Assembly (NCBI GenBank): GCA_017440965.1
Contig: JAFSGH010000004.1
Coordinates: forward strand, 1 to 61,985
Origin: Clostridia bacterium
Lineage (GTDB): Bacteria > Bacillota > Clostridia > Oscillospirales > Acutalibacteraceae
Length of the DNA stretch: 61,985 nucleotides
Direction: 5' to 3'
The notes under the pieces are model-generated. The model was not told where the DNA came from and ran no database searches. It saw only the letters and a list, made by a program, of their open reading frames with translations. Made by a program: the position numbers and the translations under genes. This document shows positions 1 through 61,985 of this stretch, one piece after another (position 1 is the stretch's first letter; each line of letters starts with the position of its first letter).

Positions 1-137
1 CACGGCAACGCCGTGTTGTATCTCATCACACCTTTAGGTGTGCATAAAATTCTGTCGGCTTGATGATATACAACTTCTTGCGAAGTTGATGATATGCAAT
101 TCCTTGCGGAATTGATGATATACAATGCTTCGCATTG
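1..137. repeat. Array of five short hairpins with differing stems
   Basis: Five small inverted repeats follow each other: positions 1-15, 27-42, 71-88, 97-114 and 123-137. The last three are separated by the near-identical spacer TGATGATATACAA or TGATGATATGCAA, while the stems themselves differ (CAACTTC, CAATTCC, CAATGC arms) and each arm is matched by its own complement. Conserved spacers with covarying stems suggest that the folded shape matters. The left edge of the window cuts the array, so its full size is unknown. It is not a CRISPR array: the conserved parts are only about 13 bases and the variable parts are self-complementary. Confidence 0.75.
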
Positions 138-163
138 ATTTGTCGGAGTTTTTATGCTATAAT
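135..163 (+). promoter_or_regulatory. Sigma-A type promoter for the 184-678 gene
   Basis: TTGATT at 135-140 and TATAAT at 158-163 are 17 bases apart. The -35 box lies on the right arm of the last hairpin of the array, so folding of that hairpin could affect access to the promoter. A Shine-Dalgarno-like AAGGCGGTGAT precedes the ATG at 184. Confidence 0.65.
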
Positions 164-183
164 AAACCTAAGGCGGTGATGAT

Positions 184-678
184 ATGTCCTTACAAAAGAT
201 AGAAATTAATTCTGTTAAAATCATTTTTGATAAAGAGAAAACAAAAGAACATCGCACTGCTATGAATAATCCTTGTGAATGTCAAGATTGCAGAAATTAT
301 TATAAGCACATAGGAAATAACACGGAACTTGTTGAGTTTTTAAATAACTTTGGTATTGATTATTATTGTACTGAAGAAGTTTTTTCGTGGGATTGGGAAA
401 ACGATAATAATTCTTTGATTCATCACGAAGGCTATTATGGTGTTTTCGGTAAAATCGAAGGCGAAGAATTTGACTTTGAGAAGTTTGGTGTAAAAATTAC
501 CTTTCAAAAAGGCGCCACAGTACCGTGTGATAGAACAGGAGAGTATTTTTGGATATGTATTGAAGGTGATTTTCCCTATATCCTTGATGAAGAAAGAGAA
601 TTACCTGTTTCTTTGTCCCGCAAAACTCAATTTTTAAATTTCATTGGTAAAATTAAAACTATATTCAGGAAAAAGTAA
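184..678 (+). CDS. Unknown protein, 164 aa, with CxCxxC motif
   Basis: I do not recognise this family with certainty. Near the N-terminus (about residues 30-40) it has NPCECQDCRNYY, three closely spaced cysteines that could bind a metal; the rest is rich in aromatic and acidic residues and ends in a basic tail (KIKTIFRKK). There is no signal peptide or membrane segment, so a soluble cytoplasmic protein is likely. The motif recalls small Clostridia proteins of unknown function, sometimes seen in toxin/immunity neighbourhoods, but that is memory and not shown here. The gene is clearly more AT-rich than the genes after 1 kb, it has its own promoter and terminator, and it sits next to a hairpin array, all of which fits acquired DNA. 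Confidence 0.75.
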   Translation: MSLQKIEINSVKIIFDKEKTKEHRTAMNNPCECQDCRNYYKHIGNNTELVEFLNNFGIDYYCTEEVFSWDWENDNNSLIHHEGYYGVFGKIEGEEFDFEKFGVKITFQKGATVPCDRTGEYFWICIEGDFPYILDEERELPVSLSRKTQFLNFIGKIKTIFRKK

Positions 679-1027
679 AGAAAACCAAGCTTTTAGACCG
701 GTTCCATTTTGAGTGTCGGTCCCAAAAATCCCGTTCACGGAAGTGGGCGGGATTTTTGCTTTTAACCTCTTACCTCCTCACTCTTACCACAGAAGAATTT
801 CATACGGGATTTTTGGAAGGAATAAGTAATAGGAAAGAGGTAATAAGTATTGAAATCGCTTCCGTTTTTTTCTTGCTTCCTGAAAAAAAGATGATTGCAG
901 TCTTAAGGGGGCAGAGATTTTTTGTAAAAATCAAATCATAAGTTTATTATGATGTGAAAAAATGTTATATTATATGAAAGAAACGGAGAAAAAATCGGTC
1001 TTTATATATGAGAGGAGGTTTTTCTTG
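679..1027. other. Intergenic region before the sigma factor gene
   Basis: It holds the intrinsic terminator at 724-757 and then about 270 AT-rich bases. A 61-codon frame beginning with TTG at 756 starts inside the terminator and has no ribosome site, so I do not call it. The sequence just before the sigma gene presumably contains its promoter, but I see no clear sigma-A pair and no recognisable ECF-type motif. Confidence 0.5.
724..757 (+). terminator. Intrinsic terminator after the 164-aa gene
   Basis: AAAAATCCCG at 724-733 pairs with CGGGATTTTT at 748-757, giving a GC-rich core with a T-run at its 3' side. The A-run on the 5' side means it may also work in reverse. Confidence 0.85.
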
Positions 1028-1591
1028 ATGGAGGATAAACAGTTGATAAGGCTTTTATTTTCGCGCTCTGAAAGCGCGCTTGTGATCCTTCGTGAACGCT
1101 TCGGTAAGGCCTTATATTCTATCGCAATGAATATTCTGGGTAATCATCACGATGCGGAAGAGGTAACCGATGATACATATCTTGCCGTATGGAATGCCAT
1201 TCCGCCGAAGGAGCCCGATCCGTTAGCTTCTTATGTGTACCGCACGGGAAGAAATATGGCATTGAAGCGATTGGAGTATCTTTCAGCCGAAAAACGAAAC
1301 AGCAGATATGATCTGTCTCTTGATGAGCTTTCTCAATATCTGCCGCATTTTGATGATGCCGAGCATATTTTTTCTGCAAAGGAGCTTGCAGACTCAATAA
1401 ATGATTTTTTGGAAAGGGACACGGAGCAAAACAGATATATATTTATCCGCAGATATTGGTACGGGGATACGCCTGAGGATATTGCAGCGGAGCTCAACAT
1501 AAAAAGCGGTGCCGTATATGTCCGCTTAAGCCGTATCAGAGAAAGACTGAAAAAGAAGCTTATTAAGGAGGGATTTTACTATGAGGCGTAA
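1028..1591 (+). CDS. ECF-type RNA polymerase sigma factor
   Basis: A sigma-70 family protein of about 187 residues with region 2 near the N-terminus (NILGNHHDAEEVTDDTYLAV) and a region 4 helix-turn-helix at the C-terminus (TPEDIAAELNIKSGAVYVRL), the standard ECF layout with no region 1 or 3. I chose ATG 1028 because AGAGGAGG lies just before it; the open frame runs back to 962, but those starts lack a ribosome site. The stop codon lies 11 bases inside the next gene, so the two are translationally coupled. In Clostridia such sigma genes are normally followed by their membrane-bound anti-sigma factor; here that place is taken by the serpin protein, whose N-terminus looks like an anti-sigma leader. 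Confidence 0.93.
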   Translation: MEDKQLIRLLFSRSESALVILRERFGKALYSIAMNILGNHHDAEEVTDDTYLAVWNAIPPKEPDPLASYVYRTGRNMALKRLEYLSAEKRNSRYDLSLDELSQYLPHFDDAEHIFSAKELADSINDFLERDTEQNRYIFIRRYWYGDTPEDIAAELNIKSGAVYVRLSRIRERLKKKLIKEGFYYEA

Positions 1592-3011
1592 GCAGGTATT
1601 GGAAATTCTTGATAAAATAGACGACAGATTTATAAATGAAGCCGAAAAACCGCCGAAAAGGAAGAAAATGGTTGTTTACCTGACTTCAGCTTTTGCGGCA
1701 TGCTTAGCACTTGTGATATGTATTACCTCATTTTTTGATACGGTAAATATTACTGCAGATGCCCTTGCTCTTCCGGGGGATGCCCGTATTATGAGCCACC
1801 CCGATTTAGATGACTATAAGGACAGGGAAAGCTATCTTGCTGATGTGGAAATATGGAACAATGAGCTTCAAAACAGAAAAGACAGCAAGGAAAAAGCAAT
1901 AGCTTCTCTGAATTCGTTTTTTATGAAGGCCTCTTCGGAATTTCTTGTTGCTGATAATAATGAAAATGCGTTGTGGTCTCCGATAAATGCATATGTCGGA
2001 CTTTCAATGCTTGCAGAAATTACGGACGGTGAGAGCCGACAGGAGATATTAACTTTGTTCGGAGCAGAAAGCATCGAAGCGTTGAGAAGACAGGTCAGTG
2101 CAGTATGGGAATCCGTTTATAAGGATAACGGGCATGAGATATCCGTATTGGCAAATTCCTTGTGGCTAAAAGAGGGGCTTAATTATGATAAGGATGCAAT
2201 GAATGCACTTGCATATCATTATTATGCATCGGTCTATCAGTGCGACCTCGGCAGCGACAGTGCCGATAAGGCTATAGGAAAATGGCTCAACGAAAATACG
2301 GGCGGCTTGTTAAAGAACAGCACGGATAAAATTGATCTGTCCCCCGACACTGTGCTCTTACTGTATTCTACTTTGTTTTTTCAGGCTAAATGGGGAAATG
2401 AATTCAATTCTGCAAGCAATACCGACGGTATATTCTACGGTGCTGACGGGGAGTCAAGCGTTACTTATATGAACAAAAAGCTCAGTCAGATGAATTATTA
2501 TTGGCATGATGATTATAGTGCAGTAGCATTAAACCTTAAAAACGGAAGCACTATGTGGTTTATTCTTCCTGATGAAGGAAAAACAACTGCTGATGTGTTA
2601 AATGTCGGTGCTTACGGCGAAATGATCTCTTCAGGCATTACGGGAGATGCCTGGCAGAACAAAAAGTATATGAAGGTCAATTTATCTGTTCCGAAATTTG
2701 ATGTTTCTTCCACTGTAAACTTAAAGGACGGACTCGGCAGAATGGGTGTAACCAAAGTCTTTGATATGGAAAGCTCCGATTTTACGGCAATCACCTCTGA
2801 TTCACCTGTGTATATTTCAGCCGTTAATCAGTCTGCAAAAGTTGAAATCGATGAAAAAGGCGTAAAGGCTGCAACATATATTGAAATTCCCGGTGCAGGC
2901 TCAGCTATGCCTCCGGAGGAAATAACAGATTTCGTGCTTGACAGGCCCTTTGTCTTTGTGATCTCGCAAAACGGTTTGCCGCTTTTTACGGGTGTTGTGA
3001 ATAATCTTTGA
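1581..3011 (+). CDS. Membrane-anchored serpin with anti-sigma-like N-terminus
   Basis: 476 residues. Residues 1-29 form a short cytoplasmic segment (VLEILDKIDDRFINEAE then a KPPKRKK basic stretch), residues 30-52 a membrane segment, and about 105-476 a complete serpin fold outside the cell. Serpin hallmarks are ALWSPINAYVGLSML (130-144), a hinge EKGVKAAT starting at Glu425, and the signature FVLDRPFVFVI (451-461). Small residues at the hinge fit an inhibitory serpin; counting from Glu425 as P17 puts P1-P1' at about Ser441-Ala442, suggesting elastase-like targets as for the siropins of [Eubacterium] siraeum. The leader resembles the one I recall from proteins encoded directly after ECF sigma genes in Ruminococcaceae, so it may hold the upstream sigma factor. 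ATG 1581 follows AAGGAGGG and overlaps the sigma gene. Serpin identity is firm; the regulatory role is inferred. Confidence 0.93.
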   Translation: MRRKQVLEILDKIDDRFINEAEKPPKRKKMVVYLTSAFAACLALVICITSFFDTVNITADALALPGDARIMSHPDLDDYKDRESYLADVEIWNNELQNRKDSKEKAIASLNSFFMKASSEFLVADNNENALWSPINAYVGLSMLAEITDGESRQEILTLFGAESIEALRRQVSAVWESVYKDNGHEISVLANSLWLKEGLNYDKDAMNALAYHYYASVYQCDLGSDSADKAIGKWLNENTGGLLKNSTDKIDLSPDTVLLLYSTLFFQAKWGNEFNSASNTDGIFYGADGESSVTYMNKKLSQMNYYWHDDYSAVALNLKNGSTMWFILPDEGKTTADVLNVGAYGEMISSGITGDAWQNKKYMKVNLSVPKFDVSSTVNLKDGLGRMGVTKVFDMESSDFTAITSDSPVYISAVNQSAKVEIDEKGVKAATYIEIPGAGSAMPPEEITDFVLDRPFVFVISQNGLPLFTGVVNNL

Positions 3012-3030
3012 AAAAGCATTCTGCTTCCGA

Positions 3031-3113
3031 CCCTGCCCCGATATTGGGGTTGAAAAGGTGTTTTTTGATAAATGCAAAATTGCTCACAAGACGAGCAGTT
3101 TTCCGTATGAATA
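3031..3113 (+). repeat. Intergenic element, copy A
   Basis: About 80 bases with a CCCC...GGGG hairpin followed by GTGTTTTTTGATAA, GCAAAATTGCTCACA and a GAGCAGTTTTCC arm. The same arrangement recurs at 50457-50538 between another pair of convergent genes. Two hairpins are kept although many individual bases differ. Confidence 0.65.
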
Positions 3114-3118
3114 ACAAG

Positions 3119-3158
3119 AAAAAGCGATGACGGTTCGGTTACTGTCATCGCTTTTTTT
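3119..3158. terminator. Bidirectional terminator between convergent genes
   Basis: AAAAAGCGATGAC (3119-3132 region) pairs with GTCATCGCTTTTTTT (3144-3158). With an A-run on the left and a T-run on the right it can end both the serpin transcript and the oxidoreductase transcript. Confidence 0.88.
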
Positions 3159-3162
3159 CTGT

Positions 3163-4620
3163 TTAGTCTGTTTTATTGCAAAGCTTTATCAGCCTCTGGG
3201 ATGCCTTTACGGCAGAGAAGGCTCCTAATGTTGTTCCGCCTATGGGAAATACCTTTTGTCCTGCAAGCTGTGCGTTTTTTATCCCGGGCATTTTTCCTCT
3301 TGCATAGCGTAAATATATGAGGGGATTCCAGCCTTCGGGCATCCAACCGCCGCAGTTTACACCCGTATAACGAAAATATGTAAGAGGAGTTGTCATATCT
3401 GAAAACTGTAAGCAGCCTTTAAGCTCAGGATATCTTTCTTCTATTGTCTTTGTAATGCAACGGGCAATTCTCTGCTTTTCGTCCTTATATTGCTTTGTGC
3501 TGTCATCGTTTAATTCTTTCCATACCGCAAAGTCCTTCTCATTCTGATACAATGTTACGGACAGAGCTTTTTTATCGGTTTGGGTATCTTCCTGAATACG
3601 GACGGAAAAATTATTAAGCAGTCTGCTTCCTACCTTTATGGGAGCACAGGGGATCAATAAGTTGTCGATAATTTTGCTTGCCTTCTCCTTGTCGATGCTG
3701 AAATAAAGCATTACAGAGCTTGTGATATGCTCATTTTTTATTGTATTTTCAAGTGTCTTCAGTCGTTTGCCTGAATTATTGAAAACAGTATTTACTGCAA
3801 AAATGTCATTTGTAAAAATAACATGATCGAAGTCGCTCACGGTGTCATTCTGAAAATTAAGGGTGCAGATCCTTTTGTCCTTTACCGTAACGCTGATAAG
3901 CTCCTTGTTGAAAATGACCTTGCCGCCGTAACGGATATAGTTTTCATAGAGTGTTTCTGTCATTTCCTTCTGGTTGTTGTCGGGTGCACTGAAATTACCT
4001 GCTGAAAAAAATGACCACAAAACGATATACTGCAGCACACTTCTGGAGCCTGTCAGTACATCTGCGAAAAATTCCCTTAATTCGGGGCTCTTCATTTTCT
4101 TGCTGTATTTTCTGCAGGACAGCAGTCCGTAATAAAGCACCTCGGGAATTACAGGAAAGCAGTTGAAAAATATTTTTATCAGCCGTCTTAAGGTATCAGA
4201 GCTTGCCTTTGTTATCAGAGGTAATTCTATTTTCTGAAATTTCTTTACGGCTTTCCCCAATCTTAATATGTGCTTTTCGTCTGCTTGTCCGAGGGAAATA
4301 AGCTCCTTTACTGTTTTGTCAAAATCCTTATAAATGCTGACTGAATGTCCCTTCCACCAAAATGTTTTGAATTGTTTTTTGTTTTCAGGTGTTTCGGTAA
4401 ACATACCTAAGCTTTGCCACATATCATTTGCAAATGTGTTTTGTGCCGTACCGAAAACAAATTCCAGCGCATTATTGATAAGTATATCCTTTTTATATAC
4501 CGATATGACTCCTCCGGGAGTGCTCATTTTTTCAAAAATAACGGTATCAATACCGGCTTTCTGCAGGGTTATTCCCGCACTCATTCCGGTAATTCCGCTT
4601 CCTATAATAGCAACCTTCAT
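3163..4620 (-). CDS. FAD-dependent oxidoreductase, CrtI/amine oxidase type
   Basis: About 485 residues. The N-terminus is a dinucleotide-binding fold, MKVAIIGSGITGMSAGITL, with an acidic residue ending the second strand (VIFEK), typical of FAD-binding phytoene desaturase and amine oxidase proteins. The C-terminus has the closing FAD segment FPIGGTTLGAFSAVKASQRL. The substrate is unknown: such proteins in Clostridia may act on carotenoid-like or other prenyl or amine compounds, and no biosynthetic partner lies nearby. I chose ATG 4620 because GAGGAAG lies six bases upstream; an in-frame TTG four codons earlier has no such site. The gene stands alone, convergent with the serpin and divergent from GH92. 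No signal peptide or clear membrane segment is seen. Confidence 0.85.
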   Translation of the reverse strand: MKVAIIGSGITGMSAGITLQKAGIDTVIFEKMSTPGGVISVYKKDILINNALEFVFGTAQNTFANDMWQSLGMFTETPENKKQFKTFWWKGHSVSIYKDFDKTVKELISLGQADEKHILRLGKAVKKFQKIELPLITKASSDTLRRLIKIFFNCFPVIPEVLYYGLLSCRKYSKKMKSPELREFFADVLTGSRSVLQYIVLWSFFSAGNFSAPDNNQKEMTETLYENYIRYGGKVIFNKELISVTVKDKRICTLNFQNDTVSDFDHVIFTNDIFAVNTVFNNSGKRLKTLENTIKNEHITSSVMLYFSIDKEKASKIIDNLLIPCAPIKVGSRLLNNFSVRIQEDTQTDKKALSVTLYQNEKDFAVWKELNDDSTKQYKDEKQRIARCITKTIEERYPELKGCLQFSDMTTPLTYFRYTGVNCGGWMPEGWNPLIYLRYARGKMPGIKNAQLAGQKVFPIGGTTLGAFSAVKASQRLIKLCNKTD

Positions 4621-5121
4621 ATTCTTCCTCAATGTTGAGATGTCAGAATATCTGATATCCTGCAGAATCTCTATAATTCTGAAATTGAAAAAATATTATG
4701 CCATTACTATATGAATGCGCGGTTAATATATATTGAACATATTGTTAATAACATCGTATTTTGCAGAGCAGGCTTATCCGAAAAAATATTGACAACTAAA
4801 AAGAGCTATTTTTAAAAATTTTTTTCGGAGTGTTGCTTATCCCGCAGGTATAAGAAGGATTATTGCGGCCCGGAATATTGATTGCCGCTATCAAGCTCGT
4901 TGATTATCAGGAGCTGTTTGTGACTGAAGACGGTTATTGCTTTAACTACGGTGATGCTGTAGAATTTAACGGTAAATATGTTATAACCGGAAAAACAAAC
5001 AGCTCGGTCAGATTTGCAGAAGGTACTTATGATGTTATATTTCGATTATTTTCAGTTTATGTTATTGAAAAGATAATTAATATTTGATAGAATATATGAG
5101 ATCTAAATTGGCGGTGGTAAT
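4621..5121. other. Divergent intergenic region
   Basis: About 500 AT-rich bases between divergent genes. The GH92 promoter lies at 5065-5093. A possible second plus-strand promoter starts with TTGACA near 4788. A 74-codon frame (4863-5087) opens with TTG and has only a weak AAGGAT before it; its translation resembles nothing I know and it ends at the GH92 promoter, so it may be a decayed gene or chance. Confidence 0.4.
5065..5093 (+). promoter_or_regulatory. Promoter for the GH92 gene
   Basis: TTGAAA at 5065-5070 and TAGAAT at 5088-5093 are separated by 17 bases, about 30 bases before the GH92 start. Confidence 0.6.
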
Positions 5122-7359
5122 ATGGAAAAATTCAGATATGTAGATCCTATGATAGGTACAGTCGGAGAAGTTCAGACTGACCGCTCTCACGGCGGAGGAA
5201 AAACTCATCCCGGAGCCTCAGTGCCCGGCGGTATGGTGCAGATGTCTCCCGATACAGTTACAGGCGGAGATAACGGTACAGGCTATAATTACTGTCACGA
5301 TACGATAGAAGGCTTCAGCTGTAATCATATGAGCGGCATCGGCTGGTACGGGGATCTTGGTAATCTTCAGATAATGCCCGTAACGGGTGATACTCAGCTT
5401 CGTTCGGGAAGCAATGAGGAGGTCCCCTTCAATAAGGGTACAGAGGGCTGGAAGTCACCCTTTTCTCACGAAAAGGAAAAGGCTTCTGCAGGCTATTATT
5501 CAGTATATCTTGAAAAATACGGTATAACGGCAGAGGCAACAGTATCTCAGCATAACGGCTTGCTCAGATTTTCTTATCCCGAAAATTCAGACAGCAGAGT
5601 TATCTTCAATTTCTCAAGAAGAATTGGCGGTCACGCTGATTTTCAGGAGATCAATATAATCGATCCTGCGCGTATAGAAGGAAAGATCGTTTGCACGCCC
5701 AAGGGTGGCGGCTTCGGAAGAGGGCACGGAAATATCTCATATAATCTCTTCTTTGTATGTGAATTCTCGCGTCCTGCCGAAAAAATGCAGTTTTTTGCCA
5801 ATGAAGAGCTGAAGGAGGAGGGACTTCTCAGCTTCTCGGATGAGGACGCGGGAATGCTTGCTCATTTTTCTTATGATAAAGAGCCTCTTGTAATAAAATG
5901 CGCTATATCCTATACGGATATAGAAGGTGCAAGAAGAAATGCTGAGGAGATAAAGGGACTCAGCTTTGACGATGTCAGAGGAAATGCCGAAAGGGCTTGG
6001 GAGGAGGTATTCTCCTGCGTTGATGTTGAGGGCAGCAACGAGACAGATCTTAAGATCTTTTATACCTGCCTTTATCATACACTTCTTGATCCCAGATGCT
6101 CTGCCGATGTTGACGGCAGATTTGATATGTACGGTAAGATAATCAAGGCGGATTCCTATACCCACCGTACCGTTTTCAGCGGCTGGGATGTATACAGAAG
6201 CGAATTTCCGCTTCTTACGGTTATTCGTCCCGATATCGTTAATGATGAGATAAATTCTCTTCTTGCAATTGCAAAGGAAAAGAATGCGTCCCTGCCCCGC
6301 TGGGAGCTTCTGAATATTGATGCCGGCTGTATGGTAGGCGATCCCGGTCTTATCGTTGCCGCGGACGCTTATATAAAGGGAATAAGAAATTATGATATTG
6401 ATACCCTTTATGCAATAGCAAATGCAGCGGCACGCTCTGAAAAGGAGCTTTTCGGAAAGCCGTTTTCCTCAAAGCGTCCCGATGCTGAGCAGTATGTAAA
6501 GGATGCCTTTGTGCCGAAAAAACTCAGTGATACTCTTGAGTATCTTCTTGCCGATTATACTTTCTCAAGGCTTGCATGGGCTCTCGGTAAAAAGGATGAT
6601 GAGCGTCATTTCGCAGAAAGAGCAATGCGCTATAAGGAAAACTTCAATCCGCTTCTCGGCTTTATGGCTCCGAGAAAGGAAAACGGAAAATTTATGTGGA
6701 TATGGGGCAGATATGACGATAACTGCTGTGTAGAAAGCAATATTTTCCAGCAGTCCTGGTTCGTTCCCTATGATGTAAAAGGACTCAGCAGTCTTTTCGG
6801 CAAAAAGAGAACCGTGAGGCTTCTTGAAACATTCTTCAGAAAGGCAAAGCTCAGCGCCTTATGGAGCGTGGATTATAACCACTCAAATGAGCCCTGCCAC
6901 AATATCACGCATTATTTCAGCATGCTCGGACTTCCTCATCGCACTCAGTACTGGACAAGAAGAGTGCAGAAGGAATCCTACCGTATGGGTGCATTCGGCT
7001 TCTGCGGTAATGAGGATGTAGGTCAGCTTTCTGCCTGGTATGTGTTGTCCGCTCTCGGCTTTGCTCAGCTTTGTCCCGCATATAACGCATATTTTATAAA
7101 TACGCCTCTTTTTAAGTCTGCAAATGTAAAGCTCAGTAAGGAATATCATTCCTGCAGTGTTTCGGATACATTTACGGTAGAATGTGATAAGGATCCGCTT
7201 TCACATCCTTATATCAGTAAGGCTTTTCTTAACGGAAAAGAGATCGACCGCTGTTATCTTACATATGAAGAAATAACCGCAGGCGGTACATTCACCCTCT
7301 GCCTCTCCCAAACCCCATGCGAAAACTCCCTCAAAAAAGCGCCTGAAAGCTTTTTCTGA
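5122..7359 (+). CDS. GH92 family alpha-mannosidase, cytosolic
   Basis: 745 residues, close to the family's usual length. It opens with YVDPMIGTVG, the start typical of GH92, followed by HPGASVPGGMVQMSPDT and FSCNHMSGIGWYGDLG. Downstream are NHSNEPCHNITHYF, where Glu590 matches the family's general acid, and GNEDVGQLSAWYVLSALGF. GH92 enzymes are calcium-dependent exo-alpha-mannosidases, mostly acting on alpha-1,2 links of host or fungal N-glycans. Unlike Bacteroides homologues there is no signal peptide, so it should act inside the cell on imported oligosaccharides. The C-terminal segment reads LTYEEITAGGTF, where I would expect a His-x-Asp type motif, so the catalytic base deserves checking. 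It is followed six bases later by a small membrane protein gene. Confidence 0.92.
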   Translation: MEKFRYVDPMIGTVGEVQTDRSHGGGKTHPGASVPGGMVQMSPDTVTGGDNGTGYNYCHDTIEGFSCNHMSGIGWYGDLGNLQIMPVTGDTQLRSGSNEEVPFNKGTEGWKSPFSHEKEKASAGYYSVYLEKYGITAEATVSQHNGLLRFSYPENSDSRVIFNFSRRIGGHADFQEINIIDPARIEGKIVCTPKGGGFGRGHGNISYNLFFVCEFSRPAEKMQFFANEELKEEGLLSFSDEDAGMLAHFSYDKEPLVIKCAISYTDIEGARRNAEEIKGLSFDDVRGNAERAWEEVFSCVDVEGSNETDLKIFYTCLYHTLLDPRCSADVDGRFDMYGKIIKADSYTHRTVFSGWDVYRSEFPLLTVIRPDIVNDEINSLLAIAKEKNASLPRWELLNIDAGCMVGDPGLIVAADAYIKGIRNYDIDTLYAIANAAARSEKELFGKPFSSKRPDAEQYVKDAFVPKKLSDTLEYLLADYTFSRLAWALGKKDDERHFAERAMRYKENFNPLLGFMAPRKENGKFMWIWGRYDDNCCVESNIFQQSWFVPYDVKGLSSLFGKKRTVRLLETFFRKAKLSALWSVDYNHSNEPCHNITHYFSMLGLPHRTQYWTRRVQKESYRMGAFGFCGNEDVGQLSAWYVLSALGFAQLCPAYNAYFINTPLFKSANVKLSKEYHSCSVSDTFTVECDKDPLSHPYISKAFLNGKEIDRCYLTYEEITAGGTFTLCLSQTPCENSLKKAPESFF

Positions 7360-7382
7360 TTAAATTGAATGGAGCGGATAAT

Positions 7383-7781
7383 ATGGATATTTTTAATATT
7401 ATTGCCACCGTTGTTTCTTTGATCAGTCTGGTTATACTTATTTATCAGAGCATAAATCTTAAGGATACCATCAGTAGTCAGATCTATCAGAATTTTGTTG
7501 CAAATTCTCTTGAAATAGACAGAATACTTATAGAGCGTCCCTATCTGAGAAAATATGTTTATTATGGGGATGAGGTCGATGATAATACAGAAAATATTGA
7601 TGAAATAATGTCCTTTATGGAGCTGATTGTGGATATTACGGAGAATGTTGAAGTATATAAAAAATATATCCCGAGGAGCAGAAAAAAAGGATGGCTGCGC
7701 TTTGTGTATGATGTAAAGCACACCCCCGCTTATGAGTATTATATGAAAAAGCATCAGTTATGGTATGAAGTAAAAGAATAA
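7383..7781 (+). CDS. Small membrane protein of unknown function
   Basis: 132 residues with one N-terminal membrane helix (IIATVVSLISLVILIYQ) and a mostly helical, acidic then basic soluble part. I do not recognise the family. ATG 7383 follows GGAGCGG; an in-frame TTG at 7365 is less likely. It lies just after the GH92 gene and may share its transcript, although nothing in it points to sugar metabolism. Confidence 0.7.
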   Translation: MDIFNIIATVVSLISLVILIYQSINLKDTISSQIYQNFVANSLEIDRILIERPYLRKYVYYGDEVDDNTENIDEIMSFMELIVDITENVEVYKKYIPRSRKKGWLRFVYDVKHTPAYEYYMKKHQLWYEVKE

Positions 7782-7799
7782 TCAGAGCTTTTTTCCAGA

Positions 7800-7945
7800 A
7801 GAGCTTGCAAGAAAACGGTTTCACTGTACGCCTTCGACGAAACATTTTCGGTGAGTCCTTCACCGAGGGAAATTTAATGCCCGTTTCGGCGGGACATATA
7901 ATCTTTGGCATTATAGGACAGAATTTTCTGTAATGTAAAAAATGC
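7800..7945. repeat. Hairpin-rich intergenic stretch
   Basis: Several short inverted repeats lie close together: TCGGTGA/TCACCGA around 7849-7867 and CCCG...CGGG around 7879-7893. On the minus strand it also contains AAATTCTGTC, which also occurs at the left edge of the window next to the hairpin array. It may be a worn member of the same class of element. No coding sequence is convincing here. Confidence 0.4.
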
Positions 7946-7951
7946 AAAAAA

Positions 7952-7984
7952 ATCCCCTGCAGTCCTGATTGAACTGCAGGGGAT
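7952..7984 (-). terminator. Terminator of the CD1247-type gene
   Basis: ATCCCCTGCAGT and ACTGCAGGGGAT form a 12-bp perfect stem; read on the minus strand it is followed by a long T-run. It closes the rpsU-yqeG-pepP-efp cluster. Confidence 0.88.
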
Positions 7985-8022
7985 CTGACTTTTGTGTCAT
8001 TTAATATTTTTTTGAGAGATTC

Positions 8023-8469
8023 TTATTCCTCTTCCTCGTCAAGCTCTGTGTAAGCTTCAAGAACTGTTCCGCAGGCGGGGCATTCGAAAGTCTTGCCTTC
8101 TTCAAAAGCGGATTCGTCAATGAAGATGACCTCGTGGCAGTTGGAGCATTCGATCTCATACTCATACTCGTCGTAATCCTCGTAGTCGAGATCATCACAG
8201 CCGTCACAGCCGTCGCAGTCACCGTCGCAGTAATCGTCCCAGTCATCCTCGTCATCATCGAAGAGATCGCCTTCGTAAACGAATTCTTCAAGATTTTCAA
8301 GGTCTTCGTCGATAGCATCTATCTGATCGCAGTTGTCAGCTACTGTGAGAGCAAGATCCTCAAGAACATCTGCCATAGCGGCAAGAACCTTGCCTTCCTT
8401 TGTGGACTTGTCGATCTCAAGACCGTCCATAAGTCCCTTGAGATATGCAACCTTTTCAGTAATATTCAT
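8023..8469 (-). CDS. CD1247-type protein with C-terminal zinc ribbon
   Basis: 148 residues. The N-terminal part (EKVAYLKGLMDGLEI then EGKVLAAMADVLEDLA) matches the conserved N-terminal domain found in Clostridia proteins annotated after CD1247. The middle is an extremely acidic stretch rich in Asp and Tyr with interspersed Cys. The C-terminus is a zinc ribbon with CSNC and CPAC pairs. Its function is not established; it is usually encoded next to efp, as here, so a role around translation is possible but unproved. It lies 73 bases after efp, behind a terminator-like hairpin, so its expression may be partly separate. Confidence 0.85.
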   Translation of the reverse strand: MNITEKVAYLKGLMDGLEIDKSTKEGKVLAAMADVLEDLALTVADNCDQIDAIDEDLENLEEFVYEGDLFDDDEDDWDDYCDGDCDGCDGCDDLDYEDYDEYEYEIECSNCHEVIFIDESAFEEGKTFECPACGTVLEAYTELDEEEE

Positions 8470-8501
8470 AATACATAGTCTCCTTTGCAGTATTTTTTTT
8501 G

Positions 8502-8530
8502 AAAAAAGCGGCCGCAGAAAGAGCAGCCGC
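8502..8530 (-). terminator. Terminator-like hairpin between efp and the CD1247-type gene
   Basis: On the minus strand GCGGCTGC pairs with GCGGCCGC and is followed by TTTTTT. It lies directly after efp, so it probably reduces readthrough into the next gene. Confidence 0.75.
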
Positions 8531-8542
8531 AGATTTTAAGAA

Positions 8543-9100
8543 TTATGCACGACCGAGGTATTCACCTGTACGTGTATCGATCTGGATCATTTCGCCTTCT
8601 TCGATGAAGAGGGGTACTTTAACAACAGCACCTGTCTCAACAGTTGCAGGCTTAAGAGTATTAGTAGCGGTGTCACCCTTGAAGCCGGGCTCTGTTTCTG
8701 TAACCTGAAGATCAACAAAGTTGGGAGGCTCAACGCCGAATACCTTGCCCTTGTAGGAAAGAACACGGCAAACCATATTTTCCTTAACGAACTTGAAGTT
8801 GTCGTCAAGCTCACTTGCACCTACGGGGATCATATCATATGTTTCGGGATCCATGAAGTAGTAAAGATCGCCGTCATTGTAGGAATATTCGCATTCCTTT
8901 CTCTCAACATATGCTGTGGGGAATTTGTCTGTGGGGGAGAAGGTCTTTTCAACAACGCTGCCCTGAATAACGTTTCTGATCTTTGTACGAACGAAAGCAG
9001 CACCCTTACCGGGCTTTACGTGCTGGAATTCAACGATCTGCCAAACTCCGCCTTCCATTTCAAATGTAACGCCGTTTCTGAAATCGCCGGCTGATACCAT
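8543..9100 (-). CDS. efp: Translation elongation factor P
   Basis: 185 residues, the standard length, with the three beta-barrel (KOW-like, OB, OB) layout. It binds between the ribosomal P and E sites and rescues stalling at polyproline runs. The tip loop reads [11 protein letters not shown] with Lys32, the residue that is modified or naked in bacterial EF-P. The C-terminal OB domain ends GDMI-like [14 protein letters not shown] chose ATG 9100 ([10 protein letters not shown]) because GAAAGGA lies just before it; the frame extends nine codons further without support. It has its own promoter at 9145-9173 within the cluster. Confidence 0.98.
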
Positions 9101-9144
9101 AAATATCAATCCTTTCTCGGTTATCAATAATTTATTACCAATAC

Positions 9145-9173
9145 ATAATATATTATTTTTTCCTTTTTTTCAA
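9145..9173 (-). promoter_or_regulatory. Promoter for efp
   Basis: On the minus strand TTGAAA (9168-9173) and TATTAT (9145-9150) are 17 bases apart, in an AT-rich gap between pepP and efp. This gives efp a transcript independent of the upstream genes. Confidence 0.55.
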
Positions 9174-9230
9174 GTACCTTGTCAAATATTTTCGTATATA
9201 TATCGCAAAATATGAAAAAAAGTGTATTTT

Positions 9231-10301
9231 TTACAGAATTATAAGCTCCTTGGGACAGCTTGTAAGGTTGATACAGCCGTCATCCGTAATAATTGCCATA
9301 TCCTCTATTCTTACACCGAATTCACCGGGGAGGTAGATTCCGGGCTCAACGGTAACAACATGGCCCGTTTTAAGTGTATGGGGAGCCTTGGGGGAAAGGC
9401 GGGGAGCCTCATGTATCTCAACACCGACGCCGTGACCGAGGCCGTGACCGAAATTCTTTCCGTAGCCTGCATTTTCAATTATATCTCTTGCAGCCTTGTC
9501 TGCATCAACTCCCGAGATGCCGTCCTTAAGAACACTGAGTCCTGCATTCTGGGCATCAAGAACGGTTTTGTAGACCTCTCTCATTTTTTCTGTAGGTTCA
9601 CCGAGACATACGGTTCTTGTCATATCGGAATGATAGCCGTCTACGGTTGCTCCGAAATCCATTGTAATGAAGTCGCCGTTCTGAACCTTGTATTCACCGG
9701 GAACACCGTGAGGCATTGAGGAGTTCTTACCCGCTACGGCAATGGTTTCAAAGGAAACAGCCTCTGCACCGTGGGAGAGCATATAGAAATCAAGCTCAAG
9801 GGATATTTCCTTTTCCGTTACACCGGGCTTTATGAAGGTCAGAATATGTGAAAAAGCATCCTCGGCTATCTTCTGAGCGGCCTTTATCTTTTCGACTTCG
9901 CTGTCCTCTTTTACTATTCTGATTCTTTCAATAGCATCCGAAAGAAGTGAGGATGTCTCAAATTCAATTCCGGGAAGCTTGCTTTTAAGCTCCTCAAAGC
10001 CCTGAAGCGTAAGCTTATCATATTCAACAGCCACCTTTTTTACACCGTTTTCGCTGAATATTTTACCGAGCTTTTCATATAAATTAGAAGAGTCGATAAC
10101 AAATTCATCACCGATGCATTTTGCGGCAGCCTCGGTATATCTTGAGTCTGTGAAGAACACTGCCTTGTCCTTATAAGCGAGAAGCACACCGTCCGAGGAA
10201 GGAAACTGTGTGAAATATCTTCTGTTTTCCTCTGAAAAAATAACGGCTGCATCGCAGAAGGATGAAAGCTCCTTCAGAAGAATATCAGTTCTGAACATCA
10301 T
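9231..10301 (-). CDS. M24 family Xaa-Pro aminopeptidase
   Basis: 356 residues, the usual size for the short Clostridia/Bacillus form. An N-terminal creatinase-like domain (about 1-125) precedes the pita-bread catalytic domain. The five metal ligands are visible: Asp in TMDFGATVDG, Asp in HSDMTRTV, His in GHGLGHGVGVEIHEAP, Glu in VTVEPGIYL and Glu in VRIEDMAII. It removes N-terminal residues that precede proline, in the cytoplasm. Its start overlaps the upstream yqeG-like gene by four bases (ATGA), so they are coupled. Genes for this peptidase commonly precede efp in Firmicutes; both concern proline-containing proteins. Confidence 0.95.
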   Translation of the reverse strand: MMFRTDILLKELSSFCDAAVIFSEENRRYFTQFPSSDGVLLAYKDKAVFFTDSRYTEAAAKCIGDEFVIDSSNLYEKLGKIFSENGVKKVAVEYDKLTLQGFEELKSKLPGIEFETSSLLSDAIERIRIVKEDSEVEKIKAAQKIAEDAFSHILTFIKPGVTEKEISLELDFYMLSHGAEAVSFETIAVAGKNSSMPHGVPGEYKVQNGDFITMDFGATVDGYHSDMTRTVCLGEPTEKMREVYKTVLDAQNAGLSVLKDGISGVDADKAARDIIENAGYGKNFGHGLGHGVGVEIHEAPRLSPKAPHTLKTGHVVTVEPGIYLPGEFGVRIEDMAIITDDGCINLTSCPKELIIL

Positions 10302-10825
10302 ATTTTATCACCTAAGCCTTTATTAATAAGATATAGTTTTTCTTTTTTTCTTATGGAAAGAAAATGGAAGGCGGCAAGAATTTCCCTTGTTCTGTATCTG
10401 ACTCTGACGGAAATCGCTCCCGCATTGTTTGCTCCTTGCACATCCGTAAACAGCTGATCGCCTATCATAACGAATTCCGAAATATCCGCGCCTGCAATTT
10501 TTGCGGCATCGGCATAGCACTTTGTGTCGGGCTTAGCTGCATTTGCGATATAGGGGAGACCGTTCATTTTTTTTGAGATAAGCTTTGCTCTGATATTATA
10601 AGTATTTGTGACGATGACGATGGGGATGCCTGCGGCCGAAATTTTTCCGAGCCATTCGGCTACCCCCGGAAAAAGCTGCAGAGTGCTGTCATATACCGTG
10701 GTGTTGTCAAGATCTATTCCGACGGCCTTTCCGCCCATTGAGAAGATGTCATCAGGTGTAATATCGGTTATTTTATCAAAAAAGAATGCAGGTGTTGAAT
10801 TTGATTCTAATCTTGTGTCTTTCAT
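10298..10825 (-). CDS. YqeG family HAD IIIA phosphatase
   Basis: About 175 residues. HAD motif I is GIDLDNTTVYD (nucleophile Asp in DLDNT), motif II the Thr in IVIVTNTYN, motif III MIGDQLFTDVQGANNAG. The short cap and the sequence around motif I match the YqeG family, proposed to act on phosphatidylglycerophosphate or related phosphates; the exact substrate here is uncertain. ATG 10825 (MKDTRLESN) has GAGGTAG just upstream; the longer frame would include the rpsU terminator. It ends inside the start of the M24 peptidase gene. Confidence 0.9.
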   Translation of the reverse strand: MKDTRLESNSTPAFFFDKITDITPDDIFSMGGKAVGIDLDNTTVYDSTLQLFPGVAEWLGKISAAGIPIVIVTNTYNIRAKLISKKMNGLPYIANAAKPDTKCYADAAKIAGADISEFVMIGDQLFTDVQGANNAGAISVRVRYRTREILAAFHFLSIRKKEKLYLINKGLGDKI

Positions 10826-10835
10826 TGCTACCTCA

Positions 10836-10869
10836 AAAAACAACAGCGGACCTTTATAAAAAGGCCCGC
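10836..10869 (-). terminator. Terminator after rpsU
   Basis: On the minus strand GCGGGCCTTT and AAAGGTCCGC form the stem, then a T-rich run TGTTGTTTTTT. It sits between rpsU and the yqeG-like gene, so it likely sets the higher level of the ribosomal protein message. Confidence 0.8.
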
Positions 10870-10882
10870 CTTGTCCGATCAA

Positions 10883-11059
10883 TTATTTGTACTTGCGCTT
10901 ACGAGCAGCTTCGGATTTCTTCTTTCTCTTTACAGAGGGTTTCTCGTAATGCTCTCTTTTGCGAACTTCCTGGATAACGCCGTCACGAGAAGTCTGACGC
11001 TTAAATCTTCTGAGCGCGCTGTCAAGAGATTCATTTTCTTTAACTTTTACCTGACTCAC
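10883..11059 (-). CDS. rpsU: Ribosomal protein bS21
   Basis: 58 residues, the usual length: [20 protein letters not shown] at the start and a strongly basic tail [13 protein letters not shown]. It binds the 30S platform and helps initiation. The start is a GTG at 11059, preceded by GGAGGGAGGG, a strong ribosome site; the open frame runs 21 codons further upstream but that part is leader. First gene of the minus-strand cluster that ends at 8023. Confidence 0.97.
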
Positions 11060-11113
11060 TATGTATTCCCTCCCTCCGCGTTCTGCGTGGGTTATCAGCA
11101 TTAATTCTTTGAC

Positions 11114-11142
11114 ATTATACAACAGTAGTTTCCTGCTGTCAA
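11114..11142 (-). promoter_or_regulatory. Strong promoter for rpsU
   Basis: On the minus strand a perfect TTGACA (11137-11142) and a perfect TATAAT (11114-11119) are spaced 17 bases apart, the consensus sigma-A arrangement, as expected for a ribosomal protein gene. Confidence 0.9.
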
Positions 11143-11209
11143 TATGTTTTTTTGACCTTTTTTTGTAAATTTTTGTCTTTTTTTATTTTTTATGCTCAGA
11201 GGTGATTTT

Positions 11210-12214
11210 ATGACCTTTCAGAATGTACTGTCCGCGGCTGTGGGAATTGCCGTTTTTGTTTTCGGTATGCTTCTGATGAAGTATTCGCTTGAAATAATGT
11301 TCGGAAAAAAGCTTGAAGAATATATGAGAAGGCTTACCGTTAACAGATTATCAGGAATACTTACAGGTGCATTTGTTACAGTAATGCTTCAGTCGTCCTC
11401 TGCCTCAAGCGTGCTGACCGCCACCCTTGTTGACAGCGGTATGCTGTCCTTATGGGGCGCATTCTGGATCATCGTAGGTGCAAATATCGGAACTGCATTT
11501 ACGGGGCTTCTTACCGCTTTTTCTTTTACCGAGACAGCCCCCGTTTTTGCTGTGGCGGGAATAGCCTTACTTTCTCTTACAAAGAAAAGAAGCCTTTATG
11601 CGCCTTCGCTTTTCCTGACAGGCTTCGGTCTTTTGTTTGTGGGGATGAATACCATGAGCAGTGCCGCGGAGATGATAAAGCAAGCGCCTGCCGTATTTTC
11701 ACTTCTTGCATCCTGTACTTCCCCTGTATCGGGTATTCTTACAGGCTGTTTTGTAACGGCTGTCATTCAGTCCTCCTCTGCGATCACAGCCCTTTTGCAG
11801 ACGCTGGCTTCTCAAGGAGTCATCGGAATAAGGCAGGCATTTTTTATAATTCTCGGGTCAAATATCGGTACCTGTGCCACCTGTGCCGTAGCATCGATAG
11901 GACTTAAAAACGGTGCCAAAAAGGTTTCGATGATGCATATAATTTATAATTTTGTCGGTGCGGTGCTTTTTGCGGTAATATCAGATTTTATACCTTTGCC
12001 CGAGCTTTCGGAAAGGTATTTCCCGGGCAATATCAGAACTCAGATAGCATTTATCAATATTGCGTTCAATATTTTCAGTGCATTGCCCGTTGTGTTTATC
12101 CCCGTAAAGGCAATAAACAGAATAAAACGGAAATGCTCCGGGAATGCCCTTCGGAGCATTTTTCTGCAACCGAGAGAAAAAAGAAGCCTTGTGGGGCAAA
12201 GAAACGGTATATAA
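11210..12214 (+). CDS. Na/Pi cotransporter family protein
   Basis: About 334 residues with eight or so hydrophobic segments. Two internal repeats carry the family motif: VMLQSSSASS with VGANIGTAFT, and AVIQSSSAIT with LGSNIGTCAT. These QSSSA and GxNIGT elements form the sodium and phosphate sites of SLC34/NptA-type carriers. The C-terminal PhoU-like domain of many bacterial members is absent. ATG 11210 follows AGAGGTGA. Oddly, the final 28 codons (after NRIKRK) run through what looks like an intrinsic terminator at 12131-12163, so the original stop may have been lost. Neighbours give no further clue to the substrate. Confidence 0.9.
   Translation: MTFQNVLSAAVGIAVFVFGMLLMKYSLEIMFGKKLEEYMRRLTVNRLSGILTGAFVTVMLQSSSASSVLTATLVDSGMLSLWGAFWIIVGANIGTAFTGLLTAFSFTETAPVFAVAGIALLSLTKKRSLYAPSLFLTGFGLLFVGMNTMSSAAEMIKQAPAVFSLLASCTSPVSGILTGCFVTAVIQSSSAITALLQTLASQGVIGIRQAFFIILGSNIGTCATCAVASIGLKNGAKKVSMMHIIYNFVGAVLFAVISDFIPLPELSERYFPGNIRTQIAFINIAFNIFSALPVVFIPVKAINRIKRKCSGNALRSIFLQPREKRSLVGQRNGI
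12131..12163 (+). terminator. Terminator-like hairpin inside the 3' end of the transporter gene
   Basis: AAATGCTCCG (12131-12140) pairs with CGGAGCATTTTT (12152-12163), a good stem with a T-run. It lies about 50 bases before the stop codon of the transporter. Confidence 0.75.
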
Positions 12215-12227
12215 TAAAAATTAGACA

Positions 12228-12256
12228 TTTACTTCTTTGAAAAACTGTGGTACAAT
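12228..12256 (+). promoter_or_regulatory. Possible promoter for the secreted hydrolase
   Basis: TTTACT at 12228-12233 and TACAAT at 12251-12256 are separated by 17 bases, about 30 bases before the start at 12289. The -35 match is weak. Confidence 0.45.
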
Positions 12257-12288
12257 ATATTCCGAATAAATTATCGGGGGAAATGATA

Positions 12289-13770
12289 ATGAAAAAAGTA
12301 TTATGTATTTTACTCAGTGTATTCCTTACACTGTCTTGCATTGTTCCCGCTTTTGCGGCAGAAGAAGCAGACAGTGGCGAAAAATTTATAGAGCAGGTCG
12401 AAACCGACACACCTGTTATAGTTGTACGAGGAATGAATTTTACAGGCGGTCTTCAGTTTGACAGAGGAACCGAAAACGCAAGACCGGTCAATGTTCAGTT
12501 CGATGCGGGACAGCTTTTCAAGTATCTTGCAAAGACCTTTGCCGCAGTTATCACCAGCTTCAGTATTGAAGCCGGTATTTCCGTTGTCTGCGAATATGTG
12601 ACGGAGCTTTTCTCTGCATATCCCTGTGACGAAAACGGAAATTCCTTACACGAGAATATTTCCGCAGAATATTATCCCGGCTCTGTAGCAGAGTTTGACG
12701 GAATAAAGGATAAGAATTCTGTTGATGAAATAAGTCTTGTTACCTCTCTTTGTGACAGATACGGTGACGATATGGTATATTATTTCGTATATGACTGGCG
12801 TCTTGATCCCTGTGATAATGCGGATAAGCTCAATGAAACCGTAGATATCGCTCTTGCTGATCACGGCTGTGATAAGGTAGATATAATCTGCTGCAGTATG
12901 GGCGGCAGCATCACAATGGCTTATATGGCAGAATACGGTTATTCTAAGCTTGATACCGTTATCTCAAATACCTCCGTTATGTTCGGCTCTGATGTTATTA
13001 CGGATCTTTTCAGAGGAAGGATCGAGTTCAATGCGGACGCTGTTGAAAGATATATAGGTGCTATGGTGCCTGCTCTTTCAGGTATTATCAAGTTCGCCAA
13101 TATGACAGGCGGCCTTGATGTTCTTTGCAAGCTTCTCAACGATTTTGCTCATAAGCACGAAAGACAGATATTTGATGAATCCCTTGTTCCCACCTTTGCA
13201 ACTCTTCCGGGTTTCTGGTCTATGATGGCAGGGGACAGCTTTGAGGAGGCAATAGAATTTGTGTTCTCCGGTAAGGAGGAGCAGTATGCAGGGCTTCTTT
13301 CAAGACTTGAAAATTTTTATAATACCGTTTCCTCAAGAAGACAGGAGATCACAGACGGTGCTATTGCAAACGGAGTAAAGCTCTGTATCATATCAAATTA
13401 TAACAGTCCTCTTGTTCCTGCCTACGAAAAGGCAAAGTATCAGGGAGACGGAATGATTGAGACTGCTCCCATGTCAGGCGGTGCTATCACATCTGTTGTC
13501 GGAAGCACGCTTTCCGAGGCTGAGCTTAATATCGGTGACAGTAAATATGTTTCTGCCGACAAATGCATTAATGCATCAACCTGTCTTTATAAGGATCAGA
13601 CCTGGTTTATAAAGGACGGCGGACATGTTATCGGAAAATATGCATCCGACTGTGTATATTTCCTTTTTGAGCTTCTTGAAAGCGAGGAGCAGCCTTATAT
13701 CAATACCTGGGAGAAGTATCCTCAGTTTATGTTAAGTTCTGAAGAAGAGACTCTTACTGCCTTGGTATAA
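12289..13770 (+). CDS. Secreted LCAT-like alpha/beta hydrolase
   Basis: About 493 residues. A classic signal peptide (MKKVLCILLSVFLTL... ending AFA before AEE) directs export. The rest looks like a lecithin:cholesterol acyltransferase-type alpha/beta hydrolase: PVIVVRGMNF near the start, YFVYDWRLDP, and the nucleophile elbow CCSMGGS with Ser203. Such enzymes act on lipids or acyl esters; the substrate here is unknown. A C-terminal block (TLSEAEL, ADKCINAS, QTWF, GGHV) matches the second hydrolase at 21295, so the two are paralogues, one secreted and one cytosolic, on either side of the giant glucan synthase gene. ATG 12289 is preceded by GGGGGAAA. Confidence 0.82.
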   Translation: MKKVLCILLSVFLTLSCIVPAFAAEEADSGEKFIEQVETDTPVIVVRGMNFTGGLQFDRGTENARPVNVQFDAGQLFKYLAKTFAAVITSFSIEAGISVVCEYVTELFSAYPCDENGNSLHENISAEYYPGSVAEFDGIKDKNSVDEISLVTSLCDRYGDDMVYYFVYDWRLDPCDNADKLNETVDIALADHGCDKVDIICCSMGGSITMAYMAEYGYSKLDTVISNTSVMFGSDVITDLFRGRIEFNADAVERYIGAMVPALSGIIKFANMTGGLDVLCKLLNDFAHKHERQIFDESLVPTFATLPGFWSMMAGDSFEEAIEFVFSGKEEQYAGLLSRLENFYNTVSSRRQEITDGAIANGVKLCIISNYNSPLVPAYEKAKYQGDGMIETAPMSGGAITSVVGSTLSEAELNIGDSKYVSADKCINASTCLYKDQTWFIKDGGHVIGKYASDCVYFLFELLESEEQPYINTWEKYPQFMLSSEEETLTALV

Positions 13771-13780
13771 GAGGGAATGT

Positions 13781-14155
13781 ATGGACAGAACGATAGAACT
13801 TACAGATAACTGGATATATTTTGACGGAGAAAAAAGAAACGGCGGTACAGCGGGATTTTTCAGAAAAACGGCGGTTTTTCCCGTTGTCGGTGCTTCCTCC
13901 TTTACCCTCAGAAGAAAAATAATCTGCCCCAAGCAGGTGAATGATACCGTAACGGTATTCTTTACGGGTGAATATGAGGGAATGAGGCTTTATGCAAAAA
14001 ATGTGCTTCTTTCTCCCGTAAAGGACGGTGAGGGCAAGACCGTGTATGATATTACTCCTGCCCTTAAAACGGGAAAGACCGTTCTCAATGCTTTTTTTGA
14101 AAAGGGAAGAGCAGACGGCTTCTTTCTCAGCGTAAAACGCAATTTCAGTGAATAA
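13781..14155 (+). CDS. Small beta-rich protein, possibly GH2-type sugar-binding fold
   Basis: 124 residues, no signal peptide or membrane segment. Alternating hydrophobic strands (TDNWIYFDGE, SFTLRRKIICP, TVTVFFTGEYEGMRLYAKN, TVYDITPALKTGKTVLNAFF) recall the N-terminal jelly-roll domain of GH2 enzymes, in which a NxWxF start and a VDITxxLKxGxNxL strand are common. I infer a carbohydrate-binding or accessory role because it lies between the secreted hydrolase (10 bases) and the glucan synthase (74 bases). The call is tentative. Confidence 0.6.
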   Translation: MDRTIELTDNWIYFDGEKRNGGTAGFFRKTAVFPVVGASSFTLRRKIICPKQVNDTVTVFFTGEYEGMRLYAKNVLLSPVKDGEGKTVYDITPALKTGKTVLNAFFEKGRADGFFLSVKRNFSE

Positions 14156-14229
14156 TTGAATAAAATCTGTCAAAACTTTCTGCAAAAGCCGGAAAATGTT
14201 ACTCATTCATTACGGAAGGACGTTTTTTT

Positions 14230-17200
14230 ATGACTCTTGCAGCAATTTTAAGAAGATATGACAGAGACCTCAGAAAATATTGTAAGGAACAGTTGAATCA
14301 GGCAAAAATGAACGGAAGTGCCGTATGGGTGACCGATAACTACCGTTCCTGTTCTTCTGCACTTAAAGCGGCTTTAGGATTTCTTTCACGGGAAGGTGAA
14401 AAGGATCTTAAGCCGCTGTTTTTTATGTGTAAGGATTTTATGAGCTCCTGCGGAGAAATAACCGACAGTAAGATAACGGCAAGGTTTTCGGGAGAAAAAC
14501 TGAGTATATTTCAGTGTGAGGCACTCATCCCGCTTCTTTTCGCTTCTTCTGCCGCAATTATAACAGAAAATGCAGACAGCGCAGATGAAAAGAAGATATC
14601 TTTATATATAAGAAATCTTTTTAAGCTCCGCGAGACTGACAGCGAATTTGTGCTTTACGGAATATGCGCCGCGGAAAGATATCTTTCGGGGGATCCTCAG
14701 GGTATATATGATAATATGAGCAGTGATACAAGAAGGCTTTACAGAAGAGCTCTTGCAAAGAAGGCTGAAAAAAGCGGTAAGGGAGAGGGGGAGCTTGCTT
14801 CAGAGCTGCTTAAGAAGGCCAAGGAAAAAAATGTGCATATCGGAGAGCTTCTTAATATAAATGATGATAAGTCTGTCAGAGGATGGCTTTTTATAGCCGG
14901 TGAGTGGCTGCTCGCCTTGTTGTTATCGGTCCTTGTTTCCGTTATTTTGCTTCACGATCCTCCTTTTGCTGTTTTTTTGCTTTTACCCGTTTATCAGTTA
15001 ATAAAGCCCTTGGGCGATCTTATAGCAGCAAGGCTTTTTTCTCCTTATACAATGCCGTCTATGGATGAAGAGAAGCTAAAAAATCTCGATACTCTTATAA
15101 CCGTTTCAGTGCTTTTGCCGTCGGCTTCAAAAGCTCAGGAGATGTTTTCCCGCCTTTCTGAGCTTTATTCCTCAAATTCCTCTGAGGGAGTAAAGCTTCT
15201 GCTTCTTGCTGATATGAGGAACTCAAAAAAGCCCGAGGAGGCATCTGACAGCGCGGATATTGCCGCCGTAAAAAGGCTTATCGACAGGCTGAACGAAAAG
15301 CACGGCGGAGGATTTTCGGTGGCTGTCAGGGAAAGAGTGTTTTCTCCCACGGAGAACGAATATACCGGCTATGAAAGAAAACGCGGTGCGATAAGTGCTC
15401 TTATAAAATATATCTGCGATTCAAATGCAGAGCAGTTTTCATTTATCTACGGCGATACGAAAGGTCTTACCGGAATGAAATACATTATGGCGCTTGACAG
15501 TGATACCGAGCTGTCCTTTGAGGTGATAAGAAGCCTTGTTGCGGCGGCAGAGCATCCTCTTAACAGACCTGTTTTTTCTGCAGATAAAAAAAGGATCATA
15601 TCAGGCTTCGGTATAATCGCACCGAGAGTGGAAACATCGGTTGCTTCTGCCGAAAAAACCTTCTTTTCGAGAATTTTTACCGATACCGTATCAGCCTCAT
15701 ACTCTCCCGTGATAAGCGAACGCTATATGGATATGTTCGGCAGAAGTATTTTTTCCGGAAAAGGTCTTATTAATGCCGCCGCCTTCAGAGATGTTATCTG
15801 CGATAAGCTTGATGAACAGTATATTCTCAGCCACGATATCCTTGAGGGAGCATTACTTCGTACAGCCTTTTATCCGTCCTCAGAGCTTACGGATTCCTTT
15901 CCTTCCTCTGCAGAGGGGTATTTTTCAAGGCTTAACAGATGGATAAGAGGAGATGTGCAGAATTTAAGATATACAGTCTTTCCTCTTTCAAAAAAAGAAA
16001 GCTCACCCGTAATGCCGCCTGACGGAAAATATCAGCTTACAGATAATTTCAGAAGAGCCGTGACACCTGCGGTGCTGATGAGCCTTATGATATGCACCTG
16101 CTTTATGTCTTACGGCAGTGCGGTAACAGTTTTTCTGATAAGCTTATCCTCACTTCTCCTTCCGCGGCTTCTGCCGGTTGCTGTCTCCTTTTGTAAAAAC
16201 GGTCCGAGAGTTTTTTCTTCGCTGTATTTTTCTTCAGAGATAGCTTCGGTTTATAAGGATATCATAAGAGCCTTTCTTGATATCGGATCTTTACCGCAGA
16301 ATGCTTTTATAAGTCTTGATGCGGTTATAAGAAGCCTTTACAGAAGTCTTGTCAGTAAAAAAAGGCTTCTTCAATGGACAACGGCAGAGGATGCGGACAA
16401 GGTAAAAAGAAAAAACATTCTTTATCAGGGAATATTGCCCTTTGCTGTAGCTCTGATTCTTTTTTCTTTCGGCTTTTCTTATCACCGCCTTGTTGCTGTG
16501 CTGATTCTTCTTTTTATCCCTCTTGCACTTTCAAACGGTATTCATCTTGATAATAAAGATAAACGTGAGCTTTCCGAGAATGAAAAACAGGCGATCACAT
16601 CATTTGCGGCCGCTGCCTGGCGGTTTTTTGATGAGAATGTCATATCCCTTGAAAATATGCTTCCGCCCGATAATATTCAGGAAACACCCGTGCCGAAAAG
16701 AGCGAGAAGGACATCTCCCACAAATATAGGCTTTTATCTTGTATCTGTGCTTTCTGCCTGCGATCTGTCCTTTATAACACCTGATGAGATGCTCTCAAGA
16801 ATCAATGCGACGCTTGATACTGTAGATAAGCTTCCGAAATATAAGGGACTGTTATATAACTGGTATGATACGGTAAGGCTTACAGTTCTTAAGCCCGAAT
16901 ATGTTTCAACGGTAGACTGCGGGAACTATCTTGTCTGCCTTACGGCATTGAAGCAGGGGCTTAAGGAGTATTATAATATCCTGCCCGAGACTGAAAATAC
17001 CGTGTCGAGGATCGAAAATATCCTTGATGCGAGTGATCTCAGCTTTCTATATGACAGCAAAAGGCATCTTTTCAGAATAGGTGCTGATGCGGGCACGGGA
17101 AAGCTGTCAGACTCATATTATGATCTTTATATGAGTGAAGCTCGCATGACCTCATATTATGAATGCGCAAAAAGACATGTGCCCGTAAGACACTGGCAGA

Positions 17201-20200
17201 GTCTCGACCGAAGCCTCAAAAGGGCCTCGGCTTATATTACTGCTGTCTCCTGGACGGGTACTATGTTTGAATATTTCCTGCCCGTTATGTTTCTCGGATG
17301 CAGGGAAAATACCTTTCAGTATGAAGCACTTAAGGTCTGTCTCAGAGAGCAGAAGAGAAGAGCCGCCAAAAAAGGCATTCCCTACGGAATATCCGAGAGC
17401 TGCTTTGCGGCAATAGACAGTGCCTTTAATTACAGATATAAGGCACACGGACTCAGAAGCCTTGCACTTAAAAGAGATGCGGATGAGGAAAGTGTTATTT
17501 CGCCGTATTCTACATTTCTTACGCTTCCTTTCGATAAAAAAAGTGCAATGAAAAATCTTTCAAGGCTTTCGGCTTTACACTGTGAAGGAGTGTACGGCTT
17601 TTATGAGGCGCTTGACTTTACGCCCGAAAGAAATGACGGTGAGGATTACTCCGTTGTTCGATGTTATATGTCGCATCATATCGGTATGAGCATCGTTGCA
17701 ATGGCAAACGCACTTTGCGATAATATATTTGTAAAACGCTTTATGTCGGATATCAGTATGAGCAGTGCGGGAAAGCTGCTTGAGGAAAAGATACCCTCCG
17801 CGTCGCCTGTGCTGAAGACGCCCTCTGACAGAAAAGAAAAACGGACTGAAGGCAGAGAAAAAGCGGATAAAAGAAGTGCTGAGCCTGAAGGAAAGGATGT
17901 TTTTGCATATTCCAACGGAGAACTTTCTTTCTTTTGTGATAAATACGGCAGAAACAAAACTGTTTTTGCGGGTGCTCAGCTTTTTAAGTATTGTGCCGTC
18001 AGTGAGGGAATTTCCGTGGGAATCGATATCGACGCAAGTATAATTCCCCTTTTTCCTTCCTTTGATGAAAATACTGCTCTGAAAAAATATGCACTGACTG
18101 CAAAAAGAAGCATAGGTGACATTGAAATTACAGCCGCGGGGATGGTGCATCCCTCGGAAAACGCACTGCTTATTCCCGTTAAGGTGAAAAACAACGGAGA
18201 AATGAGTAAAAGCATTACTGTTCATTATTATGCCGAGCCCTTTATTTTTCCTCTTTATGAAAGTGACAGGCATCCCGCCTTTTCTGATATGTTTCTTAAA
18301 GTGGATACGGATGATAAGCACAAAAGCATTACCTTTTACAGATGTAATAAGGAGGAGCTTCCTGCAGTTGCCTTTGGCTTTTACGGAAAAAACAAGCTTG
18401 TGTACGGTCTTGACCGTGAAAGGATAATAAAAAGAACAGGGGAAAAAAGCAGTGTATTCTACAGGGATTATTCCTGCCCGGAAAATGCTCCGAGGGGTGT
18501 TTTTCCTGCACTTGCAATGAGCACAAAAATCACTGTTTTACCTTCAAAAAGCACGGAAACGGTATTTATTGCGGCTCCCGGAATAGACAGAGAAAGTGCA
18601 GTCTTTAACCTTCTTTCCGTGAGAAGCAAGGCTCTTCCCGTTATCACTAAGGGAGCGGCGGCAACATTTTTAAGGGATGAACTGACAACAGATGCCGCAA
18701 CAAAGCTGATTGCCGACAGCTTCTTAGGAAAGAAAGCCGATTCTCTGCGGCTTTCTGCTGCCGCCACCATAAAAAACGGCATAAATTCGCTGTGGGAAAC
18801 GGGAGTTTCGGGAGATGTCCCGTTAATTACGGTATTTCCTGAAAAAAACTGTCCTCTTTCTCTTCAAAGAGCATATCTCAGATTGCAAAAACGCCTTCTT
18901 AAAGCCTCTGTCGGCACAGATCTTATCTTTATTTTTGACGGCGGTCCTGATTACGGCTTTACGGGAGAAAGAGATCTCAGAAGACTTATAGCAGAGGAAA
19001 ATATGAATGATCTTCTGTTTAAAAAGGGCGGAATCCATATTTTTTACAGAGATCTTTTGTCTGATGAAAGCTTTGCGGCGCTGCTTGCCTTCTCATCTTG
19101 TATATATCCCGATAACTCGGAAACGACCGCCGTAAGGGAAAGACGGGTGCCCGTTTTTGAAAAAAAGACTCTGCCGCAGGGCGACAGCCGCTTTATAAAC
19201 GGAGGATATCTTATAAATGAAAGACCGTCCGTACCTTGGAGCTTTACTTTGTCAAACAACACCTTCGGCACTCTTGTGACAGATCGCTCTCTCGGATATT
19301 CATGGAGCGGAAATTCCCGACAGAATAAGCTCACGCCGTGGAGCAATGACACTGCTTGCGACCTCACGGGGGAAAGACTTTATATACTCTCAGATGATAA
19401 ATTATACGATGCCGCCGAGGACTGCGCGGTTTATTATTCTCCGTCTGAGATCAAGCATTTGTCAAAGCTTGACGGTGTTATTTCAGAGGTCTGTACGGAG
19501 GTCTCTGAAAAGGGTGCAAAAAAGAGGATAAGCATAACGCTTAAAAATCTGACGGATAAAAAACGGGATATTGAGTTGATCTACTGTGTAAGGCCTGTGC
19601 TCGGTGAGAGTGAGAGATTCTCCGATTTTGTGAAAATAACAAAAACGGATAAGGGAATATTTGCGGAAAATCCGATGAATACCGATTATCCCGGAGTGCT
19701 TTATATAAGCTCCGAAAGGGAAAATGCAAGCTTTTATGAAAATATGAAGAGCTTTACGGGAAATGATGAAAAAAGTCTTATAATATTGCAAAAATTTGTC
19801 CTTGAGCCTAATAAAGAATATAAAAACCGGTTCTTTATGTGCTTTGCTTCAACCGGGTCTGCTGCCGAAAAATTGGCTGAGCATCCGTTTAAGGCAAAGG
19901 TGGGGCTGTCACCGTCCTTCAATACACCTTATCCTGCCCTTAACGAATTCTCTTCATCTCTTTTATATCATCAGGTGAGTGACACAAGGCTTAGGGCAAG
20001 ATGCGGCTTTTATCAGTGCTCGGGTGCCTTCGGCTTCAGAGATCAGCTTCAGGATATCCTGCCTCTTATCGGAAGAGAAAACAGAAGGGTAAGGCAGATG
20101 ATATTTACTGCTGCCGCCGCTCAGTTTCCCGAGGGGGATGTGCTTCATTGGTTTCATAAGCTTCCCGGGAGAAATAAGGGCTGTAAGGGAATAAGGACAA

Positions 20201-21177
20201 AATGCTCCGACGATATGCTGTGGCTGCCGTTTGCGGTATATGAATATGTGACAAAAAGCGGGGATAGGGCAATTCTTGATAAGCTTATCCCCTATAGGAT
20301 CGGAGAGCCGCTCGGTGATGATATGACTGATAATTTTGCAGTTTTCTATCTGTCAAAGGAACGCTCGAGCCTTTATGAGCATTGCCTGAGAGCAATAATA
20401 AGAGCATACAGAACGGGTGAGCACGGTCTTACTCTTATTGGCTCGGGAGACTGGAATGATTCCTTTGATAAGGTCGGAATAAAGGGCAAGGGAGAAAGCG
20501 TGTGGCTTTCTATGTTTCTCGGAAGGGTAGCAAGAGATTTTGCAAAAATTTGCGAATCAAGAAAGGATTATAAAATTCGTGATAAGCTTACGGGTATTTC
20601 CGAAGAGCTGTTTTCGGCAGTGGATTCTGCCTGCTTCAACGGTAAATGGTATATAAGAGGCTTTTATGATGACGGGAGTCCTCTCGGAGATGAGGGAGCA
20701 GACAGCTGCAGTATTGACCTTTTATGTCAGGCATGGGCGTCGCTTTCGGGTATGCCCGATAAAAACAGAGTAAAAACAGCACTTATGTCGGCATATGAAA
20801 GGCTATTTGATGAAAAAAACGGTGTGGTGAAGCTGTTTGCTCCGCCTTTCGGTGAAAACAGCAAAAAAACGGGATATGTAAATCTTTATCCCGAGGGAAT
20901 GAGAGAAAACGGCGGTCAGTATACCCACGCCGCGGTATGGTTCTGCACGGCACTTTTCAGAGAAGGTCTTATCCCTCAGGCAGAAAGAGTGCTGAGTGCT
21001 CTTTTGCCCTCTGTAAAACACCGTGAGGGCAAGGGGGATATCTATAAAAATGAGCCGTATGCTCTCTCGGGAGATGTTTATTCCGCTGAGTTTCACAACG
21101 GAAGAGGCGGCTGGAGTCTTTATACGGGCTCTGCAGGCTGGCTTTTAAGTCTTGCGAAGGAGCTTGACGGTAAATAA
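14230..21177 (+). CDS. Cyclic beta-1,2-glucan synthase-like protein (GT84 plus GH94)
   Basis: 2315 residues, somewhat shorter than rhizobial NdvB/ChvB (about 2800). Membrane helices lie near 219-262, 612-655 and 728-768. The glycosyltransferase domain between them (about 285-600) has YIMALDSDTEL (418-428), SHDILEGALL (about 534) and RWIRGDVQ (570-577). A glucoamylase-like domain (about 860-1180) contains SDSYYDLYMSEARMTSYYEC and YMSHHIGMSIVA. The C-terminal third is GH94: PWSFTLSNNTFGTLVTDRSL (from about 1670), SGDWNDSFDKVG with the catalytic Asp near 2077, and YPEGMRENGGQYTHAAVWF (from 2220). In known members GT84 polymerises UDP-glucose into beta-1,2-glucan and GH94 controls chain length by phosphorolysis. 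GGAAGGA precedes ATG 14230. Product structure in a Gram-positive is unproved. Confidence 0.88.
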   Translation: MTLAAILRRYDRDLRKYCKEQLNQAKMNGSAVWVTDNYRSCSSALKAALGFLSREGEKDLKPLFFMCKDFMSSCGEITDSKITARFSGEKLSIFQCEALIPLLFASSAAIITENADSADEKKISLYIRNLFKLRETDSEFVLYGICAAERYLSGDPQGIYDNMSSDTRRLYRRALAKKAEKSGKGEGELASELLKKAKEKNVHIGELLNINDDKSVRGWLFIAGEWLLALLLSVLVSVILLHDPPFAVFLLLPVYQLIKPLGDLIAARLFSPYTMPSMDEEKLKNLDTLITVSVLLPSASKAQEMFSRLSELYSSNSSEGVKLLLLADMRNSKKPEEASDSADIAAVKRLIDRLNEKHGGGFSVAVRERVFSPTENEYTGYERKRGAISALIKYICDSNAEQFSFIYGDTKGLTGMKYIMALDSDTELSFEVIRSLVAAAEHPLNRPVFSADKKRIISGFGIIAPRVETSVASAEKTFFSRIFTDTVSASYSPVISERYMDMFGRSIFSGKGLINAAAFRDVICDKLDEQYILSHDILEGALLRTAFYPSSELTDSFPSSAEGYFSRLNRWIRGDVQNLRYTVFPLSKKESSPVMPPDGKYQLTDNFRRAVTPAVLMSLMICTCFMSYGSAVTVFLISLSSLLLPRLLPVAVSFCKNGPRVFSSLYFSSEIASVYKDIIRAFLDIGSLPQNAFISLDAVIRSLYRSLVSKKRLLQWTTAEDADKVKRKNILYQGILPFAVALILFSFGFSYHRLVAVLILLFIPLALSNGIHLDNKDKRELSENEKQAITSFAAAAWRFFDENVISLENMLPPDNIQETPVPKRARRTSPTNIGFYLVSVLSACDLSFITPDEMLSRINATLDTVDKLPKYKGLLYNWYDTVRLTVLKPEYVSTVDCGNYLVCLTALKQGLKEYYNILPETENTVSRIENILDASDLSFLYDSKRHLFRIGADAGTGKLSDSYYDLYMSEARMTSYYECAKRHVPVRHWQSLDRSLKRASAYITAVSWTGTMFEYFLPVMFLGCRENTFQYEALKVCLREQKRRAAKKGIPYGISESCFAAIDSAFNYRYKAHGLRSLALKRDADEESVISPYSTFLTLPFDKKSAMKNLSRLSALHCEGVYGFYEALDFTPERNDGEDYSVVRCYMSHHIGMSIVAMANALCDNIFVKRFMSDISMSSAGKLLEEKIPSASPVLKTPSDRKEKRTEGREKADKRSAEPEGKDVFAYSNGELSFFCDKYGRNKTVFAGAQLFKYCAVSEGISVGIDIDASIIPLFPSFDENTALKKYALTAKRSIGDIEITAAGMVHPSENALLIPVKVKNNGEMSKSITVHYYAEPFIFPLYESDRHPAFSDMFLKVDTDDKHKSITFYRCNKEELPAVAFGFYGKNKLVYGLDRERIIKRTGEKSSVFYRDYSCPENAPRGVFPALAMSTKITVLPSKSTETVFIAAPGIDRESAVFNLLSVRSKALPVITKGAAATFLRDELTTDAATKLIADSFLGKKADSLRLSAAATIKNGINSLWETGVSGDVPLITVFPEKNCPLSLQRAYLRLQKRLLKASVGTDLIFIFDGGPDYGFTGERDLRRLIAEENMNDLLFKKGGIHIFYRDLLSDESFAALLAFSSCIYPDNSETTAVRERRVPVFEKKTLPQGDSRFINGGYLINERPSVPWSFTLSNNTFGTLVTDRSLGYSWSGNSRQNKLTPWSNDTACDLTGERLYILSDDKLYDAAEDCAVYYSPSEIKHLSKLDGVISEVCTEVSEKGAKKRISITLKNLTDKKRDIELIYCVRPVLGESERFSDFVKITKTDKGIFAENPMNTDYPGVLYISSERENASFYENMKSFTGNDEKSLIILQKFVLEPNKEYKNRFFMCFASTGSAAEKLAEHPFKAKVGLSPSFNTPYPALNEFSSSLLYHQVSDTRLRARCGFYQCSGAFGFRDQLQDILPLIGRENRRVRQMIFTAAAAQFPEGDVLHWFHKLPGRNKGCKGIRTKCSDDMLWLPFAVYEYVTKSGDRAILDKLIPYRIGEPLGDDMTDNFAVFYLSKERSSLYEHCLRAIIRAYRTGEHGLTLIGSGDWNDSFDKVGIKGKGESVWLSMFLGRVARDFAKICESRKDYKIRDKLTGISEELFSAVDSACFNGKWYIRGFYDDGSPLGDEGADSCSIDLLCQAWASLSGMPDKNRVKTALMSAYERLFDEKNGVVKLFAPPFGENSKKTGYVNLYPEGMRENGGQYTHAAVWFCTALFREGLIPQAERVLSALLPSVKHREGKGDIYKNEPYALSGDVYSAEFHNGRGGWSLYTGSAGWLLSLAKELDGK

Positions 21178-21185
21178 CGGTGTGT

Positions 21186-21215
21186 CTGCCGGCGAAAAGT
21201 TTTTTTTGCCGGCAG
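21186..21215 (+). terminator. Hairpin after the glucan synthase gene
   Basis: CTGCCGGC (21186-21193) pairs with GCCGGCAG (21208-21215). The T-run is in the loop and not after the stem, so it may be a weak or unusual terminator. Confidence 0.45.
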
Positions 21216-21233
21216 TATTAATAATAAAATATA

Positions 21234-21262
21234 TTGCATTTTTCTCTGCACTGTGATATGAT
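21234..21262 (+). promoter_or_regulatory. Promoter for the cytosolic hydrolase and ABC genes
   Basis: TTGCAT at 21234-21239 and TATGAT at 21257-21262, 17 bases apart, 32 bases before the next start codon. Confidence 0.7.
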
Positions 21263-21294
21263 ATCCTAAATAAATATCGAATCGAGGTACTGAT

Positions 21295-22638
21295 ATGTCA
21301 GAAATCAGATATACACCTTGTGTTATCCTTCCCGGCATCGGTCAGTCAAAGGTCGAGCTTACCGACAAAAACGGTGAGAAGATAAAAATGGCGTGGCCTC
21401 TTGATGTTGACGGCGAAGAAGTGATGAATAAGCTCAAGGCACCTCTTATGAAAATGATGCTTTTCAGAAAGGATGCAGGATTTTCGGATAAGGTCGCTTC
21501 AGTAGTGAGAGAAATAGCCGATCCCATTGCCTGCGAAGCCGACGGCAGAATGAAGAATCCTCTCAGGGTAGTGTCCTACCCCTTAAGCCTTGCAGAATGC
21601 ACGGCTGATGAGAAAAGATATATCTACAAGATGGTTCCTCTTCAGATGCTGAGTGAACGCATCGGCGAAGAAAACCTTTATTTCTTTGCATATAATTCTT
21701 TCGGAGATACATATGAAACGGCAAGACAGCTCAGTGATTTTATAGATAATGTCAAGCTTAAAACAGGCAGTGACAAGGTAAATCTTGTTCCCGTAAGCCT
21801 CGGCGGTGCTCTTTCGACGGCTTATTTCGAGCTTTTCCGCCATAAGCACGATGTAAAGAGAGTGATGTATTTTGTTGCCGCTCTCGGCGGAAGCCATCTT
21901 ATAGCGGATATTATGGAAAAGAATCTGAAGCTTGAAAATGCTCTTTCCATGATAGAGATGCTCACAAATAAGAAGACGGCAGAAAGCCTCGGCGGACTTC
22001 TTAAAATGATGCCCGAGGGAGTTTTTGAGAAAACGGCAGAAAAGGCTCTTGACGCTCTCAATGCCGCAGTTCTCGGAAATTCTCTTTCAATGTGGGGTAT
22101 AATCCCTCCCGAGAGATATCCCGCATTGAGAGATATGTACCTTTCGGATAAGGCTCACGGAGTATTAAGAGAAAAGGCAGACCGTTTTTATGAGTTCCGC
22201 CGTAATTTCCCTTCTGTAGTGCGTGAGCTTGAAAATGAAGGCGTTGAATTTTTTGCCGTCTGCGGATACGGACTTCAGCTGCTTGCGGTTGCAGGAAGCG
22301 ATAAGATGTCCTCTGACGGTATAATACACATCTCATCCACCACCCTCGGAGCGCTCAGTGCTCCTCTCGGTGAGACCCTCAGTGAATTTCCTGAGGAAGG
22401 CAGAGTCTGCAATAATACTCAGCATCATCATCTTTCGCCCGATAAGACGGTTGATGCCTCTTACGGACTCTGGCCCGAAAGAACCTGGTATTTCGCTTCG
22501 CAGAGACATGACGATACGGCTTATAACGATAAGGCACTCGGTATAGCCGCCCGTGTTCTTTCTGATGACAGCTTTACAGATATATATTCCGATGCTGAAT
22601 TTCCTCAGTTCGGAGAGCAACAGGATAACAGAAAGTAA
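21295..22638 (+). CDS. Cytosolic LCAT-like alpha/beta hydrolase paralogue
   Basis: 447 residues without a signal peptide or membrane helix. The N-terminus TPCVILPGIGQSKVEL and the elbow LVPVSLGGALS with Ser168 fit an alpha/beta hydrolase. Its C-terminal block (SDGIIHISSTTLGA, GETLSEF, SPDKTVDAS, ERTWYF) lines up with the same region of the secreted protein at 12289, hence the paralogue call. NTQHHHLSPD supplies candidate catalytic histidines. The substrate is unknown. It has its own promoter, GAGGTACTG before ATG 21295, and is followed 12 bases later by the ABC ATPase gene, so the three may form one transcript. Confidence 0.75.
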   Translation: MSEIRYTPCVILPGIGQSKVELTDKNGEKIKMAWPLDVDGEEVMNKLKAPLMKMMLFRKDAGFSDKVASVVREIADPIACEADGRMKNPLRVVSYPLSLAECTADEKRYIYKMVPLQMLSERIGEENLYFFAYNSFGDTYETARQLSDFIDNVKLKTGSDKVNLVPVSLGGALSTAYFELFRHKHDVKRVMYFVAALGGSHLIADIMEKNLKLENALSMIEMLTNKKTAESLGGLLKMMPEGVFEKTAEKALDALNAAVLGNSLSMWGIIPPERYPALRDMYLSDKAHGVLREKADRFYEFRRNFPSVVRELENEGVEFFAVCGYGLQLLAVAGSDKMSSDGIIHISSTTLGALSAPLGETLSEFPEEGRVCNNTQHHHLSPDKTVDASYGLWPERTWYFASQRHDDTAYNDKALGIAARVLSDDSFTDIYSDAEFPQFGEQQDNRK

Positions 22639-22650
22639 GGAGAGAAAAAT

Positions 22651-23472
22651 ATGGCTTTTATTTCCCGCAAAAAGAAATATTCTCCGGAGCCTTTTGAGAC
22701 GGAAGGTATGCCGGCGGATGCAGTTTCCGCTACGGAAGATGCTGAAGCACCCGTAAGAAGAAGCGATTATGCATTCAAGGTCAGAAATCTTACCAAGGAT
22801 TATGACGGAAACATCGTTCTCAATAACATTTCATTTGATATTCCCTCAGGTAAGATAGTCGGTCTTTTAGGTCCCAACGGCTGCGGTAAGACCACTCTTA
22901 TGAAGATCCTTTCGGGACTTATTCACGACTATACGGGTATGGTAAAGGTAGACGGAAGACCTATCGGCATCGGCTCAAAGGCACATGTTGCCTATCTTCC
23001 CGACTGCACCTTTTTCCCTGACAGATTCCGTACAATTGATTGCATCAATTATTACGGCGATTTCTTCAGGGATTTTGACAAGGTGAAGGCTATCGAATTT
23101 GCTTCCCGTTTCGGACTTGACCTCAATCAGAAGGTAAAGACCATGTCAAAGGGTATGAAGGAAAAGCTTCAGCTTCTTGTCGTTATGTCAAGAGAGGCTG
23201 ATATCTATCTTCTTGACGAGCCCTTGGGCGGTGTTGACCCTGCCGCAAGAAGCGTTATCCTTGACATTATTATGAGTAACTACAAGGAGAATGCAACGGT
23301 TGTGCTTTCAACTCATCTTGTCAATGACCTTGAGCACAGTTTTGACCACATTCTTATGCTCGGTCACGGCTCTATCCTTGTTAATACCGGTATCGAAACA
23401 TTACGCTCCACCGGAAAATCAGTAGAAGAAATCTTTAAGGAGGTTATCGGCGATGCTTGGGAAGTTGACTAA
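22651..23472 (+). CDS. ABC transporter ATP-binding protein
   Basis: 273 residues. After a 45-residue charged leader comes the nucleotide-binding domain: YAFKVRNLTKDYDGNIVLNN, Walker A GPNGCGKTT, signature TMSKGMKEKLQLL, Walker B DIYLLDEPLGGVDP and switch His in VVLSTHLVND. The order and spacing match the family that pairs with ABC-2-type permeases for export of peptides or lipids. It overlaps the permease gene by 20 bases, which indicates tight coupling. GGAGAG precedes ATG 22651. Confidence 0.95.
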   Translation: MAFISRKKKYSPEPFETEGMPADAVSATEDAEAPVRRSDYAFKVRNLTKDYDGNIVLNNISFDIPSGKIVGLLGPNGCGKTTLMKILSGLIHDYTGMVKVDGRPIGIGSKAHVAYLPDCTFFPDRFRTIDCINYYGDFFRDFDKVKAIEFASRFGLDLNQKVKTMSKGMKEKLQLLVVMSREADIYLLDEPLGGVDPAARSVILDIIMSNYKENATVVLSTHLVNDLEHSFDHILMLGHGSILVNTGIETLRSTGKSVEEIFKEVIGDAWEVD

Positions 23473-24352
23473 AAATTCATTCAAAGCAAATATGAGCTCA
23501 GTTTCACACGTGTATCTTGCAATGGGTATCATCGGAGTGATAATGCTCGCCCTGCTTTTTATTGACTGGACAAAATGGGGAGATACGGGCATCGGCGTCG
23601 GTCTTCTTACAAAGATATTGGCCTCAAGTGCTCTGTGCCTTACGGCTGCTATCGGTATGATAATGACTCTTACGGGTATTGTTGCCGAATATCAGAGAAA
23701 TATGTTCGGTAATGAAGGACATCTTACAATGACTCTTCCCGTAAGAAGCAGCACGCTCCTTCTTTCAAAGTGGATAGCAGGCTCCTTCTGGGTAATTCTC
23801 AGCTATGTTGTGCTTTGCGTATGTGCCTTCGGCTCATTTATTTATATTGTAAAGCATTCTGTTGATGTAGTTCAGGGCAATGATATGTATTATTCCGTAT
23901 ATGAGCTTGTAATAGAGATGGTCGAGCAGCTTTGCTATTCTGCAGGTATTGCTACCCCCTCAATTGCAGTGCTTCTCAGCCTTGCTTCCATTTATGCATT
24001 TGACGGTGCGATAAGACTCATCGTTTTTGTGCTTCTCATTTATTTTGCAATTACCATATCAAACTGCCGTCCCTTCCATAAGGCAGGCAAATTCGGAAAG
24101 ATACTTTATTTCTTCCTCAGCTTCTTTGCTGTGAGCACCTTCGCAAGTATGATCACAAAGCTTATAAAGATCTATATCATCGTTTCCGAAACAGCCTATA
24201 CCTTTACGCTTTCCGAGGCAGAGGTTGCCGCGGCATGGGATCTCGGCTACGGTGCTTATTCCGTAACAAATCTCTATTGCACCGCTATTGCAGCCGTATT
24301 TATGTTCCTTGTTACCACCGTTCTTATTGACAGAAAGGTCAATGTAAGCTGA
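23453..24352 (+). CDS. ABC transporter permease
   Basis: 299 residues with about six membrane helices (for example VYLAMGIIGVIMLALLF, LCLTAAIGMIMTLTGIVA, FWVILSYVVLCVCAFGSF, IAAVFMFLVTTVLI). It has the layout of an ABC-2-type permease whose partner is the ATPase in the overlapping upstream frame. No substrate can be named from the sequence. The start at 23453 is set by AAGGAGGTT upstream, inside the ATPase gene. Confidence 0.9.
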   Translation: MLGKLTKNSFKANMSSVSHVYLAMGIIGVIMLALLFIDWTKWGDTGIGVGLLTKILASSALCLTAAIGMIMTLTGIVAEYQRNMFGNEGHLTMTLPVRSSTLLLSKWIAGSFWVILSYVVLCVCAFGSFIYIVKHSVDVVQGNDMYYSVYELVIEMVEQLCYSAGIATPSIAVLLSLASIYAFDGAIRLIVFVLLIYFAITISNCRPFHKAGKFGKILYFFLSFFAVSTFASMITKLIKIYIIVSETAYTFTLSEAEVAAAWDLGYGAYSVTNLYCTAIAAVFMFLVTTVLIDRKVNVS

Positions 24353-24392
24353 TAACAGCGTTTTCAGATAATGACGAAAGGGTGTGAGATGT

Positions 24393-24998
24393 GTGGAATT
24401 CAGAATAATAGATATATCAAAGGATCTGATAACAACCGAGCCTTATCCCGGTGATCCTGCACCGGAATTATCCGTGTTTTCCTCCTTTTCCGCAGGCGAC
24501 AGCTGTAATATGGCAAGACTTACGACAACTCTTCATTGCGGCACGCATCTTGATGCTCCCTTGCATTTTATTCCCGGCGGAAAGACCGTGAACAGTGTTC
24601 CGATAGATGCACTTATCGGTGAATGTGCGGTTATCGAGGTGGACACCGAACGGATAACGGGGGATTATGTTGATAAATTCTTTCCGAAAAGTGCCGAACG
24701 CATACTGATAAAAAGCGGAGGAAAGGCATATTTTGATAAAACGGGAGCTGAAGAGCTGAGCTTTATCGGCTGCAGACTCATTGGAACGGATAATAATTCC
24801 GTAGGATGTGCAGAGGACCAGACGGGACCTCACAGGGCGCTTCTCGGCGAAGGAGTTGCGGTGCTTGAAAATCTTGAGCTTAAGGATGTAAGCCCCGGTA
24901 AGTATTTTCTTGCGGCTCTGCCCGTAAAAATTGCAGGTGTTGAAGCCGCTCCCGTAAGAGCCGTTCTTCTGGACGGATATGTGTTCTGGAGTAAATAA
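24393..24998 (+). CDS. Cyclase family protein (kynurenine formamidase-like)
   Basis: About 201 residues, standard for the family. The metal-binding signature HCGTHLDAPLHF is intact, and the strand IIDISKDL at the start and DQTGPHRALLGEGVAVLENL later are typical. Relatives hydrolyse N-formylkynurenine or similar amides and esters using zinc or manganese. With no tryptophan genes nearby the substrate is open. GTG 24393 lies ten bases after AAAGGG; a GTG three codons earlier is too close to it. It follows the permease by 40 bases. Confidence 0.88.
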   Translation: MEFRIIDISKDLITTEPYPGDPAPELSVFSSFSAGDSCNMARLTTTLHCGTHLDAPLHFIPGGKTVNSVPIDALIGECAVIEVDTERITGDYVDKFFPKSAERILIKSGGKAYFDKTGAEELSFIGCRLIGTDNNSVGCAEDQTGPHRALLGEGVAVLENLELKDVSPGKYFLAALPVKIAGVEAAPVRAVLLDGYVFWSK

Positions 24999-25068
24999 TA
25001 TCTGAAAAATGTAAAGGTTTTTACAAATTATTTTCTGCTGTCGGCAGATGTTTGTATATTTTTCTGTA

Positions 25069-25097
25069 TTGATAAATTTTTAACATTATTGTAAAAT
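25069..25097 (+). promoter_or_regulatory. Promoter for the glycolytic cluster
   Basis: TTGATA (25069-25074) and TAAAAT (25092-25097), 17 bases apart, in an AT-rich stretch about 55 bases before pgk. Confidence 0.7.
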
Positions 25098-25150
25098 ATA
25101 CAAGGCAATAAATCCGTAAATCCAAACTTTAATATAAAGGAGTATTTTCA

Positions 25151-26341
25151 ATGAGTTCACTTAACAAAAAGACAGTTGAAGATATCGCTGTCAAAGGCAA
25201 AAAGGTTCTTGTCCGTTGCGATTTCAACGTAAAGATGGAAAACGGTGTTATCACCAGCGACAAGAGGATCGTAGCATCTCTTCCCACTATCAAGTATCTT
25301 CTTGATAACGGTGCAAAGGTTATTCTTTGCTCTCACCTCGGCCGTCCCAAGGGCGAATTCAATCCCGAATTCTCAATGGCTCCCGTAGCTGCCCGTCTTT
25401 CAGAGCTTTTAGGCTTTGAGGTAAAGCTTGCTTCCGATGTTGTAGGCGAAAGTGCTCAGGCACTTGCTGCTGAGGTTAAGGAAGGCGAAGCTATCCTTCT
25501 TGAGAACGTACGTTTTGAGAAGGGCGAGACAAAGAATGATGAGGAGCTTTCAAAGAAGTTTGCAGCTCTTGCTGATATCTTTGTAAACGATGCATTCGGT
25601 TCAGCCCACAGAGCACATTCTTCAACAGCAGGTGTTGCTGATTATCTTCCCTCTGCAGTAGGCTATCTCATTCAGAAGGAGATTCAGTTCATCGGCGGTG
25701 CTCTTGAAAATCCCAAGAGACCTCTCGTTGCTATCCTCGGTGGTGCTAAGGTTTCCGACAAGATCGGCGTTATCGAAAACCTTATCGATAAGTGCGATAC
25801 TCTTATTATCGGCGGCGGTATGGCTTATACATTTATGCGTGCTCTCGGTCACAGCGTTGGTACATCCATCTGTGAAGAGGACAAGGTTGAGCTTGCAAAG
25901 TCCCTTATGGCTAAGGCTGAGGAGAAGGGCGTTAAGTTCCTTATTCCTCAGGATAACCGTGTAGGTAAGGAATATGCTCCCGATACAGAGCATATGCTTG
26001 TAAATTCCGATGAGATCCCCGACGGCTGGATGGGACTTGATATCGGTCCTGCTACAGAAAAGCTCTTTGCAGACGCTGTAAAGGGTGCAGGCACAGTTAT
26101 CTGGAACGGACCTATGGGTGTTTCCGAGTGGGAAAACTTCGCTTCAGGTACTATTGCAGTTGCTAAGGCTGTTGCTGAATCAGGCTCTATCTCCATCATC
26201 GGCGGCGGTGACTCCGCAGCTGCTGTCAAGAAGCTCGGCTTCTCAGACAAGATGAGCCACATCTCCACAGGCGGCGGTGCTTCTCTTGAATATCTTGAGG
26301 GCAAGGTTCTTCCCGGTATCGCTTGCATCGACGAGAAATAA
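25151..26341 (+). CDS. pgk: Phosphoglycerate kinase
   Basis: 396 residues, the normal length. Signature [14 protein letters not shown] near the N-terminus, substrate loop CSHLGRPKG, hinge [16 protein letters not shown], and C-terminal [10 protein letters not shown] and [14 protein letters not shown] nucleotide-binding loops. It transfers phosphate from 1,3-bisphosphoglycerate to ADP in the cytoplasm. AAAGGAG precedes the ATG. It begins the pgk-tpiA-gpmI cluster, separated from tpiA by an attenuator-like hairpin. Its codon choice is strongly biased, as expected for an abundant enzyme. Confidence 0.99.
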
Positions 26342-26356
26342 TCATATAAAATATTA

Positions 26357-26394
26357 CGGTTTACCGGCATTAATTGTCGGTAAGCCGATTTTTT
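26357..26394 (+). terminator. Attenuator-like terminator between pgk and tpiA
   Basis: CGGTTTACCG (26357-26366) pairs with CGGTAAGCCG (26378-26387) and is followed by ATTTTTT, which runs directly into the GGAGGA ribosome site of tpiA. It probably trims the number of transcripts that continue into tpiA. Confidence 0.8.
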
Positions 26395-26407
26395 GGAGGA
26401 TATAATA

Positions 26408-27175
26408 ATGAATAAAGCAGTAAGAAAAGCAGTTATCGCAGGTAACTGGAAGATGAATAAAACTCCCGCAGAGGCAAAGGCTCTTATTGAAGAGATGAAG
26501 CCCCTCGTAGCAGGTGCAGACTGTGAAGTTGTACTTTGCGTTCCTTTTGTAGATATCCCTGCAGCTATTGAAGCAGCAAAGGGCTCAAATATCAAGATCG
26601 GCGCAGAAAACATCCACTTCAAGGCTTCAGGTGCATATACAGGCGAGATCGCAGGTAATATGCTTAAGGAACTCGGTGTTGAATATGTTGTTGTAGGTCA
26701 CAGCGAAAGAAGACAGTATTTCGGTGAGACAGATCAGACAGTAAACCTTCGTTCTCTTGCAGCTCTTGAAAACGGCCTTAAGCCCATCATCTGCGTAGGT
26801 GAGACACTTGAGCAGAGAGAGCTTGGCTACACAGAGACTCTTCTTAAATTCCAGACAAAGATGGCTCTTACAAATGTTACAGCTGAACAGCTCAAGGATG
26901 TTATCATCGCTTATGAGCCCGTATGGGCAATCGGCACAGGCGTTACTGCTACTGCTGAGCAGGCTGACGAGGGCAACGGCTACTGCAGAGAGGCTATCAG
27001 TGAGGTATACGGCAAGGAGGTTGCCGAAACAGTTACAATTCAGTACGGCGGCTCAATGAACGCAAAGAATGCTGACGAGCTTGTTTCAAAGGTAAATGTT
27101 GACGGCGGTCTTATCGGCGGTGCTTCTCTCAAGGCAGAGGACTTTTCCGTTATCGTAAAGGCAGCATCAAAGTAA
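26408..27175 (+). CDS. tpiA: Triosephosphate isomerase
   Basis: 255 residues, complete TIM barrel. Catalytic residues are visible: Asn and Lys in GNWKMNKT, His in VVGHSERRQYF, Glu in IAYEPVWAIGTG, and the closing loop GGSMNAKNA with phosphate-binding VDGGLIGGASL. It interconverts dihydroxyacetone phosphate and glyceraldehyde 3-phosphate. I set the start at ATG 26408, eight bases after GGAGGA; the frame extends five codons further without support. Confidence 0.99.
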   Translation: MNKAVRKAVIAGNWKMNKTPAEAKALIEEMKPLVAGADCEVVLCVPFVDIPAAIEAAKGSNIKIGAENIHFKASGAYTGEIAGNMLKELGVEYVVVGHSERRQYFGETDQTVNLRSLAALENGLKPIICVGETLEQRELGYTETLLKFQTKMALTNVTAEQLKDVIIAYEPVWAIGTGVTATAEQADEGNGYCREAISEVYGKEVAETVTIQYGGSMNAKNADELVSKVNVDGGLIGGASLKAEDFSVIVKAASK

Positions 27176-27189
27176 TCCTGAGTTCTGAG

Positions 27190-27262
27190 AAGGCGGATGC
27201 TGTATCCGTTTCTGACAGATACGGATATTAATTAACATATTCGGGACGGTGTTTCCGTCCCC
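27190..27262 (+). promoter_or_regulatory. Two hairpins in the tpiA-gpmI gap
   Basis: TATCCGT/ACGGATA near 27208-27230 and GGGACGG/CCGTCCC near 27243-27261 form two stems in a row. Neither has a following T-run, so they look like RNA processing or stability elements, not terminators. Confidence 0.45.
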
Positions 27263-27286
27263 TACATTTTGTATGAGGTATATATA

Positions 27287-28801
27287 ATGAAAAAACCTGT
27301 TGTTTTATGTATTATGGACGGCTTCGGCATCAGAAACTGTGACGAAGGTAATGCCATAAAATTTGCAAAAACTCCCAATCTTGATAAGTTTTTTGCAGAA
27401 AATCCTTTCACGACCATCGGTGCTTCGGGACTTGATGTAGGTCTTCCCGACGGTCAGATGGGAAACAGCGAGGTCGGTCATACAAATATCGGTGCCGGCA
27501 GAGTTGTTTATCAGATGCTTGTTAAGATTTCAAAGTCCATCAAGGACGGCGACTTCTTCAATATTCCCGCTCTTATATCCGCTATGGAAAACTGCAAGAA
27601 GAACGGCACAGCTCTTCATCTTATGGGACTTCTTTCCGACGGCGGTGTTCACAGCCATATCGAGCACCTTTTCGGGCTTCTTGAAATGGCAAAGAATTAC
27701 GGACTTACAAAGGTTTACGTTCACTGTATAATGGACGGCAGAGACGTTTCCGTTACCTCAGGTAAGGGCTTTATCAGTGATGTGGAAAACAAGTGCAAGG
27801 AATTAGGTGTGGGTGAAATTGCTACCATCACAGGCAGATATTTCGCTATGGACCGTGACTTTGCATGGGACAGAGTAGAAAAGGCTTATGCCGCATTTGT
27901 ATACGGCGAAGGACTTATGGATTCCGATGCTGTAGGCTCAATGCAGAGATCCTATGACAAAGAAGTTACTGATGAATTCATCGTTCCTACAGTTGTCAAT
28001 AAAGAGGGTACTATCAAGGCTAATGACTCTGTTGTATTCTTTAACTTCCGTCCTGACCGTGCAAGACAGATCACACGCACATTTGTAGATCCCGATTTCG
28101 ACGGCTTCGAGAGAAGAAACGGCTTCTTCCCTCTTGAGTTCGTGTGTATGACTCAGTACGACGAGACAATGCCCAATGTTTCAGTTGCATTCCCTCCCGA
28201 GGAGCTTACAAAGACCTTCGGTGAGTATCTTCAGGATTGCGGCAAGACACAGCTCAGAATTGCAGAAACACAGAAGTATGCTCATGTAACCTTCTTCTTT
28301 AACGGCGGTGAGGAAAAGACCTTCAAGGGTGAAGACAGAATTCTTATTCAGTCTCCCGATGTTCCCACCTTTGACCTTCAGCCTGAAATGAGCGCTTATC
28401 CTGTAAGAGACGCTGTCTGCGAAAAGATCAGAAGCGGTGAATACGATGCGGTTATTCTTAACTTTGCTAACTGCGATATGGTAGGCCATACAGGTGTATG
28501 GGATGCTGCAGTAAAGGCTGTTGAAGCAGTTGATGAGTGTGTTGGCGATGTTGTTGAGGCTACTCTCAGCATGGGCGGTGTATGCTTTATTACTGCTGAC
28601 CACGGTAATGCTGACAGAATGATAGGTGAGGACGGAAATCCCTTTACTCCTCATACCACAAATCCCGTTCCCTTCTGCGTAGTAGGCTATCCCTGCGAGC
28701 TTAAGGAGGGCGGCAGACTTGCTGATATCTGCCCCACAATGCTTAAAGTAATGGGACTTACCCAGCCCGCAGAGATGACAGGCGAATGTCTCATCAAATA
28801 A
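27287..28801 (+). CDS. gpmI: Cofactor-independent phosphoglycerate mutase
   Basis: 504 residues, alkaline phosphatase superfamily. MDGFGIRN supplies the first metal Asp, GNSEVGHTNIGAGRVV the catalytic Ser, and the C-terminal FITADHGNADRM and FTPHTTNPVPF the other metal ligands. It converts 3- to 2-phosphoglycerate using manganese. ATG 27287 lies after GAGGTATATATA; an earlier in-frame start would put the site inside the protein. Last gene of the cluster; the terminator-like stem inside the first copy of the 363-bp element probably ends the transcript. Confidence 0.98.
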   Translation: MKKPVVLCIMDGFGIRNCDEGNAIKFAKTPNLDKFFAENPFTTIGASGLDVGLPDGQMGNSEVGHTNIGAGRVVYQMLVKISKSIKDGDFFNIPALISAMENCKKNGTALHLMGLLSDGGVHSHIEHLFGLLEMAKNYGLTKVYVHCIMDGRDVSVTSGKGFISDVENKCKELGVGEIATITGRYFAMDRDFAWDRVEKAYAAFVYGEGLMDSDAVGSMQRSYDKEVTDEFIVPTVVNKEGTIKANDSVVFFNFRPDRARQITRTFVDPDFDGFERRNGFFPLEFVCMTQYDETMPNVSVAFPPEELTKTFGEYLQDCGKTQLRIAETQKYAHVTFFFNGGEEKTFKGEDRILIQSPDVPTFDLQPEMSAYPVRDAVCEKIRSGEYDAVILNFANCDMVGHTGVWDAAVKAVEAVDECVGDVVEATLSMGGVCFITADHGNADRMIGEDGNPFTPHTTNPVPFCVVGYPCELKEGGRLADICPTMLKVMGLTQPAEMTGECLIK

Positions 28802-28818
28802 GAAAAGTGACGCATAAG

Positions 28819-29181
28819 GGAAAGTGACGCATAAATCACCGTATTTGGCGCACAAATAATATTTGACAGTTTTAAGCCTTTAGCAGAAGTTTCTGCCGGA
28901 GGCTTATTTCTTTTCTTTAACTGAGTTACCTGTGCTTTGTTTTCGGCGGTTCGCGGTACCACTGTACAGCTTGCCACCGCCGAAAACAACAAATCCGGTA
29001 ATTTCTGCGCCACTTTCCGTGCAGTCACTCGGTTAAATCTGACTTGGTTTAGTTAGTTTTTTCCTGCAAAGGAGGAAAGCGATACTGATTTCTGATAAAT
29101 GCCCACAATTCCCGCAATTGCATCCTCTTTTTTGCGAAAAAGAGGCGCACTTGCAGAAATTCTGAACATTTCTCGGAAATC
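28819..29181. repeat. 363-bp duplicated intergenic element, copy 1
   Basis: It begins GGAAAGTGACGCATAAATC and ends near TTTCTCGGAAATC. Copy 2 at 29295-29657 has the same length and, by my count, differs at only seven positions (about 98 percent identical, no gaps). Within it I see a terminator-like stem (28873-28914), a long inverted repeat GTTTTCGGCGG...CCGCCGAAAAC, and a CCTCTTTTTTGCG AAAAAGAGG stem. No terminal inverted repeats or transposase are visible, and the minus-strand frames in it look like chance. Confidence 0.92.
28873..28914 (+). terminator. Terminator-like stem in element copy 1
   Basis: AAGCCT with inner GCAGAA pairs with TTCTGC and AGGCTT, followed by ATTTCTTTTCTTT. It is the first good terminator after gpmI. 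Confidence 0.7.
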
Positions 29182-29294
29182 GGGCAGGTTTGACTATTGC
29201 TGTGTGTGGATGACTTTTTGGTTCTATTGTCAGAGCTTGAGGTTGTAGGTAGCAAAATGCGTGCTTCGCACTGTTTTGCATAATTTTAAAATAA
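29182..29294. other. 113-bp spacer between the two element copies
   Basis: No gene. It contains the nested inverted repeat GCAAAA...GTGCTTCGCAC...TTTTGC at about 29252-29279. The core GTGCTTCGCAC occurs again at 61892-61902 at the right edge. Confidence 0.5.
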
Positions 29295-29657
29295 GGAAAG
29301 TGACGCATAAATCACCGTATTTGGCGCACAAATAATATTTGACAGTTTTAAGCCTTTAGCAGAAGTTTCTGCCGGAGGCTTATTTCTTTTTTTTAACTGA
29401 GTTACCTGTGCTTTGTTTTCGGCGGTTCGCGGTACCACTGTACAGCTTGCCACCGCCGAAAACAACAAATCCGGCAATTTCTGCGCCACTTTCCGTGCAG
29501 CCACTCGGTTACATCTGACTTGGTTTAGTTAGTTTTTTCCTGCAAAGGAGGAAAGCGATACTGATTTCTGATAAATGCCCATAATTCCCGCAATTGCAGC
29601 CTCTTTTTTGCGAAAAAGAGGCGCACTTGCAGAAATTCTGAACATTTCTCAGAAATC
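29295..29657. repeat. 363-bp duplicated intergenic element, copy 2
   Basis: Second copy of the element at 28819, same orientation and length, seven substitutions. Its own terminator-like stem lies at about 29349-29390. The copy is followed by two short direct repeats of AAATTGTATGAAT near 29676-29707. Confidence 0.92.
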
Positions 29658-29956
29658 ATTTGAGTGATTATCTGAAATTGTATGAATACTATTCTTAAAT
29701 TGTATGAATGCTTTTCTCCGATTCTTTGGAATATTTCTTGGAAATTGAGGGGAGAGGTATTATTAATTGCTGAAAGGTTTTTTGTTTGGTTGTCAGATGG
29801 CTTGATTGTTTGATGCTTGTGTTTTTTTGTAATTGAGGGATAATTTTGTTGTATAGTATAACAAATAGTTATTGTTCAATGCTGTAAGTTTGTGTAAAAG
29901 TTTATGTTAATAATCTATACTGTCAGTTATAGTATCATCTTTAAGGAAGTGTCAGG
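29658..29956. other. AT-rich region upstream of the XRE gene
   Basis: About 300 AT-rich bases without a gene. It contains two copies of AAATTGTATGAAT, a short AACAAATAGTTATT palindrome near 29863 and the operator-like box at 29915-29935. Confidence 0.5.
29915..29935 (+). promoter_or_regulatory. Putative operator of the XRE regulator
   Basis: ATACTGTCAGTTATAGTAT is an imperfect palindrome 22 bases before the XRE start. Its core, ACTGTCAGTTA, closely matches AACTGTTAGTTA at 30384-30411 before the next gene. Confidence 0.55.
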
Positions 29957-30292
29957 ATGGATATGTACAGTATAGGCAAAAATATCCGGAAATACAGAAG
30001 CACAAAAGGAATGAGACAGGAAGATCTTGCTGAAAAGACAGAGCTGACTGCTGTTTATATCGGTATGCTTGAGAGGGGAGAAAAGATCCCTTCTCTTGAA
30101 ACATTTATAAAAATTGCAAATGCCCTTGAGATATCTTCTGATATGCTTCTTTGTGAGGTGCTGGATACCGGCTATAAAGTCAGAAACTCTATTGTAAGTG
30201 AAAAGCTTGATGCATTGTATGAGGATGATCGCAATAAAATTTATGATGTCATAGATACAATGATTAAACATTCAAAGAAAAAAGTGAAGTAA
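29957..30292 (+). CDS. XRE family transcriptional regulator
   Basis: 111 residues. Residues about 7-61 form a Cro/C1-type helix-turn-helix: IGKNIRKYRSTKGMRQEDLA, TAVYIGMLERGEKIPSLETF, IKIANALEISSDMLL. The remaining helical part may dimerise. It is probably a repressor of itself and of the next gene, because both upstream regions carry the same palindromic core. AAGGAAGTG lies before the ATG. An intrinsic terminator follows directly. Confidence 0.92.
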   Translation: MDMYSIGKNIRKYRSTKGMRQEDLAEKTELTAVYIGMLERGEKIPSLETFIKIANALEISSDMLLCEVLDTGYKVRNSIVSEKLDALYEDDRNKIYDVIDTMIKHSKKKVK

Positions 30293-30295
30293 TGA

Positions 30296-30334
30296 AAAAC
30301 ATTCCGAATTTCTGCAGATTCGGAATGTTTTTTT
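30296..30334 (+). terminator. Terminator of the XRE gene
   Basis: AAAAACATTCCGAAT pairs with ATTCGGAATGTTTTTTT; stem of about nine strong pairs plus A/T extensions. Confidence 0.9.
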
Positions 30335-30383
30335 AGTATTTAAGCATATTGTAACAAAAATCGACATAAGTAATGTGATATAA

Positions 30384-30411
30384 CATAACTGTTAGTTATT
30401 ATAAATAACTG
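30384..30411 (+). promoter_or_regulatory. Second operator-like palindrome
   Basis: ATAACTGTTAGTTATTATAA followed by ATAACTG; the AACT-N3-AGTT core is shared with the box before the XRE gene. It lies about 30-55 bases before the start of the small gene at 30440. Confidence 0.55.
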
Positions 30412-30439
30412 ATAAATTCAAAAGAAAGGATGTGTAAGA

Positions 30440-30649
30440 ATGGTTTTTAAAGAGGTTTTACGCATTTTGTCTGAAAAGTACGGTGTCGAGAGTGAAAAAG
30501 TTTTAACGGAAATGAACGAGGCAATCAATATGTGCAATAGTGTGTCAGCACCTCTATGGGTAAACATATTCGGCAAAGATGCAAAGCTGACCGCAGAAGA
30601 ATTTATTAAAAAAATCAGTGAAGCAGTAGCGGTACAATTGCATTGCTGA
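30440..30649 (+). CDS. Small protein resembling Spo0A C-terminal-like small proteins
   Basis: 69 residues, helical, starting MVFKEVLRILSEKYGVESEK and ending EEFIKKISEAVAVQLHC. The pattern (KYGV-S-E-V--EM-EAI, then a TxEEFI--I segment) resembles short Firmicutes proteins that databases label as Spo0A C-terminal-like; I recall this family and cannot confirm it. AAAGGATGTG precedes the ATG. The shared palindrome suggests control by the XRE protein encoded just upstream. Confidence 0.7.
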   Translation: MVFKEVLRILSEKYGVESEKVLTEMNEAINMCNSVSAPLWVNIFGKDAKLTAEEFIKKISEAVAVQLHC

Positions 30650-30922
30650 CTATCTTATTAACGATATCCCGAAAGACAAAATTCGCAGCACAGAATTTGT
30701 GTCGGCAGGGGGGAGTCGTTTAACACTAAATGGCAGTTAAGGGGACAAAATCGCAAAATGCCCCTTATCTCCGGGTTTTTTTATATGAAAAGACCTCGTT
30801 TGAAAGTAATAAAGGAACATATCTAACACCTGTACGCAGTTTTGATATGTTCCTTATTTTAATTATAACAGTTATTATAGCCGACAGGCTGAGTATCTTT
30901 TTACAGCTGAAGGCTGAGTATC
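30650..30922. other. Intergenic region with two stems and a direct repeat
   Basis: AAGGGG/CCCCTT (30739-30766) followed by a T-run at 30775, and a perfect 12-bp stem AAGGAACATATC/GATATGTTCCTT at 30812-30855, which may end the phosphoesterase transcript from the other side. The 14-mer AGGCTGAGTATCTT occurs at 30886-30899 and 30911-30924. A 67-codon frame at 30730 has no ribosome site and spans both stems, so I do not call it. Confidence 0.5.
30812..30855. terminator. Probable terminator between convergent genes
   Basis: Perfect 12-bp inverted repeat with a 20-base loop; short T-rich stretches follow on both strands (TATTTTAATT on plus). Confidence 0.55.
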
Positions 30923-31855
30923 TTATAGTATAATCTCGTAGTAGGGCTTTTTGTCTTTTATGTTGAGTTTTGTTATGAATTTGCCTGAGATATAGTTTTT
31001 CGGGCGAAGGACTACCTTGTCCTTGTATATTTCAAGCTGTATGCCAATTCCCAGTCCCTGCATTTCCCCGTGATGGTTTCCGCAGGAGAGAGAGGGGAGA
31101 TTGATAAGTGTAACGCCGTCTTCGTCCTCAAAGGTGGAATAGCCCTCTGCCTTTTTCATATCTTCTCCGCAAAGTCCCATATGGGAGTGACCGCTGAAAT
31201 AGAAGACATTTTTATATGATTTAAGTATCCCGGCAACCTCGTCGCTTCTGTCGCCGATGCCGCCGTCTGTAAGAGGACGGTTCGGATCCTCATGTCTGTC
31301 CCAGGTCCTCGGAAGGCCGTGACGCTGATTGAGACTCTGATGGCAGAAAACAAAAATTGGATTGCCCGTTTCTCCCGCCTTGTTCATTTCATTCCTGAAC
31401 CAAAGCATCTGTTCATCGCTGATGGTTGCTTCACAGCCGCTGTCCGCATCCGTTCCGATGCAGATAAAGTAATAGCCGTTGATATTTTCAGAGAAATAAG
31501 GGGTATTAATCTCTCTTTTGCATATATCCTTATAAGCACGGTAATATTCATTCATTGCGTCACTGAACTCACCGTCGCACCAGCCGTCGTGGTTGCCTAT
31601 TGTGAGAATAATTTTTTTTGCGGCATCGGGCACCTTCTTAAAGCATTCTCTTGCCATTTGCCAGTTCTTCACACTTCCTCTTGAGGTGGTATCTCCGACG
31701 GTTATAAATGCATCGGCGTCGATTTTTTTTGCACCGCCTAATGCTCTCATAAGTAGATACATAGGTACGATCTTTACGGGGTGCTTTTCATCAATATGTG
31801 TATCTGAAACTATAGTTGCCTTAAGGCAAACATTATCATATAAGGTTTTTATCAT
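30923..31855 (-). CDS. Calcineurin-like metallophosphoesterase
   Basis: About 310 residues with the five phosphoesterase blocks: SDTHID, VGDTTSRG, IGNHDGW, FCHQSLN and SGHSHMG. These bind two metal ions; relatives hydrolyse phosphomono- or diesters. The substrate is unknown. There is no signal peptide, so it is cytosolic. ATG 31855 (MIKTLYDN) directly follows GGAGGTATTTT, whereas the longer frame lacks a ribosome site. The last codons overlap one copy of a 14-bp direct repeat. Confidence 0.9.
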   Translation of the reverse strand: MIKTLYDNVCLKATIVSDTHIDEKHPVKIVPMYLLMRALGGAKKIDADAFITVGDTTSRGSVKNWQMARECFKKVPDAAKKIILTIGNHDGWCDGEFSDAMNEYYRAYKDICKREINTPYFSENINGYYFICIGTDADSGCEATISDEQMLWFRNEMNKAGETGNPIFVFCHQSLNQRHGLPRTWDRHEDPNRPLTDGGIGDRSDEVAGILKSYKNVFYFSGHSHMGLCGEDMKKAEGYSTFEDEDGVTLINLPSLSCGNHHGEMQGLGIGIQLEIYKDKVVLRPKNYISGKFITKLNIKDKKPYYEIIL

Positions 31856-32024
31856 AAAATACCTCCCGAATTTTCTCTTTCTTGAGTGTAGCACCAAAAT
31901 AAAAGAAAAACAATATTAAAAATGAAATTAACGGCAAAATAAAAAGGTTCTTCACGGAAAGCCGGGGGCGTAAACGATTAAGGTGCTTAATTGAATTCAA
32001 CAATTTTCCGTAAAGAGTCAATAA

Positions 32025-32056
32025 AAATGACACCGCCTGAACAGGAGGTGTCATTT
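32025..32056 (-). terminator. Terminator of the CBS protein gene
   Basis: AAATGACACC pairs with GGTGTCATTT; on the minus strand the stem runs into ATTTTTA. Confidence 0.85.
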
Positions 32057-32063
32057 GTCGGTT

Positions 32064-32498
32064 TTATGCGTGAATTGCAGCTGCCTGCGCATCGGCCAGA
32101 TCAATTTTTACGCCTGCGAGATATCTGATAATATCCTTTCTTTTTATAATACCTATAAATACGCCTCTGTCGTCCACGACGGGAACGAAGTTCTGGCTGT
32201 ATGCACGGGAAAGGATCTCATCAATTGAAGCAGATGCCTTTACAGGCTGATAATCAAGCCTGATTATGGTCTTCAACTCTGTTTTCTCAAGTCTTTTAAG
32301 GTCGGGACTGCTGTTGTTGTAAAGCGCCCAGAGAAAGTCACCCTCAGTAACGGTGCCTTTGTATACGCCCTCATCGTCTATTACGGGAATTGCCGCATAT
32401 CCGTGGTATTTCATTTTCTCAAGTCCCTGACGCACAGAGCTGTCAAAGCTGATATATTCAACTTCTATTTTAGGAGTTAAAAAACGAAGAATGTTCAT
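32064..32498 (-). CDS. CBS domain pair protein
   Basis: 144 residues consisting of two CBS domains and little else. The first spans about residues 15-60 (SVRQGLEKMKYHGYAAIPVI then GTVTEGDFLWAL), the second about 80-135 (ASIDEILSRAYSQNFVPVVD then GIIKRKDIIRYL). Such stand-alone pairs usually bind adenosine nucleotides and act as energy sensors; the partner is unknown. It lies 72 bases downstream of uxaC and may be cotranscribed. GGGAGAC precedes the ATG. Confidence 0.92.
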   Translation of the reverse strand: MNILRFLTPKIEVEYISFDSSVRQGLEKMKYHGYAAIPVIDDEGVYKGTVTEGDFLWALYNNSSPDLKRLEKTELKTIIRLDYQPVKASASIDEILSRAYSQNFVPVVDDRGVFIGIIKRKDIIRYLAGVKIDLADAQAAAIHA

Positions 32499-32570
32499 TA
32501 CAAGTCTCCCTGTTGTTTAATAAGTGATTTTATTAAAGTATATGAAACTGAATATTAACTTAAAACCTTT

Positions 32571-33971
32571 TTATTCCAGACCGAAATAAGTTTTTGCGTT
32601 TCTGAAGGCTATATCTCTGACGGCACCCGATAAGAATTCCGTATCGTCGGGATATTCGCCGTTTTCTACGAGATTACCGATGAATTCACAAACTATTCTT
32701 CTGAAATATTCGTGTCTGGGATAGGAAAGGAAGGAACGGGAGTCAGTTACCATACCGATGAACTTTGAAAGAACGCCGAGATTTCCGAGAGCCTTTATCT
32801 GCTCACGCATTCCGTCGATATTGTCATTGAACCACCAGGCAGTACCGAACTGGATCTTTGATGCAGCTTCAGAGGACTGGAAGTTGCCGAGCATAGTACC
32901 GAGAACATAGTTATCCTTGGGATTGAGTGTGAAAAGAACAGTCTTGGGGAGACAGCCTTCACAGTCAAGAGAATCAAGAAGACGGGAGAGCTTGAAGGCT
33001 ACCTCATTGTCGGCGATGGAATCAAAGCCGCTGTCGGGGCCTAATTTGTTGAACATTCTTGTGTTATTGTTTCTCATGGGGCCTATGTGTATTTCCATTC
33101 CCCAGCCGCGCCTATAGTATTCCTTTGCGAGGAAGCGGAACAGCTCTGTTCTGTAGCCCTCTGCCTCATATACGGAAAGCTCTTCGCCCTTAAGAGCCTT
33201 TTCGAATACCTTTTCAATTTCACTGTCATCCATTCTTACATAGGGAACGGGAGTAAATGCGTGGTCTGTTGCACGGCAACCCATTTCAGCAAAAAGCTCA
33301 ATTCTTTCAAGAAGCACCTCCTTGAGTGTGCTGTAGCTGCTGATCTTCTTGCCTGATACCTTTTCAAGAGAATAGAGCCAGGGAAGAAAAGCGGGTGCCT
33401 CAATGCTGAGAGCCTTATCGGGGCGGAAGGCGGGAAGCACCTTACACTTAAAGGAGGAGTCCTCCTTAAGAAGCTTGTGGTATTCAAGGGTATCTGCGGG
33501 ATCGTCTGTTGTGCATACGCAGTATACATTTGATTTTTCAATAAGCTCACGGGGAGTAAAGCCGCCCTCTGCTATCATTTTGTTTGCTTTTTCCCATATC
33601 ATATCGGCGGTATTTTCGTTAAGTGTCTCATATATGCCGAAATATCTCTGAAGCTCAAGGTGAGTCCAGTGATAGAGGGGATTTCCTATGAAATTGGGCA
33701 TAGCGGATGCCCAGGCCTTGAATTTTTCGTAGGGAGTCTTGCTTCCGGTGATGAATTCCTCGTCAATGCCCACGCCTCTCATACCGCGCCACTTATAATG
33801 GTCACCGCTGAGCCATAATTCGGCAATATCTCGGGGAGTCTTGTTTTCATAGATATCCTTAGGAGGAAGATGGCAGTGCCAGTCAAAAATAGGCTCTTCA
33901 TTTGCGGCAGCAAAAAGCTTTTTTGCTGTTTCGGTGGAGAGAAGAAAATCTGCATCCATAAATTTTTTCAT
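32571..33971 (-). CDS. uxaC: Uronate isomerase
   Basis: 466 residues, amidohydrolase-superfamily length for UxaC. The family start MKKFMDADFLL...IFDWHCHLPPKDIYENK carries the metal-binding HCHLP; WLSGDHYKWRGMRGVG, CTTDDPADTLEYHK and IHIGPMRNNN are further family blocks. It converts D-glucuronate to D-fructuronate and D-galacturonate to D-tagaturonate, the first intracellular step of pectin or host-glycan uronate breakdown. The next enzymes (uxuA/uxuB, kdgK) are not in the window. GGAGTAACG precedes the ATG. It follows rnfB by only 13 bases, so it may be transcribed with the Rnf operon. Confidence 0.97.
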   Translation of the reverse strand: MKKFMDADFLLSTETAKKLFAAANEEPIFDWHCHLPPKDIYENKTPRDIAELWLSGDHYKWRGMRGVGIDEEFITGSKTPYEKFKAWASAMPNFIGNPLYHWTHLELQRYFGIYETLNENTADMIWEKANKMIAEGGFTPRELIEKSNVYCVCTTDDPADTLEYHKLLKEDSSFKCKVLPAFRPDKALSIEAPAFLPWLYSLEKVSGKKISSYSTLKEVLLERIELFAEMGCRATDHAFTPVPYVRMDDSEIEKVFEKALKGEELSVYEAEGYRTELFRFLAKEYYRRGWGMEIHIGPMRNNNTRMFNKLGPDSGFDSIADNEVAFKLSRLLDSLDCEGCLPKTVLFTLNPKDNYVLGTMLGNFQSSEAASKIQFGTAWWFNDNIDGMREQIKALGNLGVLSKFIGMVTDSRSFLSYPRHEYFRRIVCEFIGNLVENGEYPDDTEFLSGAVRDIAFRNAKTYFGLE

Positions 33972-33984
33972 AACCGTTACTCCT

Positions 33985-34788
33985 TTAATTCTTGTTGAGA
34001 AGCTTTATTGTATTGTTGGGGCATGCCTCAGTGCACTTGCCGCAGCCGGTGCATTTGTTGTAGTCAACTATCGCACAGAGATTATCCATTGAAATAGCTT
34101 CTTCGGGACAGGTCTTTACGCATTTTGTACAGCCTATACATCCTGCGGTGCATTCCTTACGGGTAAGCGCACCCTTATCGTGATTTCTGCAAAGCACAGC
34201 CGCTTTTGTTTCGCTCTTGGGCATAAGCTCAATAAGATTCTTGGGGCAGACAGCAACGCATTTTTTGCAGGCTCTGCAAAGCTCGGGGGATACTATAGCA
34301 ACACCGTTACAGATGTTTATTGCATCATAAGGGCATTCTCTCTGACAGTCACCGAGACCGAGGCAGCCGTATATACAGGTCTTGTCGCCGCCGAAAAGCT
34401 GTGAAGCCATTTTACAGCTGTCTACACCTACATATTCCATTTTCTTTTCTGCACAAGCATCTGTACCCATACAGCGTACAACAGCCGCCATAGGAGTTAT
34501 TGTGCTTGCTGCAAGTCCCATTATTTCCGCTATTTTTGCGGAAACCTCACTGCCGCCGGGAGCGCAAAGACCGGTATCCTTTGTCTCGCCCTTTGAAAGT
34601 GCGCCTGCATATCCCTGACAGCCTGAAAATCCGCAGGCACCGCAGTTTGCACCGGGAAGCACCTCTGTTATAGCTTCCTCTTTTTCGTCAACGGGAACGG
34701 CCATTATCTTTGAAAGGACCGCAAGAAGCAGACCTGCAAGAAGTCCTATTCCTGCAACGATGATTACGGGTAAAATGATCTCATTCAT
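33985..34788 (-). CDS. rnfB: Rnf complex subunit RnfB, multi-cluster ferredoxin
   Basis: 267 residues. An N-terminal membrane helix (ILPVIIVAGIGLLAGLLLAVL) is followed by a Fe-S domain with NCGACGFSGCQGYAGAL and then four further 4Fe-4S motifs: CIYGCLGLGDCQREC, CRACKKCVAVCP, CIGCTKCVKTCP and CTGCGKCTEACP. RnfB takes electrons from reduced ferredoxin and passes them into the membrane complex. It ends the six-gene run C-D-G-E-A-B. GGAGGAG precedes the ATG, 12 bases after rnfA. Confidence 0.97.
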   Translation of the reverse strand: MNEIILPVIIVAGIGLLAGLLLAVLSKIMAVPVDEKEEAITEVLPGANCGACGFSGCQGYAGALSKGETKDTGLCAPGGSEVSAKIAEIMGLAASTITPMAAVVRCMGTDACAEKKMEYVGVDSCKMASQLFGGDKTCIYGCLGLGDCQRECPYDAINICNGVAIVSPELCRACKKCVAVCPKNLIELMPKSETKAAVLCRNHDKGALTRKECTAGCIGCTKCVKTCPEEAISMDNLCAIVDYNKCTGCGKCTEACPNNTIKLLNKN

Positions 34789-34800
34789 TTCTGCTCCTCC

Positions 34801-35412
34801 TTACATAAGTCCCATGCCTTCAACTATACCGCCGAAGCCGAGGAAGCTTAAGGATACGATCGAAGCAGAGACAAGAGTTATGGGAAGTCCCTGAAGGGCT
34901 TTCGGAACATCAGCCGTTTCAAGACGGGAACGGACACCTGCGAAAAGCACCATAGCAAGCATAAAGCCCGCACCTGCCGCAAAGGAATTTACCATTGAAT
35001 GTAAAAAACCGTAATTGTATGCCTGATACGCTGTGATGTTATCTATATTAAGAATTACAACACCGAGAACAGCACAGTTTGTTGTTATTAGCGGAAGGTA
35101 AATGCCCAGAGAATTATAAAGGGGCTTCATATATTTTTTAAGAATTATCTCAACCATCTGAACGAGAGCTGCAATAACAAGGATAAATACGATGGTCTGA
35201 AGATACTCCATTCCGTTATTTTCAAGGAGAATATTAAGCGGATATGTAACTGCAGTGGCAAGAAGCATAACAAAAATAACCGCACCGCTCATACCGACAG
35301 CGGTATTCAGCTTCTTTGAAACGCCGAGGAAAGGACATATGCCGAGGAACTTTGAAAGAACAAAGTTCTGTGTGAGAATTCCCATTACAAGCAATGCTAT
35401 ATAGAATTTCAT
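34801..35412 (-). CDS. rnfA: Rnf complex subunit RnfA
   Basis: 203 residues with six membrane helices, the normal RnfA size. LTQNFVLSKFLGICPFLGVS near the start and LGIYLPLITTNCAVLG in the centre hold the cysteines that share an intramembrane iron-sulfur centre with RnfE. It carries electrons across the membrane in the ion pump. Its ATG overlaps the rnfE stop by four bases. Confidence 0.97.
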   Translation of the reverse strand: MKFYIALLVMGILTQNFVLSKFLGICPFLGVSKKLNTAVGMSGAVIFVMLLATAVTYPLNILLENNGMEYLQTIVFILVIAALVQMVEIILKKYMKPLYNSLGIYLPLITTNCAVLGVVILNIDNITAYQAYNYGFLHSMVNSFAAGAGFMLAMVLFAGVRSRLETADVPKALQGLPITLVSASIVSLSFLGFGGIVEGMGLM

Positions 35413-36404
35413 TCTTCGCTTTCCTCCTTGTTTTTATTGTTTTCGATATCCTTTTTCAGGAATTCGGGAATGACCTCAGGTAACGGCTCTTCGTCTATGC
35501 TTTCCTTCTTGCCGTTATCTTTTTTGTCAGCTTCCGTTCTTTTCTTTTTATCCTTTTTTGCTTCGCCGCTTTCATTTACGGGAGCTTCTTCCTTCTCTTC
35601 GGTCTTCACCTGCTCTTCTTTCTCAGCCTCTTCCTTGCTGCATTGAGAAGCGTTTTCTTTGCCTTCAGAGAATTCTGCACAGAAGGATGCGTGAGGACAG
35701 CCCTTGCAGCCGTTAAGAGTTGCACTCTGAAGTCCCTTTTTCTCAGCAAGCTTATTAGCAAGAGCCATAAGCATACCGAATACAAAGAAGCCGCCTGCGG
35801 GAAGAATAAATAATGTCATGGGAGCAAGACCGATACTACCGAGCTCATCTGTGAAATCAAAGCCTGTAAAGCCGTTAAGGTCAATATATGCTCCGAGCAT
35901 CGTATCAATGCCTGAAAGGAAGGTGCCTGCACCGAGAAGCTCTCTTACAGCACCCATGCAGAAGAGTGCCGCTGTAAAGCCGATGCCCATTCCGAGACCG
36001 TCAATTGCGGATAAGAGAACGGGGTTCTTGCTTGCATATGCTTCTGCTCTTCCGAGGATGATGCAGTTAACAACAATAAGCGGAAGGAATACGCCGAGAG
36101 AAGCATCAAGGGCGGGAACAAATGCCTTGACAAGCATCTGAACCACCGTAACAAATGATGCAATGATAACTATGTATGCGGGTATTCTTGCCTTTTCGGG
36201 GATGATCTTACGCATAGCGGAGATGGCGATATTTGAACAGATAAGAACTATCGTAGCCGCAATACCCATACCTATACCGTTTACAACGGAGGTAGAAGTA
36301 GCAAGCGTGGGACAGGTGCCGAGAACAAGTCTCAGAACAGGGTTTTCCTTAAGAAAGCCCTTTGTAAGCTCCTTGCCGTAATTGGGTTTTGTTTTTTCAG
36401 CCAT
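35409..36404 (-). CDS. rnfE: Rnf complex subunit RnfE with long C-terminal tail
   Basis: 331 residues; the membrane part (about 1-222) is a normal RnfE with NPVLRLVLGTCPTLA and LGVFLPLIVVNCIILGRAEA, paralogous to RnfA. The remaining 110 residues are an extra cytoplasmic tail. It starts with a cysteine cluster, CKGCPHASFC plus a fourth Cys in ASQC, followed by a long Lys/Glu-rich low-complexity stretch. The cysteine cluster could bind zinc or an iron-sulfur centre; the charged part is probably disordered. I recall Cys-containing tails on other Clostridia RnfE proteins but not of this length. GGAGGG precedes the ATG. Confidence 0.96.
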   Translation of the reverse strand: MAEKTKPNYGKELTKGFLKENPVLRLVLGTCPTLATSTSVVNGIGMGIAATIVLICSNIAISAMRKIIPEKARIPAYIVIIASFVTVVQMLVKAFVPALDASLGVFLPLIVVNCIILGRAEAYASKNPVLLSAIDGLGMGIGFTAALFCMGAVRELLGAGTFLSGIDTMLGAYIDLNGFTGFDFTDELGSIGLAPMTLFILPAGGFFVFGMLMALANKLAEKKGLQSATLNGCKGCPHASFCAEFSEGKENASQCSKEEAEKEEQVKTEEKEEAPVNESGEAKKDKKKRTEADKKDNGKKESIDEEPLPEVIPEFLKKDIENNKNKEESEE

Positions 36405-36407
36405 TCC

Positions 36408-36962
36408 TTATCCCTCCTTTACTTCTTCGAAAAGTGCCTTTGCTTCGTTTACCGCTTTTGTAACGGCGTTTGTTGTGATGGTGGCACTGGTGATCGCAAG
36501 TATCTCATTTTCTTCGGGCTTGTCATTTTTTATAACGGTAAAAGGACCTTCGCTTCCCACATACTGAGAAAGAAAGCTGTTCTTTTTTGCATTCATTCCG
36601 AGACCGGGAGTTTCATTTATGGAAAGAATGCTTATTCCCGTAACCTTGCCCTCGCTGTCGATGCCCGTCATTATTCTGACTGCACCGCCGTAGCCTGCAC
36701 TTTCTGTGGTGAAAACAAAGCCGACTGTATTTCCGTCGGAAAGCCCTTCATAGTAAGCCTTGCCCTCATTTTCCTTTAATTGGAATTCTTTTGCCTCGGG
36801 AAGCACCTGAAGTCTTGATTCGTCAGCCGCCTTCTGATCGTTTGTTTCGATGATGGGTGAGGTGACGGAATTTATAAATGCAAGTATACCTGCCGCAACT
36901 GCGCATATTAAAAACAGTGAAAGAGCTGTTTTTAATATCTTGAAAACATCGCTTTTATTCAT
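36408..36962 (-). CDS. rnfG: Rnf complex subunit RnfG, FMN carrier
   Basis: 184 residues. One N-terminal membrane helix (ALSLFLICAVAAGILAFINS) is followed by an extracellular FMN-binding domain: YGGAVRIMTGIDSEGKVTGI, ETPGLG, and the flavinylation segment ITSATITTNAV. The Thr in SATIT is the expected site to which ApbE attaches FMN; the usual S-G-A-T is here T-S-A-T. The gene's ATG shares one base with the rnfD stop codon. Confidence 0.95.
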   Translation of the reverse strand: MNKSDVFKILKTALSLFLICAVAAGILAFINSVTSPIIETNDQKAADESRLQVLPEAKEFQLKENEGKAYYEGLSDGNTVGFVFTTESAGYGGAVRIMTGIDSEGKVTGISILSINETPGLGMNAKKNSFLSQYVGSEGPFTVIKNDKPEENEILAITSATITTNAVTKAVNEAKALFEEVKEG

Positions 36963-37990
36963 TATGCCGCGCCCTCCTCTTTTTTCTTTGTTTTCTTTTC
37001 CTTGATAAAGCCGAAATATGCAGGTGCAGTCAGCTTTTCAATAAGAGGTGTTGCAATATTCATAAGAAGTATGGAATAGGATACGCCCTCGGGAAGCGAG
37101 CCGAAAAGTCTGATGACAGAGGTAAGTATTCCGCAGCCTATACCGAATACGATCTTTCCCTTTGTATTTATGGGACTTGTTGAATAGTCGGTAGCCATGA
37201 AGAATGCGCCGAGGATAAGACCGCCGCCGAGGATCTCATATATTGTAAATGTAATATCAAAGCCTGAGGCGATAAGCATAAATGCTGCAACCGTAAGTAT
37301 GTAAGAGCCGGGGATGGCAATGCTTATGACTCCTCTTAATATGAGATATACAGCACCGAGAATAAGGGCAACGGAGCATACTTCACCGATACAGCCTGCC
37401 CTTACACCGAAGAGCATATTGAAGAAGGAGGGAAGATCTCCGTCAACAAGAAGAGCTCCCATCTGTGAGGATACATTTCCCGAAAGGTCTATTGCGGAAA
37501 GATGGGAAAGGGGAGTCGCCGTTGTGATGGTATCAACACCCGATGAGCCGGGAGCTGAAAAGCCTGTCATTGCAGAAGCAAAGGAGACAAGAAGAACTAT
37601 TCTTGCCGTAATGGCGGGATTTGCAAAATTATGGCCGATACCGCCGAACATCTGCTTTACGACAACTATGGCAACAAGAGAGCCTACGATACACATCCAT
37701 ATGGGAATGCTCACGGGCAGATTGAATGCCAGCAGTAAGCCTGTGACTACAGCGCTGAGGTCGCCTATCGAGGATGAACGCTTCATTATTTTTCTTGATA
37801 AGAACTCAAAAAGCACACAGCTTACTATACATACGGCTATTACAAGAGCTGCTCTTGCTCCGAATACCGCAACGCCTGCGAATGCCGCAGGAATAAGAGA
37901 AATTATAACATCGAGCATGATTCCCGTAACAGTGCCGGGGCTTTTTGTGTGCGGAGAGGCACTGACGGTGAGAATATTCTTTTCGCTCAT
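36962..37990 (-). CDS. rnfD: Rnf complex subunit RnfD
   Basis: About 342 residues with eight to ten membrane helices. It begins MSEKNILTVSASPHTKSPGT, as RnfD proteins do, and carries the second flavinylation site in TITTATPLSHL (Thr before P-L). The long internal helices form the ion path with RnfA and RnfE. ATG 37990 shares its A with the TAA of rnfC, so the frame extending further upstream is not used. Confidence 0.96.
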   Translation of the reverse strand: MSEKNILTVSASPHTKSPGTVTGIMLDVIISLIPAAFAGVAVFGARAALVIAVCIVSCVLFEFLSRKIMKRSSSIGDLSAVVTGLLLAFNLPVSIPIWMCIVGSLVAIVVVKQMFGGIGHNFANPAITARIVLLVSFASAMTGFSAPGSSGVDTITTATPLSHLSAIDLSGNVSSQMGALLVDGDLPSFFNMLFGVRAGCIGEVCSVALILGAVYLILRGVISIAIPGSYILTVAAFMLIASGFDITFTIYEILGGGLILGAFFMATDYSTSPINTKGKIVFGIGCGILTSVIRLFGSLPEGVSYSILLMNIATPLIEKLTAPAYFGFIKEKKTKKKEEGAA

Positions 37991-39339
37991 TATTTTATAC
38001 CTGCCTTTCTCATTACATCCTTTGCAAGACGCATATGCTGGACCAGAGGCTTTCCTGCGGGACAGGAATAAGCACAGCTGCCGCATTCCATACATACAGA
38101 TGTGCCCAGCTTCTTTAATGCTTCGGCATCACCGAGGGAAGCATACTTTTCTATCTGAGTGGGAATAAGACTCATAGGACAGGCGGCGTGACATCTGCCG
38201 CAGCGAATGCAGTCTCTTTCAGGCTTTATTCTTGCACCGTTTTTGCTGAACGCAAGAATGGCATTGTTGCTCTTGAGAAGAGGAACATCCGTGCCTGTTA
38301 CTGCCGTTCCCATCATCGGACCGCCCGATAATATCTTATAAGGCTGTTCAGTAAAGCCGCCGCAGAAATCGATTATCTTCTGAAGCTCTGTGCCTACGGG
38401 AACACGGACATTCATGGGATTTACGATACAGTTACCGCTGACGGTAACGGAACGGCTTGTAAGAGGAATACCTGTTTTCAGGTATCTTGCAACGAAGGCG
38501 ACGCTTGCTACATTCATAACAACACAGCCCACATCTGAGGGAAGACCTCCCTCGGGGACCTTTCTGCCCGTTGCCGAGAGCACCATCATTTTTTCGGCAC
38601 CCTGAGGATAACGGGATTTAAGAGTCATAAGACGGACTGCATTTCCGTGATCGATGTCGCTGTCTGCTATTTCCTTAAGAATCTTTATTGCCTCGGGCTT
38701 ATTGTCCTCAACGGCAATAATTACCTTTTTGAAGCCGAGAAGCTCCTGAAGTGCAAAAACACCGCTCATTATATTCCAGGAATTTTCAATACATTCACGG
38801 TAGTCAACTGTGATATAGGGCTCGCATTCTGCCGCATTGACGATAAGAGTATCGATATCCTTATCCTCGGGTGTGTTGAGCTTTACATGGGAAGGGAAGC
38901 CTGCACCGCCGAGACCTACAAGACCTGAGGCGCGTATAGCCTTAACAAGCTCACCTTTATTTGTGACCTTGGGCGGCTCAATGCCTTCAAAAAGCTTTCT
39001 CTCGCCGTCGGATTCAATTGTAACGGCAGGAGCCATTTTTCCGTTTGCAAGCTTTACATCCTGAACGGCAATGACCTTGCCCGATACGGAAGCGTGTATC
39101 GGTGCGGACACATACTTGTCACTGTCTCCGACTACCTGACCTATTGCAACATAGTCGCCTTTTTTTACGGTAGGTGTGCAGGGAGCACCGATATGCTGAA
39201 GCATCGGCAGAGTCACGATCTCGGGATCGGGCATTCGTACCGTTTCTTTTTCAGCAGTAATTTTGTTGTGAGCGACGAGAATTCCGCCTTTGCCTTTTCT
39301 GACCGCCTTAAGGATGGCGTCGGGCTTGATCTTACCCAT
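37990..39339 (-). CDS. rnfC: Rnf complex subunit RnfC
   Basis: 449 residues. N-terminal barrel-sandwich (KKGDYVAIGQVVGD, APIHASVSGKVIAV), a flavin/NADH-binding fold resembling NuoF (LVGLGGAGFPSHVKL, NAAECEPYITVDYR), then two 4Fe-4S motifs CIRCGRCHAACPMSL and CMECGSCAYSCPAG. RnfC is the cytoplasmic subunit where NAD is reduced. GGAGGAAAC precedes the ATG. It follows the Gx transporter gene by 34 bases. Confidence 0.97.
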   Translation of the reverse strand: MGKIKPDAILKAVRKGKGGILVAHNKITAEKETVRMPDPEIVTLPMLQHIGAPCTPTVKKGDYVAIGQVVGDSDKYVSAPIHASVSGKVIAVQDVKLANGKMAPAVTIESDGERKLFEGIEPPKVTNKGELVKAIRASGLVGLGGAGFPSHVKLNTPEDKDIDTLIVNAAECEPYITVDYRECIENSWNIMSGVFALQELLGFKKVIIAVEDNKPEAIKILKEIADSDIDHGNAVRLMTLKSRYPQGAEKMMVLSATGRKVPEGGLPSDVGCVVMNVASVAFVARYLKTGIPLTSRSVTVSGNCIVNPMNVRVPVGTELQKIIDFCGGFTEQPYKILSGGPMMGTAVTGTDVPLLKSNNAILAFSKNGARIKPERDCIRCGRCHAACPMSLIPTQIEKYASLGDAEALKKLGTSVCMECGSCAYSCPAGKPLVQHMRLAKDVMRKAGIK

Positions 39340-39373
39340 AGTTGTTTCCTCCGTTTTCTACTAAGGTTTTATA

Positions 39374-39907
39374 TTATTTCTTGTGATCGAAAATATTAAG
39401 TTTCATTAAATAGGGCATCGTAATATTGAGTGTTATTCCCGTAACCGTTCCGAATACGGCACCCGTAAGCAGAAGCACGGGCATATATCCGAGAAACAGA
39501 CTGCTTCCCGTAAGAAGCGATGCGGCAAGTGTCTGACCTAAGTTATGCATAACGGCACTTATTACCGATATCCCCGTATAAGATAATCTTTTTTTTGATA
39601 TTTTAAGCATCAATGACATTGTAAGAACGCTTAAGACTCCGCCCGTAAGGGAAATTATGCCTGCGCTGACACCTGATAAAAGAGCGGCGAAGGCAGCCTT
39701 AATGACAGCAATTCCTATTGCAGGAAGAGGCCCTAATGCTGAACACACGAACATTACGATTATATTTGAAAATCCCGGCTTTATTCCCATAGGAAGAGGA
39801 AAAGCCGAAAGTATCAGCCTTTCAATAAAGGATAATGCAAGTGCCAGAGCACCGAATATTCCCGTAAGAGCAGGAAAATACGCTTTGCTTGTCCGTTTTT
39901 TCTTCAT
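39374..39907 (-). CDS. Gx transporter family protein
   Basis: About 177 residues with five or six membrane helices. MGIKPGFSNIIVMFVCSALG and the glycine-rich later helices match the Gx transporter (heptaprenyl diphosphate synthase component I-like) family, related to ECF-type S components. The substrate is unknown. In Clostridia it commonly lies beside NusG-II and ApbE genes as here, which suggests a role in flavin or quinone/prenyl supply for the redox module. I set the start at ATG 39907, directly after the TGA of the preceding gene; an ATG six codons earlier is also possible. Confidence 0.88.
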   Translation of the reverse strand: MKKKRTSKAYFPALTGIFGALALALSFIERLILSAFPLPMGIKPGFSNIIVMFVCSALGPLPAIGIAVIKAAFAALLSGVSAGIISLTGGVLSVLTMSLMLKISKKRLSYTGISVISAVMHNLGQTLAASLLTGSSLFLGYMPVLLLTGAVFGTVTGITLNITMPYLMKLNIFDHKK

Positions 39908-39908
39908 A

Positions 39909-40283
39909 TCAATAGGTAATTGCATCCATGGGAGCTTTTTCAGCTCCCCTGAGCTTTATGACGGTAAAATTCGGCACGCAGACCGCCATATCTCCGGGAG
40001 AGGAGAGCTCTCCGCATTTTATGCAATCCTTTCCGTTACAGTCGGATGAGATAATTTTTATTTTTCCTTCGGATATCTCAACCGTTATTCCGTTATCAAG
40101 GGTGAGCGTGTAGTCTTCCTTTACACTGCTGAGATCTGCGGAATGCACCGTCTCGCCCTTTATTATTATATCCGCAATTGCGGGCTCATTGCTGTTTGTA
40201 ATGATAAGCATTATCCCTGCAGTAATAAGCACTGCAATAAGGATCAGCAGGTCCGTCCTTGTTATAGTTTTTTTAAGCTTCAT
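39909..40283 (-). CDS. NusG domain II-containing membrane protein
   Basis: About 124 residues. A membrane helix at 10-30 (LLILIAVLITAGIMLII) is followed by an extracellular NusG-II-type beta domain (DYTLTLDNGITVEISEGKIK) with Cys pairs CNGKDCIKCG. Proteins of this type sit with ApbE and Gx transporters in Rnf-like clusters; their role is not settled, perhaps as a periplasm-side accessory. ATG 40283 lies within the end of apbE, so the genes overlap by 11 bases. Confidence 0.87.
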   Translation of the reverse strand: MKLKKTITRTDLLILIAVLITAGIMLIITNSNEPAIADIIIKGETVHSADLSSVKEDYTLTLDNGITVEISEGKIKIISSDCNGKDCIKCGELSSPGDMAVCVPNFTVIKLRGAEKAPMDAITY

Positions 40284-41346
40284 AATTCTCAATAAGAGTA
40301 TATTCCGATGATAAGGGCTCAAAAGCTTCCTTTAAGCCGTCGGTAATATAATATGTTTTATCCTTCATTACAAAAACTGCTTCCGCATAAAAGGAGCTCA
40401 GCGTCTGAAGGGTATCCTCATTAAGACCGCCTATAAAGCAGAATGTGGAAAGTGCGTCTGCGATAAGTCCCGAATGCGCCACCACTGTAACGGAAATAAG
40501 CTCATTTTCTACGGGATAGCCTGTTTTCGGATCAAGAATATGATGGTAGGTCTTATCATTTTCCGTAAAGGTCTTTTCGTAGCTTCCCGAGGTCGATATG
40601 AAGGAGGCATTGAAGGGAGCCTTGCCGGATACCGTAATTTTCCCGAAGCAGGAATTCATATCCTTAAAGGGATCTCTGATGCCTACGGTCCACTTTCCGT
40701 CGGAGGGACCGTTTCCGCATACGAGGACCGTTCCGCCGAGGCTTACGGTCAGAGGTATATAATGAAGGTAAACCGCATCAAGCACTGCATCGCAGGCTGC
40801 TCCCTTGCCGAAAGCTCCGAGATCGATGCTGACATCATCCTCGAGAGTAACCTTGCTGTTGTCAGGGTCAATAAGTATCTTTTCGATATCAACTGCATTA
40901 AGCTCTTTTTTTATGTCTTCATCAGACGGAAGTGAGGGGGATTCTGTCGAAAAGCCCCAGAGCCTTGTCACATTGCCCATTGTGATATTGAGCTTTCTTT
41001 CGGTAACGTTGCAAAGAAGAATACTGTCCTTGAGGACCTCCTTCAGAAAATCGGAGGCATATATAATTCCGGTTTCGTTAAGCTCTGATATTTCCGATTC
41101 GGGATCTGTGGCGGAAAGAGAGCTGTCTGCCATATTGACAGCATCCGTAACAAGTGAGAGAAGCTCCTTTCCCTTGTCCTCATCGTCTGTATATATTTTT
41201 GCCGTCAGCACACTTCCCATTGCAAAGGATGTGCCCTCGGTATATTTTTCATTTTTACATCCGCTGAATGAAAGAAGTATTATCACCGCGACTAATAATA
41301 ATGCGGTAAGCCTTGTTGAAAAACTGTGTTTTTTCATCGCAGTCAT
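40273..41346 (-). CDS. apbE: FAD:protein FMN transferase (lipoprotein)
   Basis: 357 residues. A lipoprotein signal ends in LLSFSGC, so the enzyme is anchored outside the membrane. Family motifs: AMGSVLTAKIY, GNVTRLWGF, VSIDLGAFGKGAACD, VSLGGTVLVCG, HHILDPKTGYPV and the metal-binding Asp in SGLIADALSTFCF. It moves FMN from FAD onto Thr in target proteins; RnfG and RnfD in the same operon carry the sites. It is the first gene of the minus-strand operon, behind the promoter at 41374-41402. Two in-frame ATGs three codons apart (41346, 41337) both follow GGAAGG; the choice is open. Confidence 0.96.
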   Translation of the reverse strand: MTAMKKHSFSTRLTALLLVAVIILLSFSGCKNEKYTEGTSFAMGSVLTAKIYTDDEDKGKELLSLVTDAVNMADSSLSATDPESEISELNETGIIYASDFLKEVLKDSILLCNVTERKLNITMGNVTRLWGFSTESPSLPSDEDIKKELNAVDIEKILIDPDNSKVTLEDDVSIDLGAFGKGAACDAVLDAVYLHYIPLTVSLGGTVLVCGNGPSDGKWTVGIRDPFKDMNSCFGKITVSGKAPFNASFISTSGSYEKTFTENDKTYHHILDPKTGYPVENELISVTVVAHSGLIADALSTFCFIGGLNEDTLQTLSSFYAEAVFVMKDKTYYITDGLKEAFEPLSSEYTLIENYEA

Positions 41347-41373
41347 TTCCTTCCCGTGTTTCTTCAGTCTATT

Positions 41374-41402
41374 ATTATAGCATCTTGATCGTAAATAGTA
41401 AA
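41374..41402 (-). promoter_or_regulatory. Promoter of the apbE-rnf operon
   Basis: On the minus strand TTTACT (41397-41402) and a perfect TATAAT (41374-41379), 17 bases apart, 28 bases before apbE. Confidence 0.72.
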
Positions 41403-41436
41403 GTATTAATTTAATATTATTCTTTATATTAGATAC

Positions 41437-41465
41437 TTGTATTATTTTTTTATTTGTGTTATGAT
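41437..41465 (+). promoter_or_regulatory. Promoter of the sortase locus
   Basis: TTGTAT (41437-41442) and TATGAT (41460-41465), 17 bases apart. It diverges from the apbE promoter, the two -35 boxes being about 35 bases apart. Confidence 0.68.
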
Positions 41466-41502
41466 ATGATCGTACATCGATTTTTTTACGGTAGGTGATA
41501 TA

Positions 41503-42639
41503 ATGAATAATTCTGAAAAGGATATGACACAGAGCTCCTCAGAAGGCTACAGAGGTATATCTATGGCATCGGGTGAGCCTGTGGCATTGCCCGGAAAAGA
41601 AGTGTATCTTGACGGTCTTGAGAATACGGCAGACGATATAAAGGAAATGGAAGAGGTCAGAAAAAACACCATGACGGCCGGCGACAAAAGAATGATCACC
41701 GCATTATGGCTTCTCAATGCCGCGGTGTTTGCCTTTATCGGACTTTTTCTTGCCTTTACGGGTTCTGCAGACGAATATTCATCAATTAAGGAAGAGGCAC
41801 GCTTTGAAACGGAGGATGGACCTGCAACCTATTATGATCCGTCTTCTGTGTTCTCTGAAGCTCTGGCTCCCAATTATCAGGTCTCGGAATATCCCGACGG
41901 CTTATTGCCCGGCTTTGAGGCTCTTTATTCTGAAAATTCAGATACTGCGGCGTGGATAAGAATTCCTGATACCACCGTGGATCATGTAGTGCTTCAGACG
42001 GATAATCATACGGATTATGACCGCACGACCTTTTACGGAGATTATTATGTGGGCGGAAGTCTGTTTATGGATTACCGTAACAAAATAGCAAGATCTCCGA
42101 AGTATTTATCAAAGAATACTATCATTTACGGACATTATCTTAAAAATCAGAGAGGTATGTTCTCCGATCTTGATAAATATATGGATGTTGAATATTACAA
42201 GGAGCATCCCGTTATTGAACTTAGCACGCTCTATAATAATTTCGAGTGGAAAATAATCGGTGCATTCGTAGCGGCAGTAGAGGAGCAGTATGATAATGCC
42301 CTGTTCTATTATTGGTACGATAATTTCTCTGACAGTAATACCTTAGGCTTTGCAAATGAGGTTGCCTTCAGAAGCTATTTCATAAATCCCTCTGTGGATG
42401 TTCAGCCGACTGATAAATTCCTTACGCTGTCTACCTGCAGCCATTCAATGGATATCGGCGGAATGGTAAATGCCCGTTTTGTTGTTGTTGCAAGGCTTGT
42501 CAGAGAGGGAGAAACAAGGGATGTCAATGTTTCGACTGCTTATAAAAATCCCGATCAGCGTATGCCTCAGCTCTGGTACGATCAGCAGGGACTTGTAAAT
42601 CCTCATTCCCAGTATGCTATCTGGGACGCGTTTGCGTGA
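41503..42639 (+). CDS. Class B sortase 1
   Basis: 378 residues. A 63-residue cytoplasmic leader and a membrane helix (about 64-86) precede the extracellular catalytic domain. The triad is intact: His211 in IIYGHYLKNQRGMF, Cys312 in LTLSTCSHSMD and Arg325 in NARFVVVARLV. The W-I-R-I-P-D-T segment (WIRIPDTTVDHVVLQ) and the long insert between His and Cys are class B features. Sortases cut a sorting motif and join proteins to peptidoglycan or to pili; no substrate with a sorting signal lies in the window. GGTGATATA precedes the ATG. First gene of a five-gene block. Confidence 0.94.
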   Translation: MNNSEKDMTQSSSEGYRGISMASGEPVALPGKEVYLDGLENTADDIKEMEEVRKNTMTAGDKRMITALWLLNAAVFAFIGLFLAFTGSADEYSSIKEEARFETEDGPATYYDPSSVFSEALAPNYQVSEYPDGLLPGFEALYSENSDTAAWIRIPDTTVDHVVLQTDNHTDYDRTTFYGDYYVGGSLFMDYRNKIARSPKYLSKNTIIYGHYLKNQRGMFSDLDKYMDVEYYKEHPVIELSTLYNNFEWKIIGAFVAAVEEQYDNALFYYWYDNFSDSNTLGFANEVAFRSYFINPSVDVQPTDKFLTLSTCSHSMDIGGMVNARFVVVARLVREGETRDVNVSTAYKNPDQRMPQLWYDQQGLVNPHSQYAIWDAFA

Positions 42640-42663
42640 TTTTCTTGAAAGGGGAATATAAAA

Positions 42664-44118
42664 ATGGCAGATACAGATAAGAATAAGAATAATGATATAG
42701 GCACAGAAGAAAGCGTTGATGATATACTTGCAGGTATTCTCAATCCCGACGGTACCTTCAATGATGAATTCAACGGACTTTTCGCAAGATATGTGGGTGG
42801 GGGACAGCCTGCCGCCGTTGTACCCGATGCGGATCTTTCCGACAGAACCGATGAAGAACCCCCCAAGGAAAGGCTCGCTTATGATTCGGGTGAGCTTTCA
42901 CGCAATGCTGAGAAAACCGCAGATGAGCGTATTGCGGGAAAAATGTCTCCCGAGGTCAGAGATATCTATGAGGAGGCATCCTCTGATGCTCAGCGTCCCG
43001 AATTTACCGCTTCAGGCGATGTAAGATATCCCACTATGGGTGTCGGCGAAGCAGAGCAGAGAGTTGTTTTTGATGCTGACTGGGAGGAAAGAGCAAAAAA
43101 AGAAGCCGCAAGAAGAGAGAGAGTCCGTCAGGACAGAATGCTCCGCGGTGACAGTACATATGCCCGCACCTTTGTGGCAGGCGGTATGTATATGCCTCAG
43201 AGAAATCCTTATGTGGATGCTCCCGGTGCAAATCCTCTTTATATAGATCCCCTTTCAGGTGATGAGGATTTTGAAACTGCCGATGAGACCTCAGCATATT
43301 ATAACAGTCATAAAAAACCTTTTTTTCCGGAGGGTTTTTCCGCGGCCCCAAAAAGTAGTTCTGCTGCGGGCGGAAAAACCACAAATTCCGGCAGCGGCAG
43401 AGGATATTCAAGCCGTGACAAAGGCAGCAGAATGGCAGACGGAGCTTCCGCAGATTGGCTCAGAGTAGAGGATAAAGCCGATAAAAAGAAGAAAAAAAGA
43501 GGTCTGTCCAGAAGAAAAAAAGTAAAAGACATCTCAGACAATAAGTCTGATGACAGCGCTGCAGAGTTTACTCCTGATTCTGCTTCTCTTGTGCCCTCTG
43601 CAGGAGAGGTGCCTCAGCGTCCCCGCGTTTCACCTTTTGCGGGAGAGGATATCAACGATGTTGCTGACGAGACAAAGGGTCTTCGCTCTACCGTAGCTGA
43701 GATCGTTGATAAGTATAACAAGAGAAGTGAAGAGGAGGCCCGCAGACAGCAGGAGGAAAAGGAAAGGCTGGAGGAGCTTCGCAGAGAGCAGGAGCTTCGT
43801 GAACGCCGCAGACAGGAGGAGCTGCGTCTTCTTAAAAAGGAAATGAGTCCCGAGCTGTGCGAGGCTATAGACAGCGAAGAGGATTCACCTTCCTTTGACG
43901 AGTATGACGATTTTTCAACAGATCCCTCTGAGAATAATGACAAAAAGACAGAGAAAAAGCCGGAAAAGATATTCGGCGTAGTCTTTGATCCGGCGGCATT
44001 TGACAGTGAGTCTTATGTTGAAAGACTGGAGGACGGCGACGGCACGGATGAGGAAGAGGTCCGCGAAAATGCTGTCACCGTTAAAAATGATAAAAAGAAA
44101 AAAAGATCTAAAAAATAA
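42664..44118 (+). CDS. Disordered, charged coiled-coil protein
   Basis: 484 residues, no signal peptide or membrane helix, so cytoplasmic. It is low in hydrophobic residues, with Asp/Glu- and Lys/Arg-rich blocks (KADKKKKKRGLSRRKKVKD) and one clear coiled-coil of about 60 residues in the second half (KYNKRSEEEARRQQEEKERL onward). I do not recognise a family. It lies 24 bases after sortase 1 and 30 before sortase 2, which suggests a linked job, perhaps an inner-face scaffold, but that is inference. AAAGGGGAA precedes the ATG. Confidence 0.8.
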   Translation: MADTDKNKNNDIGTEESVDDILAGILNPDGTFNDEFNGLFARYVGGGQPAAVVPDADLSDRTDEEPPKERLAYDSGELSRNAEKTADERIAGKMSPEVRDIYEEASSDAQRPEFTASGDVRYPTMGVGEAEQRVVFDADWEERAKKEAARRERVRQDRMLRGDSTYARTFVAGGMYMPQRNPYVDAPGANPLYIDPLSGDEDFETADETSAYYNSHKKPFFPEGFSAAPKSSSAAGGKTTNSGSGRGYSSRDKGSRMADGASADWLRVEDKADKKKKKRGLSRRKKVKDISDNKSDDSAAEFTPDSASLVPSAGEVPQRPRVSPFAGEDINDVADETKGLRSTVAEIVDKYNKRSEEEARRQQEEKERLEELRREQELRERRRQEELRLLKKEMSPELCEAIDSEEDSPSFDEYDDFSTDPSENNDKKTEKKPEKIFGVVFDPAAFDSESYVERLEDGDGTDEEEVRENAVTVKNDKKKKRSKK

Positions 44119-44148
44119 GGGATCGGCTCCCTTACGAAAGGATATACA

Positions 44149-45666
44149 GTGAAACACTCAAAAAACAATTTTGATGAGCCTGCAAGGGTGATAAAAAGAG
44201 ACAATGCACCGGCAGAGACCGTGTATGCTCTCACCTTTTCTGAGGCTGTATCGAATTATTTTAACAGCCGCTTCTCAAAGGAGAATTTCAGGCGTTTTAT
44301 AAAGGACAGCTTTCCTCAGAAGGATGACAGTACAAGAGAGAAGGTAAGAAAGACCGTAATGGATGTCTCCTTTGTGCTTCTCGTTCTCGGACTTGCGTAT
44401 ATGGTCTTTTATTATTTCAGCTACCGTGAAAGAATAGCTGACCTTAAGAACTGGGAGATCTCTGTTGAAAGCTTTGACGAGGATGAGCTTTTTGACTTCG
44501 AGATCGAAAAGCTCTGGCAGGATATTAAGGAGCAATATCCCGATGTGGATTTCCCTGAGGGAATGAGCATTAAATTTGCAAGCCTTTATGCGGTAAATCA
44601 GGATGTCGTAGGTATTCTCAATATCCCCGGAAACGGTATATGGACACCGCTTCTTCTGAATAAGACTCATCCTATGTATTATCTCAGAAAGGACCTTTAC
44701 GGCGAATATAACCGTTACGGCAATCCTTATGTTGATTATGAATGCAATATGGATAAGGGAAAGCTCAGCAAGAATACCATAATCTACGGTCATAATACTC
44801 ACGATAAACTGGGCTTCAATAAGCTTACAAACTATATGAAGCTTGCAGGCTATAAGCAGGCTCCCGTGATCGAGCTTGAAACTCTTTACGAAAAGACACA
44901 GTGGAAGATATTCGGGGTAATGCTGACGAATTCCACATCTGCCGCAGACAGAGGACATCTTTTCAATTATCTTATTACGGATTTTTCATCAAACGATCAG
45001 TTTATGACGGTAATAAAGGGCATAGCCGAAAGATCTATGATAAAGACCGATGTGGATGTTAAGGCAAGCGATAAGATACTCACTCTTTATACCTGCTATC
45101 AGGATATTTTTGACGGCGGAAGACTTGTTGTTTTTGCAAGGCTTGTAAGAGAGGGTGAAAGTGCCGAGGTGGATGTATCAAAGGCAAAATTCAACCATAA
45201 TGCCCGCTATCCTCAGGCTTATTACGATCAGCTTGGACTTAAAAATCCCTATGAGGCTCTGACACAGCCTATAATTTATGAAACAAACGAAAACGGTGAG
45301 ATCATTGGTGAAATGACGGATTCTCCCTTTGCGGATGACGATCCCTCAGCTACTGTTGAAAACACGACCTTGCCCGTAAATCAGGAAACAACGCTTGCTC
45401 CCACGGTGACTGAGCCTGAAGGCACAACAGCGGTGTCTGCTGTGCCCGAAAATACAACAGCCGCACCTCCTGCAGCTGACACAACGGCAGGATCGCAGGT
45501 GCCCGAAACCACCGCACCTGCTCCCGTTTTACCTGAAAATACTACGGCGGCACCGCAGGTGAATACCACTGCTCCCGCCGCACCGCCTTCAACGGCACCT
45601 GCTTCACCGCCCCCGACGGCTCCTGCAGCACCTGCCGAAACTTCTCCCGCGGCTCCTGCCGCATAA
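44149..45666 (+). CDS. Class B sortase 2 with Thr/Pro/Ala-rich tail
   Basis: 505 residues starting with GTG after GAAAGGA. A basic leader, a membrane helix (about 70-90) and a catalytic domain with His215 (IIYGHNTHDKLGF), Cys316 (LTLYTCYQD) and Arg325 (GGRLVVFARLV). After the domain comes a tail of about 110 residues made of Thr, Ala and Pro with some Ser and Glu (repeats such as PENTTAAP and TAPAAP), which looks like a wall-spanning or glycosylated stalk. Such a tail on the enzyme itself is unusual. Sequence similarity to sortase 1 (ARLVREGE, the SKNTIIYGH block) shows they are paralogues. Confidence 0.93.
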   Translation: MKHSKNNFDEPARVIKRDNAPAETVYALTFSEAVSNYFNSRFSKENFRRFIKDSFPQKDDSTREKVRKTVMDVSFVLLVLGLAYMVFYYFSYRERIADLKNWEISVESFDEDELFDFEIEKLWQDIKEQYPDVDFPEGMSIKFASLYAVNQDVVGILNIPGNGIWTPLLLNKTHPMYYLRKDLYGEYNRYGNPYVDYECNMDKGKLSKNTIIYGHNTHDKLGFNKLTNYMKLAGYKQAPVIELETLYEKTQWKIFGVMLTNSTSAADRGHLFNYLITDFSSNDQFMTVIKGIAERSMIKTDVDVKASDKILTLYTCYQDIFDGGRLVVFARLVREGESAEVDVSKAKFNHNARYPQAYYDQLGLKNPYEALTQPIIYETNENGEIIGEMTDSPFADDDPSATVENTTLPVNQETTLAPTVTEPEGTTAVSAVPENTTAAPPAADTTAGSQVPETTAPAPVLPENTTAAPQVNTTAPAAPPSTAPASPPPTAPAAPAETSPAAPAA

Positions 45667-45706
45667 ACCTTCATACGGGTGTGAAAATTTAAGAAAAGGA
45701 AAGAAT

Positions 45707-47071
45707 ATGAAGATCAGATTTTTTTTGTTGGGAACAGATAAATATGCCTCATCCGAAAGGCTTGAGGGAGAACTGAAATATGTTTTCTCTGATTTTCTTA
45801 CGGATGACGGAGATGTACAGGTCTTTTCCGATATCAAGGATGCCACCAATGATATTGCAAAAGCCGTATCGGATACCCATGCGTTGGTGTTTATTTCCGA
45901 TTGCGAGGCCTTCGGCAATACAAAGCTGATGCTTTCAAAGGCATTCGGCTTTGAGCTCAGCTGTGATGCGGATATTCTCAGTAAGGCTTGTGAGACATAC
46001 GGAAAGGATATCTCTGAGGAGGACTATGATTTCTCCGTCTGCCATGCCTTTGTGCCTCAGAATGCAAGAACCTTTGTGCTTGAGGACGGAAAATATGCAG
46101 GCTTTTCGGTGGCAAACGGTAATCAGACCATAATTCTGCTTCCGTTTGAAAAAGACCGCACCAATGCTCTTATAAGCTCCCTTGTTATTCCCTATCTCAA
46201 TTCTGTTTATCATGTGAATATAGACAGCGGAAAATATAAGGAATACAATGCCTCCCGTCTCGGTGAGATCATTCTTGCCAAGGATCTCAGAATTGCCGTT
46301 GCAGGTACGAACACGGCAACATTTTTCAAGGAATATATTTCTTCTGCCGAGGGACTTTCTGACAGGATAACGGTATCTCCCATGACCGAAAAAAGAGGTG
46401 CTATGCAGCCCGTTGATTATGTGGTGAATCTTGCCATCACCGCATCGGAGCTTTTATCCTGCAGATACGGTGTTGCAATATCAAATGCGTTCTATACGGG
46501 AGACAGCCCCGAAAGTGAAAAGATAGTTTACCTTGCAGTGGCCAATGAAAGAGAGACTGCTGTCAGAGAGATACATTCCTTTAAGGGTGAGGAGATTCCG
46601 TCTTTTCTTGCAAGATGCAGTGCAGACCTGTGTCTTTTTATCTGTGATATCATTGCAGGGGATGAGGAGCATTCTGACGATATTTCAAAAAGAGAAAAAG
46701 CGGCGGCAGGAAGATATAAGACGGCAATTGCCGCGGTAGCTGCTGTAATTGTTGCTCTTGCAGTTTTCTCGGGCGTATATTTCCATACTCACGAATATAC
46801 ATTGAGCGAATGGGCAGATCATTTTATAGAATGGATATTCCCCGCAGGTAACCCCTTTGAGGGCATTTTCAGTGATAAGACGCCGGGAAGCGGCGAGGAT
46901 ACATCATCAGAAGAGCAGGCTGAAGCCTCCTCCAACGGGAATAGCGAAGCCATCTCAGAAGGCTTATTATCTGAGGAAGCTTCTTCGGAAGAGGTATTGA
47001 CGGATGAAATCTTATCAGATGAAAATTCATCCTCTGAAAATACCTCATCGGATGAGACACAGTCTCTTTAA
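45707..47071 (+). CDS. Membrane-anchored, degenerate CinA-like protein
   Basis: 454 residues. Residues 1-165 resemble the MoCF-like domain of CinA (MKIRFFLLGTDKYASS; QNARTFVLEDGKYAGFSV then IILLPFEKD), and about 194-316 resemble the PncC/CinA amidohydrolase domain (LRIAVAGTNTATFF; YGVAISNAFYTGDSPESEK; SFKGEE). The catalytic ESCTGG of active PncC is replaced by AGTNTAT, so deamidase activity is unlikely. A membrane helix follows at about 338-358, then an acidic Ser/Glu-rich tail of about 70 residues outside. The CinA assignment is my reading of faint similarity. It sits between sortase 2 and the SpoIID protein. AAAAGGAAAG precedes the ATG. Confidence 0.7.
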   Translation: MKIRFFLLGTDKYASSERLEGELKYVFSDFLTDDGDVQVFSDIKDATNDIAKAVSDTHALVFISDCEAFGNTKLMLSKAFGFELSCDADILSKACETYGKDISEEDYDFSVCHAFVPQNARTFVLEDGKYAGFSVANGNQTIILLPFEKDRTNALISSLVIPYLNSVYHVNIDSGKYKEYNASRLGEIILAKDLRIAVAGTNTATFFKEYISSAEGLSDRITVSPMTEKRGAMQPVDYVVNLAITASELLSCRYGVAISNAFYTGDSPESEKIVYLAVANERETAVREIHSFKGEEIPSFLARCSADLCLFICDIIAGDEEHSDDISKREKAAAGRYKTAIAAVAAVIVALAVFSGVYFHTHEYTLSEWADHFIEWIFPAGNPFEGIFSDKTPGSGEDTSSEEQAEASSNGNSEAISEGLLSEEASSEEVLTDEILSDENSSSENTSSDETQSL

Positions 47072-47125
47072 TACCGATAACGTAAGAAAGGTATAACACT
47101 GTTTGTCTGTTGACGGTGATATGGT

Positions 47126-48430
47126 GTGAAGATGAAAAGGACTGTAAAAATATTGATATCCCTGATATTTATATTAAGCATGCTGATGCCTTTTTCCCTT
47201 TCAGCTTCGGCTGATGCGTTGGGAGAGGAGAAGCAGAGCTTTCTTTTCGGAGATGTTGACAGAGATAAAAATATTTCCTCTGCCGACGCAAGGCTTTCTT
47301 TGCGTTTTGCGGTCTCGTTGGACAGATATTCAAGGGGACATCTTCTTCTGGGGGATACCGATAATGACGGGGGCTTCTCCTCTTCGGATGCAAGAAGCAT
47401 TCTGAGAGCAGCTGTAGGAATTGAGTCCTTAAGGACAAGTACCGTGGAAATTACACTTTCTGATTTTGATGTTTTCCCCGAGGAAAATGAGTCTGACTTT
47501 GAATGGGTGATTCCCGATGCTCCCGTTACGGAGGGGAAGGCCGATACATTTACATTTACGGTATACGGCTACGGACACGGAGTCGGTCTTTCGCAGTACG
47601 GAGCGCTGTCACTTGATGAGATGGGCTATACATATGACAGAATTCTCAACCATTATTATACGGGCGTGGAAATAAAGTATATTTCCGAATTTCCTGCCGT
47701 CACGCTTTATCCCGTAGGAAGATACACTGAGGAGTCTCCCGATGAGCTTGTTTATTCAAAGGAGGAGGTTCCCACCGCGGAGCTTCTTACAAGAATAGTC
47801 TATCAGGAGATATACGGCCTTACAAAAAAGGATATGCATTCCGAGGCGCTTAAGGCTCAGGCTGTTGCTGTATTTACCAATCTTGTTTATTACGGCTTTG
47901 ATGTAAACAGCCGTTGGAGTGTGGGTATTGCAAGTCCGAAGACATACGAACAGATGCCCGATGAGCTTAAGACGGCAGTCAATGAGGTTCTGGGACTATA
48001 TATAACAAAAATCGGTGAGGAAGAGCCGATACAGGCTGTCTACAGCTGTATGTGTGCGGGAATGAGTGCCGATGCCACGGATATATGGGGCGGAAAATAC
48101 TCATATCTGAAGGCTGTGGAAAGTCCCTTTGATATGCAAAGAAAAGGCTTTATAACCACTGTTGAATTCACCTCTGAGGAGCTTCGTACACGAATAGAGA
48201 ATTACGCAAAGAATAACGGTACGGAAATAACCTTGTCTGATGATCCGTCGCAATGGATAGAGATACTTGAACACAGCGGTTCAATAGACGCTGACAGAGG
48301 CTATGTAATAAAAATCAGAGTAGGCGACAGGGAGCTTACGGGATATAATCAGTTTCTTATGAAGCTTCTGGGAAATACTCTCAGATCTCCCTGTTTTACC
48401 GTTACATACACTCCGCCGACGGCAGAGTAA
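47126..48430 (+). CDS. Dockerin-bearing SpoIID/LytB domain protein
   Basis: 434 residues. A signal peptide (about 1-30) leads to a type I dockerin at 41-100 with its two calcium loops, [20 protein letters not shown] and [20 protein letters not shown]. Then comes a SpoIID-type domain: [13 protein letters not shown] at 148-160, and later [13 protein letters not shown] with the likely catalytic Glu228, [11 protein letters not shown] and [17 protein letters not shown]. In SpoIID the GHGVGMSQ block is normally the last, so the domain looks circularly permuted. SpoIID proteins are lytic transglycosylases or amidase enhancers acting on peptidoglycan. A dockerin implies docking on a cohesin scaffold. 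The start is GTG 47126 after GGTGAT, or ATG 47132. Confidence 0.9.
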
Positions 48431-48447
48431 CAAAAAAGGTGACACTT

Positions 48448-49002
48448 ATGGATAGAGAAAGAATAAAAAATGCAGTAAGAGAGATACTTATTGCTATCGG
48501 TGAGGATCCTGACAGAGAGGGCCTTCTTGAAACTCCCGACAGAGTTGCAAGAATGTATGAGGAGGTCTTTCGCGGTCTTGAGGAGGATCCCGAGCAGCAT
48601 CTTAAGATATTTACAGAGGAAAAGAACGAGGAAATGGTCGTTGTCCGTGATATTCCTCTTTACTCTATGTGCGAGCATCACATTCTGCCCTTTGTGGGAA
48701 AGGCTCATATAGCGTATATTCCCGGAAACGGAAAGGTGATAGGTCTTTCCAAGCTTGCAAGGATAGTCGATAATTTTGCAAGAAGACCTCAGATACAGGA
48801 AAAGCTTACCTCTCAGATAGCGGATTTCCTTATGGAAAAGCTTGAGCCTCAGGGGGTTGCAGTTGTTATTGAGGCTGAGCATCTTTGTATGACAATGAGA
48901 GGTGCAAGAGCCGCCGGCTCAAAGACGACCACATCTGCCTTAAGAGGCAGTATGCGTTCAGATGCAAGAACAAGAGCAGAAGCACTTTCTCTTATAACCT
49001 GA
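48448..49002 (+). CDS. folE: GTP cyclohydrolase I
   Basis: 184 residues, typical length. Zinc ligands are seen in [19 protein letters not shown] (Cys and His) and [11 protein letters not shown]; the tail [10 protein letters not shown] matches the family. It converts GTP to dihydroneopterin triphosphate, first step of folate and of some deazapurine pathways. ATG 48448 follows AAAAAGGTGA; an in-frame GTG three codons earlier overlaps that site. It trails the SpoIID gene by 17 bases and may ride on the same transcript, without an obvious functional tie. Confidence 0.98.
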
Positions 49003-49050
49003 TAAAGGTCTTATGGTATAAATTTTGCACTTTACAGCTCGGAGGTAAAT

Positions 49051-50319
49051 ATGTCAACACCGCTTGCAGACAGAATAAGACCGAAAAATCTGAATGAAAT
49101 AGCAGGTCAGCGCCATTTGTTCTCAGAGGGCGCTGTTCTTCGTAATATAATCGAATCGGGAAATATCCCGAATCTTATTTTCTACGGTCCGTCGGGCACG
49201 GGAAAGACCACCGTTGCAAGAATAATTGCGGCATCCACAAATAAGAGACTTCATATTCTCAACGGAACGAGTGCATCACTTTCTGATGTAAAGGATGTCA
49301 TTTCGGAGATCAATACCATAGCCGCACCTAACGGACTTCTTTTGTATCTTGATGAGATACAGTATTTCAATAAAAAACAGCAGCAATCTCTTCTGCAGTA
49401 TATCGAAAACGGCGACATCACACTTATTGCATCAACGACCGAGAATCCCTATTTTTATATATATTCCGCAGTTCTCAGCCGTTCCACGGTCTTTGAATTC
49501 AAGAGCATTTCTCAGGAGGATGCCGTCCCCGGTATTGAAAGGGCATTTTCCATTATGAGCGAGGACAGCGGCGAGGAATACGATATAGAGGATGGCGTTA
49601 TTGAATACATAGCCTCTTCCTGCGGCGGTGATATGAGAAAGGCTGCAAATATTGCGGAGCTCAGTGTTCTCGGCTCGGAGCGTGCAAAAGAAAATGAAAA
49701 AAGAGCCGTTACTCTTGATACCGTAAAGCAGGTATGCACAAGAACGGCTATGCATTATGACAGGCAGGGTGACGAGTATTACGATATGCTCTCGGCTTAT
49801 CAGAAATCTATGCGCGGCTCTGATGCTGATGCCGCACTTCACTATCTTGCGAGAATTCTCGAGGCAGGAGATCTGATATCGGCAACGAGAAGACTTATGG
49901 TATGTGCCTGCGAGGATGTGGGACTTGCGTATCCTATGATAATTCCCATAGTAAAATCAGCTTGCGATATTGCAATGCAGGTAGGACTTCCCGAGGCTCG
50001 CATTCCTCTTGCGGATGCTGTTATTCTTGTCTGCAATTCGCCGAAATCAAATTCAGGCGAGGCGGCTATAGATGCGGCACTTTCCGATGTAAGAGCAGGT
50101 CTTGCAGGACCTGTGCCGAGACATCTTCAGAATAAGCATTTTGACGGAGAGGATGCCGCCGTCAAGGGACAGCATTATAAATATCCTCATGATGCTCCCA
50201 ATCATTGGCTGAAGCAGCAGTATCTTCCCGACAGCGTAAAGGATAGACAGTATTATTTCTACGGAGACAACAAGACCGAGCAGGCTGCAAAGGAATACTG
50301 GGCAAAAATAAAAAAATAG
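49051..50319 (+). CDS. rarA: Replication-associated recombination ATPase RarA
   Basis: 422 residues, AAA+ family of MgsA/RarA (WRNIP1). It starts PLADRIRPKNLNEIAGQRHL; Walker A GPSGTGKTT, Walker B LLLYLDEIQYFNKKQQQ, sensor STTENPYF, and the C-terminal tetramer domain with ISATRRLMVCACEDVGLAYP and NHWLKQQYLPD. It acts at stalled replication forks with SSB. CGGAGG precedes the ATG. It ends in the convergent region with the second copy of the intergenic element. Confidence 0.97.
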   Translation: MSTPLADRIRPKNLNEIAGQRHLFSEGAVLRNIIESGNIPNLIFYGPSGTGKTTVARIIAASTNKRLHILNGTSASLSDVKDVISEINTIAAPNGLLLYLDEIQYFNKKQQQSLLQYIENGDITLIASTTENPYFYIYSAVLSRSTVFEFKSISQEDAVPGIERAFSIMSEDSGEEYDIEDGVIEYIASSCGGDMRKAANIAELSVLGSERAKENEKRAVTLDTVKQVCTRTAMHYDRQGDEYYDMLSAYQKSMRGSDADAALHYLARILEAGDLISATRRLMVCACEDVGLAYPMIIPIVKSACDIAMQVGLPEARIPLADAVILVCNSPKSNSGEAAIDAALSDVRAGLAGPVPRHLQNKHFDGEDAAVKGQHYKYPHDAPNHWLKQQYLPDSVKDRQYYFYGDNKTEQAAKEYWAKIKK

Positions 50320-50456
50320 TCGTTATTGTATTAAAGCAGAGCCTTTGCATATGAATTGCGGTTATAATGCGTCTTTCAATATATACAGAGCTTTGTTATT
50401 GCTCTGTTCAGCAGTAATTCCCATAAATAAGAAAAAAAATCTTACGATTTGTCAAC

Positions 50457-50538
50457 CCCCTACCCCCAATCTTGGGGACTGTAGGTGTTTCTTGTTATAA
50501 GCAAAATTGCTCACATTGCGAGCAATTTCCTATATAAT
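50457..50538 (+). repeat. Intergenic element, copy B
   Basis: Contains CCCCCAATCTTGGGG, then GTGTTTCTTGTTATAAGCAA, AATTGCTCACATTGCGAGCAA and TTTCC. This matches copy A at 3031-3113 in order and spacing. Both copies lie at convergent gene ends just before a bidirectional terminator and in the same orientation. Confidence 0.65.
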
Positions 50539-50540
50539 AA

Positions 50541-50574
50541 AAAAAGCTTCCGTTGCCGTGACGGAAGCTTTTTT
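50541..50574. terminator. Bidirectional terminator between rarA and the DHHW-like gene
   Basis: AAAAAGCTTCCGT pairs with ACGGAAGCTTTTTT: a 13-bp stem with A-run and T-run flanks. Confidence 0.92.
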
Positions 50575-50600
50575 GTGCGTTTTCTTGCGGGTAAGCTTTT

Positions 50601-50945
50601 TTATCCTGCTTCTGTTATTTCGGATGTGTTTTCCGTGACGCTTTCATTAAGCCCATTTGCTTCACGGTCACCGAAAGCAATACTGAGTCCCGATCTGATT
50701 TTTTTTACGGTATCGCGAAAGGGTACGGTGTCGGAAAACCAGAGTGAGATATCAGAAAACCAGTCGCCGCTTGTAAGGGCGGATACGGTAAATTCGGGGA
50801 ATTCGGTCAGTTTGTTATCCTTTATCTCAGCTGCTGTCGGTCTCAGCGGGAATATAAAGCATATTGCAGATAAAATAAGAATTATAGCTGCCGAGACAGT
50901 AAGCTTTATCACTCTGTGAGAAGCGGCAGAGGGTAATTTTTTCAT
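50601..50945 (-). CDS. Short DHHW-like membrane protein
   Basis: 114 residues. One membrane helix (about 13-33) and then PEFTVSALTSGDWFSDISLW, WFSDTVPFRDTVKKI, which resembles the N-terminal part of DHHW/AlgX-like proteins that partner MBOAT acyltransferases. Full DHHW proteins have 350-400 residues with catalytic Asp and His; here the gene stops before that region and runs into a terminator. Either it is a remnant or a short accessory form. The ribosome site AGGAGGAATC is strong. It lies 15 bases after the MBOAT gene. Confidence 0.75.
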   Translation of the reverse strand: MKKLPSAASHRVIKLTVSAAIILILSAICFIFPLRPTAAEIKDNKLTEFPEFTVSALTSGDWFSDISLWFSDTVPFRDTVKKIRSGLSIAFGDREANGLNESVTENTSEITEAG

Positions 50946-50960
50946 TTTGATTCCTCCTTA

Positions 50961-52430
50961 TCAGAAGCCGAAATATCCGAAGGCTTTTTCGGGCGATGCC
51001 GCCATATAAAGCACGGACAGAATAATGAGAACAGCGGGGGATGCGATATCGCAGACTCTGTATATGACATTTGCAAAAAGATTATTTTCTCCCGCCTTGA
51101 TAAGATTCTTTTTGATGATCTTTATAAGAGGAGTGCAGGCAATGATGCTTAATATGAATAATACCGCATAGCCTGCAATAAAGTTCAGAGCTACTTTTGT
51201 ATATAAGGGATTATTGTTAAGACAGAGCATTCCCTTTACGGTGTTGATGAAAACAGCGATGCTGTCTGCTCTGAAGAGAATAAAGCCGAAAAATACCGTA
51301 ATGAGAAGATATATTCTTCCTATGGGCTTGCATTTGTCCTTGATTTTTGCGAATATGAAATTCTCGGCGGCAAGAAGAATAAATGCACCGATGCCGAGTA
51401 ACAGAAAAGAAGAGGAAAGACCGTGCCAGAGGCTTACAAGGATGCAGGTAATAAAAAGTGCAGATATCTGACGGAGCTTTCCGCTTTTTGCTTCGCATAA
51501 GGGCGAATATATGTAATCTCTGAAGAAGGAGATAAGGGAAATGTGCCATTTTTCGCAAAAATCGGAAAAGCTTGATGCGGTAAAGGGATAATTGAAGTTT
51601 TCCTTGAAATGAAAGCCTGATGCAAGTCCGAGACCTGTTGCGATGTCGGAATATGATGAAAGCTCAAGATATATCTGAAGCATAAAGAAGACAGCGCCTG
51701 CCCAGAGGGAAAGAGCGCTTTTTCCGGATAATGCGGCAACATTTTCGCTGAGAAGTGCCGTATCCGAAAGAGAAGCTCCGGGAAAAAGAAGGCTGTTTGC
51801 CGCAACTGCACAGCCGTCGGCAAGTATCACCTTTTTTGCAAGTCCCGTTGCAAACCTTGTAAGTCCGTTTGATACATCCTTAAGGCTGATGCTTCTTTCT
51901 GTCAGCTCATTTTCTGTTTCATGGAATAATACGACAGGTCCGGATACTGCAAGAGGAAAAAGAGAAGCATATAAAAGCACCTTATAAAACCTTTTCTGTG
52001 CCGATGCCTTTCCTTTATAAACATCAACCGAATAGGATATCAGCCTCAAAATATAAAATGACATTCCCAGCGGAAGAGCCGTCACGGTGGCTGAGAAAAG
52101 CTCTGCTCCGGCAAGGGAATTGATGATCTTTATTAAGAAATCACTGCCGCCGAAATACATTAAAGATAAAATACAGACGGCAACGGAGGCGGTAAGCCAG
52201 AGTTTCTTTTCTTTTTTACTCCCCGCAAGCTCCGTAAGTCTTGCAAATATCCAGCAGCACAAAGATAAAAATACAAGAACTGCAATGTAAACAGGCTCTC
52301 CGAATGCATAGAAGATAAGAGAAAATACGAGAAGCACAATGTTTCTTGCCGCGGTTGTTTTACAGAAAAAACAGCATATAAAAACTGCGGGGATGAATGC
52401 AAGTAAAAAGGTGAGACTTGAAAAAACCAT
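50961..52430 (-). CDS. MBOAT family O-acyltransferase (AlgI-like)
   Basis: 489 residues with about eleven membrane helices. It begins MVFSSLTFLLAFIPAVF, usual for AlgI/DltB relatives, and holds FSDFCEKWHISLISFFRDYI and the active-site His in CILVSLWHGLS. These proteins move acyl (often acetyl) groups across the membrane onto a surface polymer, together with an extracytoplasmic DHHW/DltD/AlgX partner. The partner candidate downstream is only 114 residues long, so the complete partner may lie elsewhere. The acceptor polymer is unknown. No clear ribosome site stands at the usual distance. Confidence 0.92.
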   Translation of the reverse strand: MVFSSLTFLLAFIPAVFICCFFCKTTAARNIVLLVFSLIFYAFGEPVYIAVLVFLSLCCWIFARLTELAGSKKEKKLWLTASVAVCILSLMYFGGSDFLIKIINSLAGAELFSATVTALPLGMSFYILRLISYSVDVYKGKASAQKRFYKVLLYASLFPLAVSGPVVLFHETENELTERSISLKDVSNGLTRFATGLAKKVILADGCAVAANSLLFPGASLSDTALLSENVAALSGKSALSLWAGAVFFMLQIYLELSSYSDIATGLGLASGFHFKENFNYPFTASSFSDFCEKWHISLISFFRDYIYSPLCEAKSGKLRQISALFITCILVSLWHGLSSSFLLLGIGAFILLAAENFIFAKIKDKCKPIGRIYLLITVFFGFILFRADSIAVFINTVKGMLCLNNNPLYTKVALNFIAGYAVLFILSIIACTPLIKIIKKNLIKAGENNLFANVIYRVCDIASPAVLIILSVLYMAASPEKAFGYFGF

Positions 52431-52706
52431 ATACGGAAATATCCTTTGCTTTATATTTTTTCCTTGCTCGGTCTGAACAAAACTAAATTATATTATCGTA
52501 TATTTTAAGTCAAATTACAAGAAAAAACGGTAAAAATAATCTAATTCCCGAAAAAATTGTAGAAATATCCAAAACAACAGGGAACTTTCGTTGAACTTTT
52601 CCTGCAGTGAATTTTTTTTGGACAAAAGTTCGGTACTTGATATTGTATTTCCTGATAAAATATGATATTATTTCTTAAATATGTACATTTGGGGCGGAGG
52701 CTTAAA
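52431..52706. other. Divergent intergenic region between MBOAT and ABC genes
   Basis: AT-rich. Holds the ABC exporter promoter at 52637-52666; no gene or strong repeat is seen in the rest. Confidence 0.5.
52637..52666 (+). promoter_or_regulatory. Promoter of the ABC exporter genes
   Basis: TTGATA (52637-52642) and TATGAT (52661-52666), 18 bases apart; an overlapping TTGTAT/TATTAT pair with 17 bases spacing is an alternative. Confidence 0.6.
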
Positions 52707-54545
52707 ATGAAAAAAGTATTATCTATGTTGAAGCCGCATAAATGGACACTTTTGCTGTCCGTTATCTTCGCGACGGTGAATACCGTTATGCAGCTTCTTT
52801 TGCCCATTTATACTAAGGATATTCTTGCTCAGGGTATTCTTATGTATGATATGAAAAGGCTTATCGAGCTGTGCCTTATAATGCTTGGCTTTACACTCAT
52901 CGGCATAGTTACTTCAATTGCAAATACATATTTTTCAACAAAGACCTCTGTGGGCTATTCCATAACCCTCAGAAATTATATCTTTGATAAGGTATCAAGA
53001 CTCTCTCAGAGCGATATCGATAAAATAGGCGTAGCATCCCTTGTAACGAGAACCACCAATGATGTGAGAAAGGTGCATGATATGGTGCTTTCCACTCTTA
53101 AATCGCTTGTGCCTATCCCCATAATGCTTGTGGGCGGTCTCGTTATGGCGTTCAGCCTTAATGCAGAGCTTGCAAAGCTGTCCTTATGGTCTGTGCCCGT
53201 ATTGGGCGCACTTGCTATTGTGCTTATTGCTATAGTTATTCCCATTTATTCAAAAATACAGAAGCTGGTCGATAAGCTCAATCAGATAATGCGAGAGAAA
53301 ATAAGCGGAATAAGAGTTATAAGAGCCTTCAATAAAACAGAATACGAGGACGAGAGATTCAACAGCACCAATCTTAAGCTTACGGGCATTTCTCTTACCG
53401 CAAGCCGCATCATGGCAGGCTTTATGCCCATAATTACCATCCTTATGTACGCACTTGTCTGTTATCTTATTTATCACTGTATCATGGCATCCAATGATCT
53501 TGATATCATAGCTCACCGTGAGGAAATAAGAGCTACTATCCCCAATATGTATGCATTCATAACATATTTTACTCTGATAATAGGTGCCGTCACATCTGTC
53601 GTTTCCATTATTGTATCTATTCCGAGTGCTTCGATATCGGGTAAGAGGATCAAGGTTATAATGGATGCGGTGTCCGATGTTGTTCCTCCCGAAGAGCCCG
53701 TAACTCCGAAAAAAGAGGATGCGGGTAAGCTTGAATTCAGAAATGTTACCTTCAAATATAAGCCCGTACCTCAGGAAAAGAAGAAAAAAGGCTTATCGCT
53801 TAAAAAGAAGGAGAAGAAGGAACAGCCTGAATCTCTTTTCGAGCTTCGCAATGTAAGCTTTACCTCAAATCCCGGTGAGACCACCGCAATAATCGGTGTT
53901 ACGGGAAGCGGAAAAACAACACTTTGTAACCTCATTCCCCGTCTTTATGATGTAACTGAGGGCGAGGTTCTTGTTGCAGGTGTCAATGTCAGGGAGCTTG
54001 CTCCTTCGGAAATAGGCGACAGAGTAGCCTTTATTCCTCAGCAGGCCTTCCTTTTCAGCGGAACTATAGCTGATAATATCCGATTCGGAAAAAGAGATGC
54101 CACTGATGCCGAGATATGGCGTGCTCTTGAAATAGCTCAGGCAAAGTCCTTTGTTGCGGCAATGCCCGACGGTATTGATTCCTTCGTCTCCCAGGCAGGT
54201 AAAAACTATTCGGGCGGTCAGAAGCAGCGTCTTGCCATAGCAAGAGCAATAGTAAAGGGAGCGGAGATAATCGTTTTTGACGATTCCTTCTCGGCGCTTG
54301 ACCTTGCCACCGATGCCCGTCTTCGTGCATCCTTAAGAGAAAATCTCAGTGAAGCAAATATAGTAATTGTTGCTCAGCGTGTCGGCACCGTGCTTAATGC
54401 TGACAGAATAATAGTGCTTGATAACGGAAATGTTGTGGGAATAGGTACACATAAGGAGCTTCTTTCCTCCTGTGAGACCTACCGTGATATAGTTGTTACT
54501 CAGCTTTCCGAGGAAGCGCTGAAGGAGGCTGAAAATGATGAGTAA
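52707..54545 (+). CDS. ABC exporter half with degenerate ATP site
   Basis: 612 residues: six membrane helices (1-330) then an ATPase domain. Walker A is GVTGSGKTT and the signature YSGGQKQRLAIARAI. Walker B reads EIIVFDDSFSALD, so the catalytic Glu is Asp, and the switch His is Gln (IVAQRVGTV); this is the degenerate half of a heterodimeric exporter. A Lys-rich insert of about 25 residues (KKKKGLSLKKKEKKE) lies in the first strands of the ATPase domain, where most relatives have none. ATG 52707 follows GGGGCGGAGG. It overlaps the next gene by 11 bases. Confidence 0.95.
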   Translation: MKKVLSMLKPHKWTLLLSVIFATVNTVMQLLLPIYTKDILAQGILMYDMKRLIELCLIMLGFTLIGIVTSIANTYFSTKTSVGYSITLRNYIFDKVSRLSQSDIDKIGVASLVTRTTNDVRKVHDMVLSTLKSLVPIPIMLVGGLVMAFSLNAELAKLSLWSVPVLGALAIVLIAIVIPIYSKIQKLVDKLNQIMREKISGIRVIRAFNKTEYEDERFNSTNLKLTGISLTASRIMAGFMPIITILMYALVCYLIYHCIMASNDLDIIAHREEIRATIPNMYAFITYFTLIIGAVTSVVSIIVSIPSASISGKRIKVIMDAVSDVVPPEEPVTPKKEDAGKLEFRNVTFKYKPVPQEKKKKGLSLKKKEKKEQPESLFELRNVSFTSNPGETTAIIGVTGSGKTTLCNLIPRLYDVTEGEVLVAGVNVRELAPSEIGDRVAFIPQQAFLFSGTIADNIRFGKRDATDAEIWRALEIAQAKSFVAAMPDGIDSFVSQAGKNYSGGQKQRLAIARAIVKGAEIIVFDDSFSALDLATDARLRASLRENLSEANIVIVAQRVGTVLNADRIIVLDNGNVVGIGTHKELLSSCETYRDIVVTQLSEEALKEAENDE

Positions 54546-56433
54546 GAAGAATACCTCCGTGCCCGAGACCGAATATAAGAGCAGATATTCGGATTACAGA
54601 AATTCACCGAAGTCAGAGCAGCGTCCCGATGATGCAAAAGGTACATTCCTTCGTTTTCTTGCTCTTATAAAGCCTCATATGCTTCCTATGATCTTTATTG
54701 TGGTATGTGCTATGATGAGCACCGTCTGCAATGTTATTGCTCCCGAATATATGGGTAATATAATCACAATTCTTCAAGAACAGATCGACATAAGGCTCAG
54801 CGGCGGTATGATCGATTTCAGTGCGACCTACGATCAGCTCTGGCGCCTTGCGGCGCTTTACGGAGCGGCAAGCCTGTTTTCCTTCTTTCAGGAATTCGTT
54901 TCAGCAGGTGTTTCCCAGAAGCTTGTCTGCGGTCTGAGAAAGGATCTTAACGGTAAGCTTTCAAAGCTTCCGCTCAGCTACTTTGACAAGCAGACCAAGG
55001 GACAGGTCATTTCTAAAATTATAAATGATATCGAAAATGTAAGCGGAAGCCTTAAGAGCAGTATTCTTACGGTTATGACAAGCATAATTCAGGTCGTAGG
55101 CTCATTTATAATGATGGTAAAAACGGGTAATGCTCTTATGACTCTGGCTTCAGTCTGTCTTGTTCCCGTTTCCGCATATGTCTCATATAAGGTATCAAAG
55201 GTATCAAAGGTATGGTTCAAAAGATACTGGGATACCATGGGTGACCTTAACGGACATATTGAAGAGATGTATGCAGGTCATACTATAGTCCGTATGTTCG
55301 GACACGAGGACGAATCCGTAAAGGAATTCAAAGAAATTACGGAAAGACTCGGAAAAAACTCCTTTATGGCAAATATGATATCGGGTATCTTAAGTCCCGT
55401 GCTTACACTTATCAAGAATATAAATTATGTATCCCTCTGTCTTTTAGGCGGCTTCTTCTATATAGGTATACATAACGGAACGATTCCTGCCAATGCCTTC
55501 GGCGGAATAGGTGATATCTCAAAGTTCCTCTCCTATTCCTCCTCATTCTCAAATCCCATAATCAATGTTTCAAAAATAATAAACAGTATACAGTCGTCTC
55601 TTGCCTCGGCGGAAAGAGTGTTTGCCGTGCTTGATGAGACGGATGAAGCGGCAGATATAACGGATAACGATGCTGCCGCCGTAAATGAAGGCTGTGTGGA
55701 ATTTCACGATGTTTCCTTCAGGTATGTTGAGGACCGTCCTCTTATTGACGGACTTTCCTTTGTTGCAAAGCCCGGAAGCACTACCGCGATAGTAGGTCCC
55801 ACGGGTGCGGGAAAGACAACCATAGTAAATCTTCTGATGCGCTTTTATGATGTAAACAGCGGAAAGATCACTATTGACGGAACTGATATATATTCAATGT
55901 CAAGAAATGCTCTTCGTAAAAACTTCGGTATGGTGCTTCAGGATACCTGGCTTTTCAAGGGCACCGTAAAGGAGAATATCAGCTACGGAAAGCCCGATGC
56001 CACGGATGAGGAGATATTTGAAGCAGCAAGGCTTGCTCAGATATATGATTATATAATGACTCTTTCAGACGGTTTCGATACGCTTCTTACGGAGGACGGC
56101 TCGAATATATCTCAGGGTCAGCGGCAGCTTCTTACCATTGCAAGAGCTATCCTTGTGGACCCCAAGGTGCTTATTCTCGATGAAGCCACTTCTTCTGTTG
56201 ATACAAAGACAGAGCAGAAGATACAGACGGCAATGGACTCTCTTATGGAGGGACGCACAAGCTTTGTTATCGCACACAGGCTTTCTACCATCAAGAATGC
56301 GGATAACATCCTTGTTATGAAAAAAGGTGCAATAGTTGAACAGGGAACTCATAAGGAACTTCTCGATAAAAACGGCTTCTATGCACTTTTATATAATTCA
56401 CAGTATACCGACGGAATACCGCCGGAAGATTAA
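54535..56433 (+). CDS. ABC exporter half with canonical ATP site
   Basis: 632 residues. A 40-residue cytoplasmic leader, six membrane helices, and an ATPase domain with Walker A GPTGAGKTT, signature ISQGQRQLLTIARAI, Walker B KVLILDEATSSVD and switch His in VIAHRLSTI, all intact. It pairs with the upstream half as a multidrug- or lipid-type exporter. GAAGGAGG precedes the ATG (54535, or 54538 directly next to it). fucU follows after 19 bases. Confidence 0.96.
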   Translation: MMSKKNTSVPETEYKSRYSDYRNSPKSEQRPDDAKGTFLRFLALIKPHMLPMIFIVVCAMMSTVCNVIAPEYMGNIITILQEQIDIRLSGGMIDFSATYDQLWRLAALYGAASLFSFFQEFVSAGVSQKLVCGLRKDLNGKLSKLPLSYFDKQTKGQVISKIINDIENVSGSLKSSILTVMTSIIQVVGSFIMMVKTGNALMTLASVCLVPVSAYVSYKVSKVSKVWFKRYWDTMGDLNGHIEEMYAGHTIVRMFGHEDESVKEFKEITERLGKNSFMANMISGILSPVLTLIKNINYVSLCLLGGFFYIGIHNGTIPANAFGGIGDISKFLSYSSSFSNPIINVSKIINSIQSSLASAERVFAVLDETDEAADITDNDAAAVNEGCVEFHDVSFRYVEDRPLIDGLSFVAKPGSTTAIVGPTGAGKTTIVNLLMRFYDVNSGKITIDGTDIYSMSRNALRKNFGMVLQDTWLFKGTVKENISYGKPDATDEEIFEAARLAQIYDYIMTLSDGFDTLLTEDGSNISQGQRQLLTIARAILVDPKVLILDEATSSVDTKTEQKIQTAMDSLMEGRTSFVIAHRLSTIKNADNILVMKKGAIVEQGTHKELLDKNGFYALLYNSQYTDGIPPED

Positions 56434-56452
56434 TTAAACGGAGGAAATTATT

Positions 56453-56872
56453 ATGCTTAAAGGAATTCCTGCTCTCGTATCACCTGAGCTTCTCAAAATT
56501 TTATGTGAAATGGGTCACGGCGATGAGATCGTCATCGGTGACGGAAATTTCCCTGCTGCATCCTGTGCACAGAGACTTATCCGCTGCGACGGTCTTGGTG
56601 TTCCCGAAATTCTTGATGCTGTTTTACAGCTTTTCCCTCTTGATACCTATGTTGATTCTCCCGTAGCTCTTATGGCTACAACAAAAAATGATCCCACTCC
56701 CGAAATATGGGCAACCTATCAGGATATCGTCAACAAGCATAACGGCGAAACCGCTATGTCTCAGGTTGAAAGATTTGAATTCTATGAGAGAACAAAGAAG
56801 GCATATGCAGTTATCGCAACAAGCGAAAAGGCATTATATGCAAACATCATTCTTAAAAAGGGTGTAATCTGA
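56453..56872 (+). CDS. fucU: L-fucose mutarotase (RbsD/FucU family)
   Basis: 139 residues, the length of FucU (rhamnose mutarotase RhaM is shorter and unrelated). The family start LKGIPALVSPELLKIL, the catalytic His in EMGHGDEIVIGDGNFPA and the terminal block FEFYERTKKAYAVIATSE are all present. It interconverts alpha and beta anomers of L-fucose or a similar sugar. rhaB lies two genes downstream, so the pair may serve fucose or rhamnose use. GGAGGAAAT precedes the ATG. Confidence 0.94.
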   Translation: MLKGIPALVSPELLKILCEMGHGDEIVIGDGNFPAASCAQRLIRCDGLGVPEILDAVLQLFPLDTYVDSPVALMATTKNDPTPEIWATYQDIVNKHNGETAMSQVERFEFYERTKKAYAVIATSEKALYANIILKKGVI

Positions 56873-57564
56873 TGGAATATCTGTTTCTTCTCTTTCTTTT
56901 TGTTGATGCCGTGATGGCATACCGATTTATGTATAAGGACGGCTCTATGAAGCAGAAGCTTCTGACCTCCGCTCCCTTTGTTATTGCAGGTATATATCTC
57001 AGTATCTTCGGCTCTCCCTTGCATAAGACCTATGCTTGGCTTATTGTCGCAGGTCTCGTGCTGTCCTTTATAGGTGACTGGGTATTGAGGTTTGATCTGT
57101 TCGGAATGAAGGGGCTTCCCGGTATTGTCGCCTTTGCGGCAGCGCATATCCTTTATATAAGTGCATTTGCGGTTAGAATGCCTCTTACGGTAAAGGAGCT
57201 GCCTCTTCTTTTCCCCTGGGGTATAATGCTTATAATGGAGATAATTGCAAAAAAGAAGATGAAGATTGACCTCGGTGCAACCGCCCCCGCAGTGCTCGTA
57301 TATGCAATGATAATCGATGCTATGGTCGTGCTGGGAATAAGAGCGGCAATTCTTACGATGAACGGCGGAATGTCCGTGCTTCGTTCTCTTGTGCTCATTG
57401 CAGGTGTTATTATGTTTATAATTTCCGATGCAGGCGTCTGCCTTATGATGTTTGACGGCAGAGAGGAGATAAAAACAAGGAAAAAGACGTACCGTCTGAA
57501 TTCCTTTAATGTAGTTACCTATTACGGCGGTCAGATGCTTATTGCCGCCTCTGTATTGGTTTAA
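56872..57564 (+). CDS. YhhN family membrane protein
   Basis: 230 residues with about eight membrane helices. Motifs of the YhhN/TMEM86 family are visible: LSFIGDWVLRFD, AAHILYISAF, MFIISDAGVCLMMFD and TYYGGQMLIAAS. Animal TMEM86B is a lysoplasmalogenase, hydrolysing the vinyl ether bond; Clostridia make plasmalogens, so a similar role is possible, but bacterial members are poorly studied. Its ATG shares one base with the fucU stop, so it is coupled to a sugar gene with which it has no obvious link. Confidence 0.88.
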   Translation: MEYLFLLFLFVDAVMAYRFMYKDGSMKQKLLTSAPFVIAGIYLSIFGSPLHKTYAWLIVAGLVLSFIGDWVLRFDLFGMKGLPGIVAFAAAHILYISAFAVRMPLTVKELPLLFPWGIMLIMEIIAKKKMKIDLGATAPAVLVYAMIIDAMVVLGIRAAILTMNGGMSVLRSLVLIAGVIMFIISDAGVCLMMFDGREEIKTRKKTYRLNSFNVVTYYGGQMLIAASVLV

Positions 57565-57576
57565 GGAGAAATTTTT

Positions 57577-59043
57577 ATGAAAAAGGTTCTTGCATTTGAC
57601 TTCGGTGCATCCTCAGGCAGAGCGATCCTCGGCACCTTTGACGGTGAAAAGATCACGCTCAGCGAGATACACCGCTTTTCCAATGATCCCGTAAAGGTCG
57701 GCGGTACATTTTACTGGGATGTTCTCAGACTTTTCCACGAAATAAAGCAGGGTATACTCAAGGCAAAGGCTCTCGGCGGCTTTGATTCTATCGGCATTGA
57801 CACCTGGGGTGTTGACTTCGGTCTTATCGATAAAGACGGAAAGCTTCTTGAAAATCCCGTTCATTACCGTGATGAAAGAAATACGGGAATGATAGAGAGA
57901 TCCGCTGAATTCATTGAAAAGAAGCGTCTTTATGAGCTTACGGGAATTCAGTTTATGGATTTTAATACCTGCTTTCAGCTTTTAAGCCTTAAGCTTAACC
58001 GTCCCGAGCTTCTTGAAAGAGCGCATAAGCTTCTTTTTATGCCCGATCTTCTGTCATATTTTCTTACCGGAAAAATGTGTGCAGAATATTCCATTGCGAC
58101 CACCTCACAGATAGTTGATATCAATAAAAGACAGTGGAGCGAGGAGATATGTAAGGCATTCGGTATCCCTATGGATATTCTTCCCGAGATCGTAAAAACA
58201 GGTAAGGTGCTCGGCAATTTAAGTGATGAGATCTGCGAGGAATTAGGTGTTCCCGCCGTTCCCGTTATTTCAGTAGCAGGGCACGACACTCAGTCTGCTG
58301 TTACCGCAGTTCCCAGCCACGAGAAGGATTTTGCCTTTATCAGCTGCGGCACCTGGTCTCTTTTCGGAACGGAAACAGATACTCCTATAGTAAATGAGCA
58401 GTCGCTTGCCTTTAATATCACAAATGAAGGCGGCTACGATTATACAACGGCATTTCTCAAGAATATCTGCGGACTCTGGCTCATTCAGGAGAGCCGCCGT
58501 CAGTGGATAAGAGAGGGTAAGGAGTATTCCTATGCGGAGCTTGAAAAAATGGCTCTTGCAAGCGAGCCCTTTAAATGCTTTATCGATCCTGATGCTCCCG
58601 ATTTTGTTGCAATGGGTGATCTTCCCTCAAGAATAAAGGATTTCTGCAGAAGAACGGGACAGTATGTGCCGGAAACTGTAGGCGAGATAGTAAGATGCAT
58701 ATATGAAAGCCTTGCTCTTAAGTACCGTTATGTTTTAGGCGGTATTGAAAAGTGTACGGGTAAAAAATATCCTCATATAAATGTTGTCGGCGGCGGAACG
58801 AAGGACGGACTTCTGCTTCAGATGACAGCCTCCTCCTGCGGTATTCCCGTATACGGCGGTCCTATTGAAGCCACCGTTTTCGGAAATATTGCAATTCAGC
58901 TTATGTCTATGGGTGAGATATCCGATATCAGCGAGGCAAGAAGAATAATCGCTCAGGGCGAGGAGCTGAAAAGATATGAGCCCGAAAATACCGATGCCTG
59001 GGCAGCGGTCTCTTCGGAATATGAAAAATATATAGTTGGTTAA
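57577..59043 (+). CDS. rhaB: Rhamnulokinase (FGGY family)
   Basis: 488 residues. FGGY sugar kinase with LAFDFGASSGRAILGTF at the N-terminus, SIGIDTWGVDFGLID, VISVAGHDTQSAVTAVP and the C-terminal ATP site INVVGGGTKDGLLLQM. The sequence is of the rhamnulokinase type, phosphorylating L-rhamnulose; with fucU beside it, L-fuculose is another possible substrate. Isomerase and aldolase genes are not in the window. AAGGAGAAA precedes the ATG. Confidence 0.93.
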   Translation: MKKVLAFDFGASSGRAILGTFDGEKITLSEIHRFSNDPVKVGGTFYWDVLRLFHEIKQGILKAKALGGFDSIGIDTWGVDFGLIDKDGKLLENPVHYRDERNTGMIERSAEFIEKKRLYELTGIQFMDFNTCFQLLSLKLNRPELLERAHKLLFMPDLLSYFLTGKMCAEYSIATTSQIVDINKRQWSEEICKAFGIPMDILPEIVKTGKVLGNLSDEICEELGVPAVPVISVAGHDTQSAVTAVPSHEKDFAFISCGTWSLFGTETDTPIVNEQSLAFNITNEGGYDYTTAFLKNICGLWLIQESRRQWIREGKEYSYAELEKMALASEPFKCFIDPDAPDFVAMGDLPSRIKDFCRRTGQYVPETVGEIVRCIYESLALKYRYVLGGIEKCTGKKYPHINVVGGGTKDGLLLQMTASSCGIPVYGGPIEATVFGNIAIQLMSMGEISDISEARRIIAQGEELKRYEPENTDAWAAVSSEYEKYIVG

Positions 59044-59044
59044 T

Positions 59045-59914
59045 ATGGTACTTACAGATATTAATGTAATAAAAAGAATACTCGGAAAGCACGGCTTTTC
59101 CTTTTCAAAGGCATTGGGACAGAACTTTCTCATCGATCCCTCCGTCTGCCCGAGAATGGCAGATATGGGCGGTGTCAGAGAGGGGACTGCGGCAATTGAG
59201 ATCGGTCCGGGACTCGGCGTTCTGACAGTAGAGCTTTCAAAAAGAGCGGACAAGGTCGTAACCATAGAGCTTGATACCCGTCTTATTCCCGTGCTTGCCG
59301 AGACGCTTTATGACTGCAGAAATGTTGAGGTCATAAATGCCGATGTGTTAAAGACCGATCTTCACGCGCTTATAGAAGAGAAATTTTCAGGAAAGAGCGT
59401 GAATGTCTGTGCAAATCTTCCTTATTATATAACATCCCCCATTCTTATGTATCTGCTCGAAAGCAGGCTTCCCGTTGAAAGCATCACGGTAATGGTGCAG
59501 AAGGAGGCGGCAGACAGGCTTTGTGCAAGGGTAGGCTCCCGTGATTCGGGTGCAATAACCGTTGCGGTAAATTATTATGCGGATGCAAAGGTGCTTTTCG
59601 ATGTGGGAAGAGAATGCTTTACGCCTTCTCCCAATGTTGACAGCTGTGTTATAAAGCTTACAGTCAGAAAGGAGCCGCCCGTAAAGGTCAGTGACGAGGA
59701 GTTTTTCTTCAAAATGGTAAAGGCTGCCTTTTCACAGCGAAGAAAGACCGCATCAAACGGTATTTCCTCGGGACTCGGTATGTCAAAGGACAAGGTGAAC
59801 GAGGCTCTGGAGCTGTCGGGACTTGCTCTGAATGTCAGAGCTGAGGCTCTTACAATGGAGGAACTGGCACTTTTATCCGATAATTTGTTGAAGGTAAGGA
59901 ATAATAATGAGTAA
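59045..59914 (+). CDS. rsmA: 16S rRNA dimethyladenosine transferase
   Basis: 289 residues. The KsgA layout is clear: FSFSKALGQNFLIDPSV at the N-terminus, SAM site EIGPGLGVLTVELSKRA, catalytic NLPYYITSPILMYL and the substrate motif in AFSQRRKTASNG. It dimethylates two adenosines near the 3' end of 16S rRNA in the cytoplasm. The start is ATG 59045, one base after the rhaB stop; no separate ribosome site is seen, so it relies on coupling. It overlaps tmk by eight bases. Confidence 0.97.
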   Translation: MVLTDINVIKRILGKHGFSFSKALGQNFLIDPSVCPRMADMGGVREGTAAIEIGPGLGVLTVELSKRADKVVTIELDTRLIPVLAETLYDCRNVEVINADVLKTDLHALIEEKFSGKSVNVCANLPYYITSPILMYLLESRLPVESITVMVQKEAADRLCARVGSRDSGAITVAVNYYADAKVLFDVGRECFTPSPNVDSCVIKLTVRKEPPVKVSDEEFFFKMVKAAFSQRRKTASNGISSGLGMSKDKVNEALELSGLALNVRAEALTMEELALLSDNLLKVRNNNE

Positions 59915-60533
59915 ATTTATTGTAGTTGAAGGTCTTGACGGAACGGGAAAGACTACACAGATAAGAATACTTGCTGATCATATCAGATCTAAGGGAATGC
60001 AGGCTGAGATAACTGCCGAGCCTACCTCTTACCCCACGGGAAAGCTTATCAGAAGGATACTTTCAGGTGAGGTCAGCTCAGATCCCTGGTCTCTTGCGGC
60101 ACTTTTCCTTTCTGACAGAATAATGCATAATGTTGCCCCTGAGGACGGAATAGAAAAAATGCTGTCCGACGGAAAAACGGTTATCTCCGACAGATATTAT
60201 TATTCCACCTTTGCTTATCAGGGACACGAGACGGATCTCGACTGGACTGTGAATATGCATTTCGGCTGTCCTGCCGTACGCCGTCCCGATCTTGTGCTGT
60301 TTCTTACTATGTCACCCGAAAAATGCATTGAAAGAATAAGAGCCAACCGCCCGGATGAAGCGATAGAAATATACGAAAATACCGAAAGCCTTACAAGGAT
60401 CAGCAGACAGTTTGATGCTGTTTTTGAAATGCTGACGGACAGGGAAAATGTTGTATATATAGATGCTGACGGAACCGTTGAGGAGGTTTCCGAAAGGCTT
60501 ATTGCGGCTTATGAAAGCTGTTGCGGAGAATGA
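59907..60533 (+). CDS. tmk: Thymidylate kinase
   Basis: 208 residues. P-loop IVVEGLDGTGKTTQIRIL, DRYYYSTFAYQG (the DR-Y/H motif) and the lid region RPDEAIEIYEN. It phosphorylates dTMP to dTDP. The N-terminal and DRYYYS features favour Tmk over other dNMP kinases. Its start lies within the rsmA gene; AAGGTAAGG precedes the ATG. The stop is one base before the next ATG. Confidence 0.95.
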   Translation: MSKFIVVEGLDGTGKTTQIRILADHIRSKGMQAEITAEPTSYPTGKLIRRILSGEVSSDPWSLAALFLSDRIMHNVAPEDGIEKMLSDGKTVISDRYYYSTFAYQGHETDLDWTVNMHFGCPAVRRPDLVLFLTMSPEKCIERIRANRPDEAIEIYENTESLTRISRQFDAVFEMLTDRENVVYIDADGTVEEVSERLIAAYESCCGE

Positions 60534-60534
60534 T

Positions 60535-61179
60535 ATGAAAAAGCTGATACTTTTTGATTTTGACGGCACTGTGGTTGATAACAGTGAGGGAATTTATAAT
60601 TGTATAAAATATGCCCTGCAAAAGGCGGATATGCCTATGCTCAGTGAGGATATCCTCAGAAAATTCATAGGTCCCTCTCTTTTTGACAGCTTTATGTGGC
60701 ATTGCACGGATGACGAGGATAAGGCAAACGAGCTTGTATCATATTACCGTGAAAGATACCGTCCCGTCGGTACCACCGAGCTTATCGTTTTCGACGGTAT
60801 GAGGGAGCTTCTTGCAAAGCTTCGTCAGGAAGGCTGTTTTACTGCCGTATGCTCCAGCAAGCCCTTGGATTTTGTTGAAAAAATTACAAAGGAGCAGGGG
60901 CTCAGAGAGCTTTTTGATGAGCTGTTCTGCCCGAGCCTTGCTTCTCATATTTCAGATAAGGCGGGACTTGCGAGGGCTGCAATAGAGCATTTCGGTGTAA
61001 CTGAAGAGGAGACTGTGATTATCGGTGATACCAAGTTTGATATTGCCGCCGCAAAAGATGCGGGAATCGAATGTATAGGCGTTCTCTACGGCTTCAGCGA
61101 AGAGGGCGAAATGGATTCTGCCGACTATGTTGCCGGGACCGTATATGATATATATCCTTTTATAAAGGGTGAAAACTGA
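60535..61179 (+). CDS. HAD family phosphatase (phosphoglycolate phosphatase-like)
   Basis: About 214 residues. Motif I is LILFDFDGTVVDNSEG (nucleophile and acid Asp), motif II the Ser in AVCSSKPLDF, Lys in SDKAGLA, and motif IV VIIGDTKFDIAAAKDAG. The helical cap between motif I and II resembles Gph/PpaX proteins, which act on phosphoglycolate, pyrophosphate or nucleotides. The substrate cannot be fixed from sequence. ATG 60535 directly follows the tmk stop; upstream frame codons overlap tmk and are not used. Confidence 0.92.
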   Translation: MKKLILFDFDGTVVDNSEGIYNCIKYALQKADMPMLSEDILRKFIGPSLFDSFMWHCTDDEDKANELVSYYRERYRPVGTTELIVFDGMRELLAKLRQEGCFTAVCSSKPLDFVEKITKEQGLRELFDELFCPSLASHISDKAGLARAAIEHFGVTEEETVIIGDTKFDIAAAKDAGIECIGVLYGFSEEGEMDSADYVAGTVYDIYPFIKGEN

Positions 61180-61787
61180 TGAAACGGGCATATATATTTG
61201 CAGGGGGCGTCTACGGTGATGAATTCCCCGTTATAAATAAAAATGATATTATAATTGCCGCAGATGCAGGTTGTGACAAGCTGAGAGAGTACGGTATCAC
61301 GCCCGATATCTCTGTGGGAGATTTCGATTCCTCGTCTTTTATCCCCGAGGATAATGTGATAGTGCTTCCCGTTGAAAAGGATATGACCGATTCAAGTGCC
61401 GCGGCGGATATTGCCGTTAATAAGGGCTGCGATGAGATATATTTTTTCGGCGGTATGGGCGGAAGGCCCGACCACGCCTTTGCAAATTATTCGCTGATAG
61501 CCTCACTTACCGAAAAAGGTATATCTGCCTTCCTTGTGGGAGAGGGATATACGGTTACGGCTGTCAGAAACGGAAAAATCACAGTAAACGGTGATATAGG
61601 AAAAACACTTTCTGTTTTTTCATGGACGGACCGTTCTGAGGGTGTAACTCTGAACGGGCTTAAGTATGCTCTTGAGAATGCTTCTCTTTCATCTCTTACG
61701 GCTCTCGGAGTCAGTAATTCTTTTAAGGATAATACTGCCGAGATCAGCGTAAAAAACGGACTGCTCCTGATAATGTATGAAAACTGA
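61179..61787 (+). CDS. thiN: Thiamine pyrophosphokinase
   Basis: 202 residues. Family blocks DIIIAADAGCDKLREYGI, DISVGDFDSS, the EKDMTDSSAAADIA metal/ATP segment, FFGGMGGRPDHAFANY and the C-terminal beta domain with GLKYALEN and GVSNSF. It makes thiamine diphosphate from thiamine and ATP. Its ATG shares one base with the stop of the HAD gene. Last gene of the fucU-thiN run, closed by the terminator at 61817-61843. Confidence 0.96.
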   Translation: MKRAYIFAGGVYGDEFPVINKNDIIIAADAGCDKLREYGITPDISVGDFDSSSFIPEDNVIVLPVEKDMTDSSAAADIAVNKGCDEIYFFGGMGGRPDHAFANYSLIASLTEKGISAFLVGEGYTVTAVRNGKITVNGDIGKTLSVFSWTDRSEGVTLNGLKYALENASLSSLTALGVSNSFKDNTAEISVKNGLLLIMYEN

Positions 61788-61816
61788 ACAGCCGATACAT
61801 ATAAGATATTTGCTTT

Positions 61817-61843
61817 TCTCCGGATCTTTCCGGAGATTTTTTT
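61817..61843 (+). terminator. Terminator after thiN
   Basis: TCTCCGGA (61817-61824) pairs with TCCGGAGA (61829-61836), loop TCTT, then TTTTTTT. Confidence 0.92.
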
Positions 61844-61891
61844 CCTCTTCACGGAAAGTTGGGGAATCATATTACTCACTTTAATCATTTT

Positions 61892-61957
61892 GTGCTTCGC
61901 ACTTGGGAACCCCCGGCGAGGGTTCCCAACGAAAAACAGTCCACCGGACTGTTTTTC
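61892..61957. repeat. Three tandem hairpins at the right edge
   Basis: GTGCTTCGCAC (61892-61902), TTGGGAACCC/GGGTTCCCAA (61903-61912 with 61920-61929) and GAAAAACAGTCC/GGACTGTTTTTC (61931-61942 with 61946-61957) follow each other with one or no bases between. No T-run follows, so they are not simple terminators. They resemble the style of the left-edge array, with loops such as TTC, but the spacers differ. Confidence 0.7.
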
Positions 61958-61985
61958 TCCCCTCCTGCGCTATTGGAAGCATAAG

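Follow-up and report, generated by a model that had tools for sequence, protein, structure and literature searches.

The window, by which we mean the whole analysed stretch of 61,985 nucleotides from a Clostridia bacterium of the Acutalibacteraceae (contig JAFSGH010000004.1), carries near its beginning an ECF sigma factor gene whose 3' end overlaps the 5' end of a serpin gene by 11 nt (Table 1). The sigma ORF matches Pfam profiles for regions 2 and 4 only, both above cut-off, and the NCBIfam family sigma70-ECF TIGR02937 at 1.1e-21, which exceeds the family cut-off, and it is thus an ECF sigma factor gene by membership. The AGGAGG within the sigma gene has a spacing that suits the serpin ATG. 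The gene 3' of the serpin is convergent and codes for a FAD-dependent oxidoreductase, and the unit in the window therefore consists of two genes. A sequence-only reading of the locus had described an ECF sigma gene overlapped by the gene of a protein with a short basic leader, a single membrane helix and, outside, a complete serpin of the inhibitory type, and this description holds, by the overlap and the profile matches for the pair, and by the leader, hydropathy, Serpin match and hinge for the protein. A separate anti-sigma gene had been named as evidence that would speak against that reading, and beside the sigma-serpin pair in the window none was seen.

Table 1. Features of the sigma-serpin locus and its surroundings, in positions of the window
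Feature	Position	Strand	Basis
Adjacent small hairpin repeats	62..117		
Candidate ECF-type promoter, TGAAAG (975-980), 15 nt, CGGTCT (996-1001)	975..1001	+	pattern from orthologues
AGGAGG ribosome-binding site, sigma gene	1013..1018	+	read from sequence
ECF sigma factor gene, 187 aa	1028..1591	+	Sigma70_r2 1.1e-10, Sigma70_r4_2 1.9e-8
AGGAGG ribosome-binding site, serpin gene, within sigma gene	1566..1571	+	read from sequence
Membrane serpin, proposed anti-sigma factor, 476 aa	1581..3011	+	Pfam Serpin 2.6e-65
Cytoplasmic leader, residues 1-29, proposed sigma-binding domain	1581..1667	+	conserved type-A motif; leader and transmembrane alignment
Single transmembrane helix, about residues 30-52	1668..1736	+	hydropathy; end set by eye
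Extracellular juxtamembrane linker, residues 53-109, conserved P74 and W92	1737..1907	+	two alignments
Serpin domain, residues 110-475	1908..3005	+	PF00079 match
Reactive centre loop, P17 (E425) to P4' (P445)	2853..2915	+	alignments
FAD-dependent oxidoreductase	3163..4632		
Glycoside hydrolase family 92	5122..7359		Pfam 5.4e-120

The leader of the serpin protein is basic and polar, and the helix that follows from about residue 30 has a Kyte-Doolittle mean of 2.48. The PF00079 match (221.5 bits) spans profile positions 3-369 of 370, which makes the protein a member of the serpin superfamily over practically the whole domain. Its reactive loop reads EKGVKAATYIEIPGAGSAMPPEE, with the hinge E425-K-G427-V-K-A-A-T, where Gly stands at P15 and P12-P9 are Ala-Ala-Thr-Tyr. 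The hinge of an inhibitory serpin is defined by glycine at P15 and by small residues from P12 to P9, and the window sequence EKGVKAATY is of this kind, with a Tyr at P9. The nominal P1-P1' bond is S441-A442, and in the alignments G427 is invariant and P444 nearly so.

The sequence-only reading had also likened the leader to those found behind other ECF sigma genes, and the sister sigma genes bear this out. In the genus, group-A sigma genes gave 77 matches in 24 of the 26 genomes, and 30 loci of those 77 matches contained 33 group-A sigma ORFs, of which 31 had a readable downstream ORF. Every one of these 31 partners has a leader followed by a transmembrane helix; 10 are serpins and 21 are other proteins. 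Nine non-serpin partners from the genus were scanned and, with E up to 0.01, matched no Pfam family; the partner ectodomain of L045 in the window's own genome likewise matched none at the thresholds used, and that of L044 gave a sub-threshold DUF4179 match only. Both loci, and L225-L252 in the genus, have sister sigma genes of group A whose partners start with a leader of this kind. The partners of the sister genes are a set of orphan receptors. When the non-serpin partner of L252 was compared with the window serpin by BLASTP, residues 1-45 aligned with residues 1-46 at 39% identity (E 2e-7) and the remaining aligned pieces had E above 7, so that the leader and helix alone are meaningful. The partners at L249 and L252 had been flagged as serpins; these flags are false and reflect the leader and helix only.

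The type-A leader motif (n=94) is roughly L..AI..I.D..I..A followed by Lys/Arg, about 22 residues in which hydrophobic positions are regularly spaced. In a crude test of mutual information between leader and sigma columns over 94 pairs the top pairs were scattered. The arrangement is that of a membrane anti-sigma factor, with a gene that overlaps or abuts the sigma gene and a product made of leader, one transmembrane helix (by hydropathy only) and outer domain. The window protein matched no anti-sigma Pfam domain at E up to 1, and its leader of 29 aa without His or Cys does not belong to class I, for which the pipeline of PMC7406223 sets an ASDI cut-off of at least 50 aa, or to the ZAS type, which has the motif Hx3Cx2C. 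Among known systems a similar case is the class II anti-sigma factor CnrY, two helices of which are enough to wrap the ECF sigma factor CnrH, according to the available parts of two papers (PMC7406223, PMC8103513). The likeness drawn here is one of description. CnrY and CnrH differ in their setting, and serve metal sensing in Cupriavidus metallidurans.

The coupling of serpin and sigma gene is not confined to the locus in the window. The same genome has a second serpin behind an ECF gene of its own, with a 4-nt overlap and a leader, and in the genus serpins are present in 22 of 26 genomes (36 matches); in 30 of these 36 loci, 23 of the 28 serpins with a readable N-terminus have both sigma gene and leader. 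A scan of named genomes, covering the best 80 of 443 confirmed relatives, added 79 full-length serpins, of which 67 are linked when a wider start search is included and 65 by the automatic call alone; this set is biased towards linked serpins because the query was built from them. The first census went from 114 serpin ORFs to 107 full-length ones, after removal of those cut at contig ends (L023, L029, L067, the second of L077, L084 and L115) and of a second serpin ORF of 264 aa at L117. Synteny had been proposed as a check on the sequence-only reading, and in this combined set, biased towards linked serpins as it is, 90 of 107 lie directly behind an ECF gene, all with a leader. The gene junctions of the 90 are tight, 83 being overlaps of 1-23 nt and 7 having a gap of 0-23 nt, and in 89 of them the helix starts at residue 27-50, the leader of L117 being longer. 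Serpins unlinked from any sigma gene had been named as a finding that would count against the coupling. There are 17 of them among the 107, but they also lack the leader, as judged by eye, and this fits the reading. Where a start could be called, the helix is preceded by 0-19 residues, and these serpins resemble lipoproteins, signal-peptide proteins or short signal-anchor proteins. At L136 an ECF gene lies 129 nt away from a lipoprotein-like serpin, which was counted as not linked.

In the family as a whole a serpin was found in 132 of 397 genomes. A less biased sample of 58 regions, taken as every second match without a locus among the matches listed, held 66 serpin ORFs, some cut at region ends and some also present in the other sets, and 14 of these are linked. 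The best family matches gave 33 ORFs in 29 loci; 7 of them have an ECF gene at a distance of no more than 150 nt, and 6 have a leader. In the phylum sample a serpin occurs in 54 of 299 genomes, and none of the 30 best was linked when sigma genes were sought with two profiles, which were built from the window's lineage and could miss very different sigma genes. This result argues against linkage being an artefact of the whole superfamily, and linkage is therefore a trait of the lineage. In gut Clostridia it looks derived. Record titles of the relatives point to the gut of goat, roe deer, water buffalo and sheep, and the names in others to chicken and rabbit; among the linked records there is one, Flavonifractor sp. 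AGMB03687 (L118), that carries no metagenome-assembly label.

Some loci depart from the simple pair. Two serpin genes are present at L077, L078 and L112; leader and sigma gene accompany only one of the two at L112 and both at L078, and the second at L077 is cut at the contig end. At L185 (reverse strand, 447-1958) a serpin with a type-A leader follows a short sigma-like C-terminal remnant near the contig end, where an ORF that is recombinase-like by eye is also found; this serpin may have lost its sigma, and only the serpin tree counts it as type A. In the genus serpins L003 and L010 Pfam places a dockerin domain behind the signal sequence (in L005 it was judged by eye), so that cellulosome-type and sigma-linked serpins coexist in the genus.

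Serpins sit on five leader/sigma types, A, B, C, D and F, which were assigned by eye. Apart from type A these are type B (L112, L113, L195), type C (L130, L132, L140, L146, L171, L174, L178), type D (L126, L155) and type F (L133); the serpins of L112, L126, L130 and L133 and the sigma genes of L126, L130, L133 and L171 were checked with Pfam. All trees were quick ones. On a sigma tree of 115 rows, eight of them non-serpin ECF genes from the window's own genome, 5 changes account for the six leader labels, which is the minimum, and type B together with the non-serpin L042 is not one clade, the nearest rows of L042 being of type C. In a serpin tree of 193 rows the leader labels need 21 changes, although they are still clustered compared with a shuffled mean of 72.5. 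Leader type, as called by eye, thus follows sigma type (5 changes) better than serpin kinship (21), as is expected of an anti-sigma domain, and the position of the serpin protein as an anti-sigma factor, which the sequence-only reading had proposed, is supported by comparison. Sigma gene and ectodomain are both genetically linked to the leader, and the contrast between 5 and 21 therefore marks the break point between helix and ectodomain.

A smaller tree of 60 rows, with the window, all serpins of types B, C, D and F, and 16 type-A and 30 unlinked rows drawn randomly, was used for topology tests. In this tree a single clade of all linked serpins was rejected (p-AU 1.06e-6), and so was a clade of types C, D and F (p-AU 0.005), the latter test having been chosen after the first tree was seen. 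The simplest reading is that serpins have joined sigma pairs several times separately, and losses could mimic part of the pattern.

From the end of the candidate promoter in Table 1 it is 23 nt to a TTG (1025) and 26 nt to the ATG (1028). The promoter site is a weak and divergent member (10.2 bits) of a pattern that was obtained by gapped EM from 71 non-redundant sigma upstreams, TGTnAC, 16 or 17 nt, and CGTCTA/T, often followed by TATAGGTGAA; the EM splits the window site as TGAAAG-16-GGTCTT. Usable upstreams came from 78 of the 90 linked loci, twelve having given none. The first motif returned by the EM was the ribosome-binding site, and it was rerun without the last 19 nt, after which the score was 215 for the real set (40 random starts) as against 70-88 in four shuffled sets (25 random starts). 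A strict pattern drawn by eye from six upstreams, which were excluded from the count, is present in 15 of the 66 others and absent from 51, compared with a mean of 0.38 and a maximum of 3 in 200 shuffles; it has no match on the reverse strand and occurs before 3 of 79 unlinked serpins. We take the arrangement to be that of an autoregulated ECF promoter. As a bipartite promoter of this type recurs upstream of the sigma genes, the sigma-serpin pair probably drives its own expression. When the window's genome (86% complete) was searched for a regulon, two strict promoter patterns gave 8 and 4 matches, and the reversed controls gave 3 and 6. The two sigma genes have their own sites 22-23 nt before a well-placed start. 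Among the other matches L221 is intergenic, 105 nt before another ORF, L213 and L223 are within ORFs yet before some start codon, and the rest have no nearby start. Most matches in the genome are thus inside ORFs or far from starts, and no more than probable autoregulation is therefore claimed.

The gene pair, the topology given by hydropathy, the shared leader, the several leader/sigma types, the inhibitory-type hinge and the recurrent promoter are all seen in sequence and comparison, and it is very probable that they belong to an ECF/anti-sigma pair with a serpin head. As to how such a pair would work, we infer that the leader acts as a short anti-sigma domain that would bind the ECF sigma factor and tether it at the membrane, with the extracellular serpin as a metastable bait. 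A protease that accepts a small P1, of the elastase or subtilisin kind, would cut the reactive loop and become trapped, and the serpin would go irreversibly from the stressed to the relaxed form. This change, or the attached protease, would then open the anti-sigma protein to regulated proteolysis, with a site-1 cut outside followed by an M50 site-2 protease (three M50 matches are present in the genome). The freed sigma factor would transcribe its own operon as its self-directed regulon, and each consumed suicide inhibitor would in this way report its own loss and order its replacement. The reaction between serpin and protease is the likely trigger, and towards the chain as a whole, with that reaction setting it off, we incline with some reserve.

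A different role for the serpin, unlikely but deserving some weight, is that it is the output and not the sensor. The leader would still be an anti-sigma domain but would respond to another trigger, for instance a further protein or stress on the membrane or envelope, and the fusion would keep a surface inhibitor under its own sigma factor. It would agree with this that unlinked relatives of the lipoprotein type, which have no adjacent sigma gene, share both the reactive loop and the juxtamembrane YP motif, and neither is therefore specific to signalling; AxA signal-peptidase-like sites past the helix are also little enriched, being found in 97 of 109 linked and 69 of 87 unlinked serpins. However, the same kind of leader carries other ectodomains behind the sister sigma genes, which is the usual layout of a sensor swap, and the spread of serpins over five leader types, by eye, together with the rejection of a single linked clade, also argues for a sensor.

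The shape of the linker and loop bears on a second and rather improbable role, that of a decoy or shield, in which the linker or loop is cut, the ectodomain is shed, and its loss alone starts regulated proteolysis. Many linkers are long and variable and would be easy to cut, but they are short in the window protein, as in L007 and L008, its closest relatives, and hinge and loop are conserved as in serpins that trap proteases. Hormone-binding serpins are non-inhibitory ligand binders, and a head of that sort, sensing a small molecule, would find some agreement in the residue at P14, where 80 of 109 linked serpins have Val, as against 44 of 85 unlinked ones with Thr. This contrast may as well come from descent or from a different rate of loop insertion, and we find a ligand binder very hard to reconcile with the small residues at P12-P9, kept in 109 of 109 linked serpins under a lenient rule that asks for three of the four, and with a conserved loop register and small P1. 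With the register fixed, 88 of 95 type-A serpins have Ala, Ser or Gly at P1. Small P1 residues suit elastase- or subtilisin-like enzymes, and the pattern fits targets of that type. That the leader is a plain signal anchor without anti-sigma function, and the two genes merely translationally coupled, as overlapping genes in compact operons commonly are, is scarcely credible, since unlinked serpins with a callable start have the short stretch before the helix mentioned above, without a motif by eye, and the motif of the linked leaders occurs also on non-serpin partners.

For the preferred reading, of an anti-sigma factor whose serpin head senses proteases, the closest precedent of an anti-sigma factor as a receptor for a host enzyme is RsiV. 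In Bacillus and C. difficile this anti-sigma factor of sigma-V is the receptor for lysozyme, as given in the available parts of four papers (PMC6066255, PMC4183432, PMC5014341, PMC9044953), and sigma is released by regulated proteolysis in which signal peptidase cuts first (PMC6066255, in part). Both systems would combine an ECF sigma factor with a membrane anti-sigma factor whose outer domain binds a host enzyme, but the outer domain of RsiV is not a serpin, and the signal proposed here is an irreversible covalent reaction. The window protein has no DUF4179 or other RsiV domain at Pfam E up to 1.

A second parallel is RsgI of cellulolytic Clostridia, a group of membrane anti-sigma factors with swapped CBM and GH outer modules and several sigma-I partners (PMC3413522, PMC12484212, PMC3990059, each in the parts available). 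They are similar to the present proteins in that outer sensor modules are exchanged and matched to sigma factors; the RsgI sensors detect polysaccharide, and no serpin ectodomain is described in those parts. The window protein has no match to the RsgI N-terminal Pfam domain at E up to 1, and its partner is of the ECF type. SigI belongs to another sigma group.

Among bacterial serpins, the siropins act on human neutrophil elastase and PR3, which also cut them (PMC5127057, PMC8233489, in the parts available), and with miropin and other bacterial serpins of group T they share the serpin domain and the small-residue hinge found here. They differ in that siropin 1 is predicted to be intracellular and siropin 2 extracellular, and in that the available parts of the same two papers describe no leader, sigma gene or signalling role; membrane-anchored prokaryotic serpins are mentioned in PMC8233489, in the part available, without a signalling role. 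The sequence-only reading knew of no serpin-based signalling system in bacteria, and the open PMC literature agrees, within a scope that leaves most subscription papers, preprints and supplements outside. No prior report of a link between a serpin and a sigma or anti-sigma factor was found there, and the link is absent from the available parts of PMC12484212, PMC3413522, PMC5127057, PMC8233489, PMC8201313, PMC10059941 and PMC3990059.

We read the serpin-headed anti-sigma factors, from their sequences and gene order, as a new receptor class, in which a new sensor head would be placed on a known switch. This gives serpins a testable role in gut bacteria, that of receptor heads on sigma-factor switches. 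The recurrence of the design in many gut Clostridia suggests that protease attack may be sensed there via the consumption of the cell's own suicide inhibitor. In its full form, where attack would be gauged by the irreversible loss of a suicide inhibitor, each trapped protease freeing sigma and reordering serpin, and where this would have arisen more than once in gut Clostridia as serpins were joined to different sigma/anti-sigma pairs, the idea could go either way. If it is true, the design would be a one-shot protease sensor based on a covalent reaction with its ligand, and the first case, as far as we know, of bacterial signal transduction by a serpin. Gut bacteria would then directly read the protease activity of their host or of other microbes, which would bear on inflammation-linked elastase activity.

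Two further features of the window lie on either side of the pair. Downstream, the gene of a glycoside hydrolase of family 92 adjoins that of the FAD-dependent oxidoreductase. Upstream are the adjacent small hairpin repeats of the form GATGATATRCAA-n-TTGATG, for which the window has two strict matches and 100 shuffles none; the genome has seven, including the pair in the window, against zero in the reversed control, and the element is possibly a short mobile repeat.
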